The translations under genes and the position numbers were made by a program. A stretch of DNA of 64,000 nucleotides from Massilia sp. YIM B02443 (GTDB lineage: Bacteria; Pseudomonadota; Gammaproteobacteria; Burkholderiales; Burkholderiaceae_D). The stretch is from assembly GCF_030411955.1 (NCBI RefSeq), contig NZ_JASNRA010000001.1:186001-250000 (forward strand), in the 5' to 3' direction. The notes below the pieces were generated by a model, which was given only the letters and a program-made list of their open reading frames with translations, had not been told where the DNA came from and searched no databases. This document shows positions 1 to 64,000 of the stretch, one piece after another. Numbering within the stretch: position 1 is the first letter of the stretch; the number at the start of each line of letters is the position of its first letter.

Positions 1-42
1 GTGGTCACGCTGGCGGCGTCGCTGTTCGTCGGCCGTCGCTAA
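1..42 (+). CDS. C-terminal tail of an upstream gene (partial)
   Basis: The first 14 codons read in one frame to a TAA stop and encode a short hydrophobic stretch ending in two arginines (VVTLAASLFVGRR). The stop overlaps the AAGGAGGG ribosome-binding site of the next gene, as expected for an upstream member of the same operon. The tail could be the end of a membrane segment, but almost all of the gene lies outside the window, so no function can be given. Confidence 0.5.
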   Translation: MVTLAASLFVGRR

Positions 43-48
43 GGAGGG
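41..48 (+). promoter_or_regulatory. Strong Shine-Dalgarno site of the tubulin-like gene
   Basis: AAGGAGGG lies 10 bases before the ATG at 59 and shares bases with the stop codon of the preceding partial gene. This fixes the start and suggests translational coupling with that gene. Confidence 0.75.
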
Positions 49-58
49 AACCAGCACC

Positions 59-3000
59 ATGGCAGAATTTCCCAACCCTTCGTCGCTGAACGCGCGCGGC
101 GGCGCGCCGGCCGATCGCGGCCCGGCAGAACTCAAGGTCGACCTGCGCCCGACGCTGTTCATCGGCGCCGGCGGCACCGGCATGGAAGTCATGCTGCGCA
201 TCCGCCGCCGCATCCTGTCGGCGGTGTGGAACCGGCGCCATCCCACGCGCGTGGAATCGATCGCCGACTTCCCGGTGGCGCGCTTCCTGCACTTCGACCT
301 CGACAACAACGCCATCATCGACGAAGGCAAGTCGCAGCGCACCGATCCCTGGTACGAACTGGTGCGCCTCACCGACGAGGAACGCCTGGTCGAGCCGCTC
401 GACCTGCCGCAATACCACGAGTCCGACGACAGTCTGGCGCGCTTTCCGCTGATCGAAAGCTGGATGCCGCTGCGTCCCAAGAAACTGCGCTCGCTCGGCA
501 TCGACCCGTCGAAAGGCGCGGGCCAGATCCGCGCGCTGGCGCGCCTGTACCTGTTCGACAAATATCCGAAGCTGCGCGGGCGCATCAAGGGCGCGCTGAA
601 TTACCTGAGCAGCAACGCCGGCATCGAACGCAAGGAGAACTACCAGCGCCTCGGCCTGCAGGTCGACACCTCCAAATTCCGCATCGTCGTCATCGCGTCG
701 GCCGCCGGCGGCACCGGTGCCGGCAGCGCGCTCGACCTGGGCTGGCTGGCCAAGGCGATCGCGCGGCAGGAAGTGTCCGACAGCCAGGTCGACCTGGTGC
801 TGTTGATGCCGTCCGGCTTCGCCAAGGCCAACAAGGAGCGCACCGAAGCCAATGCCTACGCCACGCTGATGGAACTGGAAACGGCGATGCGCGACATGAA
901 CGCCAACGTATCCTGGATGGACCCGGACAGCATCGCCGGCAAGGGCGCGCCGTTCGACGACGTGTATTTCGTCGACACCGCCAACCTGGCCAACAAGGCC
1001 ACGCTGGATGTGAAGGACGCCTACCAGATGGTGGCCGACAGCCTGTTCGAAGACTTCGCATCGGCCGATTTCGCCAACCGCAAGCGCTCGGTGGCGGTCA
1101 ACCAGCAGCAGCACAAGCTGGGACCCTACAACCCGCGTGTGCCCGAGGCGCGCTTCGGCGACATGCGGCTGTCGTACTCGAAAGTCTATTCCGCCTTCGG
1201 CCAGGCGGTGCTCGACACCCAGCAAAGCCTGCACCAGGACATCCGCGCCTACGAACTGGCGGCGCTGATGGTCAAGGAATTCTTCGGCCTGGCCGGCAGC
1301 GACGGCAACGGGGCCGGCCTCGCACGCCGCGCCGGCGACGCCGAACGCGACGCCTTCATGCGCGACCAGCTGGAGATGGGCGAGCGCCCCTTCGACGACT
1401 TCCCCGACCTGCGCAAGGGCGCGGCCGACGTCACGCCGTTCAACGAATACGCACTCACCGGCGCGCTGCTGCAGGACCGCGACGGCCGCTCGCTGCTGGA
1501 ACGGGTCGAGAGCCGGGTGCAGCTCGAGATGGACCGCATCATGGCCTCGTACGACATCAAGTTGTGGCGCGAGCGCGTGGCCGAGCTGCTGCCGCAACTC
1601 GAGCGCGACGCCATCCGCGAAGCCGGCGCCACTGCCGAGACCAGCGAAGACCGCATCCGCCGCCACACCGGCGAGCTGCTGGGCCGCCTGAAGGGCCGCG
1701 TGCGCGAGCGCCTGTACGCGCTGCTCGACGACCGCCGCCAGGGCGGTCTCGAATTCGTGCTGTCGCTGCTGGAGCAGGTCAAGGGACGGTTGCAACAGCG
1801 CGACCTGGCCAATGCGGAACGCAACGGCCGCCGCTACCGCGAGGTGCGCGACGTGCTGCGCACGCGCCAGGTCGAAGAATCGCTCGCCAACCTGGACCAG
1901 GCCGCCGGCCGCCTGTTCGGCAAGGAGCCGCAGGCGCGCGAAGTGATGGGCCACCTCAAGCGCGACCTGGCCGACTACCTGCGCTTCCACCTGCTGGCGG
2001 TGGCATCGCAGCAGGCGATCGAGGTGATGCGCTCGATGTCGGCCTGGCTCGGCGACCCCGAGAAGACCGACGAACAGGGCCAGGCGCAGTGGAGCGGCAT
2101 CGCCGGCGAATTCCAGGATGGCCGGCGCCAGGTCCAGGCGATGCTGGCGGCGGTCGATGCCCGCATCCGCCAGCTGCGCGCCGACGCGCGCGAGGAGCAC
2201 GCCACCACCATCAAGCTCGGGGTCGACGTGGCGCCGGCGCCGGTGCGCCTGACGGGTGACGTCAGCCAGTGGAGCGAAGAAGTGCTGCTCGAATTCGGCG
2301 GCTCCGCGCGCCTGTTCCCGCAACTGGGCGACGAGCGCCTGCGCACCGACCTGCTGCTCAAGCTGTTCCGCCGCGCGCAGCTGCAGCTGTCGAGCCAGGG
2401 CGCCGACCTGGCCGAGCCGCCCGACCCGCTGCTGGAGCAGCTGTCGGCCCTGTCGCCGCAGGAACGCCAGCGCATCTTCGCCGAATGGATCAGGAGCGCC
2501 ATGCCGTGGGTAAACGCGCGCTTCTCGGCCGAGTTCACGCCGAACGCCGACCAGTTCAAGTGCTTCATCGGCGTCGGCGACCCGGTTGCGTGGCGCCGCA
2601 TGGAGCTTGAAATCCGCGCCGCGGTGCCGACCGGGTACTTCCACGGCGACCTGGTCTCGGTGGTCAACACCGGCGTCGCCGGGCGCGCGGTGTGCTACAT
2701 CGAACTGTCGGGCTATCCGATGACGGTGCTGCGCGGCCTGCCGACCTGGCGCGCCTCGTACCAGATCGAGAACCCGAAGATCCCGACCCACCTGCACTTC
2801 GACGCCACGCGCTTTCGCCATCCGATCTCGCCGTCGATGGATGAACTGGGGCGCCTGGCCGACGACTACGAGTGGTTCTTGCAGGCGATCGCGCTCGGCG
2901 TCATCCGCCGCAAGCCCGAGCTGGGCGACCGCGAGGCCGCGTTCCAGCCGCGCGGCCAGTACCTGTTCGAGGTCGAGCCGGGATCGGGCGAGTGGCTCCA

Positions 3001-3727
3001 GATCGGCAACGAATACGCGATCCGCGCCAACGGCCTGCCGTCGTACTATCGCGAGGGGGTGATCGCGGCGGTGCAGCAGAAACTGGGGTCGATGGGGCCG
3101 CACCGCCTGGCCTTGTTGGCGGCGCTGATGCGCCACTACCAGCTGCGCGTCTACGAGCCGCGCCTGGAAGTCGACGAGACCGGCGCCCAGCTGCCGTCGC
3201 CGTCGCTGCCCAACATCACCGCGCGCCGCCTGTATGACAGCTGGATCCGGCGCGCGGCCAGCGCCGATCCGTCGCTGTCCTCCAGCCAGATCGAGACCGC
3301 GCTGGCCGGCATCGAGGGCTGGACCGAGGCGGTGCCGGGGTCGCACCAGGACGCCTACGGCTGGGAAGTCGAGCGCGCGGTGGACAAGCGCGTGATCCTG
3401 CCCGAGTACCTGGCCAGCGAGGAGCGGGCAGGGGCGGCCTTGACGGGACGCGCGGCCGCAACGGCGCCGGCATCGCCGTCGGCCGCGCCGCGCTTCAAGC
3501 TGTTCGCCGGCGGCGCCCAGCGCGGGCCGTTCACGGTGAGCGAGATCGCCGCCATGGCCGCGCGCGGCGAGATCGACGGCGCCACGCGCGCCTGGGACAT
3601 GCGCTGGAATCCGAAGATCGGCAAATGGAGCACGGTCGGCGCGCTGCCCGAGCTGGCAGCGGCGCTGAACGCGGGCAGGGACGACGGCATTCCCGACCCC
3701 GACGACGGCGTCCCCGATCCTGAATGA
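59..3727 (+). CDS. Large FtsZ/tubulin-superfamily protein with C-terminal GYF-type domain
   Basis: The 1222-residue protein carries two hallmarks of a tubulin/FtsZ nucleotide-binding fold: a glycine loop GAGGTG near residues 36-41 and the tubulin signature AAGGTGAGSAL near 215-225. It belongs to the large 'tubulin-like' class (Pfam Tubulin_2 type), which has been proposed, not shown, to act in membrane remodelling. FtsZ itself is only about 380-400 residues. The middle (about 480-720) is charged and helix-rich. The last 80 residues match a GYF_2 module (FKLFAGGAQRGPF ... WDMRWNPKIGKW), normally a proline-rich-peptide binder, followed by an acidic DPDD tail. Its stop codon overlaps the next start (ATGA), and that next protein has a long proline-rich linker that the GYF domain could bind. 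The cellular role is unknown. Confidence 0.8.
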   Translation: MAEFPNPSSLNARGGAPADRGPAELKVDLRPTLFIGAGGTGMEVMLRIRRRILSAVWNRRHPTRVESIADFPVARFLHFDLDNNAIIDEGKSQRTDPWYELVRLTDEERLVEPLDLPQYHESDDSLARFPLIESWMPLRPKKLRSLGIDPSKGAGQIRALARLYLFDKYPKLRGRIKGALNYLSSNAGIERKENYQRLGLQVDTSKFRIVVIASAAGGTGAGSALDLGWLAKAIARQEVSDSQVDLVLLMPSGFAKANKERTEANAYATLMELETAMRDMNANVSWMDPDSIAGKGAPFDDVYFVDTANLANKATLDVKDAYQMVADSLFEDFASADFANRKRSVAVNQQQHKLGPYNPRVPEARFGDMRLSYSKVYSAFGQAVLDTQQSLHQDIRAYELAALMVKEFFGLAGSDGNGAGLARRAGDAERDAFMRDQLEMGERPFDDFPDLRKGAADVTPFNEYALTGALLQDRDGRSLLERVESRVQLEMDRIMASYDIKLWRERVAELLPQLERDAIREAGATAETSEDRIRRHTGELLGRLKGRVRERLYALLDDRRQGGLEFVLSLLEQVKGRLQQRDLANAERNGRRYREVRDVLRTRQVEESLANLDQAAGRLFGKEPQAREVMGHLKRDLADYLRFHLLAVASQQAIEVMRSMSAWLGDPEKTDEQGQAQWSGIAGEFQDGRRQVQAMLAAVDARIRQLRADAREEHATTIKLGVDVAPAPVRLTGDVSQWSEEVLLEFGGSARLFPQLGDERLRTDLLLKLFRRAQLQLSSQGADLAEPPDPLLEQLSALSPQERQRIFAEWIRSAMPWVNARFSAEFTPNADQFKCFIGVGDPVAWRRMELEIRAAVPTGYFHGDLVSVVNTGVAGRAVCYIELSGYPMTVLRGLPTWRASYQIENPKIPTHLHFDATRFRHPISPSMDELGRLADDYEWFLQAIALGVIRRKPELGDREAAFQPRGQYLFEVEPGSGEWLQIGNEYAIRANGLPSYYREGVIAAVQQKLGSMGPHRLALLAALMRHYQLRVYEPRLEVDETGAQLPSPSLPNITARRLYDSWIRRAASADPSLSSSQIETALAGIEGWTEAVPGSHQDAYGWEVERAVDKRVILPEYLASEERAGAALTGRAAATAPASPSAAPRFKLFAGGAQRGPFTVSEIAAMAARGEIDGATRAWDMRWNPKIGKWSTVGALPELAAALNAGRDDGIPDPDDGVPDPE

Positions 3728-4575
3728 AGGCGGGCATGGAGCACAACGACACCATCTACCGCTGCATCAACGCCGACTGCGGCCGCGCGTTTCCACGCCG
3801 GGTGAACTTCTGCCCGTGGTGCGGGACGGCGCAGCAGGCGGGGGCGACGCCTGCGCTGGCGGCGGCCGGGCCGGTACTCGCCAAGGCGGAGCCGCCGCCG
3901 GCCGCCGCCGCGCGCGCCGCCGCCGCACCGGTAACGCCGCCACCTGCGCCAGCGCCAACTCCTGCGGCACCTCCTGCGCCACCGCCTCAGGCCAGGCCCG
4001 CTGCGGCCGCGCCACCGCGTGCAGCCGCATCGCCGCTGTCGTCATTGCCTCCGTTGCCGCCGATCCCACCGGTGCCGCCGGTGCGTGGCGCGGCCTCCGG
4101 ATCGGCGCCACGCGCACCGGCGCCGCCGGGCCGCAAGCCGATCCGCCTGCGCTGGTGGCTGATCGCCCTCGGCGCCCTGTGGCTGGCCTGGATGCTGACC
4201 AAGCCGACCGAGGCCCGCATCGAACGGCGCATGAAAGCGGCCATCGCGCTGGCCCAGGAATGCAAGCCGCGCGAAGCGCAGGACGCGCTGATCGCGCTGC
4301 GCAAGACGCGCGCCACACCGGCGCAGCTGCGCCAGGTGCAGGACGCGCTCAACGAAGCGGCCGCCGCCTGCACCCGCGCCGAACGCCGCCGCAGCGCCTG
4401 GAAGGAAACCAGCGCCGCCGCCGAGCGCCTGCTGAACGCCAATAGCATCGAACGCGCGCGCAGCCGCCTGTCGGCCTTCACCAAGCGCTGGGGCGAAGAC
4501 GAGCAGACGCGCGAGCTGCGGCGCCGCATCGACGCCGAACGCCATCCGCTGGCGGACCCGTCGCGCAGCGAATGA
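3724..4575 (+). CDS. Zinc-ribbon, proline-rich, single-pass membrane protein
   Basis: The 283-residue protein starts with a four-cysteine zinc ribbon (C14, C19, C30, C33; CINADC ... CPWC). A very proline/alanine-rich linker follows (about 40-138), then one transmembrane segment (about 144-158, RWWLIALGALWLAWML). The last 120 residues are basic, helical and possibly coiled-coil. The ATG overlaps the stop of the tubulin-like gene by four bases; a second in-frame ATG four codons later is also possible. The tight coupling, and a proline-rich stretch beside a partner with a GYF-type domain, suggest that this is its membrane anchor or partner. That interaction is inference. No enzyme motif is visible. 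Confidence 0.7.
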   Translation: MKAGMEHNDTIYRCINADCGRAFPRRVNFCPWCGTAQQAGATPALAAAGPVLAKAEPPPAAAARAAAAPVTPPPAPAPTPAAPPAPPPQARPAAAAPPRAAASPLSSLPPLPPIPPVPPVRGAASGSAPRAPAPPGRKPIRLRWWLIALGALWLAWMLTKPTEARIERRMKAAIALAQECKPREAQDALIALRKTRATPAQLRQVQDALNEAAAACTRAERRRSAWKETSAAAERLLNANSIERARSRLSAFTKRWGEDEQTRELRRRIDAERHPLADPSRSE

Positions 4576-4647
4576 AGCCTCGCCCGGCGCCGGATCATGG
4601 CGCGGGCCGGTGTATCATCGACATGTTTGAACAGACAGGAGCAGGAC

Positions 4648-4938
4648 ATGAAAGCAACGATGGGAGCGCTGCTGGTCTTGGCGGCGCTGGCCGGATGCGG
4701 CCGCGACGACGCCGGCGCCGGCCCGGCCGAGCGCGTGGGCAAGGCGATCGACAACGCCGGCGCCAAGGTCACCAACTCGGTCCAGGACGAACTGGCCAAG
4801 GTCGACCGCGCCACCGAAGCCGCCCGCGACAAGGTCAAGGACGCCACCCGCGACGCCAGCCGCGGCCTGGACCGCGCCACCGACGAAGTGGGCAAGCACG
4901 TGGAACGCGTCGGCGAGAAGATGCAGCAGAAGGACTGA
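4648..4938 (+). CDS. Small lipoprotein with amphipathic repeats
   Basis: The 96-residue product has a short signal peptide ending in the lipobox LAGC (C17), so it is probably lipidated. The mature part is strongly charged and helical, with a repeating A-K/R-D-E pattern (DKVKDATRDASRGLDRATDEVGK), like LEA- or apolipoprotein-like periplasmic helices. The start at 4648 is chosen over an upstream in-frame start because AGGAGCAGGA precedes it and the lipoprotein signal begins there. It follows the zinc-ribbon gene by 72 bases, so co-transcription is possible. No specific function is recognised. Confidence 0.7.
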   Translation: MKATMGALLVLAALAGCGRDDAGAGPAERVGKAIDNAGAKVTNSVQDELAKVDRATEAARDKVKDATRDASRGLDRATDEVGKHVERVGEKMQQKD

Positions 4939-4963
4939 CGTCCGTGTGAGCGTCGCCGGCGTG

Positions 4964-5359
4964 TCAGTCGGTGACCTTGCCCCGCAATGCCTTGATCTGC
5001 CCACTGCGCGTTTTGGCATCCAGGCGCCGCACCTGCGACCCCCGTGTCGGCCGCGTCGGCCGCCGCACCGTCGGCACCACCGCCGCCTGATCCACCAGCG
5101 CCTGCAGCCGGCGCAGCGCGTCTTCCTTGTTCTGCTCCAGGCTGCGCGACTGCTGCGCCTTGATCACCAGCACACCTTCGCCCGTGATGCGCGCGTCGCG
5201 CAGCGCAAGCAGCCGCTCCTTCACGTGCCCCGGCAGCGACGACGCCGCGATATCGAATCGCGCATGCACCGCGCACGACACCTTGTTCACGTTCTGCCCA
5301 CCCGGCCCCTGGGCCCGGATGGCGCTGAACTCGACTTCCGCTGGATTGATGACTGCCAT
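4964..5359 (-). CDS. arfB: Alternative ribosome-rescue factor ArfB (peptidyl-tRNA hydrolase)
   Basis: The 131-residue protein has the catalytic GGQ motif (residues 20-22, in AQGPGGQNVNKV) of class I release-factor-like hydrolases and a basic C-terminal tail rich in Arg and Lys. This is the compact architecture of ArfB/YaeJ, which enters stalled ribosomes without a stop codon, places its tail in the empty mRNA channel and hydrolyses the peptidyl-tRNA. The length matches E. coli ArfB (about 140). It converges with the lipoprotein gene, 25 bases apart. No strong Shine-Dalgarno sequence precedes the ATG. Confidence 0.9.
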   Translation of the reverse strand: MAVINPAEVEFSAIRAQGPGGQNVNKVSCAVHARFDIAASSLPGHVKERLLALRDARITGEGVLVIKAQQSRSLEQNKEDALRRLQALVDQAAVVPTVRRPTRPTRGSQVRRLDAKTRSGQIKALRGKVTD

Positions 5360-5616
5360 GACGATTCTGGATAACGATGACCCGGCACGTCGACCGCGCG
5401 CCGCTGCCGCATTGTAAGCGCTGGCGCCAGATCAGGAGGCGCACACGATCGCCCAGGTACATGGCCACCGCCGCGCCGACAAACGCCCGGGATGCCGTCG
5501 CGATGCCCATCGCTTTCTTAGGCGTTCCTAGTTTGGCGGCATTGCTTCCAGGACGCGCGCCACGGCCAGCACACCATTCAGAACCTTGTCCGCTACTGCG
5601 GCTGGGAGCCCCATGA

Positions 5617-5880
5617 TTACCACTCCGCCGAGTTGCTGGCCGCCGACGTGTCCCTCTCACCGAGCTTGAGCTCCAGCTCTAATGCCGAGCACCAGCTGAG
5701 CAGCTGCTTGACGCTGAGTTCCTCGGGATGATTCTCGAGGTGCGAAAGACGATTCTGGCTGACCCCGACATAGCCTGCCAGGGTAGCTTGCGTCATCTTG
5801 TGCCTTTTGCGCGTGGTTTTGAGGAGCTGCCCGAGGTGGGCCGCCGTGGATAGCGTGTGGGCTGTGGGCGCGAAGGACAT
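5617..5880 (-). CDS. Xre/HipB-type DNA-binding regulator (orphan)
   Basis: The 87-residue protein has a Xre-family helix-turn-helix between about residues 14 and 72 (LGQLLKTTRKRHKMTQATLA ... VSQNRLSHLENHPEELSV). Size and layout resemble HipB-type antitoxins, but no HipA kinase or other toxin gene follows. The 257 bases between its stop and arfB contain no convincing ORF. A long AT-rich palindrome lies directly upstream (5892-5950) and is a likely autoregulatory operator. No Shine-Dalgarno sequence is seen, so the transcript may be leaderless. It could be a remnant or solitary antitoxin, or a stand-alone regulator. Confidence 0.7.
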   Translation of the reverse strand: MSFAPTAHTLSTAAHLGQLLKTTRKRHKMTQATLAGYVGVSQNRLSHLENHPEELSVKQLLSWCSALELELKLGERDTSAASNSAEW

Positions 5881-5891
5881 GATGAATATGC

Positions 5892-5950
5892 GATATTCGG
5901 ATATCTAACTTTTATCTGAAATACAGATAAAGTTAATATATCCGAATATC
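5892..5950. promoter_or_regulatory. Large AT-rich palindromic operator upstream of the Xre regulator
   Basis: Two 27-base arms (5892-5918 and 5924-5950) form a near-perfect inverted repeat around a 5-base centre. Each arm starts with GATATTCGGATAT and ends in TTATCTG, so it also contains nested smaller palindromes (TATCTG/CAGATA; GATATTCGGATATC). The interval is much more AT-rich than its surroundings and covers the promoter region of the 5617-5880 gene. It is best read as a multi-site operator for cooperative binding of the Xre protein, by analogy with HipB autoregulation. Binding itself is inference. Confidence 0.6.
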
Positions 5951-6098
5951 AGATAAATCGAACTTGGAAGGTTCGGCCGGGCGCGCACTAACTCGATTTC
6001 ATCTCACATGGTGTTCGACAGATGAAACACCCACGAGATGTGCTGCTATTTTACGAAGTGTGGATTCGGCGACTTGGCGGGCGAGTAAAACACAGTCC

Positions 6099-8168
6099 TC
6101 AGGCGCTCGCCACCCGCAACGCTTCGCGCTCACCCATCACCACCGACAGCTCGACCTGCCCGGCGCGCCACGCCTGCTCCAGGTTCTGCTCGATCTCGTC
6201 GAGGCTGACGCCATCCGCATCGGCAAAGCCGCGCACGCCGTAGGCGCGGTTGCGGCCGTGCGACTTGGCCAGGTACAGCGCCATGTCGACCAGGTTGACC
6301 GCGCGTTCCCATTCCAGCACCTGACGGCCCACCGCGAGCGGGAACGGCGAGTAGCCGATCGACACCTGCACGCTCAGGCTCGCGCCGCCGTGCACGATGC
6401 GGGTATTGGCAATCCCGGTCAGGATGCGTTCGGCCAGTTCGTCCAGGCTGTTGCGCGACGCGGCAGGCAGGAAGGCGAGGAACTCTTCGCCGCCCCAGCG
6501 CACGATCATGTCGGTCTCGCGCAGGATTTCCTGCAGGCTGGCCGAAATCGTCGTCAGGACCGTGTCACCGGCGGCGTGGCCGTAAGTGTCGTTGATGTGC
6601 TTGAAATGGTCGACGTCGAGGAGGAAGAGGGCGCCGACCTGCTCATCAAGGCTGGAGGAAGGCGCCGGCAGGTCGCGCATGTACTCGAGGAAGTGGCGGC
6701 GGTTGTACAGGCCGGTGAGCGGATCACGCACGCTCTGCTGCTTCAGTTCGCGGTTCTTCTCGTGCAGCCGGGCGTTGGCCTGGCGCACCTTGCGGTACAG
6801 CGAGCCGACGATCACCGCCACCAGCGCCAGCACCACGGCCAGCAGCCACCACACGCGCTGCTGCAGGCGGCGGTTATCGAGCTCGGTCGACTTGATCAGG
6901 TTCTCGCTGCGCAGCAGTTCGATCTGGCGCTGCTTCTTGTCGGTCTCGTATTTTTCCTGCAGGTCGAGCATGGCCTGCTGGCGCCGTTTCTCGAACAGCT
7001 CGTTCGAGATCCTGCGTTCGCGGTGATAGGCGTGCAGCGCGCTGGCCAGTTCGCCGGTGCGTTCCAGCGCGGCGCCGTATTCGACCAGCGCATTCTGCAG
7101 CTCGGGCTTGTCGCCCAGCTCCTCGTAGCCGGCCAGGCCGATCTCGATATGGCGCTTGCCTTCTTCGGTGCGGCCAAGCCCGAGGTAGGCCTGGCCCAGG
7201 TTCAGGTTGGCGGTCGTGGTCAGCCGGCGGTTGTTGAGTGGACGCGCCGCTTCCAGTGCCTGCTCGGCGTACGACGCAGCCCGGCGGTACTCCTGCATCT
7301 TGAGGTAGAAATCGGACAGGTTCACCAGCGAATACACGATGCGCTTGTGGGCGCCGATCTTGCGCTCCAGCGCCAGCCCTTCCTGCAGGGCGCGCAGCGC
7401 GCGCGCGTGCTGGCCGGTGTCGATCGCCAGGCCGTATTCGGCATTCTTGATGGTCGCCATGCGTCCCGGGGAATCGGCTTTCGCGGCGGCGGCCAGCGCT
7501 TCGTCGAGCACGTCGAAGCCTTTCTCCGGCTCGCGCATGCTGGTGTACAGGCGCGCCAGCGAATTGAGGGCCATGACGATGTGCACCGGCCCGCCGTGCT
7601 CGCGCGCCAGCGCGGCCGCCGCCTGCAGCCGTTCCAGCGCCTTCGGCAGGTTGCCTTCCTCGGCATACGACTCGCCCGACGAGATGGTGGCGCGCACGCG
7701 CAGGTCGAGGTCGTCCGTGGTGGCGGCCAGCTTTTCGGCATCCCACACCAGGCGGTGCGCTTCGCCCGGACGGTGCTGGGCCGACGCCGAGTAGGCCAGC
7801 AGCAGCATGCCCTTGGCCAGGGCGCCGGTATGATCGTGCTCGCGTCCGAGCGCGATCAGCTCGTTGGCGAGCACAAAAGTTTGCGGATGATGGCCCAGGC
7901 CATGGCGCGCGGTGGCCAGCTGGTTGAGGAAGTCGATGCGCTGCGCCAGCGGCGCGGCGCGGCCTTCGGCTTCGAGCGCCTGCAGCATCGGCAGCGCGCG
8001 TTCCGGCACGAAGCGGTTGACCTCGCGGATCTCGTCCAGCCGCTGGGCCAGGCGCGTGCGCAGGGGATCGGTTTCTTCGGCGCCGGCAAACGCCGATACC
8101 ACGCACAGGGCCATGGCCAGGGCGTGGAAACGGGAGCGCATGAGGGCGCGGTGCAGGGCGGAGAACAT
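6099..8168 (-). CDS. Exported TPR-sensor diguanylate cyclase (GGEEF)
   Basis: The product of about 689 residues has an N-terminal signal peptide (ALAMALCVVSAFAGA) and a periplasmic region of TPR-like helical repeats. A single transmembrane helix (VWWLLAVVLALVAVIVGSLY) follows, then a cytoplasmic GGDEF domain. The active-site motif is GGEEF, preceded by DPLTGLYNRR and DVDHFKHINDTYGH. An RETD inhibitory site sits five residues before it, so the enzyme should make c-di-GMP and be product-inhibited. The start is uncertain: ATG at 8168 is chosen, ATG at 8141 also gives a good signal peptide, and a TTG at 8234 is open in frame. The signal sensed by the TPR region is unknown. Confidence 0.85.
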   Translation of the reverse strand: MFSALHRALMRSRFHALAMALCVVSAFAGAEETDPLRTRLAQRLDEIREVNRFVPERALPMLQALEAEGRAAPLAQRIDFLNQLATARHGLGHHPQTFVLANELIALGREHDHTGALAKGMLLLAYSASAQHRPGEAHRLVWDAEKLAATTDDLDLRVRATISSGESYAEEGNLPKALERLQAAAALAREHGGPVHIVMALNSLARLYTSMREPEKGFDVLDEALAAAAKADSPGRMATIKNAEYGLAIDTGQHARALRALQEGLALERKIGAHKRIVYSLVNLSDFYLKMQEYRRAASYAEQALEAARPLNNRRLTTTANLNLGQAYLGLGRTEEGKRHIEIGLAGYEELGDKPELQNALVEYGAALERTGELASALHAYHRERRISNELFEKRRQQAMLDLQEKYETDKKQRQIELLRSENLIKSTELDNRRLQQRVWWLLAVVLALVAVIVGSLYRKVRQANARLHEKNRELKQQSVRDPLTGLYNRRHFLEYMRDLPAPSSSLDEQVGALFLLDVDHFKHINDTYGHAAGDTVLTTISASLQEILRETDMIVRWGGEEFLAFLPAASRNSLDELAERILTGIANTRIVHGGASLSVQVSIGYSPFPLAVGRQVLEWERAVNLVDMALYLAKSHGRNRAYGVRGFADADGVSLDEIEQNLEQAWRAGQVELSVVMGEREALRVASA

Positions 8169-8453
8169 GCGATGGATCTCGCTGCGCCGGTGGTTCCGAC
8201 GAAAATGATTTGACACATTATAGGGCTGTTGCAAACCGGAAATTAACTTTCCTGATGAATGTCACCAAAATGACACAGTGCCCGCCGTTACAGGCAGACT
8301 GCATGGTTTCACATGGTTGTTCTCGATGGCTGCGAGTTGGTTTTTGTTAAATCCTCTTGGTAGGTCATCGGCCGCTGATGCGAACTGCAAGCGGTGCGCC
8401 TGCCGGCGCAGGCCGATCCTATACTGACGGCTCGCCATGACACGAGGACGGCT

Positions 8454-9218
8454 ATGTGGACATCATCCTGGGCCCGCTGGGGAGCGACGCTGGGCTTCGC
8501 CCTGGGCGGCTTCTTCGACGGCATCCTGCTGCACCAGATCCTGCAATGGCACCACCTTCTGAGCCTGGTGCCGGGCATCGACGACCTGCGCCTGCAGGTG
8601 CTGTGGGACGGGTATTTTCACCTGTTGATGTACGTGATCGCGCTGGCCGGCCTGGCCGGCCTGTGGCGCGCGCAGCGGCGCGGGGCAGTGGCGTGGGGCT
8701 GGCCGCTGGCCGGGGCGCTGTGCGTCGGCTTTGGGCTGTGGCACGTGGTCGATGCGCTGATGTCGCACTGGTTGCTGGGGATTCACCGGATCCGGGTGGA
8801 TAGTCCGAATCCGCTGGCGTGGGACCTGGCGTGGCTGGTGCTGTTCGGGCTGGCGCCGCTGCTGGCGGGGTGGCGCTGGATGAAGCGGCGCGGCGGCGAT
8901 GCCGGTGGCGCGGGCGGCATGCGCACCTCGAATGCGGCGCTGGTGTTGCTGGGGGCGTTCACCGGCGCGGCCGGGGCGTGGGCGCTGGTGCCGGCGCCGG
9001 GGCAGGACCTGACCACCGTCGTATTCCGGCCCGGAGCCAATCCGCGCGACGTGTTCGCGGCGCTCGATGCGGTCGATGGGCGGCTGGTGTGGAGCGATCG
9101 GAAGATGGGGGTGGTGGTGATGGCGCTGCCGAAGGAGCGAAGATGGGATCTGTACCGGCATGGGGCGATGCTGGTCAGTGGTGGTGGAGCAGGGTGTGTG
9201 AACTGGAGCCGCGTGTAA
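8454..9218 (+). CDS. DUF2243 membrane protein with extra C-terminal region
   Basis: The N-terminal 150 residues match the DUF2243 family of small polytopic membrane proteins (GGFFDGILLHQILQWHH ... GLWHVVDALMSHW), with about four hydrophobic segments and conserved histidines within them. The protein is 254 residues, longer than the usual family length as I recall it. The extra part adds another hydrophobic helix (NAALVLLGAFTGAAGAWALV) and a soluble tail of about 70 residues. Start 8454 has GAGG about nine bases upstream. The role of DUF2243 is not established; the histidine-rich membrane core could bind metal or haem, which is speculation. Confidence 0.75.
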   Translation: MWTSSWARWGATLGFALGGFFDGILLHQILQWHHLLSLVPGIDDLRLQVLWDGYFHLLMYVIALAGLAGLWRAQRRGAVAWGWPLAGALCVGFGLWHVVDALMSHWLLGIHRIRVDSPNPLAWDLAWLVLFGLAPLLAGWRWMKRRGGDAGGAGGMRTSNAALVLLGAFTGAAGAWALVPAPGQDLTTVVFRPGANPRDVFAALDAVDGRLVWSDRKMGVVVMALPKERRWDLYRHGAMLVSGGGAGCVNWSRV

Positions 9219-9246
9219 GGTTCCACGCCAGTCCACTATTCCTGGG

Positions 9247-9279
9247 ACCGTCATTGCTGCCCGCGGCAGGAATGACGGT
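9247..9279. terminator. Hairpin between convergent genes
   Basis: Arms 9247-9261 and 9265-9279 (ACCGTCATTGCTGCC and its complement, one mismatch) flank a three-base loop. The hairpin sits between two convergent genes and has no long T run. It may be a bidirectional terminator or a REP-like element; its outer bases resemble those of the repeat at 51891-51995 (CGTCAT ... ATGACG). Confidence 0.5.
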
Positions 9280-9310
9280 TCATCGGATAACGACTTGCGG
9301 CCGAGTTACT

Positions 9311-11122
9311 TCACACCGTAATCTGCTGCAGCAAATACAACCTCTGATACAAGCCACCCTCGATGCGCATCAGCTCTTCATGCGCCCCCGCCTCGGTGAT
9401 CCGCCCATGATTGAGCACGATGATCCGGTCCGCCTCCCGAATGGTCGACAAGCGGTGCGCGATGGCGATGATGGTCACCTTGCCGCGCAGTTCTTCCAGC
9501 GCCTGCTGCACGATCTGCTCGGTGGCGCTGTCGATGCGCGACGTCGCTTCGTCGAGTAGCAGGATGCGCGGCTGGCCCGCCAGTGCGCGCGCGATTGCGA
9601 TCAGCTGCTTCTGGCCTGACGACAGGCGCGAGCCGCCTTCGCCGAGCTGGGTGTCGTAGCCGTCTTCCAGTGCGCTGATGAAGTCGTGCGCATGCGCCGC
9701 GCGCGCCGCTTCCTGCAGGCGTTCGAGCGGCAGCCCGCGCCCCATGTCGATGTTCTCGCGCGCCGTCGCGGCCAGGATGAATGGGTCCTGCGGCACCAGC
9801 CCGACCTCGTTGCGGAAGCGCTCGTTGCCGATGCCGGCCAGCGGCAAGCCGCCGATCTCGATGCTGCCTTGCTCCACCGTATAGTAGCGCAGCAGCAGCG
9901 ACAGCAGGGTCGACTTGCCGCTGCCGGTGTGGCCGACGATGCCGAAGAAGGCGCCTTGCGGCACGTCCAGCGACAGGTCGTGCAGCACCGGCTGGCCGGG
10001 CACGTAGGCGAATTGCACGTGGCGCACGCGCACCGCCGGCGCCTGCGGATCGAACGCGGCGTCATTCGCGTCGCGCCCGAGCGCATGTTCCGGCGCGCCG
10101 GCTTCGCCCAGCAGGGCGTTGACGCGCGCAGCCGCCACCACCGCCTGCTGCAGGCCGCTGAACTGCATGGTGATCTGGATCAGCGGCTCGACCACGCGCG
10201 CGATATAGCTGACGAACGCGTACAGCACGCCGACTTCGACCGCGCCGATCTGGCGCTGGCCGAAGGCGAAGATCACCAGCGCCAGCAGCGCCACGTTGAG
10301 CAGGTCGAGCGCGGGACGCAGCAGGAAGGCGTTGGCGCGCAGCTCGGCCAGGCGCGCTTTGTAGTGGGCGCGGTTGGTGGCCAGGAAGCGTTCGCCGAAG
10401 CGCACTTCGGCGTTACTGGCCTGCAGCACCGTCATGCCGCCGATCGACTCGGCCATCTGGCCGTTGATGTCGCTGCGCAGGGCGCGTGCGCGCGTCACGG
10501 CCGGCGCCGACAGGCGCTGGTACAGCCACACGATGCCGGCCACCGCCGGCACCAGCGCCAGCACGATCAGCATCAGGCGCCAGTCGAGCCAGGCCATCGC
10601 GATCATGGTGCCGATCAGGACGATCGAATTGTCGAGCATGACGAACAGCACCTGGATGTACAGGGTTTTCACGGCCTCGGTGTCGTTGGTCACGCGGCTC
10701 ACCAGCTGGCCGGTGATGGCGCGATCGAAGAACGCCATCGGCAGGCGCAGCACGTGGCCGTACACCCATTCGCGCAGGCGCTGCACCGAGCGCATCGCCA
10801 GGCCGGATAAACGCAGCAGCTGGCGGTAACGCACCCAGCTCGCGATCCAGCCGCTGAGGACCAGGCCGCCCAGCAGCAGCGCCATGCGCCTGCCGTCCAT
10901 GTCGCGCGGCAGCAAATGGTCGTCGATCAGCATCTTGCCCAGCAGCGGGCCGGCCACTTCGAGGCCGGCGGCCAGGATCAGCCACAGCGTGGCCCAGTAA
11001 AGGTGAGTGCGGTCGGGCGCGGCGGCGCGCCGCAGCAGGCGCGTGGCCTGTCGCGCCTGGTCCCGCAGGGCGCCGCGTTCCAGGTCGGGGTTGGCGTCGG
11101 CCTTGGTGTCAGATTGCGTCAA
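9311..11122 (-). CDS. mdlB: ABC exporter half-transporter, MdlB-like
   Basis: This type I ABC exporter half (about 603 residues) has an N-terminal six-helix transmembrane domain and a C-terminal ATPase. It has Walker A GHTGSGKST, Q-loop VPQDPF, signature LSSGQKQ, Walker B ILLLDEATS with the catalytic Glu, and H-loop AHRLST. The start is placed at a TTG (11122) because CTGGAGG lies six bases upstream and this gives a 14-base overlap with the stop of the upstream half; an in-frame ATG at 11170 would overlap by 62 bases. It should pair with the 11109-12869 product as a heterodimer. The substrate is unknown; E. coli MdlAB is a putative multidrug or lipid exporter. Confidence 0.85.
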   Translation of the reverse strand: MTQSDTKADANPDLERGALRDQARQATRLLRRAAAPDRTHLYWATLWLILAAGLEVAGPLLGKMLIDDHLLPRDMDGRRMALLLGGLVLSGWIASWVRYRQLLRLSGLAMRSVQRLREWVYGHVLRLPMAFFDRAITGQLVSRVTNDTEAVKTLYIQVLFVMLDNSIVLIGTMIAMAWLDWRLMLIVLALVPAVAGIVWLYQRLSAPAVTRARALRSDINGQMAESIGGMTVLQASNAEVRFGERFLATNRAHYKARLAELRANAFLLRPALDLLNVALLALVIFAFGQRQIGAVEVGVLYAFVSYIARVVEPLIQITMQFSGLQQAVVAAARVNALLGEAGAPEHALGRDANDAAFDPQAPAVRVRHVQFAYVPGQPVLHDLSLDVPQGAFFGIVGHTGSGKSTLLSLLLRYYTVEQGSIEIGGLPLAGIGNERFRNEVGLVPQDPFILAATARENIDMGRGLPLERLQEAARAAHAHDFISALEDGYDTQLGEGGSRLSSGQKQLIAIARALAGQPRILLLDEATSRIDSATEQIVQQALEELRGKVTIIAIAHRLSTIREADRIIVLNHGRITEAGAHEELMRIEGGLYQRLYLLQQITV

Positions 11123-12869
11123 GACTGGCCTCCAGTTGTTGGTAGCGCCACTGGCTGGCATACCAGCCATCCAGCGCGAGCAGTTGTTCGTGGGTGCCGG
11201 CCTCGGTCACGCGGCCGTCGCGCAGCACGATGATGTGGTCGGCCTGGATGACCGCCGACAGCCGGTGGCTGGCGATGATGGCGGCGCGTTCCGGGCGCGC
11301 GCGGCGCAGTTCGGCCAGGTGCTCGAGAATGCGCGTTTCGGTGCCGGTGTCCACTGCCGACAGCGCGTCGTCCAGCAGCAGCAGGGCGTTGTCAGCCAAC
11401 AGCGAGCGCGCGATCGCGACCCGCTGGCGCTGGCCGCCCGAGAGGGTGATCCCCTTTTCGCCGACCGGCGTGTCGTAGCCGTAGGGGAAACGCAGGATGT
11501 CGTCGTGGATCGCCGCCATTTGCGCCGCCTGTTCGATCTCCTGGCGCGAGGCGCCGGGACGGGCCAGGGCGATGTTTTCGGCGATGGTGGCCGAGAACAG
11601 GAACGATTCCTGCGGCACCCAGGCGGTGGCCGCGCGCAAGGCGTTGAGGCGATAGTCGGCCAGGGCATGGCCGGCCCACGAAACCTGCCCGCGCTGCGGC
11701 GTGGCCTGGCGCAGCAGCACGCGCAGCAGAGTCGACTTGCCGGCGCCGGTCGGGCCGACCAGGCCCAGGGTCTGGCCCGGCGCCAGCGTCACCGAGACGT
11801 CGGTGAGGGCAGGGCGCTCCTTGCTGTCAGGGCCGCCGTAGGCAAACGTGACGCCATCGAGCACCAGCGCGCCCTGGCCGACCTGTTCGATCGTGCCCTT
11901 GTCTTCCACCGTGAGCGGAATGTCGAGCATCGGCTGCAGGCGCGCCAGGCCGGCGCGGCCGCGTTCGATCAGGGTCAGCACCCAGCCGGCCGCGAACATC
12001 GGCCAGATCAGCTGGCCGAGGTACATGGTGAAGCTGGTCAGCGCGCCGACCGTCAATTCATTGTTCCACACCAGGTAGCCGCCCACGCCCAGCGTCAGGC
12101 CGGTGGCCGCGGTCAGGGCCAGGCCGACCGCCGGCTCGTAGGCCGCTTCCCATTTCTGCGCCGTCAGGCTGGCCTGCGCGGCCTGGCCGGCGAGCTCGCC
12201 GAACTGCTGCGCGCTACGCCCTTCGAGACCGAGCGCGCGCAGCGTGCGCACGCCGGTGAGCGACTCCTGCACGTGGTCGTTCAGGGCCGAGAAGCGCTTC
12301 AAGGCGTCGCCTTCGGCGGTGTGGATGTGGGTCGAGATGTACCAGAACGCGAGCCCCATCAGCGGGAACGGCAGCAGCGCCACCAGCGCCAGGCGCCAGT
12401 CGACGCCGAGCGTCATGATCCCCAGCACCATCACCAGGGTCAGGGTGCCGTCGAAGGCGGCCAGCAGCGCTTCGCCGGCCGCCATCTCGATGGCGTCGAT
12501 GTCGTTGGTGGCCAGCGCCATCAGGTCGCCGGTGCGCTGGCGCTGGTAGAACCCGGGACCTTGCGCGGCGAGGCGCGCGTACAGGCGCGTGCGCAGCTCG
12601 ACGCCGAGGTTGTAGGCGGCCGAATACAGGCGGATGCGCCAGCACACGCGCAGGACGTAAATCGCCGCGCCCAGGCCGAGTAGCTGGGCAATGCCGATCA
12701 ACAGCTCGTGCTGGCCCAGTTGATTGGCGGCCAGCGCGTCGATCAGGGCGCCGACCTTGCGCGGGATGAGGACCGTACAGATCGCAACCCCGACCAGCAT
12801 CACGGCCGACGAGGCATAGGATTGCCAGTGCCGGCGGACGAATCCGCCGATCAGCCTTGCCAGACTCAT
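11109..12869 (-). CDS. mdlA: ABC exporter half-transporter, MdlA-like (degenerate Walker B)
   Basis: The 586-residue partner half has a transmembrane domain and an ATPase domain with Walker A GPTGAGKST, VPQESF, signature LSGGQRQR and SHRLS. Walker B reads LLLLDDALSAVD, so Asp replaces the catalytic Glu. That is typical of the degenerate site in heterodimeric exporters and supports pairing with the downstream half. The start at 12869 is preceded by AAGGA seven bases away; in-frame codons upstream lack such a site. It is first in a two-gene operon. Confidence 0.85.
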   Translation of the reverse strand: MSLARLIGGFVRRHWQSYASSAVMLVGVAICTVLIPRKVGALIDALAANQLGQHELLIGIAQLLGLGAAIYVLRVCWRIRLYSAAYNLGVELRTRLYARLAAQGPGFYQRQRTGDLMALATNDIDAIEMAAGEALLAAFDGTLTLVMVLGIMTLGVDWRLALVALLPFPLMGLAFWYISTHIHTAEGDALKRFSALNDHVQESLTGVRTLRALGLEGRSAQQFGELAGQAAQASLTAQKWEAAYEPAVGLALTAATGLTLGVGGYLVWNNELTVGALTSFTMYLGQLIWPMFAAGWVLTLIERGRAGLARLQPMLDIPLTVEDKGTIEQVGQGALVLDGVTFAYGGPDSKERPALTDVSVTLAPGQTLGLVGPTGAGKSTLLRVLLRQATPQRGQVSWAGHALADYRLNALRAATAWVPQESFLFSATIAENIALARPGASRQEIEQAAQMAAIHDDILRFPYGYDTPVGEKGITLSGGQRQRVAIARSLLADNALLLLDDALSAVDTGTETRILEHLAELRRARPERAAIIASHRLSAVIQADHIIVLRDGRVTEAGTHEQLLALDGWYASQWRYQQLEASLDAI

Positions 12870-12904
12870 TGAAAATTCCTTGCTTAAATTCTTGGAGGCG
12901 CGCC

Positions 12905-12932
12905 GCAAAAAAAAAGCGGGCCAGAGCCCGCT
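12905..12932 (-). terminator. Rho-independent terminator of the phasin gene
   Basis: Reading the minus strand, AGCGGGC-TCTG-GCCCGCT forms a seven-pair stem directly followed by ten T residues. It lies between the phasin stop (13008) and the mdlA start, so it ends phasin transcription before the exporter operon. Confidence 0.85.
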
Positions 12933-13007
12933 AGTGTAGTCGTTTTGCCCAGGACGCGTAGCGCGCGCCCTGATTGCGCCGGTGTCGCCGGCGCCGTACC
13001 AGGATGA

Positions 13008-13766
13008 TTATTTACGGCGTTTCGGCGACCCCGCGTCGATGCGCGTGACCGTGGCCGAGTCCTGGTTCTCGACCGGCGCGGCCAGTGGATGCGCGGCCAC
13101 AGCGGCTTTCGGCGCGCCCTTGCCGGCGGCCTTGGCGATCGGCTTCGGCTTGGCCACCGGCGCCGGTTCGTCGACCGGAGTCGCCAGCACTTCCGCCTCG
13201 AGGCTCTGCACCACGGCCGGTTCGCCCTTCAGCGCCTGTTCCTGCACCAGCGCGCTCAGGGTTTCCTCGACCGGATCGACGGCATGGGCGACCACGGCGG
13301 CGGTGTCGGTTGCAGTCGACGCCACCGCTTCGATGATGTTGGCGCCGGCCTGCACGGCGTCTTCCGCTGCCTTGGCAGCAGGCGCGCTGGCCTCGATGAT
13401 GGTCTGGGCGACCTGGGTCGGCGCCGGCAGCGCGGCCGGGGTGAATGCCGGCGTCGTCAAGGGTACGGAATACGGCTGGATGCCGAGCGCGATGCCGAAG
13501 AGCTCGCGGCCATAGGCGGCCACGCTGCGCATCTGTTCTTCGGCGTGGCTGCGCAGCAGGCCCAGGTCGCGCGGGCTGGTCGCGCCCAGCAGCTGGCTGA
13601 AGGTGCGCGACGAACGTTCGACCGATTCGCGCGATAGCGCCAGGTTCAGCGCCATCACGCGGCTGGCGTTGTCGAAGGCGCGGTCGGTAAAGGAGTGAAG
13701 CAGGCGGAACTGAGCGTCCAGCTGCGATTTGCGTGCTGCGGACAATTGCTCGGGAATGGATGTCAT
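13008..13766 (-). CDS. Phasin family protein (PHA granule-associated)
   Basis: The N-terminal 110 residues match Phasin_2 (MTSIPEQLSAARKSQLDAQF ... GLLRSHAEEQMRSVAAYGRELFG), the amphipathic helical family that coats polyhydroxyalkanoate granules. The C-terminal half is Ala/Pro/Val-rich low complexity, as often seen in longer phasins, and ends in basic residues. The start at 13766 has GAGG six bases upstream, and an earlier in-frame ATG lacks a site. The gene is monocistronic: a terminator follows it and the next gene is divergent. Confidence 0.85.
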   Translation of the reverse strand: MTSIPEQLSAARKSQLDAQFRLLHSFTDRAFDNASRVMALNLALSRESVERSSRTFSQLLGATSPRDLGLLRSHAEEQMRSVAAYGRELFGIALGIQPYSVPLTTPAFTPAALPAPTQVAQTIIEASAPAAKAAEDAVQAGANIIEAVASTATDTAAVVAHAVDPVEETLSALVQEQALKGEPAVVQSLEAEVLATPVDEPAPVAKPKPIAKAAGKGAPKAAVAAHPLAAPVENQDSATVTRIDAGSPKRRK

Positions 13767-13960
13767 GGAGTCCTCGTCAGTCAAATATGGCGCGCTGCAA
13801 TAGAACCAGTGTACCCACGAATGGCAGGTGTTGCAACGCACTATTCTTTCAGATTTTTATCAGGAAATATTGCGCTGCATCATTGCGCGTCCGGTTGACG
13901 CCGTTTGGCGCCGGCGACGCTACAATTGTCCAGGTACTTACACCCCCGCATGGAGCGCGC

Positions 13961-15253
13961 ATGGACCTCGTGATTCGCAACGCTGTGCTGCCCGACGGCC
14001 GCGCCGGCATCGACATCGGCATCGACGGCGGACGCATCGTCGCGCTCGGGCAACGGCTGGATGTGCAGGCCGGGCGCGAGATCGACGCCGGCGGCGACCT
14101 GGTCACGCCACCGTTCGTCGACGCCCACTTCCACATGGACGCGGTGCTCAGCTACGGCCTGCCGCGCGTGAACGCCAGCGGCACGCTGCTGGAAGGGATC
14201 GCGCTGTGGGGCGAACTGAAACCCGCGCTGACCCAGGATGCGTTGGTCGAGCGCGCGCTGCGCTACTGCGACTGGGCGGTGGCGCGCGGCCTGCTGGCAA
14301 TCCGCACCCACGTCGACGTGTGCGACGAGCGCCTGCTGGCGGTGGAAGCGCTGCTGGACGTGAAGCGCCAGGTCGCGCCCTATCTCGACCTGCAGCTGGT
14401 GGCGTTTCCCCAGGATGGCCTGCTGCGCAGTCCCGGCGCCTTCGACAACCTGAAACGTGCGATGCAGATGGGCGTGGACGTGGTGGGCGGCATCCCGCAC
14501 TTCGAACGCACCATGGCGCAGGGCGCGGAATCGGTGCGCCTGTTGTGCGAATACGCCGCCGAGCAGGGCCTGCGCGTCGACATGCACTGCGACGAGACCG
14601 ACGACCCGCTGTCGCGCCATATCGAGACGCTGGCCTATGAAACCCAGCGCCTCGGGCTGCAGGGCAGGGTGGCCGGCTCGCACCTGACCTCGATGCACTC
14701 GATGGACAACTACTACGTCAGCAAGCTGCTGCCGCTGATCGCCGAGAGCGGGGTGGCGGCGATCGCCAACCCCCTGATCAACATCACCCTGCAGGGCCGC
14801 CACGATACGTACCCCAAGCGGCGCGGCATGACGCGCGTGCCCGAACTGCTGGCCGCCGGCGTCGACGTCGCCTTCGGCCACGACTGCGTGCTCGATCCCT
14901 GGTACGGCATGGGTTCCGGCGACATGCTGGAAGTAGCGCACATGGGGCTGCACGTGGCGCAGATGACCTCATTGGCGGCGATGGCGCAGTGCTTCCAGGC
15001 CGTGACCGCGACCCCGGCGCGCATCCTCGGCCTGGACGGCTACGGCGTGGCGCCGGGCTGCCATGCCGACCTGGTGATCCTGGACGCCGGATCGGCGGTG
15101 GAAGCGATCCGCCTGCGCGCGGCGCGCCGGCTGGTGCTGCGGCGCGGGCAAGTGGTGGCCGAGGCGCCGCCGAGTGCCAGCCGCCTGCATCTGGCCGGGC
15201 GTCCGGATGGTGTCGACTTCCGCCTACAGGCGCGCGGCGCGTGCGCGTCATGA
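13961..15253 (+). CDS. codA: Cytosine deaminase
   Basis: The 430-residue amidohydrolase aligns by eye along its whole length with E. coli CodA. Shared blocks include RTHVDV, LQLVAFPQDG, GGIPHFE, MHCDETDD, TASH-like GSHLTSMHS, LQGRHDTYPKRRG and FGHDCVLDPWY. Metal and catalytic residues are present: H56 and H58 (DAHFHMD), Q151, H209, E212, H241 and D308. It deaminates cytosine to uracil in pyrimidine salvage, in the cytoplasm. The start at 13961 has GGAG seven bases upstream. No codB permease neighbour is present. A related triazine-type aminohydrolase cannot be fully excluded. Confidence 0.85.
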   Translation: MDLVIRNAVLPDGRAGIDIGIDGGRIVALGQRLDVQAGREIDAGGDLVTPPFVDAHFHMDAVLSYGLPRVNASGTLLEGIALWGELKPALTQDALVERALRYCDWAVARGLLAIRTHVDVCDERLLAVEALLDVKRQVAPYLDLQLVAFPQDGLLRSPGAFDNLKRAMQMGVDVVGGIPHFERTMAQGAESVRLLCEYAAEQGLRVDMHCDETDDPLSRHIETLAYETQRLGLQGRVAGSHLTSMHSMDNYYVSKLLPLIAESGVAAIANPLINITLQGRHDTYPKRRGMTRVPELLAAGVDVAFGHDCVLDPWYGMGSGDMLEVAHMGLHVAQMTSLAAMAQCFQAVTATPARILGLDGYGVAPGCHADLVILDAGSAVEAIRLRAARRLVLRRGQVVAEAPPSASRLHLAGRPDGVDFRLQARGACAS

Positions 15254-15293
15254 AAGCGGCGGCGCTTTGGTGCAGAATGCTTAACTCCTTGAA

Positions 15294-15842
15294 TTGGCGA
15301 ACACGCCCACTGTCGTGATAGATATCGAAATCCGTCCTGCCCACGAAACCGACTTCGAGTCGATGTGGAGCATCTTCAGCGCCCACATCGCGGCCGGCGA
15401 AACCTATACCTTCGGCGCCGCCACCACGCGCGAGGCCGCGCAAGGGTACTGGCTGGGCGCGGGCGTGCGCGCCTTCGTGGCCACCACTGGCGGCGGGCGG
15501 GTGCTGGGCATGTACCGGCTGGTGCCGAACCAGGTCGGGCGCGGCCACCACGTGGCCAACGCCTCGTTCATGGTCAACTCGGCGGCGCAAGGAGCGGGCA
15601 TCGGCTACCGGCTGGGCGAGCATTGCCTCGATCAGGCGCGCCGCGCCGGCTTCCTGGCGATGCAGTTCAACTACGTGGTGAGCACCAACACCGCCGCCAT
15701 CCGGCTGTGGAAGAAGCTCGGCTTCGCCATCACCGGCACACTGCCCAAGGCGTTTCGCCACAAGCGCCTGGGCTACGTCGACGCCTACGTGATGTACCAG
15801 CTGCTGCAGGACCCGGACCACTGGCCGACGGCGGACGAATGA
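15294..15842 (+). CDS. GNAT-family N-acetyltransferase
   Basis: The product of about 182 residues has a GNAT fold: an acetyl-CoA-binding stretch (SAAQGAGIGYRLGEHCLDQAR) and a C-terminal NTAAIRLWKKLGF motif. The opening codon is a TTG at 15294; a GTG seven codons later (15315) is an alternative, and neither has a strong ribosome-binding site. Its stop overlaps the next GNAT gene by four bases, so the two are co-translated. The acceptor substrate cannot be told from the sequence. Confidence 0.75.
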   Translation: MANTPTVVIDIEIRPAHETDFESMWSIFSAHIAAGETYTFGAATTREAAQGYWLGAGVRAFVATTGGGRVLGMYRLVPNQVGRGHHVANASFMVNSAAQGAGIGYRLGEHCLDQARRAGFLAMQFNYVVSTNTAAIRLWKKLGFAITGTLPKAFRHKRLGYVDAYVMYQLLQDPDHWPTADE

Positions 15843-16357
15843 AGCAGATCGCCGTTACTGACCGCCTGCGCCTGCGCACCCTGACCGAAAGCGACGCGCC
15901 GGTGCACCTGGCGCTGGTCAACGATCCGACTTTCGTCGCGTTCATCGGCGACCGCCAGCAGCGCACGCTCGACGATGCGCGCCAGGCGATCGTGCTGGGG
16001 CCGATGGCGATGCTGGCGAAGTACGGCCATGCGATGTACATGGTCGAGCTGCTCGACGGCACGCCGATCGGCTTTTGCGGCCTGCTCAAGCGCGAGGCGC
16101 TCGACTACGTCGACATCGGCTACGCCTTCCTGCCCGACTGGCGCGGCCGCGGCTACGCGCTCGAGGCGGCGCAGGCCACGGTGCGCCATGCGATCGCGCT
16201 CGGCATCTCGCCGCTGGCGGCGATCTGCAATCCGGCCAACGCCGCCTCGATCGCGCTGCTGCTCAAACTCGGTTTTCGCTTCGAGGGCATGGTGGTCAAC
16301 GAGCCGGCGCGGCCGATGGTCAACCTGTACCTGATGGAGCCCGTGCGCCACGGTTGA
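15839..16357 (+). CDS. GNAT-family N-acetyltransferase (RimJ/RimL-like)
   Basis: The 172-residue protein begins with the TDRLRLRTLTESDAP pattern common to RimJ/RimL-type GNATs, has DIGYAFLPDWRGRGYALEAA for acetyl-CoA binding, and ends the fold with NAASIALLLKLGF. The ATG overlaps the upstream GNAT stop (ATGA). It is a different subfamily from its neighbour and not an obvious tandem duplicate. Substrate unknown. Confidence 0.8.
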   Translation: MKQIAVTDRLRLRTLTESDAPVHLALVNDPTFVAFIGDRQQRTLDDARQAIVLGPMAMLAKYGHAMYMVELLDGTPIGFCGLLKREALDYVDIGYAFLPDWRGRGYALEAAQATVRHAIALGISPLAAICNPANAASIALLLKLGFRFEGMVVNEPARPMVNLYLMEPVRHG

Positions 16358-16442
16358 GTAGCGCACCATCCGGCGCGTAACGACAGTGCTAGGATAAGTC
16401 ACCGCTGAATCAACCGAACCACTTATCGAACGCCACACGACG

Positions 16443-17429
16443 ATGCCGACCACTGCGCTGCGCCCCGACGCCCACTACTTCATCGTGCTCAACGCCGGTT
16501 CGGGCCATTCCGAAACCGAAGAGCGCATCTCGACCATCCGCACCGTGATGGAGAGCGAGGGGCGGGTCTGCCACCTGGAGGTGGTGGACGAACCCGAGCA
16601 GCTGGAGGCGATCGCGCGCGAGCAGGCCGCCAAGGCGGTCGCGCAGGGCGGGGTGCTGGTGGCGGCCGGCGGCGACGGCACCATCAACACGGTGGCGCAC
16701 CAGGCGGTGCTGGCCGGCTGCCCGTTCGGGGTCTTGCCGCAAGGTACCTTCAACTATTTCGGCCGCACCCACGGCATTCCCGAAGACTTGTCCGAAGCCG
16801 TGTACGCGATGCTGCGCGCCGAGGTGCGGCCGGTGCAGGTGGGGCTGCTCAACAACAAGATTTTCCTGGTCAACGCCAGCGTCGGCCTGTATCCCAGGCT
16901 GCTCGAGGAGCGCGAGCACGACAAGCAGCAGTACGGGCGCAGCCGCTTCGTCGCCTTCCTCTCCGCGATCAAGATGACGCTGCGGCCGCACCGCCACCTG
17001 CGCATTTCGCTCGAACTGGACGGCAAGGAACGGCGGCTGCGCACCACGACGCTGTTCGTGGGCAACAACCGGCTGCAGATGGAGCAGGTCGGGATGGAGC
17101 AGCTGACCGAAGCGGTGGAAGAGGGGCAGCTGGTGGCGCTGGCGCCGAAGCCGATGGGCAAGCTGGGCTTGCTGGGCCTGCTGATCAAGGGCGCGTTCGG
17201 CAAGCTGGGGCAGGGTGACGACGTGGTGGCGTTCGCGTTCAAGCGCATGACGGTGAGGACGCCGTCGCTGTATGGGCGCAAGCGCTTGAAGGTTGCGGCG
17301 GATGGGGAGGTGAGCAATATGGCGACGCCGTTCGAGTTTCAGGTGCTGGAAGGGCGGCTCAAGTTGCTGGCGTCGGGGGCGGCGCATGGCGATTCGCGCA
17401 AAGAGGCGGGGGATGCCGCGACGGCGTGA
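16443..17429 (+). CDS. Diacylglycerol/lipid kinase family protein (YegS-like)
   Basis: The 328-residue protein has the diacylglycerol-kinase catalytic signature AAGGDGTINTV (GGDGT at 76-80), then LPQGTFNYFGRTHGIP and a C-terminal beta domain (RLKVAADGE), the layout of YegS/BmrU lipid kinases. It probably phosphorylates a membrane lipid or sphingoid-like substrate with ATP. It is 85 bases after the GNAT pair and converges on the glycoside hydrolase operon, separated by an inverted repeat. Confidence 0.8.
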   Translation: MPTTALRPDAHYFIVLNAGSGHSETEERISTIRTVMESEGRVCHLEVVDEPEQLEAIAREQAAKAVAQGGVLVAAGGDGTINTVAHQAVLAGCPFGVLPQGTFNYFGRTHGIPEDLSEAVYAMLRAEVRPVQVGLLNNKIFLVNASVGLYPRLLEEREHDKQQYGRSRFVAFLSAIKMTLRPHRHLRISLELDGKERRLRTTTLFVGNNRLQMEQVGMEQLTEAVEEGQLVALAPKPMGKLGLLGLLIKGAFGKLGQGDDVVAFAFKRMTVRTPSLYGRKRLKVAADGEVSNMATPFEFQVLEGRLKLLASGAAHGDSRKEAGDAATA

Positions 17430-17438
17430 CTCGACGGT

Positions 17439-17550
17439 GTAGGGTTGGCGGCTTTGCCGCCGACGCGGCGATTGTTATTGGCGCCGATATCGCGCCGGAT
17501 GATCTCGAAGCCAATCATCACCGCGTCGGCGGCGGAGCCGCCAACCCTAC
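17439..17550. repeat. 30-bp inverted repeat between convergent genes
   Basis: The arms 17439-17468 and 17521-17550 (beginning GTAGGGTTGGCGGC and ending with its complement) match over 30 bases with two mismatches, around a 52-base spacer. The right arm overlaps the stop codon of the minus-strand hydrolase gene. It may act as a bidirectional terminator or belong to a dispersed REP/BIME-like family; a genome-wide copy count would decide. Confidence 0.7.
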
Positions 17551-20456
17551 GGGTTCACTCTGAGCAGTCGCACGCCATAGATATCGAACCGGTTCGACGG
17601 CTTCTTCCCACCCGCTCCGCTGAAGCTGCGATTGCTCTCCAGGTAGCTCATGTTGAAGAAATCCGTCAACTCGACCCGATAACTCCCCGCCGTCAGCTGC
17701 GCCGCCAGCGGCGTCGAATACACGCTCGGCGTATTCGCCTTGTAGAGCGGCGCGTGCGGCAGCTGGATCACGCCCTGCGCCACGATCTTGCCGCTGGCGT
17801 CCTTCAACGCCAGCCACTTGACGCCGTTGCTCACGCCCAGGTTCACCTGGTTGGCGCCGTTGTGATAGCGCACCTGCACCCGGTAGCTGCCGGGCTGCGT
17901 CACGGCGATGCGCTCGACCGTGAAGCGGTCGTTAGGCTGGCCCCAGCCGGCCAGGTGCGGCCGGGTGAAGCGCGCATCCGGCGCGGTCGGCGTCAGGTTC
18001 GAGGCCACACGCGCATCGCTTACCGGAATCTCGATCCCGGCATCGACGCAGCGCGGCATGCTGTGGTGGCTGTAGTTACCACCACCCTTGCCGCTGTCGG
18101 TATGGCGTGCTTCGAGCGCATAGCACGACGCCGCGCCGCCCTGGCGGTCGAGCCATTCGCCGGCCTTCAAGCCGCTGGCCACCGGTTTGCCGTCGCGGTA
18201 GACGCTGTAGGTCACGTCCCCCGCATTGCCGCCGGCGCCGATGCCGACCTTGACGCCACCCGACGCCAATCGCTCCAGGCTGGACACCACCGGCTCGCGC
18301 GGCCCGAACGCCACACTCGATTCCACGTACGGATCGGCCTTCACGCGTCGGATCCCGTCCTGACCCGTCACCAGCTTGCCCAGCGTGATCTCGATGCGAT
18401 TGCTCTCGCCCAGCTCGGCCAGCCGCACGTGTTGCTGCGCCGGCTTGCCGTTCAAGACGATGCGCTCGACCGCGTAATACCCGCTGCCCTGGCTCGCGGC
18501 CGGGAGGCGCACCAGCACCTCGATGCGCTTGCCGTGCAGGCGCAGGTCTTGCAGCATGATGCGGTCGGTGTCGCCAAAGGTATCGCGGCGCAGCTTGGCG
18601 GTCACGAAGGGACGCAGCGCGATGCCGTCGTCCTGCGCCGTCACGCCGAACACGTTCTCGATCACCATGCCGAGGTAGCCGCCGACCGACCACAATTGAC
18701 GGCGCGAGTTGATCACCGGCCCGATCAGGGACGGGTTCTTTTCGTCCAGCAGCAGCGGCTGTCCCGACAGCCACTCCAGGTTTTCCATGTTCGACAGATT
18801 GACCGCCGCCCCGCGCATCAGCGAGTCGTAGGCGGTATCGGCCACCGCCGCGTTGCCGGCGCTGGCCGCCGCGCGCAGGCCGTAGGCGGTCACGAACGGC
18901 CAGATCGAGCGGTTGTGATAGATCGGCGCGCCGATCTGCTGCGGCCAGATCATCGGCGCGCCCATCGGGCCGTGCGGGTAGTGCGCCAGGATCGAGGCCG
19001 CGCGCTTGTCGTCGGCCACGCCGGTGACGATGGCAAGCGCTTGGCCGAGCCAGTCGAACTTGTGCAGCGGCGCGTCGTCCAGGTGGCCGGCGGTAAGGCT
19101 GCTGTACATGCCGGCGTCCTGCAACCACAGGCGCTCGTTGATGGCCCGCTTCAGGTCTGCAGCCCAGCCTTCGTAGCGCTGCGCGCGCGGCGCGTCCTTG
19201 TGCTCGCGCGCCAGCTTGGCGGCCAGGCGCAAGGCCTGGTAATACACGACGTTGGTGGACAGCGCCTTGGAACTGGCCATCGACGCCAGGTCGCCCGGAA
19301 TCCATGCCGCGTAAGTCTGGTCGCGCCAGTCGAGGTAGGATTGTTCGCCGGTGTACAGGCCGGTCTTGGTATCGAACGCCGCCACGCGGTCGATGTCGAT
19401 CGTGTTGGACAGCGCCTTCAGGGCGCGCGCCGCGAACGCCGCGCGCTCGGCGGCGGGCAGGGTGCGCAGCGTCTCCTCTGCCGCGAAGGCCCAGGTCAGG
19501 CGGTCGGTGCTGACCGGCCAGCTGCCGCCGCTGCCGGTGTCCTGCACGATCTGCAGGCCGTCCGGCGTGGCGGGAATCTGTGCTGCCGGTTTGATCCCGG
19601 GGCGCCAGCCCGAGAGCTTGAAGTCGAGCGAGTTGCGCACCCGCTGCGGGTCGAGCAGGGCCAGGCCCAGGTCGGCCGCGTACGACAGGTCGCGGGTCCA
19701 GACGTAGGCCCATTTTTCGCCGGTCGAGAAGCAGTCGCAGCCGATCGGCTGGCCGCCGTTGTAGTTGCCGTCCTTGATCTGGCTGACGGAGTTCAGCCGC
19801 ATCTCGGCGCCGGCCAGCGCGAACAGGGCGTCGAACGCCAGGTTGCCGCTGCGGACCCGCGGCAAGCCTTCCTGCTCGGCGTATTCCACGTGCTGCGGAC
19901 CGGGGTCGCGCAGCGCCATGGTCGACGACTGCACGTAACGGCGCAGCGAGGTCGTCGCATCCGGCGTCGAGTAGCGTACGGTTTCCTGCTTGCCGTCCCA
20001 CGTTGGCCAAACTTGCGTGGCGCTGACGGTGTGTCCCGCATGCGGATCGGGCGCGTTGGCCGGTTGCGCATCGGCGATGCGCGCCACCTTCAGCACCGGC
20101 TTGCCCGGATGCGAGGCGTCGACCGTGAAGCGGTAAGTGCCGGTGCGGCGCACGAACAGGAAGGTCTCGGGACCGGACTGCTGCTCGATCCCGTACGCCT
20201 GGTCCGGCGCGACGCTGGTGCTTTTATCCGGGTCGATCACCCATTCCCGGCCCCAGTCGCCGGTGCCGAGCTTGAAGGCGTGATTACCGGGACTGACCAG
20301 GATGTCCGCCTGGTACACGCCCTTGCCCTTGGCGATCAGCGGACTGGCGGTGCCCCAGCCATTGAAGGCGCCGCGCACATACAGTTCGGCGATGTCCTGC
20401 GCCGCGGCCGTGCCACAGGCGATCAGGGCGGCCAGCGCGATCAGGCGACGCCGCAT
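17547..20456 (-). CDS. Exported (alpha/alpha)6-type glycoside hydrolase of the starch operon
   Basis: The 969-residue protein has a signal peptide (LIALAALIACGTAAAQ) and an N-terminal E-set/CBM-like domain (ELYVRGAFNGWG ... WVIDPDK). A large six-hairpin glycosidase-like barrel follows (about 180-680) with YVWTRDLSYAADLG, SYLDWRDQTYAAW, YHNRSIWPFVTAYG and QLWSVGGYLG. The last 300 residues hold Ig-like and CBM35/CBM6-like beta domains. This matches the MGH1/six-hairpin group related to glucoamylases, but I cannot assign a GH family or catalytic acids. The ATG (20456) shares one base with the upstream amylase stop (TGATG); a GTG at 20459 is also possible. The operon context predicts action on maltodextrins in the periplasm or outside. 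Confidence 0.75.
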   Translation of the reverse strand: MRRRLIALAALIACGTAAAQDIAELYVRGAFNGWGTASPLIAKGKGVYQADILVSPGNHAFKLGTGDWGREWVIDPDKSTSVAPDQAYGIEQQSGPETFLFVRRTGTYRFTVDASHPGKPVLKVARIADAQPANAPDPHAGHTVSATQVWPTWDGKQETVRYSTPDATTSLRRYVQSSTMALRDPGPQHVEYAEQEGLPRVRSGNLAFDALFALAGAEMRLNSVSQIKDGNYNGGQPIGCDCFSTGEKWAYVWTRDLSYAADLGLALLDPQRVRNSLDFKLSGWRPGIKPAAQIPATPDGLQIVQDTGSGGSWPVSTDRLTWAFAAEETLRTLPAAERAAFAARALKALSNTIDIDRVAAFDTKTGLYTGEQSYLDWRDQTYAAWIPGDLASMASSKALSTNVVYYQALRLAAKLAREHKDAPRAQRYEGWAADLKRAINERLWLQDAGMYSSLTAGHLDDAPLHKFDWLGQALAIVTGVADDKRAASILAHYPHGPMGAPMIWPQQIGAPIYHNRSIWPFVTAYGLRAAASAGNAAVADTAYDSLMRGAAVNLSNMENLEWLSGQPLLLDEKNPSLIGPVINSRRQLWSVGGYLGMVIENVFGVTAQDDGIALRPFVTAKLRRDTFGDTDRIMLQDLRLHGKRIEVLVRLPAASQGSGYYAVERIVLNGKPAQQHVRLAELGESNRIEITLGKLVTGQDGIRRVKADPYVESSVAFGPREPVVSSLERLASGGVKVGIGAGGNAGDVTYSVYRDGKPVASGLKAGEWLDRQGGAASCYALEARHTDSGKGGGNYSHHSMPRCVDAGIEIPVSDARVASNLTPTAPDARFTRPHLAGWGQPNDRFTVERIAVTQPGSYRVQVRYHNGANQVNLGVSNGVKWLALKDASGKIVAQGVIQLPHAPLYKANTPSVYSTPLAAQLTAGSYRVELTDFFNMSYLESNRSFSGAGGKKPSNRFDIYGVRLLRVNP

Positions 20457-22318
20457 CACGGCTGGCCTTGCGGCTGCTGCAGTTCCAATACCAGCGCCGC
20501 GCGCGCCGGCAGGCGCAGCTTGCCGCGCAGGTCGTAGGCCTGGCCGGTGAGGGCGTCGGTGCCGCCGGCGACGCCGTCCAGCATCTCGCGGAAGCGCTCG
20601 GTGTCGAGCGTCATGTCCTTGCTGTTGTTGTTGAAGACGACCATGACCTTCTTGTTCTCGTTGTAGCGGAAGTAGACCCAGGTATTGTCACGCGGCGCGT
20701 AGTGCATCATTTTACCGTCGTGGATCACCGGCTGGCCCTTGCGCCAGTTGGCCAGCTTGCGCACGAAGTCCTGCGCTGCCCGCTCCTTGGCCTTCAGGCC
20801 CTTGCCGCTGAAGGCGTCGACCCGGTCGCCGGCCCAGCCGCCCGGGAACGGGGTGCGGTAGGTGGCGTCGTTGCGTTCCTTGGTCTCGCTGGTCATCAGG
20901 ATCTCGTCGCCGGTATAGAACTGCGGGATGCGCGGCGCGGTCATCATGAAGATCATGCTCATGCGGTACTTGTCGAAGTCCTCGCCCACCACGCTGTAGA
21001 TGCGCGACATGTCGTGGTTGTCGGCGAACAGCACCAGGTTGCCCGGCTCCGGGTACAGGTAGTCGAGCGAGAGCGTCTCGTAGACGTCGCTGAACACGTT
21101 GCCGCCTTTGGTGTCGGCCAGGGCGTTCCTCATCGCCTCGGCCACCGGGAAGTCCATCAGGCTCGGGGTATGGGCGCGGTAGCCGTCGTGATTGACTTTG
21201 CCGCGCTGCCAGTAGGCGACCACCGGCACCTTGGTGTTCCACTCTTCACCCACCAGGTTCAGCTTCGGATATTCGTCCATCAGGCGTTTGGTGTACTCGG
21301 TCAGGAAGGCCGGGTCGGAGTAGCCGAAGGTGTCGATGCGCAGGCCCGACAGGCCGGCGTATTCGATCCACCAGATGTTGTTCTGGATGAGGTAATTGGC
21401 GACGAAGGAATTCGACTGGTTCAGGTCCGGCATGCTCTGCACGAACCAGCCGCGCGTGAAGTTGTCGGCGTCTTCTTTCGACGCGTACGGGTCCTGCACC
21501 GCGGTGTGGTTGTGGTGGGTCGGGGTGAACTTGTTGTTGTAGTTGATCCAGTCCGGCGTCGGCAGATCCTTCATCCACCAGTGGTTGCTGCCGATGTGCG
21601 ACAGCACCACGTCCTGGATGATGCCGATGCCCTGCTTGCCCGCTTCCACCGACAAGCGGCGGAAGTCGTCGTTGCTGCCGTAGCGTGGGTCGATCTTGTA
21701 CAGGTCGGTCGCGGCGTAGCCGTGGTACGAGAAGGCGCGCGAGTTGTTTTCGACCAGCGGCGTCGGCCACAGCTGGGTGAAGCCCATGTCCTTGACGTAG
21801 CCGAGGCGGTCGATCATGCCCTTGATGTCGCCGCCGTGGCGGCCCAGGCCGCCCTTGCGGTCGAGCTTGTCCGGCATGCCTTCGACCGAGTCGTTGGACG
21901 GGTCGCCGTTGGCGAAGCGGTCGGGCATGACCTGGTAGATGGCGTCCTTGCTGCTGAAGCCCTGGCGCTCGCGCGAACCGGGCTCGCGCGCCAGTAGGCG
22001 ATAGGTGTAGCTGGCACTACGGCCGCCACCATTGAATGTGATCTGCACATCGCCCGGGCGCACCTTCTTGTCCAGCACCAGGTCGATGAACAGGTAGTTG
22101 CGGCTCTGCACCCGCGATACGGAAGCGATGCGTACGCCCGGATACGACAGCGACGGTTCCAGGTCGGCGATGCGTTCGCCATGGACCATCAGCTGCAGCT
22201 TCTGGTCCTGCATGCCGGCCCACCAGAACGGCGGCTCCATATGGGCAATGGCGGGGGACTGGGCATGGGCGGCGAGCGAGGCGGTACCAAGAAGGATGCA
22301 GGCGAGAATGTGTTTCAT
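20456..22318 (-). CDS. Periplasmic neopullulanase/cyclomaltodextrinase-type GH13 (SusA-like)
   Basis: The 620-residue protein has a signal peptide (AILLGTASLAAHAQ-like), an N-terminal cyclomaltodextrinase beta domain (about 25-112), a GH13 barrel (about 120-520) and a C-terminal beta domain. Catalytic residues are D329 (GLRIDTFGY), E358 (LVGEEWN) and D436 (FADNHDMSR); QVMPDRFANGD is the typical strand-1 motif. It should cleave alpha-1,4 (and possibly 1,6) bonds in maltodextrins or cyclodextrins, like Bacteroides SusA. It is the first gene of a two-gene operon and divergent from a TonB-dependent receptor. The shared promoter region carries LacI-type palindromes. Confidence 0.9.
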   Translation of the reverse strand: MKHILACILLGTASLAAHAQSPAIAHMEPPFWWAGMQDQKLQLMVHGERIADLEPSLSYPGVRIASVSRVQSRNYLFIDLVLDKKVRPGDVQITFNGGGRSASYTYRLLAREPGSRERQGFSSKDAIYQVMPDRFANGDPSNDSVEGMPDKLDRKGGLGRHGGDIKGMIDRLGYVKDMGFTQLWPTPLVENNSRAFSYHGYAATDLYKIDPRYGSNDDFRRLSVEAGKQGIGIIQDVVLSHIGSNHWWMKDLPTPDWINYNNKFTPTHHNHTAVQDPYASKEDADNFTRGWFVQSMPDLNQSNSFVANYLIQNNIWWIEYAGLSGLRIDTFGYSDPAFLTEYTKRLMDEYPKLNLVGEEWNTKVPVVAYWQRGKVNHDGYRAHTPSLMDFPVAEAMRNALADTKGGNVFSDVYETLSLDYLYPEPGNLVLFADNHDMSRIYSVVGEDFDKYRMSMIFMMTAPRIPQFYTGDEILMTSETKERNDATYRTPFPGGWAGDRVDAFSGKGLKAKERAAQDFVRKLANWRKGQPVIHDGKMMHYAPRDNTWVYFRYNENKKVMVVFNNNSKDMTLDTERFREMLDGVAGGTDALTGQAYDLRGKLRLPARAALVLELQQPQGQP

Positions 22319-22429
22319 GATTTTGCATTCCCAGCGCCTGGGACACGCTACGTAGTCTCACTACACAGGCGTGTGGTTTCCATGCACTGAGGATAGTCTC
22401 CGTTGTTGTCGTGCCGGAAGATTACTATA

Positions 22430-22440
22430 GAAACGTTTTT
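22430..22440. promoter_or_regulatory. Candidate LacI-family operator (AAACGTTT core)
   Basis: GAAACGTTTTT contains the perfect palindrome AAACGTTT (22431-22438), with the central CG step typical of LacI/GalR operators. The same core recurs at 58718-58725 in the other divergent alpha-glucan promoter. Binding is inferred. Confidence 0.5.
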
Positions 22441-22488
22441 CCAAGCTTTACGAAGGCTAAATTGGTTTACTCGAACTACATCCGTTTT

Positions 22489-22504
22489 GTGAAACCGTTT
22501 TCAC
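22489..22504. promoter_or_regulatory. Candidate LacI-family operator (GTGAAACCGTTTTCAC)
   Basis: A 16-base palindrome, GTGAAAC-CG-TTTTCAC, is symmetrical except for one pair on each side of the centre. It lies 59 bases from the AAACGTTT site in the same divergent region, a layout suited to repressor looping or to control of each direction. The regulator is not in the window. Confidence 0.6.
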
Positions 22505-22724
22505 CTAAAGAGAATCTGAAGATTGCGCGGTTTTCACGGCTAAACCAGTGTGTTCCCAGACTCAAAAAATGCACGAAAGCATGGGTTTTAGGAAACTTTG
22601 TAGTGAAATTACGAGTTTCGAAAGCGGTATTTGTAGCTTAATCACAACGAAATCTGTGTGCGCAATGGCCGTATGTATGAAAAGCGTGCCATCATCCTCA
22701 GAACAAAGAACTCAGCGATTGCGA

Positions 22725-22742
22725 ATCTAGTTTTAGTACAGA
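22725..22742 (+). promoter_or_regulatory. Conserved element upstream of TonB receptor 1
   Basis: ATCTAGTTTTAGTACAGA occurs 39 bases before the start codon. A copy with one substitution lies at 27667-27684 before the second receptor. The AT-rich part could be a -10 region or an activator site. Conservation in otherwise dissimilar leaders is the evidence. Confidence 0.5.
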
Positions 22743-22781
22743 GCGTGCGCTGGACATAACATGTTTAAACCGAGGAGACGC

Positions 22782-25736
22782 ATGAAACCCATCGCTACCA
22801 AGCGTGCCGGCGCACCCGTTCGCCGTGCTTTCCAGCTCAGCCCAGTCGCCGCAGCCTGCACCGTCCTGCTGTCCGCCTTCGCCGGCAATGTGTACGCGCA
22901 AGCGTCCGGCAGCGAAGCGCAGACCACCGTTGCTCCCAATACCCCAGTAAGCGCCGCCCAGACGCCCACCCCGGCCGACCAGGCCACTGCGCCGTCGACC
23001 GCGTCGCCGACCCCGGCCGGTTCCAACGCCACCGCTTCCACCTCCAACTCGGCCACGCCGAACTCGGCCGCACCGGCGCGGGTGCAGGTGACCGGTATCC
23101 GTTCCGGTATCGAAGCGGCGATCTCGGTCAAGCGCAATTCGAATTCCATCGTCGAGGCGATCTCGGCCGAAGACATCGGCAAGCTGCCGGACCAGAGCGT
23201 CGCCGAGTCGATCGCACGCCTGCCGGGCGTGACCGCCCAGCGTAGCCGCGGTTCGGGACGCGCGTCCGAGATCTCGGTGCGCGGCCTGTCGCCGAGCTTC
23301 AACGGCACCCTGCTCAACGGCCGCGAAATGGCCTCCACCGGCAACGCCCGCAATCCTGAATTCGACCTGTTCCCGGCCGAACTGATGGGCGGCGTGACGA
23401 TCTACAAGACCCCGGACGCGAGCGTGATCGGCCAGGGCCTGGCCGCGACCATCGACCTGAAAACCGTGCAGCCGCTCGACTTCGGCAAGCGCGTGATCGC
23501 TGTCAACTACAAGAAGAGCCGCCTGGGCGTGCGCACCGCCGAAGAAGGCGATGGCGACCGCTTCTCGCTGTCCTACATCGACCAGTTCGCAGATCGTACG
23601 ATCGGCGTCGCGGTCGGCCTGACCTCGTATGACGAAACCGGCGGCGAACAGCGCAAGTTCGACGCCTGGGGCGGCAATACCGCCGAGCTGCCATACAACG
23701 GCCAGATGGTGCGCGTGCCGACCGGCTTCACCGCCGATACCGAGACCGGCTACCACAACCGCGACGGCGCGTTTGCGTCCCTGCAATGGCGTCCGAACCG
23801 CAACTTCCGCTCGACCGTCGACCTGTTCTATTCGGCCGGCGAAACCGGCTACAAGCGTACCGGCCTGGAAGGCGCGATCGGCAACAACACCAACGGCCGC
23901 TATGACCCGGCCGGCGTGCTGCAGGACGTCGTGGTGTCGAACGGCATCGCCACCAGCGGCACCCTGACCAACTACAAGGCCGTGATCCGCAACCATATCG
24001 AAACCGCGGAAGACGACCTGAAGACCGTGGGCTGGAAGAACGAGCTGAAACTGGGCGAGTGGAATACCAGCGCCGACCTCACCTGGTCCAAGGCGACCAA
24101 GCTGAGCCAGCGCTACGAAACCAGCGCCGGCCTGCCGGGCAATGCGACGGCGCTGGACACCATTTCGTGGACCGGCTTCAACGGCCTGAACTACACCGAC
24201 GTTGCCTATCGCACCGGCCTGAACTATGCCGATCCGAACGTCTCCCAGCTGACCGACGTCAACGGCTGGTCGGGCACCGAAGCCGATCCGTTGGCGCAAG
24301 CCGGTTACCTGGCCCAGCCGTTCATCGAAGACAAGCTGAAGTCGATCCGCCTGAACGCCAAGCGTTCGGTCGAGTGGGGCCCGATGTCGGCCTTGCAGTT
24401 CGGCTATAACTACACCGACCGCGAAAAACGCCGCACCGGCGAAGAGGGTCGCCTCCTGGTAATCGGCGGTGGCCTGTACGCCGCCACCCCGATGCCGAAC
24501 AGCACGCCGACCACGGCGGGCACCACCGGCATTCCAGTCGCTTCCTGGAACCCGACCGGTTCGCTGGGTTCGGTGTACGAACTGGCCGAGAAGGTCAATG
24601 CCGACGTATTGACCAAGCTGTGGGATGTGAAAGAAACCGTGCAGACCGCCTACGTGATGGGCGACCTGAACGGCGAGCTGATGGGGTATGAATTCCGCGG
24701 CAACGTCGGCACCCAGTTCGTGCACACCAAGCAGATGGGCGGCGGCTACAACAGCGGCAACTGCACCGGCGAAACCGCGGCAACCTGCCCGGTGGTGCGC
24801 GCGGAAGGCGGCGCCGACTACTGGAACGTGCTGCCGAGCCTGAACCTGTCGTTCGACCTGAACAACGACCAGGTGCTGCGCATGGGCATCGCCAAGGTGC
24901 TGTCGCGCCCGAGCCTGGACGATTTGCGCGGCGGCCTCGGCTTTGGTGTGAACACCAGCGTCGCCAACCCGTTCATCAGCGGCGGCGGTGGCAATCCGCA
25001 ACTGAAACCGTTCGAAGCCAAGCAGTTCGACCTGTCGTACGAAAAGTACTTCGCCAAGAAGGGTTACGTCAGCGTGGCCGGCTTCTACAAGAAGCTCGAC
25101 AGCTTCATCCTGCGCACGCCGTCCGAATACGACTTCGCACCGTGGGTGACCTCGACCACGCCGCTGCCATCCACCGGTCCGTTCGCCGGTTCCACCATCG
25201 GCGTGCTGAACCGTCCTGAAAACGGCGAAGGCGGCAGCATCAAGGGTTACGAGCTGGCGATCAACATCCCGCTGGAGATGGTGCATCCATGGCTGGACGG
25301 TTTCGGCGTGATGGCCAACCACTCGGACACCAAGTCGGCGATCGACATCCCGGCGCTGGGCTTCGGCAACGTGCAGACCGCGGCGCAGTCGATCCCGCTG
25401 CCGGGCCTGTCGCGCAAGGTCAGCAACCTGCGCCTGTACTACGAGAAGAACGGCTTCCAGATCGCCGCCGCGGCGCGCAAGCGTTCGGACTTCCTGGGCC
25501 AGTCGCCTGACTTCTCGGACACGCTGCAGTACACCTTCGTGAAGGGCGAAACCATCGTCGACTTCCAGGTTTCGTACGAGATCCAGAGCGGCTTTGCCAA
25601 GGGCCTGTCGGTGTTCGCCCAGGCGAACAACTGGAACAACGCACCGTACCAGGAGTACACCGACAGCCGCGACTCGGTCACCCGCCGCGTCGAGTACGGC
25701 CGCACTTACCAGTTCGGCGCGAACTACAAGTTCTAA
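22782..25736 (+). CDS. TonB-dependent receptor, maltodextrin type (1)
   Basis: The 984-residue outer-membrane receptor has a signal peptide (cleavage near VYAQA) and an Ala/Thr/Pro-rich linker (about 40-100). The plug starts at VQVTGIRSGIEAAISVKRNS and contains EDIGKLPDQSVAESIARLPGV. The rest is a beta-barrel ending in a terminal Phe (QFGANYKF). This plug type is typical of carbohydrate receptors of Xanthomonas, Caulobacter and Shewanella. The start at 22782 has GAGGAG five bases upstream and matches the N-terminus of receptor 2 (both begin MK..ATKR); an ATG seven codons earlier lacks a site. It probably imports maltodextrins, judged from its divergent amylase. Confidence 0.88.
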   Translation: MKPIATKRAGAPVRRAFQLSPVAAACTVLLSAFAGNVYAQASGSEAQTTVAPNTPVSAAQTPTPADQATAPSTASPTPAGSNATASTSNSATPNSAAPARVQVTGIRSGIEAAISVKRNSNSIVEAISAEDIGKLPDQSVAESIARLPGVTAQRSRGSGRASEISVRGLSPSFNGTLLNGREMASTGNARNPEFDLFPAELMGGVTIYKTPDASVIGQGLAATIDLKTVQPLDFGKRVIAVNYKKSRLGVRTAEEGDGDRFSLSYIDQFADRTIGVAVGLTSYDETGGEQRKFDAWGGNTAELPYNGQMVRVPTGFTADTETGYHNRDGAFASLQWRPNRNFRSTVDLFYSAGETGYKRTGLEGAIGNNTNGRYDPAGVLQDVVVSNGIATSGTLTNYKAVIRNHIETAEDDLKTVGWKNELKLGEWNTSADLTWSKATKLSQRYETSAGLPGNATALDTISWTGFNGLNYTDVAYRTGLNYADPNVSQLTDVNGWSGTEADPLAQAGYLAQPFIEDKLKSIRLNAKRSVEWGPMSALQFGYNYTDREKRRTGEEGRLLVIGGGLYAATPMPNSTPTTAGTTGIPVASWNPTGSLGSVYELAEKVNADVLTKLWDVKETVQTAYVMGDLNGELMGYEFRGNVGTQFVHTKQMGGGYNSGNCTGETAATCPVVRAEGGADYWNVLPSLNLSFDLNNDQVLRMGIAKVLSRPSLDDLRGGLGFGVNTSVANPFISGGGGNPQLKPFEAKQFDLSYEKYFAKKGYVSVAGFYKKLDSFILRTPSEYDFAPWVTSTTPLPSTGPFAGSTIGVLNRPENGEGGSIKGYELAINIPLEMVHPWLDGFGVMANHSDTKSAIDIPALGFGNVQTAAQSIPLPGLSRKVSNLRLYYEKNGFQIAAAARKRSDFLGQSPDFSDTLQYTFVKGETIVDFQVSYEIQSGFAKGLSVFAQANNWNNAPYQEYTDSRDSVTRRVEYGRTYQFGANYKF

Positions 25737-25756
25737 TTTCACATAGGGCTACAATG

Positions 25757-25792
25757 CAACCCCTGACGGCGCCAGCCGCAGGGGTTGTTTTT
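25757..25792 (+). terminator. Terminator after TonB receptor 1
   Basis: CAACCCCTG (757-765) pairs with CAGGGGTTG (779-787), with an inner CGGC/GCCG stem, followed by TTTTTC. It lies between the receptor and the halogenase-like gene 35 bases further on, so the halogenase may depend on read-through or on its own promoter. Confidence 0.85.
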
Positions 25793-25827
25793 CATTTGAC
25801 GGATTTTCCTGGCAGGGCAGGGGACAC

Positions 25828-27339
25828 ATGCAGAATAAACCAATCAAGGACATCGTCATCGTCGGCGGCGGCACCGCCGGCTGGATGACGGCGGCGGCGC
25901 TGAGCAGCATGCTCAATGGCCGCTTCAACATCAAGCTGGTCGAATCCGATGAGATCGGCATCGTCGGCGTGGGCGAAGCGACGATTCCGATGATCCAGCG
26001 CTTCAACCGCGTGGTTGGCATCGACGAGAACGAATTCATGCGCGAGACGCAGGGCAGCTTCAAGCTCGGCATCGAGTTCGTCAACTGGGGCAGGATCGGC
26101 GAGCGCTACATGCACGGCTTCGGCCGCGTCGGCCAGGACCTGGCCACGGTGCCGTTCGAGGGCTACTGGCAAAAGATGCGCGCGCTGGGCAAGGCGGCGC
26201 CGCTGGGAGAGTATTCGATCACGCGCATGGCGGCCAAGGCCGGCAAGTTCATGCCGCCGTCGAACGAGGTCAAGAATTCGCCGCTGGGCGATATCGCCTA
26301 TGCCTACCACTTCGACGCCAGCCTGTATGCGAAGTATTTGCGCAAGCTGTCCGAAGCGCGTGGCGTGACCCGCATCGAAGGGAAAATTACGCGCGCCACC
26401 CGGCGAGAGCCGGACGGCTTCATCGACGCGGTCGAGCTGGAAAACGGCCAGCGCGTCGAAGGCGAACTGTTCATCGACTGCTCGGGCTTCCGTGGTTTGC
26501 TGATCGAGCAGGCCCTGGAAACCGGCTACGAAGACTGGACGCACTGGTTGCCGGCCGACCGCGCCCTCGCCGTGCCGTGCGAATCGGCGCCGGCAATCAC
26601 GCCCTACACCCGCGCCACCGCCCACCAATCCGGCTGGCAATGGCGCATTCCGCTGCAGCACCGCACCGGCAATGGCCACGTGTACTGCAGCCGCTTCATC
26701 AGCGACGACGAGGCGGCGGCGACGCTGTTGTCCAACCTGGACGGCCAGGCGCTGGCCGATCCGCGCCTGATCAAGTTCCAGACCGGGATGCGCAAGCAAG
26801 CCTGGAACCGCAACGTCGTGGCGATCGGGCTGTCGAGCGGCTTCCTCGAGCCGCTGGAGTCGACTAGCATCCACCTGATCCAGTCGGGCATCGCGCGCCT
26901 TGTCGAGCTGTTCCCGGACACACGCTTCAGCGCTGCCGACCGCGACGAGTACAACCGCCAGTCACGCTTCGAATACGAGCGCGTGCGCGATTTCATCATC
27001 CTGCACTACCACCTGAACCAGCGCACCGATTCGGCTTACTGGCTTGAATGCGCCAACATGGCGATTCCGGAAACGCTGCAGCGCAAGATGGCGCAGTACC
27101 GGTCGCGCGGACGGGTGATCCGCGACAACAACGAGCTGTTCTCGGAAGTGGGCTGGCTGCAGGTGTTCGAAGGACAGAACATGGCGCAGGATGGCTACCA
27201 TCCGCTGGCCGACACGCAGGGCGAGGCCGACATCGCCGATTATCTGGAAAGCGTGCGCGGCGTGATCGCCAAGTGCATCGACGTGATGCCGACGCATGAT
27301 CAGTACATCGCCAAGCACTGCGCGGCGCGCAGGATGTAA
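25828..27339 (+). CDS. Flavin-dependent tryptophan-halogenase family protein
   Basis: The 503-residue protein has all hallmarks of the family: FAD-binding GGGTAG (13-18), GVGEATIP, the catalytic lysine K79 (FKLGIEFVNW), the halogenase signature WQWRIP (270-275) and the active-site Glu in FLEPLESTS (E344). The family uses FADH2, oxygen and halide to make hypohalous acid, which is guided to an aromatic substrate through the Lys. All catalytic residues are intact, so activity is plausible. Members beside TonB-dependent receptors are known, including a brominating enzyme from Brevundimonas, but their natural substrates are unclear. It sits between two TonB receptors, with GGGGA as ribosome-binding site. 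Confidence 0.88.
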   Translation: MQNKPIKDIVIVGGGTAGWMTAAALSSMLNGRFNIKLVESDEIGIVGVGEATIPMIQRFNRVVGIDENEFMRETQGSFKLGIEFVNWGRIGERYMHGFGRVGQDLATVPFEGYWQKMRALGKAAPLGEYSITRMAAKAGKFMPPSNEVKNSPLGDIAYAYHFDASLYAKYLRKLSEARGVTRIEGKITRATRREPDGFIDAVELENGQRVEGELFIDCSGFRGLLIEQALETGYEDWTHWLPADRALAVPCESAPAITPYTRATAHQSGWQWRIPLQHRTGNGHVYCSRFISDDEAAATLLSNLDGQALADPRLIKFQTGMRKQAWNRNVVAIGLSSGFLEPLESTSIHLIQSGIARLVELFPDTRFSAADRDEYNRQSRFEYERVRDFIILHYHLNQRTDSAYWLECANMAIPETLQRKMAQYRSRGRVIRDNNELFSEVGWLQVFEGQNMAQDGYHPLADTQGEADIADYLESVRGVIAKCIDVMPTHDQYIAKHCAARRM

Positions 27340-27375
27340 TTGCCGACAGCACGATCTAACAATCGTGGAATACCG

Positions 27376-27400
27376 AAGGCCGCATCAAGCGGCCTTTTTT
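27376..27400 (+). terminator. Terminator after the halogenase-like gene
   Basis: AAGGCCGC (376-383) and GCGGCCTT (389-396) form an eight-pair stem with a five-base loop, followed by a T run. It isolates the halogenase transcript from receptor 2. Confidence 0.85.
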
Positions 27401-27546
27401 GCGTCCGGGATTTCTGGTACCGCCACTTTCTATCCGCGTAGTAAGTTTACAGGTATTGATTTTGGTTATGAAGGTTTTACTACACAACACGCACCATGAT
27501 GGTGCAATTGAACAAATACTGCACATTAATAAGGCATATGTAGCCC

Positions 27547-27578
27547 GACTACAAAACGGTAAAACCTGAGCTGTAGTC
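27547..27578. promoter_or_regulatory. GACTACA ... TGTAGTC inverted pair
   Basis: GACTACA (27547-27553) is repeated in inverted form as TGTAGTC (27572-27578), with an 18-base spacer. GACTACAAAACG (27547-27558) is identical to 32529-32540 before the MFS transporter gene. It may be a regulator-binding site shared by the alpha-glucan genes. Confidence 0.4.
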
Positions 27579-27666
27579 CAAATGCAACGCCGCCACCCTT
27601 GTTTTACGGTGTGATCGTAAAAAACATGCCATTATCGCTACTGCAATCGACTCCCGTTGACAGTGC

Positions 27667-27684
27667 ATCTAGTTTTAATACAGA
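27667..27684 (+). promoter_or_regulatory. Conserved element upstream of TonB receptor 2
   Basis: ATCTAGTTTTAATACAGA differs by one base from the copy at 22725-22742 before receptor 1. A TTGACA (27657-27662) lies just upstream, but its spacing to any good -10 hexamer is too short for a standard sigma-70 promoter. Confidence 0.5.
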
Positions 27685-27784
27685 ATCGCGGCCGACATGC
27701 CAATTTGTCTAGAGCCGCAGGGTGCAGCTCTAAGCCAAGCGAATAACTGCTTGCGGGAAATTACATCGTTCTGAGGGGACACCT

Positions 27785-30445
27785 ATGAAACACTTCGCTA
27801 CCAAGCGTGCCGCATTCCAGCTGAGCCCAGTGGCGGCCGGCTGCGCCATCTTCGCCACCATCCTGGCCGGCAGCGCCCATGCGCAGACCGCGAGCACGGG
27901 CGAAGCCGCCAACCCGAACGCCGATGCGCCGGTCACTACCGTGACCGTGACCGGCATCCGCCGCGCGATCGAAGATGCGATCGCGGTCAAGCGCGAATCG
28001 ACCGGCATCGTCGAAGCGATTTCGTCGGAAGACATCGGCAAGCTGCCGGACGTCTCGATCGCCGAGTCGCTGGCCCGCCTGCCGGGCCTGTCGGCCCAGC
28101 GCGTGAACGGCCAGGCGCAGTCGATCAGCATCCGCGGCACCTCGGGCGACCTGTCGACCGCGCTGCTGAATGGCCGCGAGCAGGTGACCACCAGCTCGGA
28201 CCGCACCGTCGAATACGACCAGTATCCCTCCGAACTGATCAACGCCGTCACCGTGTACAAGACCGGCGACGCCAGCGTGATCGGCCAGGGCCTGTCGGGC
28301 ACGGTCGACCTGCAAACCATCAAGCCGCTGTCGCTGCGCGAGCGCACCGTCACCGTCAACGTGCGCGGCGAAAAGAATTCCAAGGGCGAGATCAGCCCGG
28401 GTTCGCCGGACACCGGCAGCCGCGTCAGCGCGTCCTACATCGACCAGTTCGCCAACCGCACCATCGGTGTCGCGATCGGTTACGCGCGCCAGGACAAGCC
28501 GAACGTCGGCCAGCAGTTCGAAACCTGGGACTGGGTCGACCAGGCCGAAGGTTCGTCGGTCAAGGTGCCGAAGGGCATGAAGTCGATGGCGATCACCGGC
28601 GACCAGGTGCGCGATGGCCTGATGGGCGTGCTCGAGTTCCGTCCGAACCGCAACTTCAGCTCGACCTTCGACGTGTACCACTCGCGCTTCGACCAGGAAG
28701 AAATCCGCCGCGGCATCGAGATGCCGCTGAAGGATGACGGCAGCGTCACCTTCACCAACGGCACCGTGGTGAATGGCACCATGGTCAGTGGCACCGCCAA
28801 CAACGTCAATCCGGTGGTGCGCAACAACCGCATGACGCGCGAAGACAAGCTGACCGCCTTCGGCTGGAACAACCGCTTCAGCTCGGGCGACTGGGTCGGC
28901 ATCGTCGACATCAGCCGCTCCAAGGCCGACCACAAGGAAGAGCTGATCGAGATCAACGCCGGCCTGCCGACGCGCCAGACCCTGGACTTCAGCTACAACG
29001 GCGGCACCATCCCGACCCTGGCTTTGTCCGGCATCTACACCGATCCGGCGCTGCTGCGCATCGGCGGCCAGTTCGACAACGGCTACGTCAACGCGCCGTA
29101 CATGACCGACAAGATGACCTCGGCCCGCGCCAGCATCGAGCGCAAGTTCGACAACGCCTACTTCAGCAGCCTGGAACTGGGCTTCAACGTCTCCAAGCGC
29201 GAAAAGGAAAAAGCGCACCTGGAAACCGGCTTCCAGAAGCTGGGCGACGGCAGCTTCGCCCCTGGCGTGATCAACGGCGCCCAAGGGCTGTACGGCCTGC
29301 AGGACGCCCTGACCTGGGACATCAACGCGGTGCTGGGCTCGAACTTCGGTCCGTACACCCCGGCCGTGCTGGTGCCATGGGGCGCGACCAAGAACTGGTC
29401 GATCGACGAGAAGGTCAAGACCGGCTACGCCAAGCTGAACATTGACACCGAACTGATGGGCATGGCGCTGCGCGGCAACGTCGGCATGCAGGTCATCAAG
29501 ACCGACCAGAGCTCGACCGCGAATACCCTGCGCGCCTGGCCGTTCGCCGACCTGGTGCCGCTGACCGACGGCAAGAAGTACACCGACTACCTGCCGAGCC
29601 TGAACCTGGCGTGGAGCTTGCCTGAACAGCAGTTCATCCGCTTCGGCGCCGGCAAGACCCTGGCGCGCGCCAAGCTGAACCAGCTGAACGCGGCGCTCGA
29701 AGTCGGCCTGACCCAGCAAAGCACCGGCACCCCATGGGGCAACGGCGGCAACGCCCAGCTCGATCCGTGGCGCGCCAAGCAGGTCGATCTGTCGTGGGAA
29801 AAATACTTCGGCAACAAGGGCTACGTCTCGGCCGCTGGTTTCTACAAGGACCTGTCCTCGTACATCTACAGCGTGACCGTGCCGCGTGATTTCTCCGAGT
29901 TCAACCTGCAGGGCGCGACCAGCAATATCGGCACCATGACCCAGCCGATGAACGGCGAGGGCGGCAACCTGAAGGGCCTGGAATTCGCCGCCTCGGTGCC
30001 GCTGGACATGGTCAGCCCGATGCTGGACGGCTTCGGCGTCACCGCCAACGCCTCGTTCACCAACAGCGAGATCTCGATCGTCGACCAGCGCTTCGGCAGC
30101 CTGGCGATCCCGCTGCCGGGCCTGTCCAAGCGCGTGTTCAACGTCACCGCCTACTATGAAAACGACGGTTTCTCGGCCCGTATCAGCCAGCGTTACCGCA
30201 GCGACTTCGTGGGCGAGATCGGCGGCATCGGCGGCGCCACCGAGCTGACCTACGTGAAGGCCGATAAAGTGGTCGACCTGCAGCTGGGCTACGACTTCAA
30301 GGGGATCGAAGGCCTGTCGGTGCTGTTCCAGGTGAACAACCTGACCGACACCGCCTTCCGCAGCTACGCCGGCACCGAAGACCGTCCGCGCGGCTACGCC
30401 AAGTATGGCCGCCAGATGCTGTTCGGCCTGAACTACAAGCTGTAA
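27785..30445 (+). CDS. TonB-dependent receptor, maltodextrin type (2)
   Basis: The 886-residue receptor has a signal peptide cut near AHAQT, a short linker, a plug beginning VTVTGIRRAIEDAIAVKRES with EDIGKLPDVSIAESLARLPGL, and a barrel ending GLNYKL. It is clearly related to receptor 1 across plug and C-terminus but lacks the long Ala/Thr linker and is about 100 residues shorter. The two are therefore old paralogues, not a recent duplication. Ribosome-binding site GAGGGG precedes the ATG. It probably takes up a different chain length or related glucan; ligand unknown. Confidence 0.88.
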   Translation: MKHFATKRAAFQLSPVAAGCAIFATILAGSAHAQTASTGEAANPNADAPVTTVTVTGIRRAIEDAIAVKRESTGIVEAISSEDIGKLPDVSIAESLARLPGLSAQRVNGQAQSISIRGTSGDLSTALLNGREQVTTSSDRTVEYDQYPSELINAVTVYKTGDASVIGQGLSGTVDLQTIKPLSLRERTVTVNVRGEKNSKGEISPGSPDTGSRVSASYIDQFANRTIGVAIGYARQDKPNVGQQFETWDWVDQAEGSSVKVPKGMKSMAITGDQVRDGLMGVLEFRPNRNFSSTFDVYHSRFDQEEIRRGIEMPLKDDGSVTFTNGTVVNGTMVSGTANNVNPVVRNNRMTREDKLTAFGWNNRFSSGDWVGIVDISRSKADHKEELIEINAGLPTRQTLDFSYNGGTIPTLALSGIYTDPALLRIGGQFDNGYVNAPYMTDKMTSARASIERKFDNAYFSSLELGFNVSKREKEKAHLETGFQKLGDGSFAPGVINGAQGLYGLQDALTWDINAVLGSNFGPYTPAVLVPWGATKNWSIDEKVKTGYAKLNIDTELMGMALRGNVGMQVIKTDQSSTANTLRAWPFADLVPLTDGKKYTDYLPSLNLAWSLPEQQFIRFGAGKTLARAKLNQLNAALEVGLTQQSTGTPWGNGGNAQLDPWRAKQVDLSWEKYFGNKGYVSAAGFYKDLSSYIYSVTVPRDFSEFNLQGATSNIGTMTQPMNGEGGNLKGLEFAASVPLDMVSPMLDGFGVTANASFTNSEISIVDQRFGSLAIPLPGLSKRVFNVTAYYENDGFSARISQRYRSDFVGEIGGIGGATELTYVKADKVVDLQLGYDFKGIEGLSVLFQVNNLTDTAFRSYAGTEDRPRGYAKYGRQMLFGLNYKL

Positions 30446-30477
30446 TTTCCGCTGCCGCAGGTGCGGCACTCCCGAAG

Positions 30478-30513
30478 CCCTTGCCCGCAGTAATGCCGGC
30501 AAGGGTTTTCCTT
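30478..30513 (+). terminator. Terminator after TonB receptor 2
   Basis: CCCTTGCC (478-485) pairs with GGCAAGGG (498-505) around a 12-base loop, followed by a T-rich tail (TTTTCCTTTTT). It separates the receptor from the helicase gene. Confidence 0.75.
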
Positions 30514-30633
30514 TTTCAGGAATGCATCGGTTTAACCGGTTTAACGTGGTCGTCCGACCACATTCGGCTACGCCATCAGGGACGACAGCGTAAAATGTCG
30601 CCTTTCGTATTTAATTTAGTGAGCAACTCTTCC

Positions 30634-32478
<1,845 letters not shown>

Positions 32479-32528
32479 TTCCCATGCAGTGGGGTGGATG
32501 GCGTCGCTGTTCACCCTATCTGTTGTTT

Positions 32529-32551
32529 GACTACAAAACGCAATCTTTGCG
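32529..32551. promoter_or_regulatory. GACTACAAAACG box and CGCAA/TTGCG palindrome
   Basis: GACTACAAAACG (32529-32540) repeats the box at 27547-27558. It overlaps CGCAA-TCT-TTGCG (32539-32551). A TGTAGTC follows at 32642-32648. Together they flank the transporter promoter at 32591-32619. Function inferred. Confidence 0.35.
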
Positions 32552-32590
32552 CTGAGTTGTCGTATCGCTCCTACTATGGAGAAGTCACGA

Positions 32591-32619
32591 TTGACACTCA
32601 GAAATCACCATGTTATTTT
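32591..32619 (+). promoter_or_regulatory. Sigma-70 promoter of the MFS transporter gene
   Basis: TTGACA (32591-32596) and TATTTT (32614-32619) are separated by 17 bases, an almost ideal sigma-70 promoter, 135 bases before the transporter start. A short hairpin GCCCGG/CCGGGC (32720-32737) lies in the leader. Confidence 0.65.
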
Positions 32620-32753
32620 GCTACAGATACGCTAGCCGGACTGTAGTCATCGACTGCCGGCGTCGCATCTGATGCAGTACCCGGCAGGCCTCCAGCCCGC
32701 CGCGCATTCACATACAGAAGCCCGGCATGTTCCGGGCCAGATTGGGGACACAC

Positions 32754-34091
32754 ATGGATATGCAAACGGGCGTGCTCAAGCCGCGCCTGTCGTTCTGGCA
32801 GCTGTGGAACATGAGCTTCGGTTTCTTCGGCATCCAGTTCGGCTTCGCCCTCCAGAACGCCAACACCAGCCGCATCTTCGCCACCCTCGGCGCCGATCCC
32901 GATAATCTGTCCCTGTACTGGCTGGCAGCCCCGGTTACGGGCCTGCTTGTGCAGCCGGTCATCGGCTACCTGAGCGACAATACCTGGCACCCGAAATGGG
33001 GCCGCCGCCGTCCGTTCTTCTTCATCGGCGCCTTGCTGGCCGCGATTGCCCTGTTCCTGATGCCCAATTCCAGCGCGCTGTGGATGGCGGTGGCCGTGTT
33101 GTGGATGATGGACGCCGCGATCAACGTGTCGATGGAGCCGTTCCGCGCTTTCGTCGGCGACAAGCTCGATCCGTCGCAGCAGACCGCGGGCTACGCGATG
33201 CAGACCTTCTTCATCGGCTGCGGCGCGGTGATCGCCTCGCTCCTGCCGACCATCTTCGAGAGCATGGGCGTGTCGAATTCGGCTGCCGGCGGCGTGATTC
33301 CCGAGACCGTGCGCTACTCGTTCTACGCCGGCGGCGCGATCTTCTTCCTGGCCGTGTGCTGGACCGTGTTCACCGCCGACGAACTGCCGCCGGCCGACAT
33401 GGAAGCCTTCAACCGCGAGCGCAAGCAATCGCGCGGCCTCGGCGTGGCGCTGAAAGAGATCGTCGGCGGCTTCGGCCAGATGCCGAAGACCATGGTGCAG
33501 CTGGCCTTCGTGCAGTTCTTCACCTGGATCGGCCTGTTCGCGATGTGGATCTACACCGGCACCGCGGTCGCCGACACCATCTACGGCACCCGCGATGCGC
33601 AGTCGCTGGCCTATCAGGAGGCCGGCAACTGGGTCGGCGTGCTGTTCGCCGTGTATGGCGGGGTGTCGGCGCTGGCCGCCTTCCTGCTGCCGGTGTTCGC
33701 GCGCTACACCAGCCGCAAGACCGTGCACGCAGTGTGCCTGGCGATCGGCGGCGCCAGCCTGGCCGGCATCTACCTGGTCGACAGCAAACATGGCCTGATC
33801 CTGCCGTTCATCGGCATCGGCCTGGCCTGGGCCTCGATCCTGACCATGCCGTACGCGATCCTGGCCGGTTCGCTGCCGGCCAAGCGCATGGGCTACTTCA
33901 TGGGCCTGTTCAACTTCTTCGTCGTGATCCCGCAGATCGTCAGCGGCGTGCTGCTGGGGCAGATCAGCGCCCGCGTGTTCGGCGGCCACGCCGTACTGAC
34001 GCTGGTGCTGGGCGGCGTGTGCATGCTGATCGCCGCGCTGCTGACGCTGCGCGTCACCGACAGGGCGGCGCCGGTCAAGGCCGCCATCTGA
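32754..34091 (+). CDS. MFS sugar transporter, maltose/sucrose (SUT/GPH-like) type
   Basis: The 445-residue protein has about 12 membrane segments and the GRRRPFFFIGA loop of SUT/SLC45-type and bacterial maltose MFS carriers, plus LSFWQLWNMSFGFFGIQFGF at the N-terminus. This class moves maltose or other disaccharides inward with protons; the Caulobacter maltose carrier MalY is a model. Its place downstream of receptors and upstream of phosphoglucomutase and alpha-amylase supports inner-membrane maltose/maltodextrin import. The start at 32754 has GGGGA nearby; an ATG at 32727 lies in the hairpin and lacks a site. Confidence 0.85.
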   Translation: MDMQTGVLKPRLSFWQLWNMSFGFFGIQFGFALQNANTSRIFATLGADPDNLSLYWLAAPVTGLLVQPVIGYLSDNTWHPKWGRRRPFFFIGALLAAIALFLMPNSSALWMAVAVLWMMDAAINVSMEPFRAFVGDKLDPSQQTAGYAMQTFFIGCGAVIASLLPTIFESMGVSNSAAGGVIPETVRYSFYAGGAIFFLAVCWTVFTADELPPADMEAFNRERKQSRGLGVALKEIVGGFGQMPKTMVQLAFVQFFTWIGLFAMWIYTGTAVADTIYGTRDAQSLAYQEAGNWVGVLFAVYGGVSALAAFLLPVFARYTSRKTVHAVCLAIGGASLAGIYLVDSKHGLILPFIGIGLAWASILTMPYAILAGSLPAKRMGYFMGLFNFFVVIPQIVSGVLLGQISARVFGGHAVLTLVLGGVCMLIAALLTLRVTDRAAPVKAAI

Positions 34092-34176
34092 ATTCTGGCT
34101 TCACGCCGCGCGACGTCATTTTCGCGGCTGTCGTATCGTAACGTTTTATTAACATATTCCGGGATCGCCGACGCGG

Positions 34177-34274
34177 CCCGCGCAGTGCAGCCCGCGCAGT
34201 GCAGCCCGCGCAGTGCAGCCCGCGCAGTGCAGCCCGCGCAGTGCAGCCCGCGCAGTGCAGCCCGCGCAGTGCAG
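34177..34274 (+). repeat. Seven tandem copies of a 14-bp unit
   Basis: The unit CCCGCGCAGTGCAG repeats seven times without a mismatch (98 bases), ending 37 bases before the phosphoglucomutase start. Perfect identity implies recent slippage and probable copy-number variation between strains. It lies in the likely 5' leader, so length could affect expression of the gene. No spacers exist, so it is not a CRISPR array. Confidence 0.95.
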
Positions 34275-34299
34275 CCTGGAATATGGCAACGTTCACTGA

Positions 34300-35943
<1,644 letters not shown>

Positions 35944-35969
35944 TTTCATCCACCCACACAGGAACCCGC

Positions 35970-37664
35970 ATGAAACTACCCGTCCTTGCCGCCTCCATGC
36001 TGCTCGCCTTCGGCGCCATGTCCTCCGCTCACGCGCAGGCGCCGGCCCCGGCCCCGAACGGCAAGCCGTTCGTCTGGGAGAACGCGACCGTCTACTTCCT
36101 GCTGACGGACCGCTTCAACAACGGCAACCCGGCCAACGACAAGGCATATGGCCGCAAGGACGATGCCGCGAAACTCCGCGGCTTCATGGGCGGCGACATC
36201 GCCGGCGTCACGGCGAAAATCAGGGAAGGGTATTTCAACCACCTGGGCGTGAACGCCATCTGGATGACGCCCGTGATCGAGAACATCCACGGCTCGACCG
36301 ATGAAGGCACCGGCAAGAGCTACGGTTTCCACGGCTACTGGGCCAAGGATTTCACGGCGCTGGACGACGCCTTCGGCACCGAGGACGAGCTGCGCACGCT
36401 GGTCGACACCGCCCACGCGAAAGGCATCCGCATCGTCTTCGACGTGGTGCTGAACCACACCGGCCCTGTCACCGCCCAGGATCCGGTGTGGCCGAAGTCG
36501 TGGGTGCGCACCGGTCCGAAATGCACCTACAAGGATCCGAAGACCACGATGGATTGCACCCTGGTCGACAACCTGCCGGACATCCTGACTGGCAGCAACC
36601 AGAACGTCGAACTGCCGCCGCAACTTGTGGCCAAGTGGAAGAAGGAAGGCCGCTACGAGCGCGAAGTGAAGGAGCTGGACGACTTCTTCAAGCGCACCGG
36701 CTACCCGCGCGCGCCGCGCTACTACCTGATGAAGTGGCACAGCGACTGGGTGCGCAAGTTCGGCATCGACGGCTTCCGCGCCGACACTGTCAAGCACACC
36801 GAGCCGGGCATCTGGAAGGAACTGAAAAAAGAAGCCAGCCTCGCGTACGAAGACTGGAAGCGCGCCAACCCATCCAAGCGCCTGGGCGACCTGCCGTTCT
36901 TCATGACGTCCGAAGTCTACGGCTACGAGATCAAGCACGCGCGCAAATACAGGATAGGCGAGGAGCAGGGCGGCGGCGGCATGACCGTCGACTACCTGGC
37001 GCAGGGCTTCGACAGCATGATCAACTTCAGCCTGCGCAGCGATGCCAGGCAAGGCTACGAAAAGGTGTTCTCGGATTACTCGAACATCCTGCACGGCGAG
37101 ATGAAGGGCTTCTCGGTGCTGAACTACATCAGCTCGCACGACGACGGCAGCCCGTTCGACCCGCTGCGCGAGCGTCCGCTGGAAGCAGCGAATAAACTGC
37201 TGCTGGCGCCGGGTGCGGCCCAGATTTACTATGGCGACGAGACCGCGCGCGTGTTGAAGGTCGACGGCGCCGAAGGCGACGCCACGCTGCGCTCGTTCAT
37301 GAACTGGGACGAGTTGAAGAACAACGCCCAGCGCGGCGCGTACCGCGTGGCCGACATCCACGACCACTGGGCGCGCCTGGGCCGCTTCCGCGCCGCCCAC
37401 CCGGCGGTCGGCGCCGGCGTGCACCAGATGCTGGCGCCAAGCCCCTACACCTTCAAGCGCACCTGGGAAAAGAACGGCGTCAGCGACCGCGTGGTGGTGG
37501 CGCTCGATCTGCCGGCCGGCAAACCGGCGGCGATCTCGGTGCGCGGCGTGTTCAACGACGGCCAGACCGTGCGCGACTGGTACACCGGCAAGAATGCCGT
37601 GGTCAAGGACGGCAAGGTGCAGTTCGAACTGGCCGCGCCGGTGGCGCTGATCGCGCAGGATTGA
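35970..37664 (+). CDS. Secreted alpha-amylase (GH13, MalS-like)
   Basis: The 564-residue protein has a signal peptide ending SSAHAQ and a GH13 catalytic barrel. Strand-1 motif VYFLLTDRFNNGNP, DVVLNHTG, nucleophile D272 (GFRADTVKH), acid E315 (MTSEVYG) and D391 (ISSHDDGS) are present, with a C-terminal beta domain. It resembles the periplasmic alpha-amylase MalS type. It should cut alpha-1,4 bonds in starch or maltodextrin, outside or in the periplasm. It is 26 bases after pgm with AGGA upstream of the ATG, so the two form an operon of one cytoplasmic and one exported enzyme. Confidence 0.9.
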   Translation: MKLPVLAASMLLAFGAMSSAHAQAPAPAPNGKPFVWENATVYFLLTDRFNNGNPANDKAYGRKDDAAKLRGFMGGDIAGVTAKIREGYFNHLGVNAIWMTPVIENIHGSTDEGTGKSYGFHGYWAKDFTALDDAFGTEDELRTLVDTAHAKGIRIVFDVVLNHTGPVTAQDPVWPKSWVRTGPKCTYKDPKTTMDCTLVDNLPDILTGSNQNVELPPQLVAKWKKEGRYEREVKELDDFFKRTGYPRAPRYYLMKWHSDWVRKFGIDGFRADTVKHTEPGIWKELKKEASLAYEDWKRANPSKRLGDLPFFMTSEVYGYEIKHARKYRIGEEQGGGGMTVDYLAQGFDSMINFSLRSDARQGYEKVFSDYSNILHGEMKGFSVLNYISSHDDGSPFDPLRERPLEAANKLLLAPGAAQIYYGDETARVLKVDGAEGDATLRSFMNWDELKNNAQRGAYRVADIHDHWARLGRFRAAHPAVGAGVHQMLAPSPYTFKRTWEKNGVSDRVVVALDLPAGKPAAISVRGVFNDGQTVRDWYTGKNAVVKDGKVQFELAAPVALIAQD

Positions 37665-37682
37665 TCGCCCAAGAGTAACAAG

Positions 37683-37814
37683 TTAGCTGCTCTCAACAGT
37701 AAAACCAGTCATCCTTTTCGCATAATTAACTGCTTCGCGGAATTGATTTACTGGTTTTTCTGTATTTATTGAAAATGCTGTTAAGCTAGCAATAAATTCG
37801 TCGTGTATCGGCAT
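37683..37814 (-). CDS. Possible small AT-rich ORF
   Basis: A 43-residue frame (MPIHDEFIASLTAFSINTEK... ending GFTVESS) fills most of the gap between the amylase and the EAL gene. It is much more AT-rich than the neighbours. The composition looks protein-like, but there is no good ribosome-binding site and no family is recognised, so it may be chance. It is reported because nothing else explains the AT-rich island. Confidence 0.25.
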   Translation of the reverse strand: MPIHDEFIASLTAFSINTEKPVNQFREAVNYAKRMTGFTVESS

Positions 37815-37876
37815 TGCGCACCGCCAGAGTGCGCCGCCGGGATCCCCGGCCCGATGCGACGAGGGGAGAGCGAAAC

Positions 37877-39745
37877 ATGACGAGTAATATCGCAAGAGTT
37901 CTGCCGCTGTACAGGATGGTGCGCAGCAGGATGCGCCCGGTGGCGCAGGAAGCGGGCGCCCTGCATGGTCTCCACATCCAGGACCAGGAGGCCGCGGCAG
38001 CGGCCGAGCCGACCGACGCCAAGCTCGACTACATCACCCGGCTTGCGGTGCAGGCCAGCGGGGCCGACATCGGCGGCATCAGCCTCATCTTCCAGTCCCA
38101 GCTCTGGTTCCCGTCGCGGATCGGCATCGACGCCATCATCGTGCCGCGTTCCGGGTCGTTTTGCGGCAGCGCCGTCGACTCCGGCGAATGCTGGTTCGAG
38201 GTCGAGGACGCGCAAGCCGATCCGCGCTTTGCCGCCCACCCGATGGTGGCCAGTCCACCGCACTGCCGCCACTACGCCGCCGTCTCGCTCAAGGGCGACA
38301 GCGAACACCTGCTCGGCACCCTGTTCGTGATGGGACGCGAAGCGCGCCGGCTCGACGCCGCCCAGAGCGCGCAAATGCGCCTGCTGGCGCGCATCGTGGT
38401 CGACATGCTCGAGCTGCGCTACTGCGATCCGGTGTCGGGCATGTTCAACCGTTCGGTGTTCCTGCACCACCTGCAACGCCTGCTGGGACAGGAAGACAAC
38501 ACCACCGTCACGGTCGGCATGATCGACCTGATCGGATTCCGCCAGGTGAACGACCTGTTCCGGCGCGAGGCGGGCGACCGCATCCTGCGCCTGATGGCCA
38601 AGCGCCTGGAAGCGTGGGGCGAGGGCGCCTTGCTCGGCCACCTGGGGGGCGACCAGTTCGCGTTCGCGCTTACCAGCCTGCCCGACCAGCACGAAGCGCG
38701 CATCAAGGCGCTGTGCGCGGCGATCGACCGGCCGTTCGAGGTGGAGCCGGGCTGCATGCACACGCTGCATGCGCGAATCGGCCTGCGGCGCGAAGTCACG
38801 CCATACGAAGGCACGGCCGGCGACCTGCTCGATGCCGCCGACATTGCCGCTTCTTCGATCCGCCAGCACCGCGACAGCAGCGTGGTGCACGAATACGACA
38901 GCGCCCTGGTGGCGCGGGCGCGCCTGCGCTACGAACTGCGCGAGACCATCCGCGGCGTGCAGCGCTTCGGCCGGCTCGAGGTCCACTATCAGCCGCAGGT
39001 CGACGTCGCGCAGGGACGCCTGATCGGGCTGGAAGCGCTGGTGCGCTGGCGCCATCCGGTCTACGGCCTGGTGGGGCCGGCGATGTTCGTGCCGCAGGCC
39101 GAGAGTTCGGGCCGCATCTTCGAGCTCGACCTGCACGTGCTGGAACTGGTGTGCCAGGACATCTCGGCCTGGCGCGCGCGCGGTTTGGAGGTGGCGCCGG
39201 TGGCGCTCAACTTCTCGCGCGCCTCGCTGATGCACGGCGAGATCTTCACGCGCCTGGCACGGGTGCTGGAGCAGACCGGGGTGCCGGGCGAGCTGCTCGA
39301 ATTCGAGGTCACCGAAAGCCTGCTGCTCGACTCGCAGCACTTGCTGTCGCATCGGATTTCGGCGCTGCGCGCGCTCGGAGTGCGGGTGGCGGTCGACGAT
39401 TTCGGCACCGGCTACTCGAACCTGGATGCGCTCACCAGCTTCCCGTTCGACCGCCTGAAAGCCGACCGCCAGTTCGTGCACGGCGTGGCGCGCGACGCCC
39501 GCACCGCCGGCGTGTTCACCCTGATCCAGGGCATCGCCGCCGTGTTCCACGCCGAGCTGCTGTGCGAAGGACTGGAAGACGAAGCCGACCTGGCCTGGCT
39601 GGCCGAGCGCGGCGTGCACTGCGTACAGGGCTGGTATTTCAGCCCCGCGCAGCCGGCGTCGGCGATCGAGGGCGTGCTGCGCCGCTTCCAGGATGCGCGC
39701 GCGGCCAGGCTGTCGGTGCCGGAGATGCGGGCGTTGCTGGCCTAG
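37877..39745 (+). CDS. GAF-GGDEF(degenerate)-EAL c-di-GMP phosphodiesterase
   Basis: The 622-residue cytoplasmic protein has a GAF domain (about 48-180), a GGDEF domain whose motif is GGDQF (257-261) with no RxxD inhibitory site, and a C-terminal EAL domain (about 355-610). The EAL domain keeps EALVRW, NFSRASL, EVTES, DDFGTGYSNLD, KADR and EGLED. The GGDEF part is probably inactive or GTP-sensing, while the EAL part looks able to hydrolyse c-di-GMP. The strong site GAGGGGAGAG precedes the ATG at 37877. It stands alone between alpha-amylase and an alpha/beta hydrolase; any link to glucan metabolism is unproven. Confidence 0.88.
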   Translation: MTSNIARVLPLYRMVRSRMRPVAQEAGALHGLHIQDQEAAAAAEPTDAKLDYITRLAVQASGADIGGISLIFQSQLWFPSRIGIDAIIVPRSGSFCGSAVDSGECWFEVEDAQADPRFAAHPMVASPPHCRHYAAVSLKGDSEHLLGTLFVMGREARRLDAAQSAQMRLLARIVVDMLELRYCDPVSGMFNRSVFLHHLQRLLGQEDNTTVTVGMIDLIGFRQVNDLFRREAGDRILRLMAKRLEAWGEGALLGHLGGDQFAFALTSLPDQHEARIKALCAAIDRPFEVEPGCMHTLHARIGLRREVTPYEGTAGDLLDAADIAASSIRQHRDSSVVHEYDSALVARARLRYELRETIRGVQRFGRLEVHYQPQVDVAQGRLIGLEALVRWRHPVYGLVGPAMFVPQAESSGRIFELDLHVLELVCQDISAWRARGLEVAPVALNFSRASLMHGEIFTRLARVLEQTGVPGELLEFEVTESLLLDSQHLLSHRISALRALGVRVAVDDFGTGYSNLDALTSFPFDRLKADRQFVHGVARDARTAGVFTLIQGIAAVFHAELLCEGLEDEADLAWLAERGVHCVQGWYFSPAQPASAIEGVLRRFQDARAARLSVPEMRALLA

Positions 39746-39821
39746 ATGCGCGACACGGGCGGTATCGAACCAGGGTTGAATTCGGATAGACTGGTGATTC
39801 CGTCAACTTTGATCGAATGCC

Positions 39822-40853
<1,032 letters not shown>

Positions 40854-40942
40854 TCCAGGTTCGACGGGTGAGGGCGCACGAACGATGCCGCCCTCGCTCG
40901 CACCCCATTCTTTTGCAATTCGTTCAATGGTATCCTTACAAG

Positions 40943-42823
40943 ATGACCGTTGATCCCGACACTCCCGACACCCCCACGACCAGGCCCACGCGCGCCGCCT
41001 TTGCCGACGGCCCGCGCCTGCTGGCCGACATCGGCGCCACCCACGCGCGCTTTGGCCTGGAAACCGCTCCCGGCGTATTGGGCCGCGTGGCCGTGCTGCG
41101 CTGCGACGACTACGACGGCATCGTGCCGCTGCTGCATGCCTACTTCGAGCAGCATCTCAGCCAGCAGTCCAGCCAGCGCATCAACCATGCGGCCTTCGCC
41201 CTGGCCAATCCGATCAGCGGCGACTTCATTCGCATGACCAACCGCGACTGGCAGTTCTCGACCGACGAGGTGCGCCGCACGCTGGGCCTGTCGACGCTCT
41301 TGATCGTGAACGACTTCACCGCGCTGGCGATGGCGCTGCCGGGCTTCCAGCCGAAAGACCTGATGCAGGTCGGCGGCGGCGCGCCGCAGACGCATGCGGT
41401 GTCGGGCGTGCTGGGGCCGGGTACCGGCCTGGGCGTGTCGGGCGTGATCCCGACCATCGACGGCTTCGTCACGCTGGGCAGCGAAGGCGGCCACGTCAAC
41501 TTCGCGCCGAGCGACGAACGCGAATTCGCGATCCTGCAATTCGCCTGGCGCGAATGGAAGCACGTCTCCAACGAGCGCCTGATCTCGGGCCCCGGCATGG
41601 AGCTGATCTACCGCGCGCTGGCCCAACGCAATGGCGTCGAAGTGCAAGCCCGGAGCGCCGCCGACATCATCAGCGGCGCGCTGGAAGACAACGACGCGCT
41701 GTGCCTGGAAGTGCTGGAATGCTTCTCCGGCATGCTGGGCAGCGCGGCGGCCAACCTGGCGGTGACGCTGGGCGCGTTCGGCGGCATCTTCATCGGCGGC
41801 GGCATCGTGCCGCGCATGGGCGAGTGGTTCGCGGGTTCGCCGTTCCGTGCCCGCTTCGAAGCCAAGGGCCGCTTCACCGACTACATCGCCCAGATCCCGA
41901 CCTACGTGATCATGACCCCGAACCCGGCCCTGTACGGCGTGTCGGCGATCCTGTCCGAGCACCTGCGCGGGCGCAGCGGCGCCAACACCCTGATGGACCG
42001 CGTGCAGCAGCTGCGCCATGAGCTCTCGCCGGCCGAGCAGCGCGTGGCGGCGCTGGTGGTCGACCATCCGCGCAAGGTGCTGTCCGAGCCGATCGCCGAG
42101 ATCGCGCGCCTGGCCGACGTCTCGCAGCCGACCGTGATCCGCTTCTGCCGCTCGCTCGGTTTCCAGGGCCTGGCCGAATTCAAGCTCAAATTCGCGGGCA
42201 GCCTGACCGGCACGATTCCCGTGCGCCACAGCCAGGTGCGCCTCACCGACAGCACGCACGATCTGTCGGCCAAGGTGATCGACAACACGGTGTCGGCGAT
42301 CCTGAAATTCCGCGACCAGCTCGACGTGCACGCGATCGACCGCGCGATCGAGCTGCTGCGCCGCGCGCGCCGCGTCGAGTTCTACGCGATGGGCAACTCG
42401 CGCGTGGTGGCGCTGGACGGCCAGCACAAGTTCTTCCGTTTCCGTATTCCGGCCGCGCTGTATGGCGACTCGCACCTGTTCAACCTGGCGGCCGGCTTGC
42501 TGGGACCGGGCGACGTGGCGATCGCGATCTCCACCGCCGGCCAGCTGCCTGAATTATTGGAAGCGGTGGACACCGCGCGCGCCGCCGGCGCCGACGTCAT
42601 CGCCATCACCAGCAGCAAGTCGGCGCTGGCCAAGAAGGCCAGCGTGTGCCTGGCCGTGGACCACAGCGAAGACAGCACCACCTTCCTGTCGATGATTTCG
42701 CGCATCCTGCAGCTGCTGCTGATCGACATCATGTCGGTCGGGATCTCGCTCGGACCGCAAGGGGAGGGCAGCCAGAACGACATCGAGCAGCGCCGTTTGC
42801 TGATCTCGCACCTGGATATCTAG
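40943..42823 (+). CDS. glk: Bifunctional glucokinase / RpiR-family transcriptional regulator
   Basis: One 626-residue protein joins a glucokinase (about 20-345; LLADIGATHARFGLE, VLGPGTGLGVSG, EGGHVNF, NERLISGPGMELIY) to an RpiR regulator. The regulator has an HTH at about 355-425 (LADVSQPTVIRFCRSLGF) and a sugar-isomerase SIS domain at about 460-590 (AISTAGQLPELLE). Such fusions are annotated in Burkholderiales. The kinase makes glucose-6-phosphate, and the SIS domain probably senses a sugar phosphate, so enzyme and regulator could share one metabolite. In this window it would receive glucose from the alpha-glucosidase. No break, frameshift or missing motif is seen. Confidence 0.92.
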   Translation: MTVDPDTPDTPTTRPTRAAFADGPRLLADIGATHARFGLETAPGVLGRVAVLRCDDYDGIVPLLHAYFEQHLSQQSSQRINHAAFALANPISGDFIRMTNRDWQFSTDEVRRTLGLSTLLIVNDFTALAMALPGFQPKDLMQVGGGAPQTHAVSGVLGPGTGLGVSGVIPTIDGFVTLGSEGGHVNFAPSDEREFAILQFAWREWKHVSNERLISGPGMELIYRALAQRNGVEVQARSAADIISGALEDNDALCLEVLECFSGMLGSAAANLAVTLGAFGGIFIGGGIVPRMGEWFAGSPFRARFEAKGRFTDYIAQIPTYVIMTPNPALYGVSAILSEHLRGRSGANTLMDRVQQLRHELSPAEQRVAALVVDHPRKVLSEPIAEIARLADVSQPTVIRFCRSLGFQGLAEFKLKFAGSLTGTIPVRHSQVRLTDSTHDLSAKVIDNTVSAILKFRDQLDVHAIDRAIELLRRARRVEFYAMGNSRVVALDGQHKFFRFRIPAALYGDSHLFNLAAGLLGPGDVAIAISTAGQLPELLEAVDTARAAGADVIAITSSKSALAKKASVCLAVDHSEDSTTFLSMISRILQLLLIDIMSVGISLGPQGEGSQNDIEQRRLLISHLDI

Positions 42824-42886
42824 CGCCGTCATACAGATGTCATGAGGCGCGGTCAGACTGGCGGCACGATCGCTTCGGAGCGCCCC

Positions 42887-43996
42887 ATGCGGCTACCTTC
42901 CTCGTTCATCCTGCTGGCGGCGCTGGTCGCCGGCTGCGCCAGTCCCGGCGTCGACCTGAAGAACCCGGGCCCGTCCTGGCCGCCGTTACCCACCGTCACC
43001 GCCCACCGCGGCGCATCATGCCTGCGGCCCGAGCACACGCTGGCGGCCTACCGCAAGGCGATCGAGGACGGCGCCGACAGCGTCGAGCCGGACCTGGTGG
43101 CCACGCGCGACGGCGTGCTGGTGGCGCGCCATGAAAACGAGATCTCGGGCACCACGAACGTCGCCGCGCTGCCGCAGTTCGCCGGCCGCAAGACCAGCAA
43201 GACGATCGACGGCGTAGCGATCACGGGATGGTTCACCGAAGACTTCACGCTGGCCGAACTCAAACAGCTGCGCGCGCGCGAACGCATCCCGCTCAACCGC
43301 CCGGCGAATACGGCCTACGACGGCGAGTATCCGATTCCCACGCTGCAGGAAATCATCGACCTGGTCGATCTCGAGAGCCGCGCGCGCAACCGCACCATCG
43401 GGCTGGTGCCGGAACTGAAGCACCCAACCTATTTCCAGTCGATCGGCTTGCCGCTCGAACGACGCCTGGTCGACGCCTTGAACGCGAACAGCTATCGCGG
43501 GCGCGATGCGGCGGTGCTGATCCAGTCGTTCGAGGTCGGGAACTTGAAACAGCTGCGCACGATCAGCAGCTTTCGCCTGGTGCAGCTGGTCAGCGCGCCG
43601 AACGAGGCGCCGTACGACCAGGTCGCCGCCGGCAGCGGAATGACCTACGCCGACATGATCACCCCAAGCGGCCTGCGCGCCATCGCCGCCTACGCCGAGG
43701 TGGTGGCGCCGATCAAGACCATCGTGATCCCGCGCGACGCCGCCAACGGCCTGGCGGCGCCGACCCGCTTCGTGCCGGATGCGCACGCCGCCGGGCTGGC
43801 CGTGCACGTCTGGACCATACGTCCGGAGAATCCCTTCCTGCCGACGCCGCTACGCGCCCCGCCTGCGGATGCGCCGAACGTGCGCGGCGACGCGATCGCC
43901 GAGATCCGCGCCTACCTGGACGCAGGCGTGGACGGCGTCTTCAGCGATGACCCGGCCGCCGGCCGCGCTGCCATTGATGCGTTCAATCGGCGCTAG
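42887..43996 (+). CDS. Glycerophosphodiester phosphodiesterase, lipoprotein (GlpQ-like)
   Basis: The 369-residue protein has a lipoprotein signal (ALVAGC, C17) and a GDPD domain. HRGASCLRPEHTLAAY carries the catalytic His and metal ligands, VEPDLVATRDGVLVARHE follows, and DGVFSDDP is at the end. This is the periplasmic GlpQ layout (about 350-375 residues), which hydrolyses glycerophosphodiesters to glycerol-3-phosphate and alcohol. The start at 42887 has GGAG seven bases upstream. It follows glk by 63 bases; no glpT neighbour is present. Confidence 0.88.
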   Translation: MRLPSSFILLAALVAGCASPGVDLKNPGPSWPPLPTVTAHRGASCLRPEHTLAAYRKAIEDGADSVEPDLVATRDGVLVARHENEISGTTNVAALPQFAGRKTSKTIDGVAITGWFTEDFTLAELKQLRARERIPLNRPANTAYDGEYPIPTLQEIIDLVDLESRARNRTIGLVPELKHPTYFQSIGLPLERRLVDALNANSYRGRDAAVLIQSFEVGNLKQLRTISSFRLVQLVSAPNEAPYDQVAAGSGMTYADMITPSGLRAIAAYAEVVAPIKTIVIPRDAANGLAAPTRFVPDAHAAGLAVHVWTIRPENPFLPTPLRAPPADAPNVRGDAIAEIRAYLDAGVDGVFSDDPAAGRAAIDAFNRR

Positions 43997-44231
43997 CGCT
44001 TTTTACTATTGGTGGCTGTATCAAATCACAGTGCATAGTGACAATTATTGACGTTCTGTATTGACGGCGTGTCTGAAACCGTCTACGCCACGCGACGCTT
44101 CTACCCGAAACAGTAGTTGCCGCAAGGAACTGCATGCTAAGATTCGGCCGTGGTCGCCCCTATCCCTGGCGCCTGCCGCTTGTCCGGCCGCGACTCCGCC
44201 GTCCCTACTTTCGGTTATCAACAGGACCCTC

Positions 44232-46529
44232 ATGGTTTCCACCGCTTCCACGGAACAGGCCCGCCTTCACGCGCTGGCCGAACTCGACATCCTCGACACG
44301 CCCGCCGAGACCCGCTTCGACCGCTTCACGCGGCTGGCGGCGATGACCTTCGACGCGCCGATCGCGCTGGTGTCGCTGGTCGACGCCGACCGCCAGTGGT
44401 TCAAGTCGCGTTACGGCCTGGCCGCGGCCGAGACCCCGCGTTCGCTGTCGTTCTGCGCCCATGCGCTGGCTGCCAACGACATGCTGGTGATAAACGACGC
44501 CGCGCTCGACGCGCGCTTCGTCGACAACCTGCTGGTGACGGGCGCGCCCCACATCCGCTTCTATGCCGGCCAGCCGGTGTACAACGCCGGCCACGCGGTG
44601 GGCACGCTGTGCGTGATCGACACCAGGCCGCGCACCTTCTCCGACGAGCAGCGCCGGGTGCTCAAGGACATCGCCAAGATGGTCGAGGTGGAACTGAATC
44701 ACACGCGGGTGGTGGCGGCCCGCATGCTGGCCGAGCAGGCGCTCAAGTCGCTCAACACCGAACTCGAAAGCCGCATCGCGGCCCGCACCGCGGAGCTGGA
44801 AGAGAAGGTGGCGCAGCACGAAACCACGGAAACCATGCTGCGCCAGAGCGAAGCCTGGAACCGCACCATCATCGCTTCGTCGTTCAGCGGCTTTATCGGC
44901 AGCGACAGCGAAGGGCGCGTGGTGGCCTGGAACCCGTCGGCCGAGCGCATCTTCGGCTACACCGGCGAGCAGGCCATCGGGCGTCTGCTGGCCGAACTGA
45001 TCGTGCCGGCGCCGCAGCGCGCCGCGCACGAACGCAATATGCGCATGCTGATCGAGCTGGGCGCGGGCCCGTATCTGGCGCGCAGCGTGCAGATGGCGGC
45101 GCTGACCCAGAGCGGACGCCAGATCACGATCGAGATGACGCTCGCCACGCACAAGTGGAACGAGGCGCGCTATGTCGGCGCCTTCGTCAACGACATCTCC
45201 GAGCGCATTCGCGGCCAGCAGCAGATGGAAGAGAAGGAAGAGCTGCTGGACGCCGTGCTCGAATCGATCGACGTCGGCGTGGTGGCCTGCGACGCGGTGG
45301 GCAACCTGTCGCTGTTCAACCGCAGCGCGCGCGAATTCCACGGCTTCGACCTGAAGGCGGTGCCGGCGGCCGAATGGCCCGAGCACTATTCGCTGTTCCA
45401 TGCCGACGGCCTGACCGCCATGACGATGGACGAAGTGCCGCTGGTGCGCGCGCTCAAGGGCGAAGTGGTGCGCGGCGGCGCCATGGTGATCGCGCCCGCC
45501 GGACGCGATCCCTACACGCTGATGGCGAGCGGCCGCCCGTTGCGCAGCGCGCAGGGCAAGACCCTGGGCGCGGTGGTGGCGATGAAGGACATCACCGCGC
45601 TCAACGCTTCGCAGAACCGCCTGGCGGAGAGCGAGAACCGGCTGCGCACCATCACCGACAACCTGCCGGTGCTGATCGCGTATCTCGACCAGCAGCACCG
45701 CTACCGCTTCGCCAACGTGGTGCACCAGTCGTGGCTGGGCAAGACCTCCGAGCAGATCATCGGCCTGACCATGGCCGAAGCCTTCGGTGACGATTACTAC
45801 GCGCAGCAGAAGGAAGCGATCGACGACGCCTGGATCGGCAAGGCGTCGCAGTGCGAGCATGACATCATCCGCAAGAAGCATGCGCGCATCGTGCACTCCA
45901 CCTTTTTGCCGGACGTGCGCGACGGCGCCGTGGTCGGGGTGTACATCCTGACCACCGACGCCACCGCGGCGCGCATGCACGAACGCAACCTGCATGCGCT
46001 GGCGCACACCGATTCGCTGACCGGCATTCCCAACCGGCGCCAGTTCGAACTGGGCCTGCAGGCGGCGGTGGAGCGCGCGCCATCGCGCGAGCGTGGCTTC
46101 GCCCTGTTCTACCTCGACATCGACTGCTTCAAGGCGATCAACGACAGCCATGGCCACGCCATCGGCGACATGGTGCTGGTGGAGTTCGCGCGCCGGGTGC
46201 GCAATGCGGTGCGCAGTTCCGACCTGGTGGCGCGTCTGGCCGGCGACGAATTCACCATCGTGCTGGAAGAATGCGGCTCGCCGCGCGACGTCGAACTGGT
46301 GGCCAAGAAGATCCTGCAGGCGATGGAAGCGCCGTTCACGGCCGGCAGCCACGTGCTGCGCGTGAGCGCCAGCATCGGCATCGGCCTGGCCGACGCGCCG
46401 GGCGTGACCACGCAATCGATCAGCGAACTGGCCGACGGCGCGCTGTACCAGGCCAAGGCGGCCGGGCGCAACACCTTCGCCATCGCGCGCATGGCCGAGC
46501 TGTTGCAGCCGGTGGGCGACGCCGCCTGA
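44232..46529 (+). CDS. GAF-PAS-PAS-PAS-GGDEF diguanylate cyclase
   Basis: The 765-residue soluble protein starts with a GAF domain (about 1-160; FCAHALA, GAPHIRFYAGQPV). A short coiled coil (ELEEKVAQHE) and three PAS-like domains follow (about 200-330, 340-460, 470-590), then a C-terminal GGDEF domain. The active motif is AGDEF, and an RSSD inhibitory site lies five residues before it. HTDSLTGIPNRRQFE and DIDCFKAINDSHGH complete the fold. It should make c-di-GMP in response to redox or ligand signals. The start at 44232 has AGGA upstream and matches the usual beginning of this GAF class. Confidence 0.88.
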   Translation: MVSTASTEQARLHALAELDILDTPAETRFDRFTRLAAMTFDAPIALVSLVDADRQWFKSRYGLAAAETPRSLSFCAHALAANDMLVINDAALDARFVDNLLVTGAPHIRFYAGQPVYNAGHAVGTLCVIDTRPRTFSDEQRRVLKDIAKMVEVELNHTRVVAARMLAEQALKSLNTELESRIAARTAELEEKVAQHETTETMLRQSEAWNRTIIASSFSGFIGSDSEGRVVAWNPSAERIFGYTGEQAIGRLLAELIVPAPQRAAHERNMRMLIELGAGPYLARSVQMAALTQSGRQITIEMTLATHKWNEARYVGAFVNDISERIRGQQQMEEKEELLDAVLESIDVGVVACDAVGNLSLFNRSAREFHGFDLKAVPAAEWPEHYSLFHADGLTAMTMDEVPLVRALKGEVVRGGAMVIAPAGRDPYTLMASGRPLRSAQGKTLGAVVAMKDITALNASQNRLAESENRLRTITDNLPVLIAYLDQQHRYRFANVVHQSWLGKTSEQIIGLTMAEAFGDDYYAQQKEAIDDAWIGKASQCEHDIIRKKHARIVHSTFLPDVRDGAVVGVYILTTDATAARMHERNLHALAHTDSLTGIPNRRQFELGLQAAVERAPSRERGFALFYLDIDCFKAINDSHGHAIGDMVLVEFARRVRNAVRSSDLVARLAGDEFTIVLEECGSPRDVELVAKKILQAMEAPFTAGSHVLRVSASIGIGLADAPGVTTQSISELADGALYQAKAAGRNTFAIARMAELLQPVGDAA

Positions 46530-46772
46530 GGTTCCCCTGTAATACGCCCTGTCGTATGCTCACGGACCCGCCGCCCTGGCGGGGCCGGTCCTTCCATCTT
46601 CCGTCATCAATTGGCTTGATTGATGAATTGGCATCATAAGCCCATGCGAATCCACGCATGAGTGGGCAGTTGATCTTCACTTAACATCGCTTCTTTACCC
46701 GTCGGGTCGAGGGATGGCGGACTGCGTCCGTCGTTCGTGGCCTGCTGACCATGAGCTGAAAGGAAGCGACAC

Positions 46773-47453
46773 ATGGATGCCCCCAAGATGGACGACACCC
46801 AGGACATCAACCACACCAGGCGCAACGTCCTGATCACCGGCGCGCTGTCGGCCACGGCCGCCGCCGTGCCGACGGTCGCCTCGGCCCAGCCGGGCGGCGC
46901 GCCCGCCGCCCCCGCCACCACGCCGGCGCCGGTCAGGGCCAAGGTGGCGCTGAGCGTCAACGGCCAGCGCCACGAGATGGAACTCGACACCCGCACCTCG
47001 CTCCTGGACATGCTGCGCGAGCACCTGCACCTGACCGGCTCCAAGAAGGGCTGCGACCAGGGCCAGTGCGGCGCCTGCACCGTCATCGTCGACGGCCGCC
47101 GCATCAATTCCTGCCTGTCGCTGGCGATCATGCACGACGGCGCCCAGATCACCACCGTGGAAGGTCTCGGCACCCCGGACAAGCTGCACCCGATGCAGGC
47201 CGCCTTCGTCAAGCACGATGGCTACCAGTGCGGCTACTGTACCCCCGGCCAGATCTGTTCGGCCGTGTCGGTGCTGGACGAAATCCGCAAGGGCGTCCCG
47301 AGCCACGTCACCGGCGACCTGAACGCCAGGCCGCTGCTCAGCATCGACGAGATCCGCGAGCGCATGAGCGGCAATATATGCCGATGTGGCGCCTATTCGA
47401 ACATCGTCGACGCCATCGCCGAAGTGGCTGGTATGAAGGGCGGTGCAGCATGA
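46773..47453 (+). CDS. paoA: Aldehyde oxidoreductase iron-sulfur subunit, Tat-exported (PaoA-like)
   Basis: The 226-residue protein has a twin-arginine signal (TRRNVL, residues 15-20). It carries two [2Fe-2S] clusters: plant-type C94, C99, C102, C114 and alpha-helical C153, C156, C203, C205. It matches PaoA/YagT of the periplasmic aldehyde oxidoreductase, which passes electrons from the molybdenum subunit. The Tat signal would carry the folded heterotrimer. Ribosome-binding site AAAGGAAG; the stop overlaps paoB (ATGA). Confidence 0.92.
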
Positions 47454-48403
47454 AGGCCTTCACCTACGAACGCGCCAAGACCCCGCAGGAAGCCGCAGCG
47501 GCCGTGATGCGCGCGCCGGGCGCGCGCTTCATCGCCGGCGGCACCAACCTGCTCGACCTGATGAAGCTCGAGATCGAAACCCCGCCGCACCTGGTCGACG
47601 TGAATGGCCTGGGCCTGGACAAGATCGAAGCGACGAATGAAGGCGGCCTGCGCATCGGCGCGCTGGTGCTCAATGCCGACCTGGCGGCCGACGCCCGTGT
47701 GCGCAAGGATTACGCGGTGCTGTCGCGCGCGCTGCTGGCCGGCGCTTCGGCCCAGCTGCGCAACAAGGCGACCACCGCCGGCAACCTGCTGCAGCGCACC
47801 CGCTGCCCGTACTTCTACGACACCAACCAGGCCTGCAACAAGCGCGTGCCCGGCAGCGGCTGCTCGGCGATCGGCGGCTTCACCCGCGGCCACGCCATCG
47901 TCGGCCACAGCCAGGCCTGCATCGCGACCCACCCGAGCGACATGGCGGTGGCGATGCAGCTGCTGGACGCCAACGTCGAAACCGTGAACGCGAGCGGCGC
48001 ACGCCGCACCATCCCGATCAACGACTTCTATCGCCTGCCGGGCAACACCCCGCACATCGAGACCAGCCTGGCCCCGGGTGAGCTGATCACCGCGGTGACG
48101 CTGCCCAAGCCGCTCGGCGGCAAGCACTATTACCGCAAGGTGCGCGACCGCGCGTCCTACGCCTTCGCCCTGATTTCGGTGGCGGCGGTGGTGCAGCCGG
48201 ACGGCAGCGGCCGCGTGGCCCTGGGCGGCGTGGCGCACAAGCCATGGCGCGTAGCGGCGGCCGACGCGGCCCTGCCGCAAGGCGCCAAGGCGGCGGCTGG
48301 CCAGCTGCTGGCCGATGCCCGCACCGACGAGCACAATGCGTATAAAGTCGTCCTGGTCCAGCGCACGTTGAATGCCGTGCTGACCGATGCCAAGAAAGGC
48401 TGA
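47450..48403 (+). CDS. paoB: Aldehyde oxidoreductase FAD subunit (PaoB-like)
   Basis: The 317-residue FAD subunit has the binding motif [12 protein letters not shown] and ATTAGNLLQ-like contacts. It also has a cysteine-rich insertion (RCPYFYD ... [13 protein letters not shown] ... [10 protein letters not shown]) that holds the extra [4Fe-4S] cluster known in E. coli PaoB. It lies between PaoA and PaoC with a four-base overlap upstream and two bases downstream, so the three are one operon. Confidence 0.92.
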
Positions 48404-48405
48404 CC

Positions 48406-50604
48406 ATGAAATTCACCAAACCCGCGACCAATAATCCGATCGACCGCATGCAGGTGGTCGGCAAACCGCTCGACCGCATCGACGGCGCGCTCAAGACCAC
48501 CGGGCTCGCGCCCTACGCCTATGAACAGCACAAGGCGGCGCCGAACGCCGCCTACGGCTATGTAGTCGGCTCGGCCATCGCCAAGGGCCGCATCGTGTCG
48601 ATGGACATCACTGCCGCGCGCCGCGCGCCGGGCGTGATCGCCGTCGTCAACGCCGAGAATGCCGGCACCCTGGCCAAGGGCAACTTCAACACCGCCAAAC
48701 TGCTGGGCGGCCCCGAGATCCAGCACTACCACCAGGCGATCGCGCTGGTGGTGGCCGAGACCTTCGAGCAGGCGCGCGCCGCCGCCTCGCTGGTGAAGGT
48801 CGAGTATGCGAAAGAGCAGGGCGCCTACGACCTGGCCAAGGCCAAGGATGCCGCGACCATCCCCGAGAAGCACGATCCGGTCTCGAAGGCGGGCGACTTC
48901 GAGAAGGGCTTCGCCGCCGCGCCGGTCAAGATCGACCTGACCTACACCACCCCGGACCAGAGCCACGCGATGATGGAACCGCATGCCTCGATCGCCAGCT
49001 GGGACGGCGACAAGGTCACGGTGTGGACCTCGAACCAGATGATCGCCTGGGGCAAGAAGGACCTGGCCAAGACGCTCGGCATCCCGGCCGACAAGGTGCG
49101 CCTGGTCTCGCCGTACATCGGCGGCGGCTTCGGCGGCAAGCTGTTCCTGCGTTCCGAAGCGCTGCTGGCGGCGCTGGGCGCGCGTGCGGCCCAGCGTCCG
49201 GTGAAAGTGGCGCTGCAGCGCGCCCTGATCATGAACAACACCACCCACCGTCCGGCCACCATCCAGCGCATCCGCCTGGGCGCCAACCGCGAAGGGCGCA
49301 TCACCGCGATCTCGCACGAAAGCTGGTCGGGCGACCTGCCGGATGGCGCGCCGGAACCGGCGACCCAGCAAACCCGTTTGCTGTACCGCGGCGCCGATCG
49401 CCTGACCCAGCTGAAGCTGGCCAAGCTCGACCTGCCGGAAGCGAACGCGATGCGCGCGCCGGGCGAAGCGCCGGGCATGATGGCGCTGGAAGTGGCGATC
49501 GACGAGATGGCCGAGAAGCTCAAGATGGACCCGGTCACCTTCCGCGTCATCAACGACACCACGGTCGACCCGGAAAAGCCGGGCCGCAAGTTCTCGGCGC
49601 GCCGCTACGTGAATTGCCTGCGCACCGGCGCCGACAAGTTCGGCTGGAAGGAGCGCAAGGCAAAACCCGCCTCGGTGCGCGACGGCCGCTGGCTGGTCGG
49701 CATGGGCGTGGCCTCGGCCTTCCGCAACAATATCGTGATGACCTCGGCGGCGCGCGTGCGCCTGGAAACCGATGGCTCGGTGACCGTCGAAACCGACATG
49801 ACCGACATCGGCACCGGCAGCTACACCATCATCGCCCAGACCGCGGCCGAGATGCTCGGCCTGCCGGTCGAGCGCGTCAAAGTGCTGCTGGGCGACTCGG
49901 ACTATCCGGTGTCGGCCGGTTCGGGCGGCCAGTGGGGTGCCAACAGCTCGACCGCCGGCGTGTACGCGGCCTGCGTCAAGCTGCGCGAGCAGATCGCGCA
50001 GAAGGCCGGCCTGGATGCGGCCAAGGCCGAGTTCACGGGCGGCAGCGTGAACGTGGGCGGGAAAGCCGTCGATCTCAAGCAGGTCGCGTCCGGTGGCGCC
50101 ATCACCGCCGAAGACAAGATCGAGTTCGGTGACCTCGACAAGAAGTGGCAGCAGTCGACCTTCGGCGCCCACTTCGTCGAAGTCGGGGTCGACGTCGACA
50201 CCGCCGAGATCCGCATCCGCCGCATGCTGGCGGTGTGCGCGGCGGGCCGCATCCTGAACCCGAAGACCGCGCGCAGCCAGGTGATCGGCGCCATGACCAT
50301 GGGCGTCGGCGGCGCCATCATGGAAGAGCTGGCGGTGGACAAGCGCATCGGCTTCTTCGTCAACCACGACCTGGCGGGCTACGAGGTGCCGGTGCATGCC
50401 GACATCCCGCACCAGGAAGTGATCTTCATCGACGAAACGGATGCCTACTCGTCGCCGATGAAGGCCAAGGGTGTCGGCGAGCTGGGCCTCTGCGGCGTCG
50501 GCGCGGCGGTGGCGAACGCGATCTACAACGCCACCGGCGTGCGCGTGCGCGACTATCCGGTGACTTTGGATAAGCTGCTCAAGGAGATGCCCGACGTCGC
50601 GTAA
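48406..50604 (+). CDS. paoC: Aldehyde oxidoreductase molybdenum subunit (PaoC-like)
   Basis: The 732-residue subunit belongs to the xanthine oxidase family. It has the molybdopterin contacts SPYIGGGFGGK and RAPGEAPG, DIGTGSYT, AGSGGQWGANSST, and the catalytic Glu in GVGELG near the C-terminus. It matches PaoC, which oxidises aromatic and other aldehydes to acids in the periplasm using the cytosine-dinucleotide cofactor. The start follows paoB by two bases. No paoD/XdhC chaperone gene follows, although E. coli PaoC needs one; it must lie elsewhere or be replaced. Confidence 0.92.
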   Translation: MKFTKPATNNPIDRMQVVGKPLDRIDGALKTTGLAPYAYEQHKAAPNAAYGYVVGSAIAKGRIVSMDITAARRAPGVIAVVNAENAGTLAKGNFNTAKLLGGPEIQHYHQAIALVVAETFEQARAAASLVKVEYAKEQGAYDLAKAKDAATIPEKHDPVSKAGDFEKGFAAAPVKIDLTYTTPDQSHAMMEPHASIASWDGDKVTVWTSNQMIAWGKKDLAKTLGIPADKVRLVSPYIGGGFGGKLFLRSEALLAALGARAAQRPVKVALQRALIMNNTTHRPATIQRIRLGANREGRITAISHESWSGDLPDGAPEPATQQTRLLYRGADRLTQLKLAKLDLPEANAMRAPGEAPGMMALEVAIDEMAEKLKMDPVTFRVINDTTVDPEKPGRKFSARRYVNCLRTGADKFGWKERKAKPASVRDGRWLVGMGVASAFRNNIVMTSAARVRLETDGSVTVETDMTDIGTGSYTIIAQTAAEMLGLPVERVKVLLGDSDYPVSAGSGGQWGANSSTAGVYAACVKLREQIAQKAGLDAAKAEFTGGSVNVGGKAVDLKQVASGGAITAEDKIEFGDLDKKWQQSTFGAHFVEVGVDVDTAEIRIRRMLAVCAAGRILNPKTARSQVIGAMTMGVGGAIMEELAVDKRIGFFVNHDLAGYEVPVHADIPHQEVIFIDETDAYSSPMKAKGVGELGLCGVGAAVANAIYNATGVRVRDYPVTLDKLLKEMPDVA

Positions 50605-50725
50605 GCGTTCATGACGATTGGAACTGTAATGCAGTTCCGACTCATGATCGCGGCTCATAAGGCCATGCAAATCCGGCGCCGTTACAGGGGCCCGTTTGCC
50701 GTTACCATGTTCGCAAGCTCGATAC

Positions 50726-50758
50726 GGGCGCTGTTCCTGCAATCGCAGGACAGCGCCC
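50726..50758. other. Long hairpin between paoC and the alcohol dehydrogenase
   Basis: GGGCGCTGTTCCTGC pairs with GCAGGA-CAGCGCCC around a four-base AATC loop, with one bulged T. There is no T run, so it may be an mRNA-stabilising or attenuating structure separating the Pao operon from the next gene. Confidence 0.5.
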
Positions 50759-50809
50759 GCGTCAATTCAACGCCTCACTCATCATCTCACTTATCCGAAG
50801 GAGCAATCC

Positions 50810-51859
50810 ATGACCGTCAAAGCCTACGGCGCCCACGCCGGCGACCAGCCGCTCGAACCGATCGACATCACCCGCCGCGAGCCGGGCGCGCACGACGTGC
50901 GCATCGACATCGCCTTCTGCGGCGTCTGCCACTCCGACCTGCACCAGGTGCGCGGCGAATGGGCCGGCACCCAGTACCCGTGCGTGCCGGGCCACGAGAT
51001 CGTCGGCCGCGTCGCGGCAGTCGGGGCCCACGTCAAGAACTACCAGGTCGGCGACCTGGTCGGCGTCGGCTGCATGGTCGACAGCTGCCAGGAGTGCGCC
51101 GATTGCGGCGACGGCCTGGAAAACTATTGCGACAACATGGTCGGCACCTACAACTCGCCGACCCCGGACGCGCCGGGCCACACGCTGGGCGGCTACTCCG
51201 AGCAGATCGTGGTGCACGAGCGCTTCGTGCTGCGCGTGACGCACCCGGAAGAGCAATTGGCCGCCGTCGCGCCGCTGCTGTGCGCCGGCATCACGACGTA
51301 TTCGCCGCTGCGCCACTGGAACGCCGGTCCCGGCAAGCGGGTCGGCATTGTCGGCATCGGCGGCCTGGGCCACATGGGCATCAAGCTGGCGCGCGCAATG
51401 GGCGCGCACGTGGTGGCGTTCACCACCTCGGAAAACAAGCGCCAGGACGCCGAGGCGCTGGGCGCGCACGAAGTGGTGGTCTCGAAGGATCCTGCCGCGA
51501 TGGCCGCGCAAGCCAGGTCGCTCGACCTGATCGTCAACACGGTCGCCGCCCCGCACGACCTGGACGCGCTGCTGCACCTGCTCAAGCGCGACGGGACCAT
51601 GGTGCTGGTCGGCGCCCCGGCCACGCCGCACCCGTCGCCGAATGTGTTCAACCTGATCATGAAGCGGCGCGAGATCGCCGGCTCGATGATCGGCGGGATT
51701 CCCGAGACCCAGGAGATGCTGGACTTCTGCGCCGAGCATGGGATCGTGGCGGACATCGAGATGATCCGCATGGAAGAGATCAATGCGGCGTATGAGCGCA
51801 TGCTCAAGGGCGATGTGAAGTATCGCTTCGTGATCGACAGCGCGACGCTGGCGGCGTAA
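50810..51859 (+). CDS. yahK: Zinc-dependent aldehyde reductase / alcohol dehydrogenase (YahK/Ahr-like)
   Basis: The 349-residue protein is close to E. coli YahK in nearly every block. Catalytic zinc ligands are in CGVCHSD (C40) and GHE (H62), structural zinc cysteines are C93, C96, C99 and C107, and the Rossmann loop is GIGGLGHMG. MKRREIAGSMIGGIPETQEM is shared. It should reduce aldehydes with NADPH in the cytoplasm. Next to PaoABC it gives a second route for aldehyde removal. AAGGAG precedes the ATG; it has its own upstream gap of 205 bases. Confidence 0.9.
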   Translation: MTVKAYGAHAGDQPLEPIDITRREPGAHDVRIDIAFCGVCHSDLHQVRGEWAGTQYPCVPGHEIVGRVAAVGAHVKNYQVGDLVGVGCMVDSCQECADCGDGLENYCDNMVGTYNSPTPDAPGHTLGGYSEQIVVHERFVLRVTHPEEQLAAVAPLLCAGITTYSPLRHWNAGPGKRVGIVGIGGLGHMGIKLARAMGAHVVAFTTSENKRQDAEALGAHEVVVSKDPAAMAAQARSLDLIVNTVAAPHDLDALLHLLKRDGTMVLVGAPATPHPSPNVFNLIMKRREIAGSMIGGIPETQEMLDFCAEHGIVADIEMIRMEEINAAYERMLKGDVKYRFVIDSATLAA

Positions 51860-51890
51860 TACGTCCTTCTTCATTCAGTTAGCAGCAGCA

Positions 51891-51995
51891 CGTCATCCCC
51901 GCGAAGGCGGGGATCCAAGTTTGCTCATGTAGCCACTCTGGTCGATCGAAGTGGCAGTGCGCACAACTTGGATCCCCGCCTGCGCGGGGATGACG
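51891..51995. repeat. 31-bp inverted repeat (REP/BIME or MITE-like element)
   Basis: CGTCATCCCCGCGAAGGCGG... (51891-51921) and its inverted copy (51965-51995) match over 31 bases with one mismatch. The 43-base spacer contains a further pairing (AGCCACT/AGTGGC). Each arm also folds on itself (ATCCCCGC/GCGGGGAT). Elements of this look are widespread in proteobacterial intergenic DNA. It may fold into a long transcript hairpin between the dehydrogenase and MFS genes. Confidence 0.8.
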
Positions 51996-52096
51996 GTTTT
52001 TAGGCTAGCGGCGTTCTGGACGCCCCCCGTTTTTCACTCTTCAGTTCTTATCTTTTTGCCGCGCGAGCGGCACGGCTTCCTATTCCCAAAATAATA

Positions 52097-53302
52097 ATGA
52101 CTCCACCAACCGCATCACCCGCCACGGCATCCACAGTTCCGACCCAACCCGCCGCCTGGGGCGCCGTCCTGGCCATGTCCCTCGGCGCCTTCGTGCTGGT
52201 CGCTTCCGAATTCATGCCCGTCAGCCTGCTGACCCCGATCGCTTCCGACCTGCGCATCACCGAAGGCCAGGCCGGCCAGGCGATCGCCGTCTCGGGCGCG
52301 TTCGCCCTGATCACCAGCCTGTGCATCTCGACGCTGGCCGGTAAGCTCGACCGCAAGCTGCTGCTGCTCGGCCTGACCTTGCTGATGATCGTCTCCGGCA
52401 CCATCGCCGCCTTCGCCCCCAGCTATCCCGTCTTCATGATCGGCCGCGCCTTCATCGGCGTGGCCATCGGCGGCTTCTGGTCGATGTCGGCGGCGATCGC
52501 CATGCGCCTGGTGCCTGAAGACCAGGTGCCGCGCGCGCTGGCCATCCTCAACGGCGGCAACGCGCTGGCGACGGTGGTGGCGGCGCCGCTGGGCAGCTTC
52601 CTGGGCGCGGTGATCGGCTGGCGCGGCGCCTTCTTCTGCCTGATTCCGTTCGCCGCCATCGCGCTGGCCTGGAAGGCGGCCAGCCTGCCGGCCATGGCGC
52701 CAACCCGGGCAAAGGGCGGGGCCGGCGTGTTCGCGCTGCTCAAGCGCCCGGCGGTGGCGCTGGGCATGGCGGCGGTCGGGCTGCTGTTCATGGGGCAGTT
52801 CGCGCTGTTCACCTACCTGCGGCCGTTCCTCGAGACGGTGACGCGGGTGGACGTATCGACGCTGTCGCTGATGCTGCTGCTGGTCGGCGTGGCCGGCTTC
52901 GTCGGCACCACGCTGATCGGCGCTTTCCTGAAGGATGGCCTGTACCGCACGTTGACCGTGATGCCGCTCCTGATGGCGGCGATCGGCGTGGCGCTGCTGA
53001 TGTTCGGCCACTCGAGCGCGATCGTCACGCTGCTGCTGGGGTGCTGGGGCCTGATCGCCACCGCGGCGCCGGTCGGCTGGTGGACCTGGCTGGCGCGCTC
53101 GATGCCGCAGGATGCGGAAGCCGGCGGCGGCTTGATGGTGGCCGTAGTGCAGCTGTCGATCGCGCTCGGCGCGACGGTGGGCGGGGTGCTGTTCGACGCC
53201 AGCGGTTACGTGCTGACCTTCGGCGCCAGCGTCGTCGTGCTGATGCTGGCCGCGCTGCTGGCCGTGCTGGCGGGACGCGCCGCCGGCAAGGCAAGCGTTT
53301 GA
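52097..53302 (+). CDS. MFS efflux transporter (DHA1, NepI/YdhP-like)
   Basis: The 401-residue protein has about 12 membrane segments and DHA1-type motifs (ASEFMPVSLLTPIASDL in helix 1, GRAFIGVAIGGFWSMSAAIAM in helix 4). It resembles the NepI/purine-nucleoside and sugar-efflux group. Direction is outward by family precedent; substrate unknown. No Shine-Dalgarno sequence is clear. It converges with a LysR gene 13 bases away, which may or may not control it. Confidence 0.82.
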   Translation: MTPPTASPATASTVPTQPAAWGAVLAMSLGAFVLVASEFMPVSLLTPIASDLRITEGQAGQAIAVSGAFALITSLCISTLAGKLDRKLLLLGLTLLMIVSGTIAAFAPSYPVFMIGRAFIGVAIGGFWSMSAAIAMRLVPEDQVPRALAILNGGNALATVVAAPLGSFLGAVIGWRGAFFCLIPFAAIALAWKAASLPAMAPTRAKGGAGVFALLKRPAVALGMAAVGLLFMGQFALFTYLRPFLETVTRVDVSTLSLMLLLVGVAGFVGTTLIGAFLKDGLYRTLTVMPLLMAAIGVALLMFGHSSAIVTLLLGCWGLIATAAPVGWWTWLARSMPQDAEAGGGLMVAVVQLSIALGATVGGVLFDASGYVLTFGASVVVLMLAALLAVLAGRAAGKASV

Positions 53303-53315
53303 ATCAGCTTTTGAA

Positions 53316-54209
53316 TCAGCCCGTGTAGCGGATCGCGTCGATCACCAGCCCGAGCGCGCGCGACGAATGGCGCCGGCTCGGGTAGTAGGCGTGCAGGCCG
53401 GGGAAGGACGGGCACCAGTCTTCCATCACGCTCACCAGCCGCCCTTCGCGCACATGGTCGCCGACCACGTCGGCGGTGAGATAGGCCAGGCCCGAGCCGC
53501 TCAGCGCCGCATTGCGCATCTGGTACACGCTGTTGAAGGTGCACTGGCCGCGCAGCCGGGCCTCGATCGGGCGGCCGTCCTGCAGCAGTTCCCAGGCATA
53601 CACGCCGCCCTTGCTGGCCAGGCGCAGCTGCACGCAGTTGTGCTTGATCAGGTCCTGCACCGAGTTCGGCACCGGACGGTGCGCGAAGTAGGCGGGCGAG
53701 CCGACGATCATGGTCTTGACGTCGGGTGTCAGGCGCACCGCGATCATGTCCTTGTCCACCTGGTCGCCCCAGCGCACGCCGATGTCGTAGCGCTCGGCGG
53801 CGATGTCGACCATGCGGTAGTCGCTGCTGATCTCGACCTGGATGTCGGGATACTGCGGCAGCACCGGGGCCAGGCGCGGCCACAGGAAGTTGTCGATCAC
53901 GTGGTCGGTCGAGGTGATGCGGATCAGGCCCGAGGGCTTGTCGCCCAATTCGCTGATGGCGGCGATCTCGGCGTCGATCTCCTGCAGGCGCGGCGCCACG
54001 TTCTGCAGCAGGCGCTCGCCCGCTTCGGTGGGCGATACGCTGCGCGTGGTGCGGGAGAGCAGACGCACGCCCATGCGCGACTCGAGCGCGCGCACGATGT
54101 GGCTGAGCGCCGATTGCGTCATCCCCAGCTTGGCCGCAGCGCGCGTGAAGCTGCGCTCGCGGGCCACGGCCAGGAAGACCAGGATGTCACTGATGTTGTC
54201 GCGCGCCAT
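53316..54209 (-). CDS. LysR-family transcriptional regulator
   Basis: The 297-residue protein has an N-terminal winged HTH (SFTRAAAKLGMTQSALSHIVRALESRMGVRLLSRTTRSV) and a LysR substrate-binding domain. It resembles regulators that control neighbouring MFS or oxidoreductase genes. The start at 54209 fits the family N-terminus; an ATG at 54260 would add 17 residues with no better ribosome-binding site. It lies downstream of the pullulanase gene on the same strand and converges with the MFS gene. Target unknown. Confidence 0.88.
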   Translation of the reverse strand: MARDNISDILVFLAVARERSFTRAAAKLGMTQSALSHIVRALESRMGVRLLSRTTRSVSPTEAGERLLQNVAPRLQEIDAEIAAISELGDKPSGLIRITSTDHVIDNFLWPRLAPVLPQYPDIQVEISSDYRMVDIAAERYDIGVRWGDQVDKDMIAVRLTPDVKTMIVGSPAYFAHRPVPNSVQDLIKHNCVQLRLASKGGVYAWELLQDGRPIEARLRGQCTFNSVYQMRNAALSGSGLAYLTADVVGDHVREGRLVSVMEDWCPSFPGLHAYYPSRRHSSRALGLVIDAIRYTG

Positions 54210-54279
54210 GCGGTGGAAGTCGGTAGGGAAAACGCTTGATTCTACCTGTCCGTCCGACATGGCGCTGGCGCGCCCGAAC

Positions 54280-57000
54280 TCAATCGGCCACGAACACCAC
54301 GGCGGTACGCGCCGGAATCGTGAACGTGCCGCTGGCGCTGTCGAAGCGCGCCTGGGCCGCGCGCTTGTCGGCCGCGCCTTTTGCCACGTGCACCGGATGC
54401 AGGCGCAGGCGCTTGCCGCGCAGGGTCTCTTCCTTGACCGTGCGCGCCGTCTTGTCGACGTTCACCAGGTAGGTCAAACCGCCGAAGCGCGCGCCCGGAT
54501 AGCCGCGGCCGTCGATCCAGGCCGCCAGCACGGTCGGCACCTGGCCGGGGCCGGTGTTGAAGAAGCGCAGGCGCTTGACGATGTCGTCGCTTGTGCGCAG
54601 GCGCAGCAGCGTGGTGCCGGCGCGGATCTGCAGCAGGTCGCGGAAGGCGTCGCGCGCGAAGGCGATGTCGGCCGGGGCGGGCTTGAGGGCGGCATTCGCC
54701 AGCAGCGGCTTGAACAGCGGCCAGTCCCTGGCGTTGTCGTCGGCGGGCGGCAGGCCGGTGCCGAAGAAGTTGTCCCGGTAGGTCCAGTCGAGGCGGTTGA
54801 ACCAGTCGCCCGAATTGAAGCTGTTGCGATCCAGGGACTTGGAACGCAGGACGTCGATGCCGGCGTGGTAGTAGGCCACGCCCTGGCTGAAGGCGTTGAT
54901 CGCCATGCCCAGCACCTGCACCCGCGCGCGCTCGGCGGCGGAGGTATTCACCGGGAGCTTGAGCGCATTGATGTCGTACAGCGTCTGGTTGTCGTGGTTC
55001 TCGACGTAGTTGACCGCTTCGCCCGGTTCTCTAGCGTAGCCGGCCGGCTGGTTGCCGCCGTAGACGATGCTTTCGAGCCGGCGGGTCTGGCCGTCGAAGG
55101 TCTGCATCGGGAACGCGCGCACCGAGCCGGCCAGGCCGACGCGGATCAGGTCTGCGGCCTTGAGCAGGTCGCTGTGCTGGCGCCCGCCGCCGAGGCGGTT
55201 CGGGTCGTACACCAGGCCGTTGATGTAGCCTTGCTGGCGCAGCACGGTCTCGCCCGAGTCGCCGGGCGAACCGCCGCGCACGGCGTCGCGCGCGCGGTCG
55301 CTGAAGGTGCCGATGCCGCTGCCGTTCAGCGACAGCTGCGAGGCCTGCACGAAGCGCGCGCCGTCCGCAACCTCGCCGAAGTTCCAGCCTTCGCCCAGCA
55401 GCTGCACGTGGCGGCCCGCGGCGCGGTCGACTTCGCGTTGCAGGCGCTCCATGGCGGCGCGCGGCTGGTGGCCCATCAGGTCGAAGCGGTAGGAGTCGAT
55501 CTTGTAGTGGCGCGTCCACAGCACCGCCGAGTCGATCATCAGCTTGGCCATCATGGTGTTTTCGGTGGCCGTGTTGAAGCAGCAGGTCGACGACTCGATC
55601 GCTCCGATGGCATTCAGGCGGTGGTAGTAGCCCGGCACCACACGGTCCAGGATCGACTTCTCGTTCTGGCCGGCGATGAAGGTGTGGTTGTAGACCACGT
55701 CGACGCCGACGCGCAGGCCGGCCTGGTGCAGGTCCATCACCATCTGGCGGAATTCGATGACGCGGCGCGCGCCGTCCTGCGGGTCGCTGGCGTAGCTGCC
55801 TTCGACCGCATTGAAGTGCTGCGGGTCGTAGCCCCAGTTGAAGCAGTCGGTGTGGGCGGTCTTGCGGATCAGGGCCTGCTGCGCTTCGCTGTCCGGCGCG
55901 CCGCTTGGCTGCGGCACGGCGCAGCCGACTTCCGGGATGCTGCCGATGTCGTACACCGGCAGCAGGTGGATGTCGGTCAGGCCGGCTTGCGCCAGCGCGC
56001 GCAGGTGCTTCATGCCGTTCGAGTTGGTCTCGCCGAAGGCCGCATACTTGCCGCGCTTGGCTTCGGGCACGGTCTGGTCGATCAGCGAGAAGTCGCGCAC
56101 GTGCAGCTCGTAGATCGACATGTCGGTCGGCGCCTTCACCGTGTCCGGCGCGCGCGTCGCGTCCCAGCCCTGCGGCTTGAGGTTGGGGGCGTCGAGGTCG
56201 GCCACGTAGCTGCGTTTCGAATCGGCGTTGAGGCTGACCGAGTACGGGTCGGTGACCATATTGCGCACCAGGCCGGCGCCGTCGACGATCACGTCCACCG
56301 CGTACTTGTAGTAACTGCCGGAGAGGTCGCGCGGGGCGCTGAAGCTCCATGTGCCGGTGCGTTCGTCGAGCGCCATCGGCTGCACGCCGGAAGCCTTGCC
56401 GGTGGCGCTGTCGTAGGTGCAGACGGCGACCTGGCGCGCGGTCGGCGCCCACAGTTTGAACGTCGTCTGTCTGGCGGTTGGCGTGGCGCCCAGGTCGGGA
56501 ATGCCATCGGCGGCGGCGTACAGGTCGTCCAGCGCGCCGGCGGCCTGGATGCGGGTGGCGGCGATGACGGCGCCGTCGGCGCCTTCGCGCACCAGCACCA
56601 GCTGTTCGCGATGCAGCAGCGGCAGGCGCGCCAGGTCGGCGTCGCTGACCGCCAGCGTCGGGCCGGCGGCGACGTACTTGAAGCGGGTGGCGACGGCGGC
56701 CGGCACTGCGGTGCTGGCGACGTTCAGGGTCACGGCGCCGGCGGCGCCGACTACCTTGCTGCCCGGCCTGGCGACGATGGCGCCGGTCGGGGAGTGGTAC
56801 AGGCGGTAGAGGCCATCCTGGGCGGCGCCGGGCCAGCGCAGCAGGCGCTTGTCGAACCAGACGGCGCGCGCGTCGAGCGTTTCGCCGGAGGCGTTGAGGA
56901 CTTCCTGGAACGACGGGCTGTCGCAGGCTTCGATGGGAACGGCGGCGCAGGCGGACGAGGACAGCGACGCCGCGATCAGGGCAAGGTGCAGTTTTTTCAT
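54280..57000 (-). CDS. pulA: Pullulanase, type I (GH13)
   Basis: The 906-residue exported enzyme has a signal peptide (a Cys at 18 could be lipidated, but the lipobox is weak). It has an N-terminal beta domain (about 30-150), a CBM48 (about 177-257), the GH13 barrel and a DUF3372-type C-terminal domain. The pullulanase signature is FNWGYDP (387-393). Catalytic residues are D507 (YRFDLMGH), E537 (LLGEGWNFGE) and D670 (VENHD). It removes alpha-1,6 branches from amylopectin and maltodextrin. The ATG is only four bases after the POT gene stop and lacks a Shine-Dalgarno site, so translation is probably coupled. Confidence 0.92.
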   Translation of the reverse strand: MKKLHLALIAASLSSSACAAVPIEACDSPSFQEVLNASGETLDARAVWFDKRLLRWPGAAQDGLYRLYHSPTGAIVARPGSKVVGAAGAVTLNVASTAVPAAVATRFKYVAAGPTLAVSDADLARLPLLHREQLVLVREGADGAVIAATRIQAAGALDDLYAAADGIPDLGATPTARQTTFKLWAPTARQVAVCTYDSATGKASGVQPMALDERTGTWSFSAPRDLSGSYYKYAVDVIVDGAGLVRNMVTDPYSVSLNADSKRSYVADLDAPNLKPQGWDATRAPDTVKAPTDMSIYELHVRDFSLIDQTVPEAKRGKYAAFGETNSNGMKHLRALAQAGLTDIHLLPVYDIGSIPEVGCAVPQPSGAPDSEAQQALIRKTAHTDCFNWGYDPQHFNAVEGSYASDPQDGARRVIEFRQMVMDLHQAGLRVGVDVVYNHTFIAGQNEKSILDRVVPGYYHRLNAIGAIESSTCCFNTATENTMMAKLMIDSAVLWTRHYKIDSYRFDLMGHQPRAAMERLQREVDRAAGRHVQLLGEGWNFGEVADGARFVQASQLSLNGSGIGTFSDRARDAVRGGSPGDSGETVLRQQGYINGLVYDPNRLGGGRQHSDLLKAADLIRVGLAGSVRAFPMQTFDGQTRRLESIVYGGNQPAGYAREPGEAVNYVENHDNQTLYDINALKLPVNTSAAERARVQVLGMAINAFSQGVAYYHAGIDVLRSKSLDRNSFNSGDWFNRLDWTYRDNFFGTGLPPADDNARDWPLFKPLLANAALKPAPADIAFARDAFRDLLQIRAGTTLLRLRTSDDIVKRLRFFNTGPGQVPTVLAAWIDGRGYPGARFGGLTYLVNVDKTARTVKEETLRGKRLRLHPVHVAKGAADKRAAQARFDSASGTFTIPARTAVVFVAD

Positions 57001-57004
57001 GATG

Positions 57005-58585
57005 TCAGGCAGCGGTGCCGCGGTAGTGGTCGACCATCTTGTAGCGCGTCGCATACCAGCCGAAGACCGCCGCCGACAGCAGCGCGAAGGCGGCGAAGAA
57101 GTACATCTGCGCGGCCATCACGCCCATGCCGGTGCCTTCGATGTACGTGACCACCGATTCGTTCTTGACGCTGGCGTTCACGATCAGCACCCACAGGTTA
57201 CCGACCGTCACGGCCAGGTACCACAGCGCCATGATCACGCCCTTCATCGAGGCCGGGGCCTGGCTGTAGGCGAATTCAAGGCCGGTGGCCGAGACCAGCA
57301 CCTCGCCCAGCGTCAGCAGGGCATACGGCGCGATCTGCCAGGCGATCGAGACGGCGTCGCCGGCGTCCAGTTGCATCTGCAGGTAGCCGACCACGATCCA
57401 GGCCAGGGCCGAGAACACGATGCCGGCGGTCATGCGGCGCAGCGGGGTCGGTTCGATGCCGAGCGAACGCAGCATCGGGAACAGGGCGAAGTTGTTGAAC
57501 GGGATCAGCAGCATCACCAGCAGCGGGTTCAGGGCTTGCACCTGGGCCGGGATCACGTCCCAGGTCCAGCCGAACAGGCTCACCTGGGTGGTCATGGCGT
57601 TGGCCTGCACGATCCAGGTCGAGGCCTTCTGGTCGAACAGCGACCAGAACGGCGTCACCAGCGCGAACACGATCAGGATGCGCAGCACGGCGCGCACGCC
57701 GTCCACCGCATCGTCCGGATGAATGCCGCGCGCGCGATCGAGCTGCATCGAAGCGCCGATGCCGCCGAAGGCCATCACCAGCACCAGGGCCATGCAGGCC
57801 GCGATCACGAAGCCCCACTGCGGGATCATCGCCAGCGACGCCAGCGCACCGATGGCGCCGATGGCGGCCACGGTCAGGCCCGGGCGGCCTTCGCCATCGC
57901 GGCGCGCCAGCAGCGCGGTGCGCGCCACGCGCATGAACGAGTGCGGATTGGCGGGCGCCGGCGGCACGTGCACGTATTTCTTCTTGCCGCTCCAGAACAC
58001 CATGGTGGCGATGAACATCAGGATGCCCGGCACGCCGAAGGCCCAGGCCGGGCCGAAGTCGCGCAGCAGCCATGGCATCAGGAGCGAAGCGAAGAACGAG
58101 CCGAAGTTGATGATCCAGTAGAAGGCGTCGAACACGACCTTCGCCTTGTCCTTGTTGGTCTGGTCGAACTGGTCGCCGACGAAGGAGGCCACCAGCGGCT
58201 TGATGCCCCCCGAGCCGAGCGCGATCAGGAACAGGCCGAAATAGAAGCCGTTGACGTTGTCTTCGAAGATGGCCAGGCAGGCGTGGCCGGCGCAGTAGAC
58301 GAGGCTGAGCCAGAACACGGTGTTGTACTTGCCGAAGTAGCGGTCGGCCAGCCAGCCGCCCAGCAGCGGGAAGAAGTACACGCCGATGACAAACGTGTGG
58401 AACACGTGCTTGGCTTCGCCGGTGCGCATGTCTTCCGGCAGGAACATCAACAGGGTGGTGATCAGGAACGGCGTCAGGATGTTGCGCATGCCGTAGAAGC
58501 TGAAGCGCTCGCAGCCCTCGTTGGCGATGATGTAGGGGATCTGGCGCGGCATGCGGCCGGAGGTCGGTTTGGCGAGATCGGTCAT
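57005..58585 (-). CDS. POT/PTR family proton-coupled transporter
   Basis: The 526-residue protein has about 14 hydrophobic segments and the POT signature EGCERFSFYGMRNIL (ExxER), with FIALGSGGIKP-like and GQTND-type regions. POT carriers usually import di- and tripeptides with protons. It is the first gene of an operon with pullulanase, behind a LacI-type palindrome, so a role in carbohydrate uptake or in use of starch-associated peptides is possible but unproven. AAGGA precedes the ATG at 58585. Confidence 0.85.
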   Translation of the reverse strand: MTDLAKPTSGRMPRQIPYIIANEGCERFSFYGMRNILTPFLITTLLMFLPEDMRTGEAKHVFHTFVIGVYFFPLLGGWLADRYFGKYNTVFWLSLVYCAGHACLAIFEDNVNGFYFGLFLIALGSGGIKPLVASFVGDQFDQTNKDKAKVVFDAFYWIINFGSFFASLLMPWLLRDFGPAWAFGVPGILMFIATMVFWSGKKKYVHVPPAPANPHSFMRVARTALLARRDGEGRPGLTVAAIGAIGALASLAMIPQWGFVIAACMALVLVMAFGGIGASMQLDRARGIHPDDAVDGVRAVLRILIVFALVTPFWSLFDQKASTWIVQANAMTTQVSLFGWTWDVIPAQVQALNPLLVMLLIPFNNFALFPMLRSLGIEPTPLRRMTAGIVFSALAWIVVGYLQMQLDAGDAVSIAWQIAPYALLTLGEVLVSATGLEFAYSQAPASMKGVIMALWYLAVTVGNLWVLIVNASVKNESVVTYIEGTGMGVMAAQMYFFAAFALLSAAVFGWYATRYKMVDHYRGTAA

Positions 58586-58716
58586 GAGCCGGTTCCTTGA
58601 AATTGGCAAACAGACGCGATGCTATGCCGAGGCCGGTCGATTTTGCAATAAAAATATCGCCATGAAACAAAGGCGATACATTTACACGTAGTTTAATTAC
58701 GGGCAGGCGACGGTTG

Positions 58717-58727
58717 GAAACGTTTTC
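58717..58727. promoter_or_regulatory. Candidate LacI-family operator in the pulA/alpha-glucosidase divergent region
   Basis: GAAACGTTTTC has the perfect core AAACGTTT (58718-58725), the same as at 22431-22438. It lies 132 bases upstream of the POT start and 60 bases upstream of the alpha-glucosidase promoter, in a low-GC region with no gene. It probably coordinates both operons. Confidence 0.55.
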
Positions 58728-58786
58728 GTCGTGCTAAGCGACTGAATACAAAGGAAATGTGCTCCGGATTTGCCGATTTCATGCGA

Positions 58787-58815
58787 TTGTCAGCAGTAAT
58801 TGCATCATGTATATT
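58787..58815 (+). promoter_or_regulatory. Sigma-70 promoter of the alpha-glucosidase gene
   Basis: TTGTCA (58787-58792) and TATATT (58810-58815) with a 17-base spacer, 31 bases before the ATG. This is a good match in position and spacing. Confidence 0.65.
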
Positions 58816-58846
58816 GCCTAAAATTTTAAAACCGACCTGACCAGCC

Positions 58847-60493
58847 ATGACCCAGATCTCGACGCTTGACAATCCGAACTGGTGGCGCGACGCCATCATC
58901 TACCAGGTGTATCCGCGCAGCTACCAGGACAGCAACGGCGACGGCGTCGGCGACCTGAACGGCATCACCGAACGGCTCGACTACATCGCGGGCCTGGGCG
59001 TGGACATCGTCTGGCTGTCGCCGTTCTTCAAGTCACCGATGGCCGATTTCGGCTATGACATCGCCGACTATTGTGACGTCGATCCGCTGTTCGGCACCCT
59101 GGCCGACTTCGATCGTCTGGTGGCCAAGGCGCACGGCCTGGGCCTGAAGATCATGATCGACCAGGTGATGTCGCACACCGCCGAAACCCACCCCTGGTTC
59201 GTCGAGAGCCGCGCCAGCCGCGACAATCCGAAGTCGGACTGGTACGTGTGGGCCGACCCGCTCCCGGACGGCAATCCGCCGAACAACTGGCTGTCGGTGT
59301 TCGGCGGCTCGGCGTGGCAATGGGACACGCGCCGCAAGCAGTACTACCTGCACAACTTCCTGGTCAGCCAGCCGCAGCTGAACTTCCACAATCCGCTGGT
59401 GCAGCAGGCGCACCTGGACGCGCAGCGCTTCTGGCTCGCGCGCGGGGTGGACGGCGTGCGCATGGACGCCTGCGTGTTCCACTTCCACGACCGCCAGCTG
59501 CGCAGCAATCCGCCGGCGCTGGTGCGCGACACCTCGACCGTGACCGACGTGAACCCGTACGGCATGCAGGCCCACATCTACGACAAGACCCAGCCCGAGA
59601 ACATCCCGTTCCTGGAGCGCCTGCGCGCCCAGCTCGACGAATTCGGCGCCGTCTCGATCGGCGAGATCAGCTCGGACGACGCGCTGGCCCAGATGGCCGA
59701 GTACATGGCGGGCGGGAACAAGCTGCACATGTGCTACAGCTTCAACTTCCTGACCCCGGTCTTCACCGCGCACCACATCCGCACCCAGGTCGAGGATTTC
59801 GAGCGCCGCGTGCAGGAAGGCTGGGCCTCCTGGTCGGTGGGCAACCACGATGCGATCCGCGTGATGACGCGCTGGGGCGGTCCGGACGCGACCCCGGCGC
59901 TGGCCAAGCTGGTGCTGGCGATGCAGCTGTCGCTCAAGGGCACGCCGTGCCTGTACCAGGGCGACGAGCTGGCGCTGCACGAAGCCGACGTGCCGTTCGA
60001 ACTGCTGCAGGACCCTTACGGCAAGGCCTTCTGGCCCGAGTTCAAGGGCCGCGACGGCTGCCGCACCCCGATGCCGTGGGAGGCCGATGCGCCGCACGCC
60101 GGCTTCACCGGAGGCACGCCGTGGCTGCCGGTGGAGCCGTCGCACGCGGCTGCCGCGGTCGACGTGCAGGACCGCGATCCGGACTCGATGCTGAACTTCC
60201 AGCGCCGCTTCATCGCGCTGCGCCGCTCGCTGCCGCAACTGACGCGCGGCGAGATCGCGTTCTTCGACGCGCCGGAACCGGCGCTGGCGCTGCGCCGTGA
60301 CCTGGACGGGGAAGCCAGCGTGCTGGCGGCGTTCAACCTGTCGGACGCGCCGGTGAGCTTCGACTGGCCGGCGACCGATGGCGCGGCGCAGATGGCGGTC
60401 GCCGGGCTGCAGGGCAGTGCGGAACGCGGCCGCGTGACGCTGCCGCCTTACGGCGCCTGGTTCGGCACCGTGCCGGCGGCGACGGGCGCATAG
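58847..60493 (+). CDS. Cytoplasmic alpha-glucosidase (GH13)
   Basis: The 548-residue protein has no signal peptide. It has the oligo-alpha-glucosidase motifs QVYPRSYQDSNGDGVGDLNGI, D207 (GVRMDACVF), E273 (SIGEISS) and D335 (VGNHDAIR), followed by a C-terminal beta domain. This subfamily hydrolyses maltose and short maltodextrins to glucose and can transglycosylate. It is divergent from the POT-pullulanase operon and shares its control region. No Shine-Dalgarno site is visible, but the promoter lies close upstream. Confidence 0.9.
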   Translation: MTQISTLDNPNWWRDAIIYQVYPRSYQDSNGDGVGDLNGITERLDYIAGLGVDIVWLSPFFKSPMADFGYDIADYCDVDPLFGTLADFDRLVAKAHGLGLKIMIDQVMSHTAETHPWFVESRASRDNPKSDWYVWADPLPDGNPPNNWLSVFGGSAWQWDTRRKQYYLHNFLVSQPQLNFHNPLVQQAHLDAQRFWLARGVDGVRMDACVFHFHDRQLRSNPPALVRDTSTVTDVNPYGMQAHIYDKTQPENIPFLERLRAQLDEFGAVSIGEISSDDALAQMAEYMAGGNKLHMCYSFNFLTPVFTAHHIRTQVEDFERRVQEGWASWSVGNHDAIRVMTRWGGPDATPALAKLVLAMQLSLKGTPCLYQGDELALHEADVPFELLQDPYGKAFWPEFKGRDGCRTPMPWEADAPHAGFTGGTPWLPVEPSHAAAAVDVQDRDPDSMLNFQRRFIALRRSLPQLTRGEIAFFDAPEPALALRRDLDGEASVLAAFNLSDAPVSFDWPATDGAAQMAVAGLQGSAERGRVTLPPYGAWFGTVPAATGA

Positions 60494-60785
60494 GCGGCGG
60501 CGCCGGCGGCGATCGACCGCTGCCTTGCCCATCCATGGCCCGCACGCGCGGGCCGCGCATCTGCTGCGTGTCCTGGCCGGCACGCAGGCGTCGCCCTTGA
60601 TGCAAGGACGCGACAACCATCCTTTCTGCCTTCCCCGCTGTGACAAAGCGCGAATTTCAGCGTGATCGCGCGTGCTATTCTTTTTGCAAGCCGTACGTCA
60701 TGACGCGGCCGTGACACCCCACCCCCACCATTGCGGCGCCGTGCGCCGGATGGCAAGTCCAGCAGCGGATCCCGGGAGAGCGATC

Positions 60786-61805
60786 TTGAAAAGATTGATG
60801 GAGCGTATCAGGCGCGGCATGCAGCCGCCGCCCGCAGTGCCGCCCGTAGAGGCGCAAGCCCAGCGGCAAGCGGACGGCGCGCAGGACAGGCAAGCGCACG
60901 CGCAGGCGGACGGACCGGCGGACGGGCAGGCGGACGGGCAGACGGACGGACATGCCGGCGCCAATGGCGCCCGCTACGTCGTCACGGATATCGGCGGCAA
61001 GCACTATCGCATGGAGTCCGACGACGATTACCTGGATCACATCCGGGGAACGTTCGAGCCGCACATGGTCGAACTGTTCGATACGCTGCTCGCACCGTCC
61101 GACACCGTGCTCGACATCGGCGCGAATATCGGCTGCACGTCGATCCTGTTCGGCAGCCGCGCCCGGCGCGTGGTCAGCTTCGAACCTTCGCCCACCACCT
61201 ATCGCCTGCTCGAGAAGAACGTGCGGGCAGCGGACCTGCACAACGTTTCCCTCAACAACGTCGGATTGGGAAAGGAAGCCGGGCGCTTCGAGCTGACGTT
61301 TTCAGCCAATAACCGTTCCGGCGGCTTCGTCTCGAACCGGATCAGTGCCTCGGCCGGGCACCAGGTCGAAGCCATCGAGATCGCCTGCGGCGACGACTTC
61401 CTGGACCAGGCCGGGATCGATGAGGTCGACTTCATCAAGATCGATGTCGAAGGCTTCGAGCGCGATGTCATCGAAGGTTTGCGCAAGACGCTGGCGGTAT
61501 TCGAACCGACGGTGACGCTGGAGTTGAACCACTGGTGCCTGAACGTCCTGCAGCGCACTTCGGTGCCGGACTTCTTCGATTTCCTGCGCGGTGTCTTCCC
61601 CTGCCTGTATGCGGTGGACCTGGACGATATCCGTAACCTGCACGATGCCGACGATGCTTATCACGTCATGTTTTCCCACGTGGTGGGCGGTTTCAAGTAC
61701 CCGAACATCGTCGGCGCCTTCGATCCCCGGCGGCTGGCCGCATTCGGCGCCAGATTCGGACGGCAGATCGTCGCGCGCCAGGTCGCCGGGCGGCAGGCCG
61801 GCTAG
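60786..61805 (+). CDS. FkbM-family methyltransferase
   Basis: The 339-residue protein has an FkbM/SAM-dependent methyltransferase domain: VLDIGANIGCTSILFG, VVSFEPSPTTYRLLEKNV, and IDVEGFERDVIEGL. The first 75 residues are low-complexity, with Asp-Gly-Gln/Ala repeats. The start is taken as TTG at 60786, because GGGAGAG lies six bases upstream; ATG at 60798 is an alternative. Substrate could be a polysaccharide or lipid sugar hydroxyl, as usual for the family. It converges with the next gene at two bases. Confidence 0.8.
   Translation: MKRLMERIRRGMQPPPAVPPVEAQAQRQADGAQDRQAHAQADGPADGQADGQTDGHAGANGARYVVTDIGGKHYRMESDDDYLDHIRGTFEPHMVELFDTLLAPSDTVLDIGANIGCTSILFGSRARRVVSFEPSPTTYRLLEKNVRAADLHNVSLNNVGLGKEAGRFELTFSANNRSGGFVSNRISASAGHQVEAIEIACGDDFLDQAGIDEVDFIKIDVEGFERDVIEGLRKTLAVFEPTVTLELNHWCLNVLQRTSVPDFFDFLRGVFPCLYAVDLDDIRNLHDADDAYHVMFSHVVGGFKYPNIVGAFDPRRLAAFGARFGRQIVARQVAGRQAG
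60903..60951 (+). repeat. 12-bp tandem repeat in the FkbM gene
   Basis: About four imperfect copies of GGCGGACGGGCA encode the Asp-Gly-Gln-Ala run near the N-terminus. The period is a multiple of three, so gain or loss of copies would keep the frame. Confidence 0.7.
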
Positions 61806-61807
61806 CC

Positions 61808-62278
61808 TCAGTTGGCGCTCTTGATGTCGACCCGTTCGATGGTGCGGCGCCATTCCTGCAGACTGAGCAGGGTATCGTTATCGGTATCCTCGACCAGGAT
61901 CTCGCCGCTGTCCTGGGCCACCAGGAAGCTTTCGCGGCGCTGCACGTCGTCGGCGCGGTTCTCGACAAAGCTCAGCTGGTAATACTTCTTGCCGTTCAGT
62001 TCGCGCGGGACCGGATTGTCTTCGATGACGGCGCCATGCGCCTTGCCGCGCGAGCGCGTTTCGATCTGCTTCGACCATGCCTGCAGCTCGGGCAGGGCCA
62101 GCAGCGAGGCCATGGCCTGGTCTTTGGACTGGACCGGCTGCACGGCGGCGGCCGGGGCGGCGGGTGCGGGCTGGGGCGCTTCGCGCTCGGCGCGCTTGCA
62201 GCCGGCGAACGCGCAGGCCAGCGCCAGCGTCGCGGCCAGCAGGCGCAGGGAAGAAAAAGCAGCGGCACGTGGATGCAT
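61808..62278 (-). CDS. Small lipoprotein with EF-hand-like tail
   Basis: The 156-residue protein has a lipoprotein signal (ACAFAGC), then an Ala/Pro linker and a compact domain. Near the C-terminus, DTDNDTLLSLQEW resembles a dockerin or EF-hand calcium loop. The ATG at 62278 has GAGG seven bases upstream. It converges with the FkbM gene. No known function; a calcium-binding periplasmic or outer-membrane role is speculative. Confidence 0.65.
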   Translation of the reverse strand: MHPRAAAFSSLRLLAATLALACAFAGCKRAEREAPQPAPAAPAAAVQPVQSKDQAMASLLALPELQAWSKQIETRSRGKAHGAVIEDNPVPRELNGKKYYQLSFVENRADDVQRRESFLVAQDSGEILVEDTDNDTLLSLQEWRRTIERVDIKSAN

Positions 62279-62545
62279 GGATGGCCTCATAGGGTGAGGC
62301 GGACATACTAAACCATGCTTGTTTGAGCAGCAACTTGGCGTCGGCGAGGATAACATGCCGGCGTCGTCCGGAGGATCGAAGCAGGCAGGCGTGTTGTTTG
62401 TGCTGCCACTTCCGAAGCGTTTAAATATTTTCCACATGGAAATAAATTCAACATTTGCGCGACGTTTTGCCGCTTTTTGTTAAGGAATGGCAATTTACTG
62501 TTTGGAATACTGCTATCCTGTAGGATCACTCCTACTCAGCACAAC

Positions 62546-63874
62546 ATGGATTTCCGCACTGCCTATACCCGTCGCCTGGAAAAAGCGTCCCGGCGTCAAA
62601 AACGCTTCGGCACGCTGGTCGTGTTTGGCGTGACGGCAGGTGTAGCGGCATTGCTGGTCCCCGAGCTGGTGGGCGCCCACGACGAGCGCCATGCCGCCGT
62701 CGGCACCGCTCCGGCTCCGGCTGCAGCGCCGGTGCCTGCCGCGGCAACGCCGCAACAGGCGGCCGCGCCGCGCCGTGTGTATCCGTATTCGATCATTCCT
62801 GGCGGCGTCTCGGGTGTCGCTGAACTCAAGCGCGTGATCCGTGCCGACAAGGTGGTGGCGGCGCACTACGCGGACTTCGACGCAGACAAGGCGCAGGAAG
62901 TCACCGTCACCAGGCCGCGCGCCGTGCACGTGTCGTACCGCAAGGGCGACCAGGTGTTCTGGACCGCGAAGAAGGTCATGCTGGCGCAGGGCGAAACCCT
63001 GCTTTCCGACGGCAGCAACGAAATGCGCGCGCGCTGCGCCAACCGCATCTCGGACGTGCCGCGGTTCCCGGTCGAAGCCCACGGGCCGAGCGAGGAAGAA
63101 CTCGACACCGTGCTGGCCAGTGCGACCGGCGAAGAAGGCATGTTCCTGGCCGCGTCGGCGGGCAGCGTGGCGGAAGCCGGCGGCAGCGGTTCGCGCTATC
63201 CGCTCGGCTACTTCCCGGATGGCGCCGGCCTGGTGCAGCCGGCGTCGTCGCTGGCCAGCATGCGCGCGGGGATGGCGTCGGTGCCACAGGCCGATCGTTC
63301 GGCCTTGTATGACCTGAGCACGGGCAACCGCATCGGCCGCATGGCGCAGAGCAGCGCGTCGGAAGGCGACGCCGGCGCGACGCCGAGTGCCGGCGCGTCA
63401 GGCGGCGGAACGACCGGCAGCGGCAGCGGTGGAGACAGCGCGCAGCCGTCCGGCGGCGGGGACACGCCCGCGACCGGCGGCGGCACGACGCCGGCCGATG
63501 GCGATCCATCCGCCACGCCCGGCACTGGCAGCGGCGGCGCGGGCGGTGATGGTGGAGCAGGTGGTCCTGCTACGGGCGGGAATGGCGGTAACGGTGGTAC
63601 TGGCACCGGTGGCGCCGGAAACGGCAACGGCGGCCCGGGCGGTGGCGGTAGCGGTTCCGGCAACCAGCCGTCGACCCCGGTGCCCGAAGCCGGCCCCGAA
63701 CTGCCGCCGCAAGGTCCTGCCACCCCGGGTGCGCCGCAGCCGTCCACGCCGGGCGACGTCGACCTGCCCGCCGCTCCGGTCGAACTGCCCGAGCCGGGCA
63801 CGCTGTGGCTGAGCGGCGCCGCCATCGCGGCGATGCTGTGGCTGCGCCGCCAGGGACGCCGCGCCCGGCACTGA
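62546..63874 (+). CDS. PEP-CTERM-anchored protein with N-terminal membrane helix
   Basis: The 442-residue protein has an N-terminal hydrophobic helix (about 22-42) after a basic start, then an Ala/Pro linker and a globular part (about 78-190). A long Gly/Ser/Thr-rich low-complexity region follows (about 275-375), then a C-terminal PEP-CTERM signal (LPEPGTLWLSGAAIAAMLWL and Arg-rich tail). This tag is recognised by the EpsH/exosortase pathway, linked to exopolysaccharide. The start lacks a strong ribosome-binding site. Function of the globular part is unknown. Confidence 0.75.
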   Translation: MDFRTAYTRRLEKASRRQKRFGTLVVFGVTAGVAALLVPELVGAHDERHAAVGTAPAPAAAPVPAAATPQQAAAPRRVYPYSIIPGGVSGVAELKRVIRADKVVAAHYADFDADKAQEVTVTRPRAVHVSYRKGDQVFWTAKKVMLAQGETLLSDGSNEMRARCANRISDVPRFPVEAHGPSEEELDTVLASATGEEGMFLAASAGSVAEAGGSGSRYPLGYFPDGAGLVQPASSLASMRAGMASVPQADRSALYDLSTGNRIGRMAQSSASEGDAGATPSAGASGGGTTGSGSGGDSAQPSGGGDTPATGGGTTPADGDPSATPGTGSGGAGGDGGAGGPATGGNGGNGGTGTGGAGNGNGGPGGGGSGSGNQPSTPVPEAGPELPPQGPATPGAPQPSTPGDVDLPAAPVELPEPGTLWLSGAAIAAMLWLRRQGRRARH

Positions 63875-63897
63875 GTCACGGCCACCGGACGAAAAAA

Positions 63898-63929
63898 AGC
63901 CCGCGAGGCGTGAACCTCGCGGGCTTTTT
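63898..63929 (+). terminator. Strong Rho-independent terminator
   Basis: An 11-pair stem, AGCCCGCGAGG / CCTCGCGGGCT, with a six-base loop, followed by a T run and preceded by an A run, so it may work on both strands. It ends the PEP-CTERM gene. The last 70 bases of the window show no gene. Confidence 0.9.
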
Positions 63930-64000
63930 GTTTTCCTGGAGACCGGCGCGCCGCGTTGCCGCGCGCCGGTGTTCCAGGCAGGGCCGGGGCCCGGCAAATT

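Follow-up and report, generated by a model that had tools for sequence, protein, structure and literature searches.

Members of the tubulin superfamily polymerise, and FtsZ is held at the membrane by tethers, namely ZipA, FtsA and SepF. A more distant group, the FtsZl1 family, was published in 2010 together with its neighbourhoods of vWA and membrane-protein genes (Makarova and Koonin, 2010; PMC2875224). According to the parts of that survey drawn on here, the majority of FtsZl1 operons carry a vWA gene, the metal motif is intact in the majority of their vWA proteins, and a kinase, GTPase or OmpA gene is frequent and not universal. Members of the family are described as having a long coiled-coil and, after it, a C-terminal domain made up mostly of helices (PMC2875224). 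A phenotype has been described in Synechocystis, in which the Tubulin_2 mutant sll0445 is impaired in phototaxis, and Sll0445 interacts with Slr2015 and Slr2018, there called pilus assembly proteins (PMC9880817). Since the mutants are also altered in photosystem II electron transport, the phenotype is not pilus-specific, as far as the consulted portions of that paper go. In excerpts from a third study, tubulin, membrane vWA and zinc-ribbon genes occur in the GAP1-N2 systems, with GYF in planctomycetes (Kaur et al., 2020; PMC7159879).

The locus discussed here lies in Massilia sp. YIM B02443, a soil bacterium, and its gene pair D/E had been put forward in an initial annotation as the best candidate for an undescribed system. 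For the core this did not stand, because FtsZl1 and the vWA and membrane-protein genes around it have been in the literature since 2010 (PMC2875224, in the parts used here) and a Synechocystis mutant has a reported phenotype (PMC9880817, likewise). What stands is the wider set of five genes, A to E, which looks like an uncharacterised variant of the FtsZl1 theme.

Extent and conservation of the operon

The window is the whole 64-kb stretch of DNA that was analysed, and the parts of genes C, D and E located in it below are on the + strand. Gene D (59..3727, 1222 aa) and gene E (3724..4575, 283 aa) overlap by 4 bases in the ORF list, and genes A, B and C are located upstream of D. The operon starts about 3.4 kb 5' of the window and is cut by it, and of gene C the window holds the 3' end (1..42; ORF L002:19469-19942 with the start at 19484 used, the remainder lying at G000:C1:185584-186000). 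The initial annotation was incomplete only in scope, as the operon begins before the window. The window gave no match to Rfam and no tRNA, and A, B, C and E of this genome have no Pfam family above the cut-off.

The module is found in Massilia, Pseudoduganella and related genera. Among 80 loci, A was found in 77, B in 78, C in 79 and D in all; the three loci that lack A (L087, L110 and L130) all begin inside the operon. The order A-B-C-D holds in 77 of the 77 loci having A, and it is the same in the divergent genomes G486, of another class, and G751. A tblastn search with E matched in 74 of the 80 loci; as for the six misses, the contig of L120 ends inside D, and in the other five loci the place of E is taken by another zinc-ribbon protein. 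Conservation of the gene pair across relatives, on which the initial annotation had staked its proposal, is thus borne out. A lipoprotein-like gene F (4597-4938) was also considered as an operon member and was rejected, because it is matched by tblastn in only 52 of the 80 loci and at a varying distance from E, up to about 7 kb.

The tubulin-like protein D

The sequence places D in the tubulin superfamily, as an FtsZl1 protein, a distant cousin of tubulin and not an FtsZ. Its residues 33-403 (155..1267) match Tubulin_2 (PF13809) at E=4.8e-48 (164.7 bits, cut-off 27), and D is the single match of this type in its own genome. The canonical Tubulin family PF00091 reaches 12.8 bits on D, below its cut-off of 33. 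A canonical-type FtsZ gene (PF00091, 156 bits) is also present in the genome, so that D is not the division tubulin of its host. Two glycine motifs stand out: GAGGTGM (residues 36-42; 164..184), a T1-like motif, and AGGTGAG (residues 216-222; 704..724), a T4-type motif of the glycine-rich GTP-binding loop type of the superfamily. An alignment of 10 sequences, among them that of the window, shows G36, G38, G39, T40, G41 and M42 to be invariant in all 10, and likewise A216-G220 and G222.

The AlphaFold2 model of D is poor overall (mean pLDDT 68.4, pTM 0.41); it has long helices over residues 457-690 and a C-terminal part of mixed helix and strand, and the sequence has no clear membrane helix. 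When this model was searched with Foldseek, all 50 matches listed were tubulin/microtubule, FtsZ or TubZ chains, the best at E=2.3e-3 with probability 1.00 and none at E <= 0.001. When the tubulin part of D was aligned by hhalign with 20 FtsZ proteins, the T4-loop stretch alone was paired at the default setting (probability 4.7%, E=0.0086), while a permissive setting gave a longer and unconvincing alignment. The region of the FtsZ catalytic T7 loop was not placed on D by hhalign, and pLDDT is below 50 over model residues 302-365, where that loop is expected. A PDB sequence search with D gave nothing useful. The tubulin/FtsZ-like nature first read from a 1222-residue protein with two glycine motifs and an overlapping partner is confirmed by the ORFs and motifs and by Pfam, and the Foldseek matches listed for the model point the same way; the profile comparison with FtsZ agrees for the T4-loop stretch and leaves the remainder unpaired.

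The C-terminal domain was also correctly recognised, if marginally: GYF_2 (PF14237) matches residues 1151-1199 (3509..3655) with 26.8 bits against a cut-off of 25.8 (E=4.6e-6). In the distant relative L054 the D protein carries GYF_2 at E=3.3e-9 (36.8 bits). An HMM of our own for the GYF-like tail, seeded with 8 D proteins, matches all 80 of the 80 D proteins compared, seeds included; these 80 are those of 79 loci and the window, with L120, cut inside D, omitted. Comparison of the same 80 proteins revealed a conserved, acidic end of the Pro-Asp-Pro type, here IPDPDDGVPDPE (residues 1211-1222; 3689..3724). Such a PDP(E)-type end is present in 75 of the 80, and the remaining 5 end proline-rich.

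The membrane partner E and genes A to C

As initially described, E consists of a zinc ribbon, a proline-rich linker and one membrane helix, to which a helical tail, seen by eye, can be added. The ribbon has the form CX4CX10CPWC (residues 14-33; 3763..3822). The linker (3823..4140) has 106 residues, 32% of them proline, and ends in APPGRKP beside the membrane helix, for which the hydrophobic segment at residues 140-158 (4141..4197) is taken from hydropathy. The ribbon motif is present in 66 of 68 E proteins, or in 67 once L131 is read in the right frame; in L127 no ribbon was seen in a frame check. For these counts, and for the linker counts below, 7 of the 74 E matches were left out because they are truncated or short (L078, L085, L094, L105, L106, L109 and L110). 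In L140-L143 and L051 the slot is occupied by proteins of the same ribbon-linker-helix build to which E has no tblastn match, and a motif scan found others in L049, L050, L054 and L164. Zinc ribbon and membrane helix thus persist in slot E even where the match to E is lost, and the tail beyond the helix is variable: in L054 a PEGA domain follows the helix (E=7.9e-16), and in a Thiodictyon MAG (L137) the slot holds a fusion of zinc ribbon and TerD (E=6e-61). Proline content of the linkers ranges from 6 to 48% (highest in L125, 48%; the values of L102, L107 and L134 were unused, as their TM positions look misassigned). The constant part of E, as far as these sequences tell, is the zinc ribbon and not the proline content.

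The initial annotation had also suggested comparing upstream gene content, with vWA or kinase genes in mind. A vWA-like gene, B, does lie upstream, and no kinase, GTPase or OmpA gene was found in A to F by Pfam. B begins like a signal peptide; its N-terminal domain is of Rossmann type (vWA-like), and after this come an Ig-like part, a membrane helix and, at the C-terminus, a short beta domain. In its model (mean pLDDT 86.8) strands alternate with helices, Ig-like strands are seen as well as a helix at 410-434, and it is this fold pattern that suggests a vWA-like identity. Pfam VWA reached no better than E=0.093, in 1 of 8 members, and among the 50 Foldseek matches listed of 1123 there was no vWA, the leading ones being beta-sandwich and Ig-like proteins. 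The expected metal site of B is replaced by QNSGWM, invariant in 43 of 43 proteins. A has a possible zinc ribbon; PDB sequence searches with A and with B gave nothing useful. C, with 152-157 aa and hydrophobic 19-mers at residues 62, 103 and 131, is predicted to be a small multi-pass membrane protein.

Possible roles and comparison with described systems

Our preferred explanation, to which we give somewhat less than an even chance as a whole, is that A to E are one operon for an assembly at the inner membrane, in which slot E would hold a tubulin-like GTPase in place and a vWA-like sensor in the periplasm would be coupled to it. D would bind GTP and oligomerise, and it would dock at the inner membrane through the zinc ribbon of E and through C, possibly aided by its GYF_2 domain or its C-terminal peptide. 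The periplasmic vWA-like domain of B may sense or hold an envelope ligand, and B would relay this across the membrane, which would start or arrange the assembly of D at a site in the envelope. The likeliest output would be organisation or repair of envelope structures, such as surface appendages or a stress-damaged envelope, and not cell division; the leads on the target are Synechocystis motility and TerD. A link to pili cannot be judged by co-occurrence here, because PilT-type genes are present in 140 of 145 family genomes. A bolder version, which we regard as unlikely, is a tubulin-family machine spanning the inner membrane, in which a periplasmic pseudo-vWA receptor (QNSGWM) acts on a cytosolic polymer via a zinc-ribbon adaptor with an interchangeable end. 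If so, the cytosolic docking module of the adaptor would be fixed, its other end would be helical repeats, PEGA or TerD, and one filament core would be re-targeted to different envelope tasks across bacteria. Because the five genes form a small module of fixed order, in which one core is combined with a membrane adaptor that can be exchanged, it is directly testable what such tubulins assemble on.

The attachment initially proposed was a contact between the GYF-type domain of D and the proline-rich linker of E, tethering a filament-forming GTPase to the membrane. The GYF_2 matches of D here and in L054 are in line with it, as are the proline-rich linker of this genome and the prolines kept beside the membrane helix in many partners. 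However, linkers with 6-11% proline (0.06 in L101, 0.08 in L118 and L136, 0.11 in L086) coexist with a D tail that all 80 D proteins retain, an argument against this contact being obligatory. Moreover, the linker of L164 is rich in charged residues, a divergent clade has its proline-rich stretches in D itself, adjoining the GYF domain, and the PPG-hydrophobic motif, the classical ligand of GYF domains, was seen in 9 of the 71 linkers that were scored and is absent from that of this genome. As stated, the tether is thus not supported and seems quite improbable; in a weaker form, the GYF domain may recognise a short proline motif beside the membrane helix. A different doubt concerns D itself, which could be a non-polymerising tubulin-fold scaffold or a nucleotide-sensing adaptor, the operon then forming a signalling complex. 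Both glycine loops are present in D with invariant cores, and other superfamily members are generally known to polymerise, and we consider such a scaffold unlikely, although T7-type catalytic aspartates are not recognisable in D, where by eye a stretch VNQxQHK is conserved after the presumed H7. Makarova and Koonin likewise did not confidently identify T6-H7 in FtsZl1, in the sections of their survey used here (PMC2875224).

The operon could also serve in stress or conflict (defence), with D as a polymerising effector; its relatives would then be the GTPase-tubulin-vWA systems (Kaur et al., 2020) or the Ter stress systems. The gene types listed above for GAP1-N2 point in this direction, as do the TerD fusion in slot E of the Thiodictyon MAG and a caspase-like gene near another FtsZl1 gene (L053). 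Furthermore, D and TerD co-occur in the 145 family genomes (both 28, D alone 4, TerD alone 10, neither 103; odds ratio 72) and by genus (6, 1, 3 and 34; p=7.8e-5). Three arbitrary control families are positive as well, with odds ratios of 16, 3.0 and 2.2 and genus-level p of 0.0013, 0.004 and 0.004, so that genome size and ancestry contribute to this signal. The co-occurrence is mostly between clades; three genera vary in D or in TerD, and within these it is absent (D versus TerD 7/7 and 4/7 in g12, 1/7 and 0 in g23, 3/7 and 7/7 in g40). By Pfam, A to E contain no GTPase, kinase or HSP70 domain, and a TerD-type gene is absent from A to F, being seen only as the fusion in L137. Altogether, a stress or conflict role has a rather small chance of being right. 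Membership of A to E in phage defence was rejected, as they have no PADLOC match.

Among known systems, FtsZ with its tethers resembles the inner-membrane assembly preferred here in general plan: a cytosolic tubulin-fold protein whose C-terminal peptide is conserved works with a partner anchored in the membrane. Unlike FtsZ, D stays below the PF00091 cut-off, and its genome has its own FtsZ-type gene. With the GAP1-N2 conflict systems, as the excerpts drawn on describe them (PMC7159879), the locus shares a tubulin gene, zinc ribbons, a membrane location and, in vWA-like form, a membrane-bound vWA gene, whereas no DO-GTPase was recognised in A to E by Pfam. As in the sll0445-sll0447 cluster, a Tubulin_2 protein is encoded in a gene cluster, and the Synechocystis one, with its motility phenotype and its Slr2015/Slr2018 contacts, also interacts with photosystem complexes; its neighbours are described in the portions consulted with FtsA and DivIC domains, unlike here (PMC9880817). 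The closest likeness is to FtsZl1 as presented in the parts of the 2010 survey cited above, in the Tubulin_2 domain, the long helical middle, the large size, the patchy distribution and the vWA-like and membrane genes. The locus differs from it in that A to E hold no recognised kinase, GTPase or OmpA gene and, unlike most FtsZl1 operons, a vWA-like protein with a degenerate metal motif; to the theme it adds the zinc-ribbon membrane protein E, A as another putative zinc-ribbon protein, and the GYF_2 tail of D (PMC2875224).

Gene order and products of the operon

The module lies in a genome of 5.7 Mb, whose contig C1 supplies the window (186001-250000), and consists of five genes, A to E. The pair proposed in the initial annotation, D (window 59-3727, 1222 aa) and E (window 3724-4575, 283 aa), indeed exists as two ORFs overlapping by four bases. 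Three further genes are found on the same strand in the sequence before the window, namely A (G000:C1:182580-184073, 497 aa), B (G000:C1:184073-185560, 495 aa), and C (G000:C1:185584-186042, 152 aa with the start adopted here); the window contains the final 42 bases of C. A carries a cysteine pattern in its N-terminal region that ends in CPRCG, and these cysteines are not conserved in L137, L140, and L143 among the loci of relatives. In a Pfam scan of eight A proteins, the protein of this genome matched no family, a zinc-ribbon model weakly matched two of the eight (best E=0.0019), and a propeller repeat weakly matched one (E=0.045). The start of B resembles a signal peptide, and its AlphaFold2 model (mean pLDDT 86.8; first sequence L064, 43 rows) combines Rossmann-like alternation with Ig-like strands, a single membrane helix at 410-434, and a short beta domain. 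The metal site of vWA domains is DxSxS (PMC2875224); at the stretch expected to hold it, B has QNSGWM, invariant in 43/43 sequences, and the distant locus L054 has QDSGWM. C contains three hydrophobic segments and E contains one.

D matches Tubulin_2 (PF13809, E=4.8e-48) and, marginally, GYF_2 (26.8 bits vs. a cut-off of 25.8) in Pfam, and it stays below the cut-off for the canonical tubulin model. It is the single match in this genome, in which a canonical-type FtsZ gene is located on another contig. The AlphaFold2 model of D is weak (pLDDT 68.4, pTM 0.41; 1200 residues, 47 rows), and Foldseek gave no PDB match to it at E <= 0.001. Still, the best 50 of 588 PDB matches (E <= 10) all belong to entries for tubulin/microtubule, FtsZ, or TubZ, so the model does not refute the tubulin fold first read from the sequence. 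Where the T7 catalytic loop would be expected, pLDDT is < 50; Makarova and Koonin (2010) could not identify T6-H7 with confidence in the FtsZ-like 1 family (FtsZl1) either (PMC2875224). By the sequence features tested, D belongs to this family, of which a coiled coil and a vWA gene in the operon are here candidate features.

Beside E, there is a small lipoprotein-like gene F (window 4597-4938), which has a relative near the operon at varying distance in 52 of the 80 loci compared below. On the minus strand, inspection by eye gave a short ORF at window 4964-5359 with a GGQ-type peptide-release motif, likely a ribosome-rescue factor, and a long ORF at window 6099-8234 that resembles a repeat-bearing GGDEF protein.

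Conservation and distribution

From 247 confirmed matches, 80 named loci were retained; near relatives at the locus include Massilia, Telluria, Pseudoduganella, Rugamonas, and Janthinobacterium. By tblastn, A was found in 77 of these loci, B in 78, C in 79, D in 80, E in 74, and F in 52. The loci lacking A (L087, L110, and L130) each begin within the operon. For E, tblastn gave no match in L120, where the contig stops inside D, or in five divergent loci (L137, L140-L143), which have a D of 43-47% identity. L054, from another class of the phylum, keeps the order A-B-C-D with a weak match to A (E=4e-5). In samples that include the present genome, D occurs in 32/145 genomes of the family (7/44 genera) and 3/250 of the order, and PF13809 is matched in 8/398 of the phylum, 7 above the cut-off. 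Thus, the module is patchy in distribution, yet ordered wherever it is present.

In two genomes (G018 and G139), the D match breaks into two parts near where the GYF tail begins, which would fit a differing linker, or an insertion in it, ahead of the tail. Another FtsZl1 locus from the same taxonomic order (L053:1836-9263, minus strand) neighbors OmpA, DUF4384, and caspase-like (Peptidase_C14) genes, and, by eye, two small proteins there begin with cysteine-bearing sequence.

Candidate tethers and the gene following D

The initial annotation proposed that the GYF-type tail of D binds a proline-rich linker of E and so tethers a filament-forming GTPase to the membrane. If GYF_2 holds such a linker, loci that retain the GYF-like tail are expected to retain a proline-rich linker as well. 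Eight D proteins were used to build a tail model, and it matches 80/80 D proteins (the window and 79 loci), the eight seeds by construction. Most E linkers are proline-rich (median fraction 0.26 over the 52 for which the motif next to the helix sets a boundary), and the fraction runs from 0.48 (L125) down to 0.11 (L086), 0.08 (L118, L136), and 0.06 (L101); the linkers of L101, L118, and L136 are charged and alanine-rich instead. The four low-proline loci, which keep the tail, weaken the proposed contact. FtsZ meets its tethers via a conserved C-terminal peptide. A PDP(E)-type peptide closes 75/80 D proteins, and the five divergent ones finish in proline-rich sequence instead; 66 of 68 E proteins retain the zinc ribbon (67 once the reading frame was checked). 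The C-terminal peptide of D, given the FtsZ parallel, and the zinc ribbon therefore rank no lower than the GYF domain as candidate tethers.

In L140-L143, the gene place after D (slot E) encodes a protein that is unmatched by tblastn yet shares the plan of E: a zinc ribbon, then a linker, a membrane helix, and an additional tail. This plan also occurs in L051, L049, L050, L164, and L054. Slot E of L137, from a Thiodictyon MAG, encodes a fusion of a zinc ribbon with a full TerD domain (L137:9707-10396, E=6e-61). In the L054 protein, a PEGA domain follows the membrane helix (L054:14946-16106, E=7.9e-16), suggesting that the outer end is exchangeable. After slot E, the divergent clade has a gene whose lipoprotein-like product contains a glycine-zipper-like stretch (L140:14005-14721); matching genes are found in L141, L142, L143, L051, and L049, and the two proteins tested fell below Pfam cut-offs.

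Possible function and comparison with described systems

The operon is ordered and joins a tubulin-superfamily core to membrane partners and probably exported ones. D would oligomerise and dock at the inner membrane, and B would couple a signal. One outside lead comes from Synechocystis, where insertion into sll0445 (Tubulin_2), sll0446, or sll0447 impairs phototaxis and alters photosystem II electron transport, and the proteins associate with photosystem complexes and with Slr2015 and Slr2018, there called pilus assembly proteins (PMC9880817). A putative CRP site belongs to the transcription unit of these genes (PMC2633013), and a comFB mutant shows deregulation of Sll0445 and Sll0446 (PMC12313861). 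Among the 145 family genomes, 28 have both D and TerD, 4 D only, 10 TerD only, and 103 neither (odds ratio 72). Three arbitrary accessory families are also all positively, though less strongly, associated with D (odds ratios: IcmF_C 16, GH18 3.0, NRPS condensation 2.2), and inside the three genera of this sample where D or TerD varies the association is absent. TerD is considered here a second lead rather than a result. TerD genes lie ~20-21 kb from D in 5/7 genomes of one genus, g6 (G048, G109, G123, G092, and G072). IcmF_C (type VI secretion) is present in 28/32 genomes with D and 34/113 others, which probably reflects ancestry and genome size.

The pair was initially named the best candidate for an undescribed system in the window. 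Makarova and Koonin (2010; PMC2875224) defined its core family and gave vWA, kinase, GTPase, OmpA, and unclassified membrane genes as its neighbors, and tubulin-vWA-GTPase neighborhoods are conflict systems according to Kaur et al. (2020; PMC7159879). The A-E module fits neither description fully. Pfam detected no kinase, GTPase, OmpA, or HSP70 in it, and a literature search covering few subscription papers found no published account of the module among the matches listed. The module therefore appears to be a variant on an already described kind, extended by an adaptor with a zinc ribbon and by the GYF_2 tail of D.
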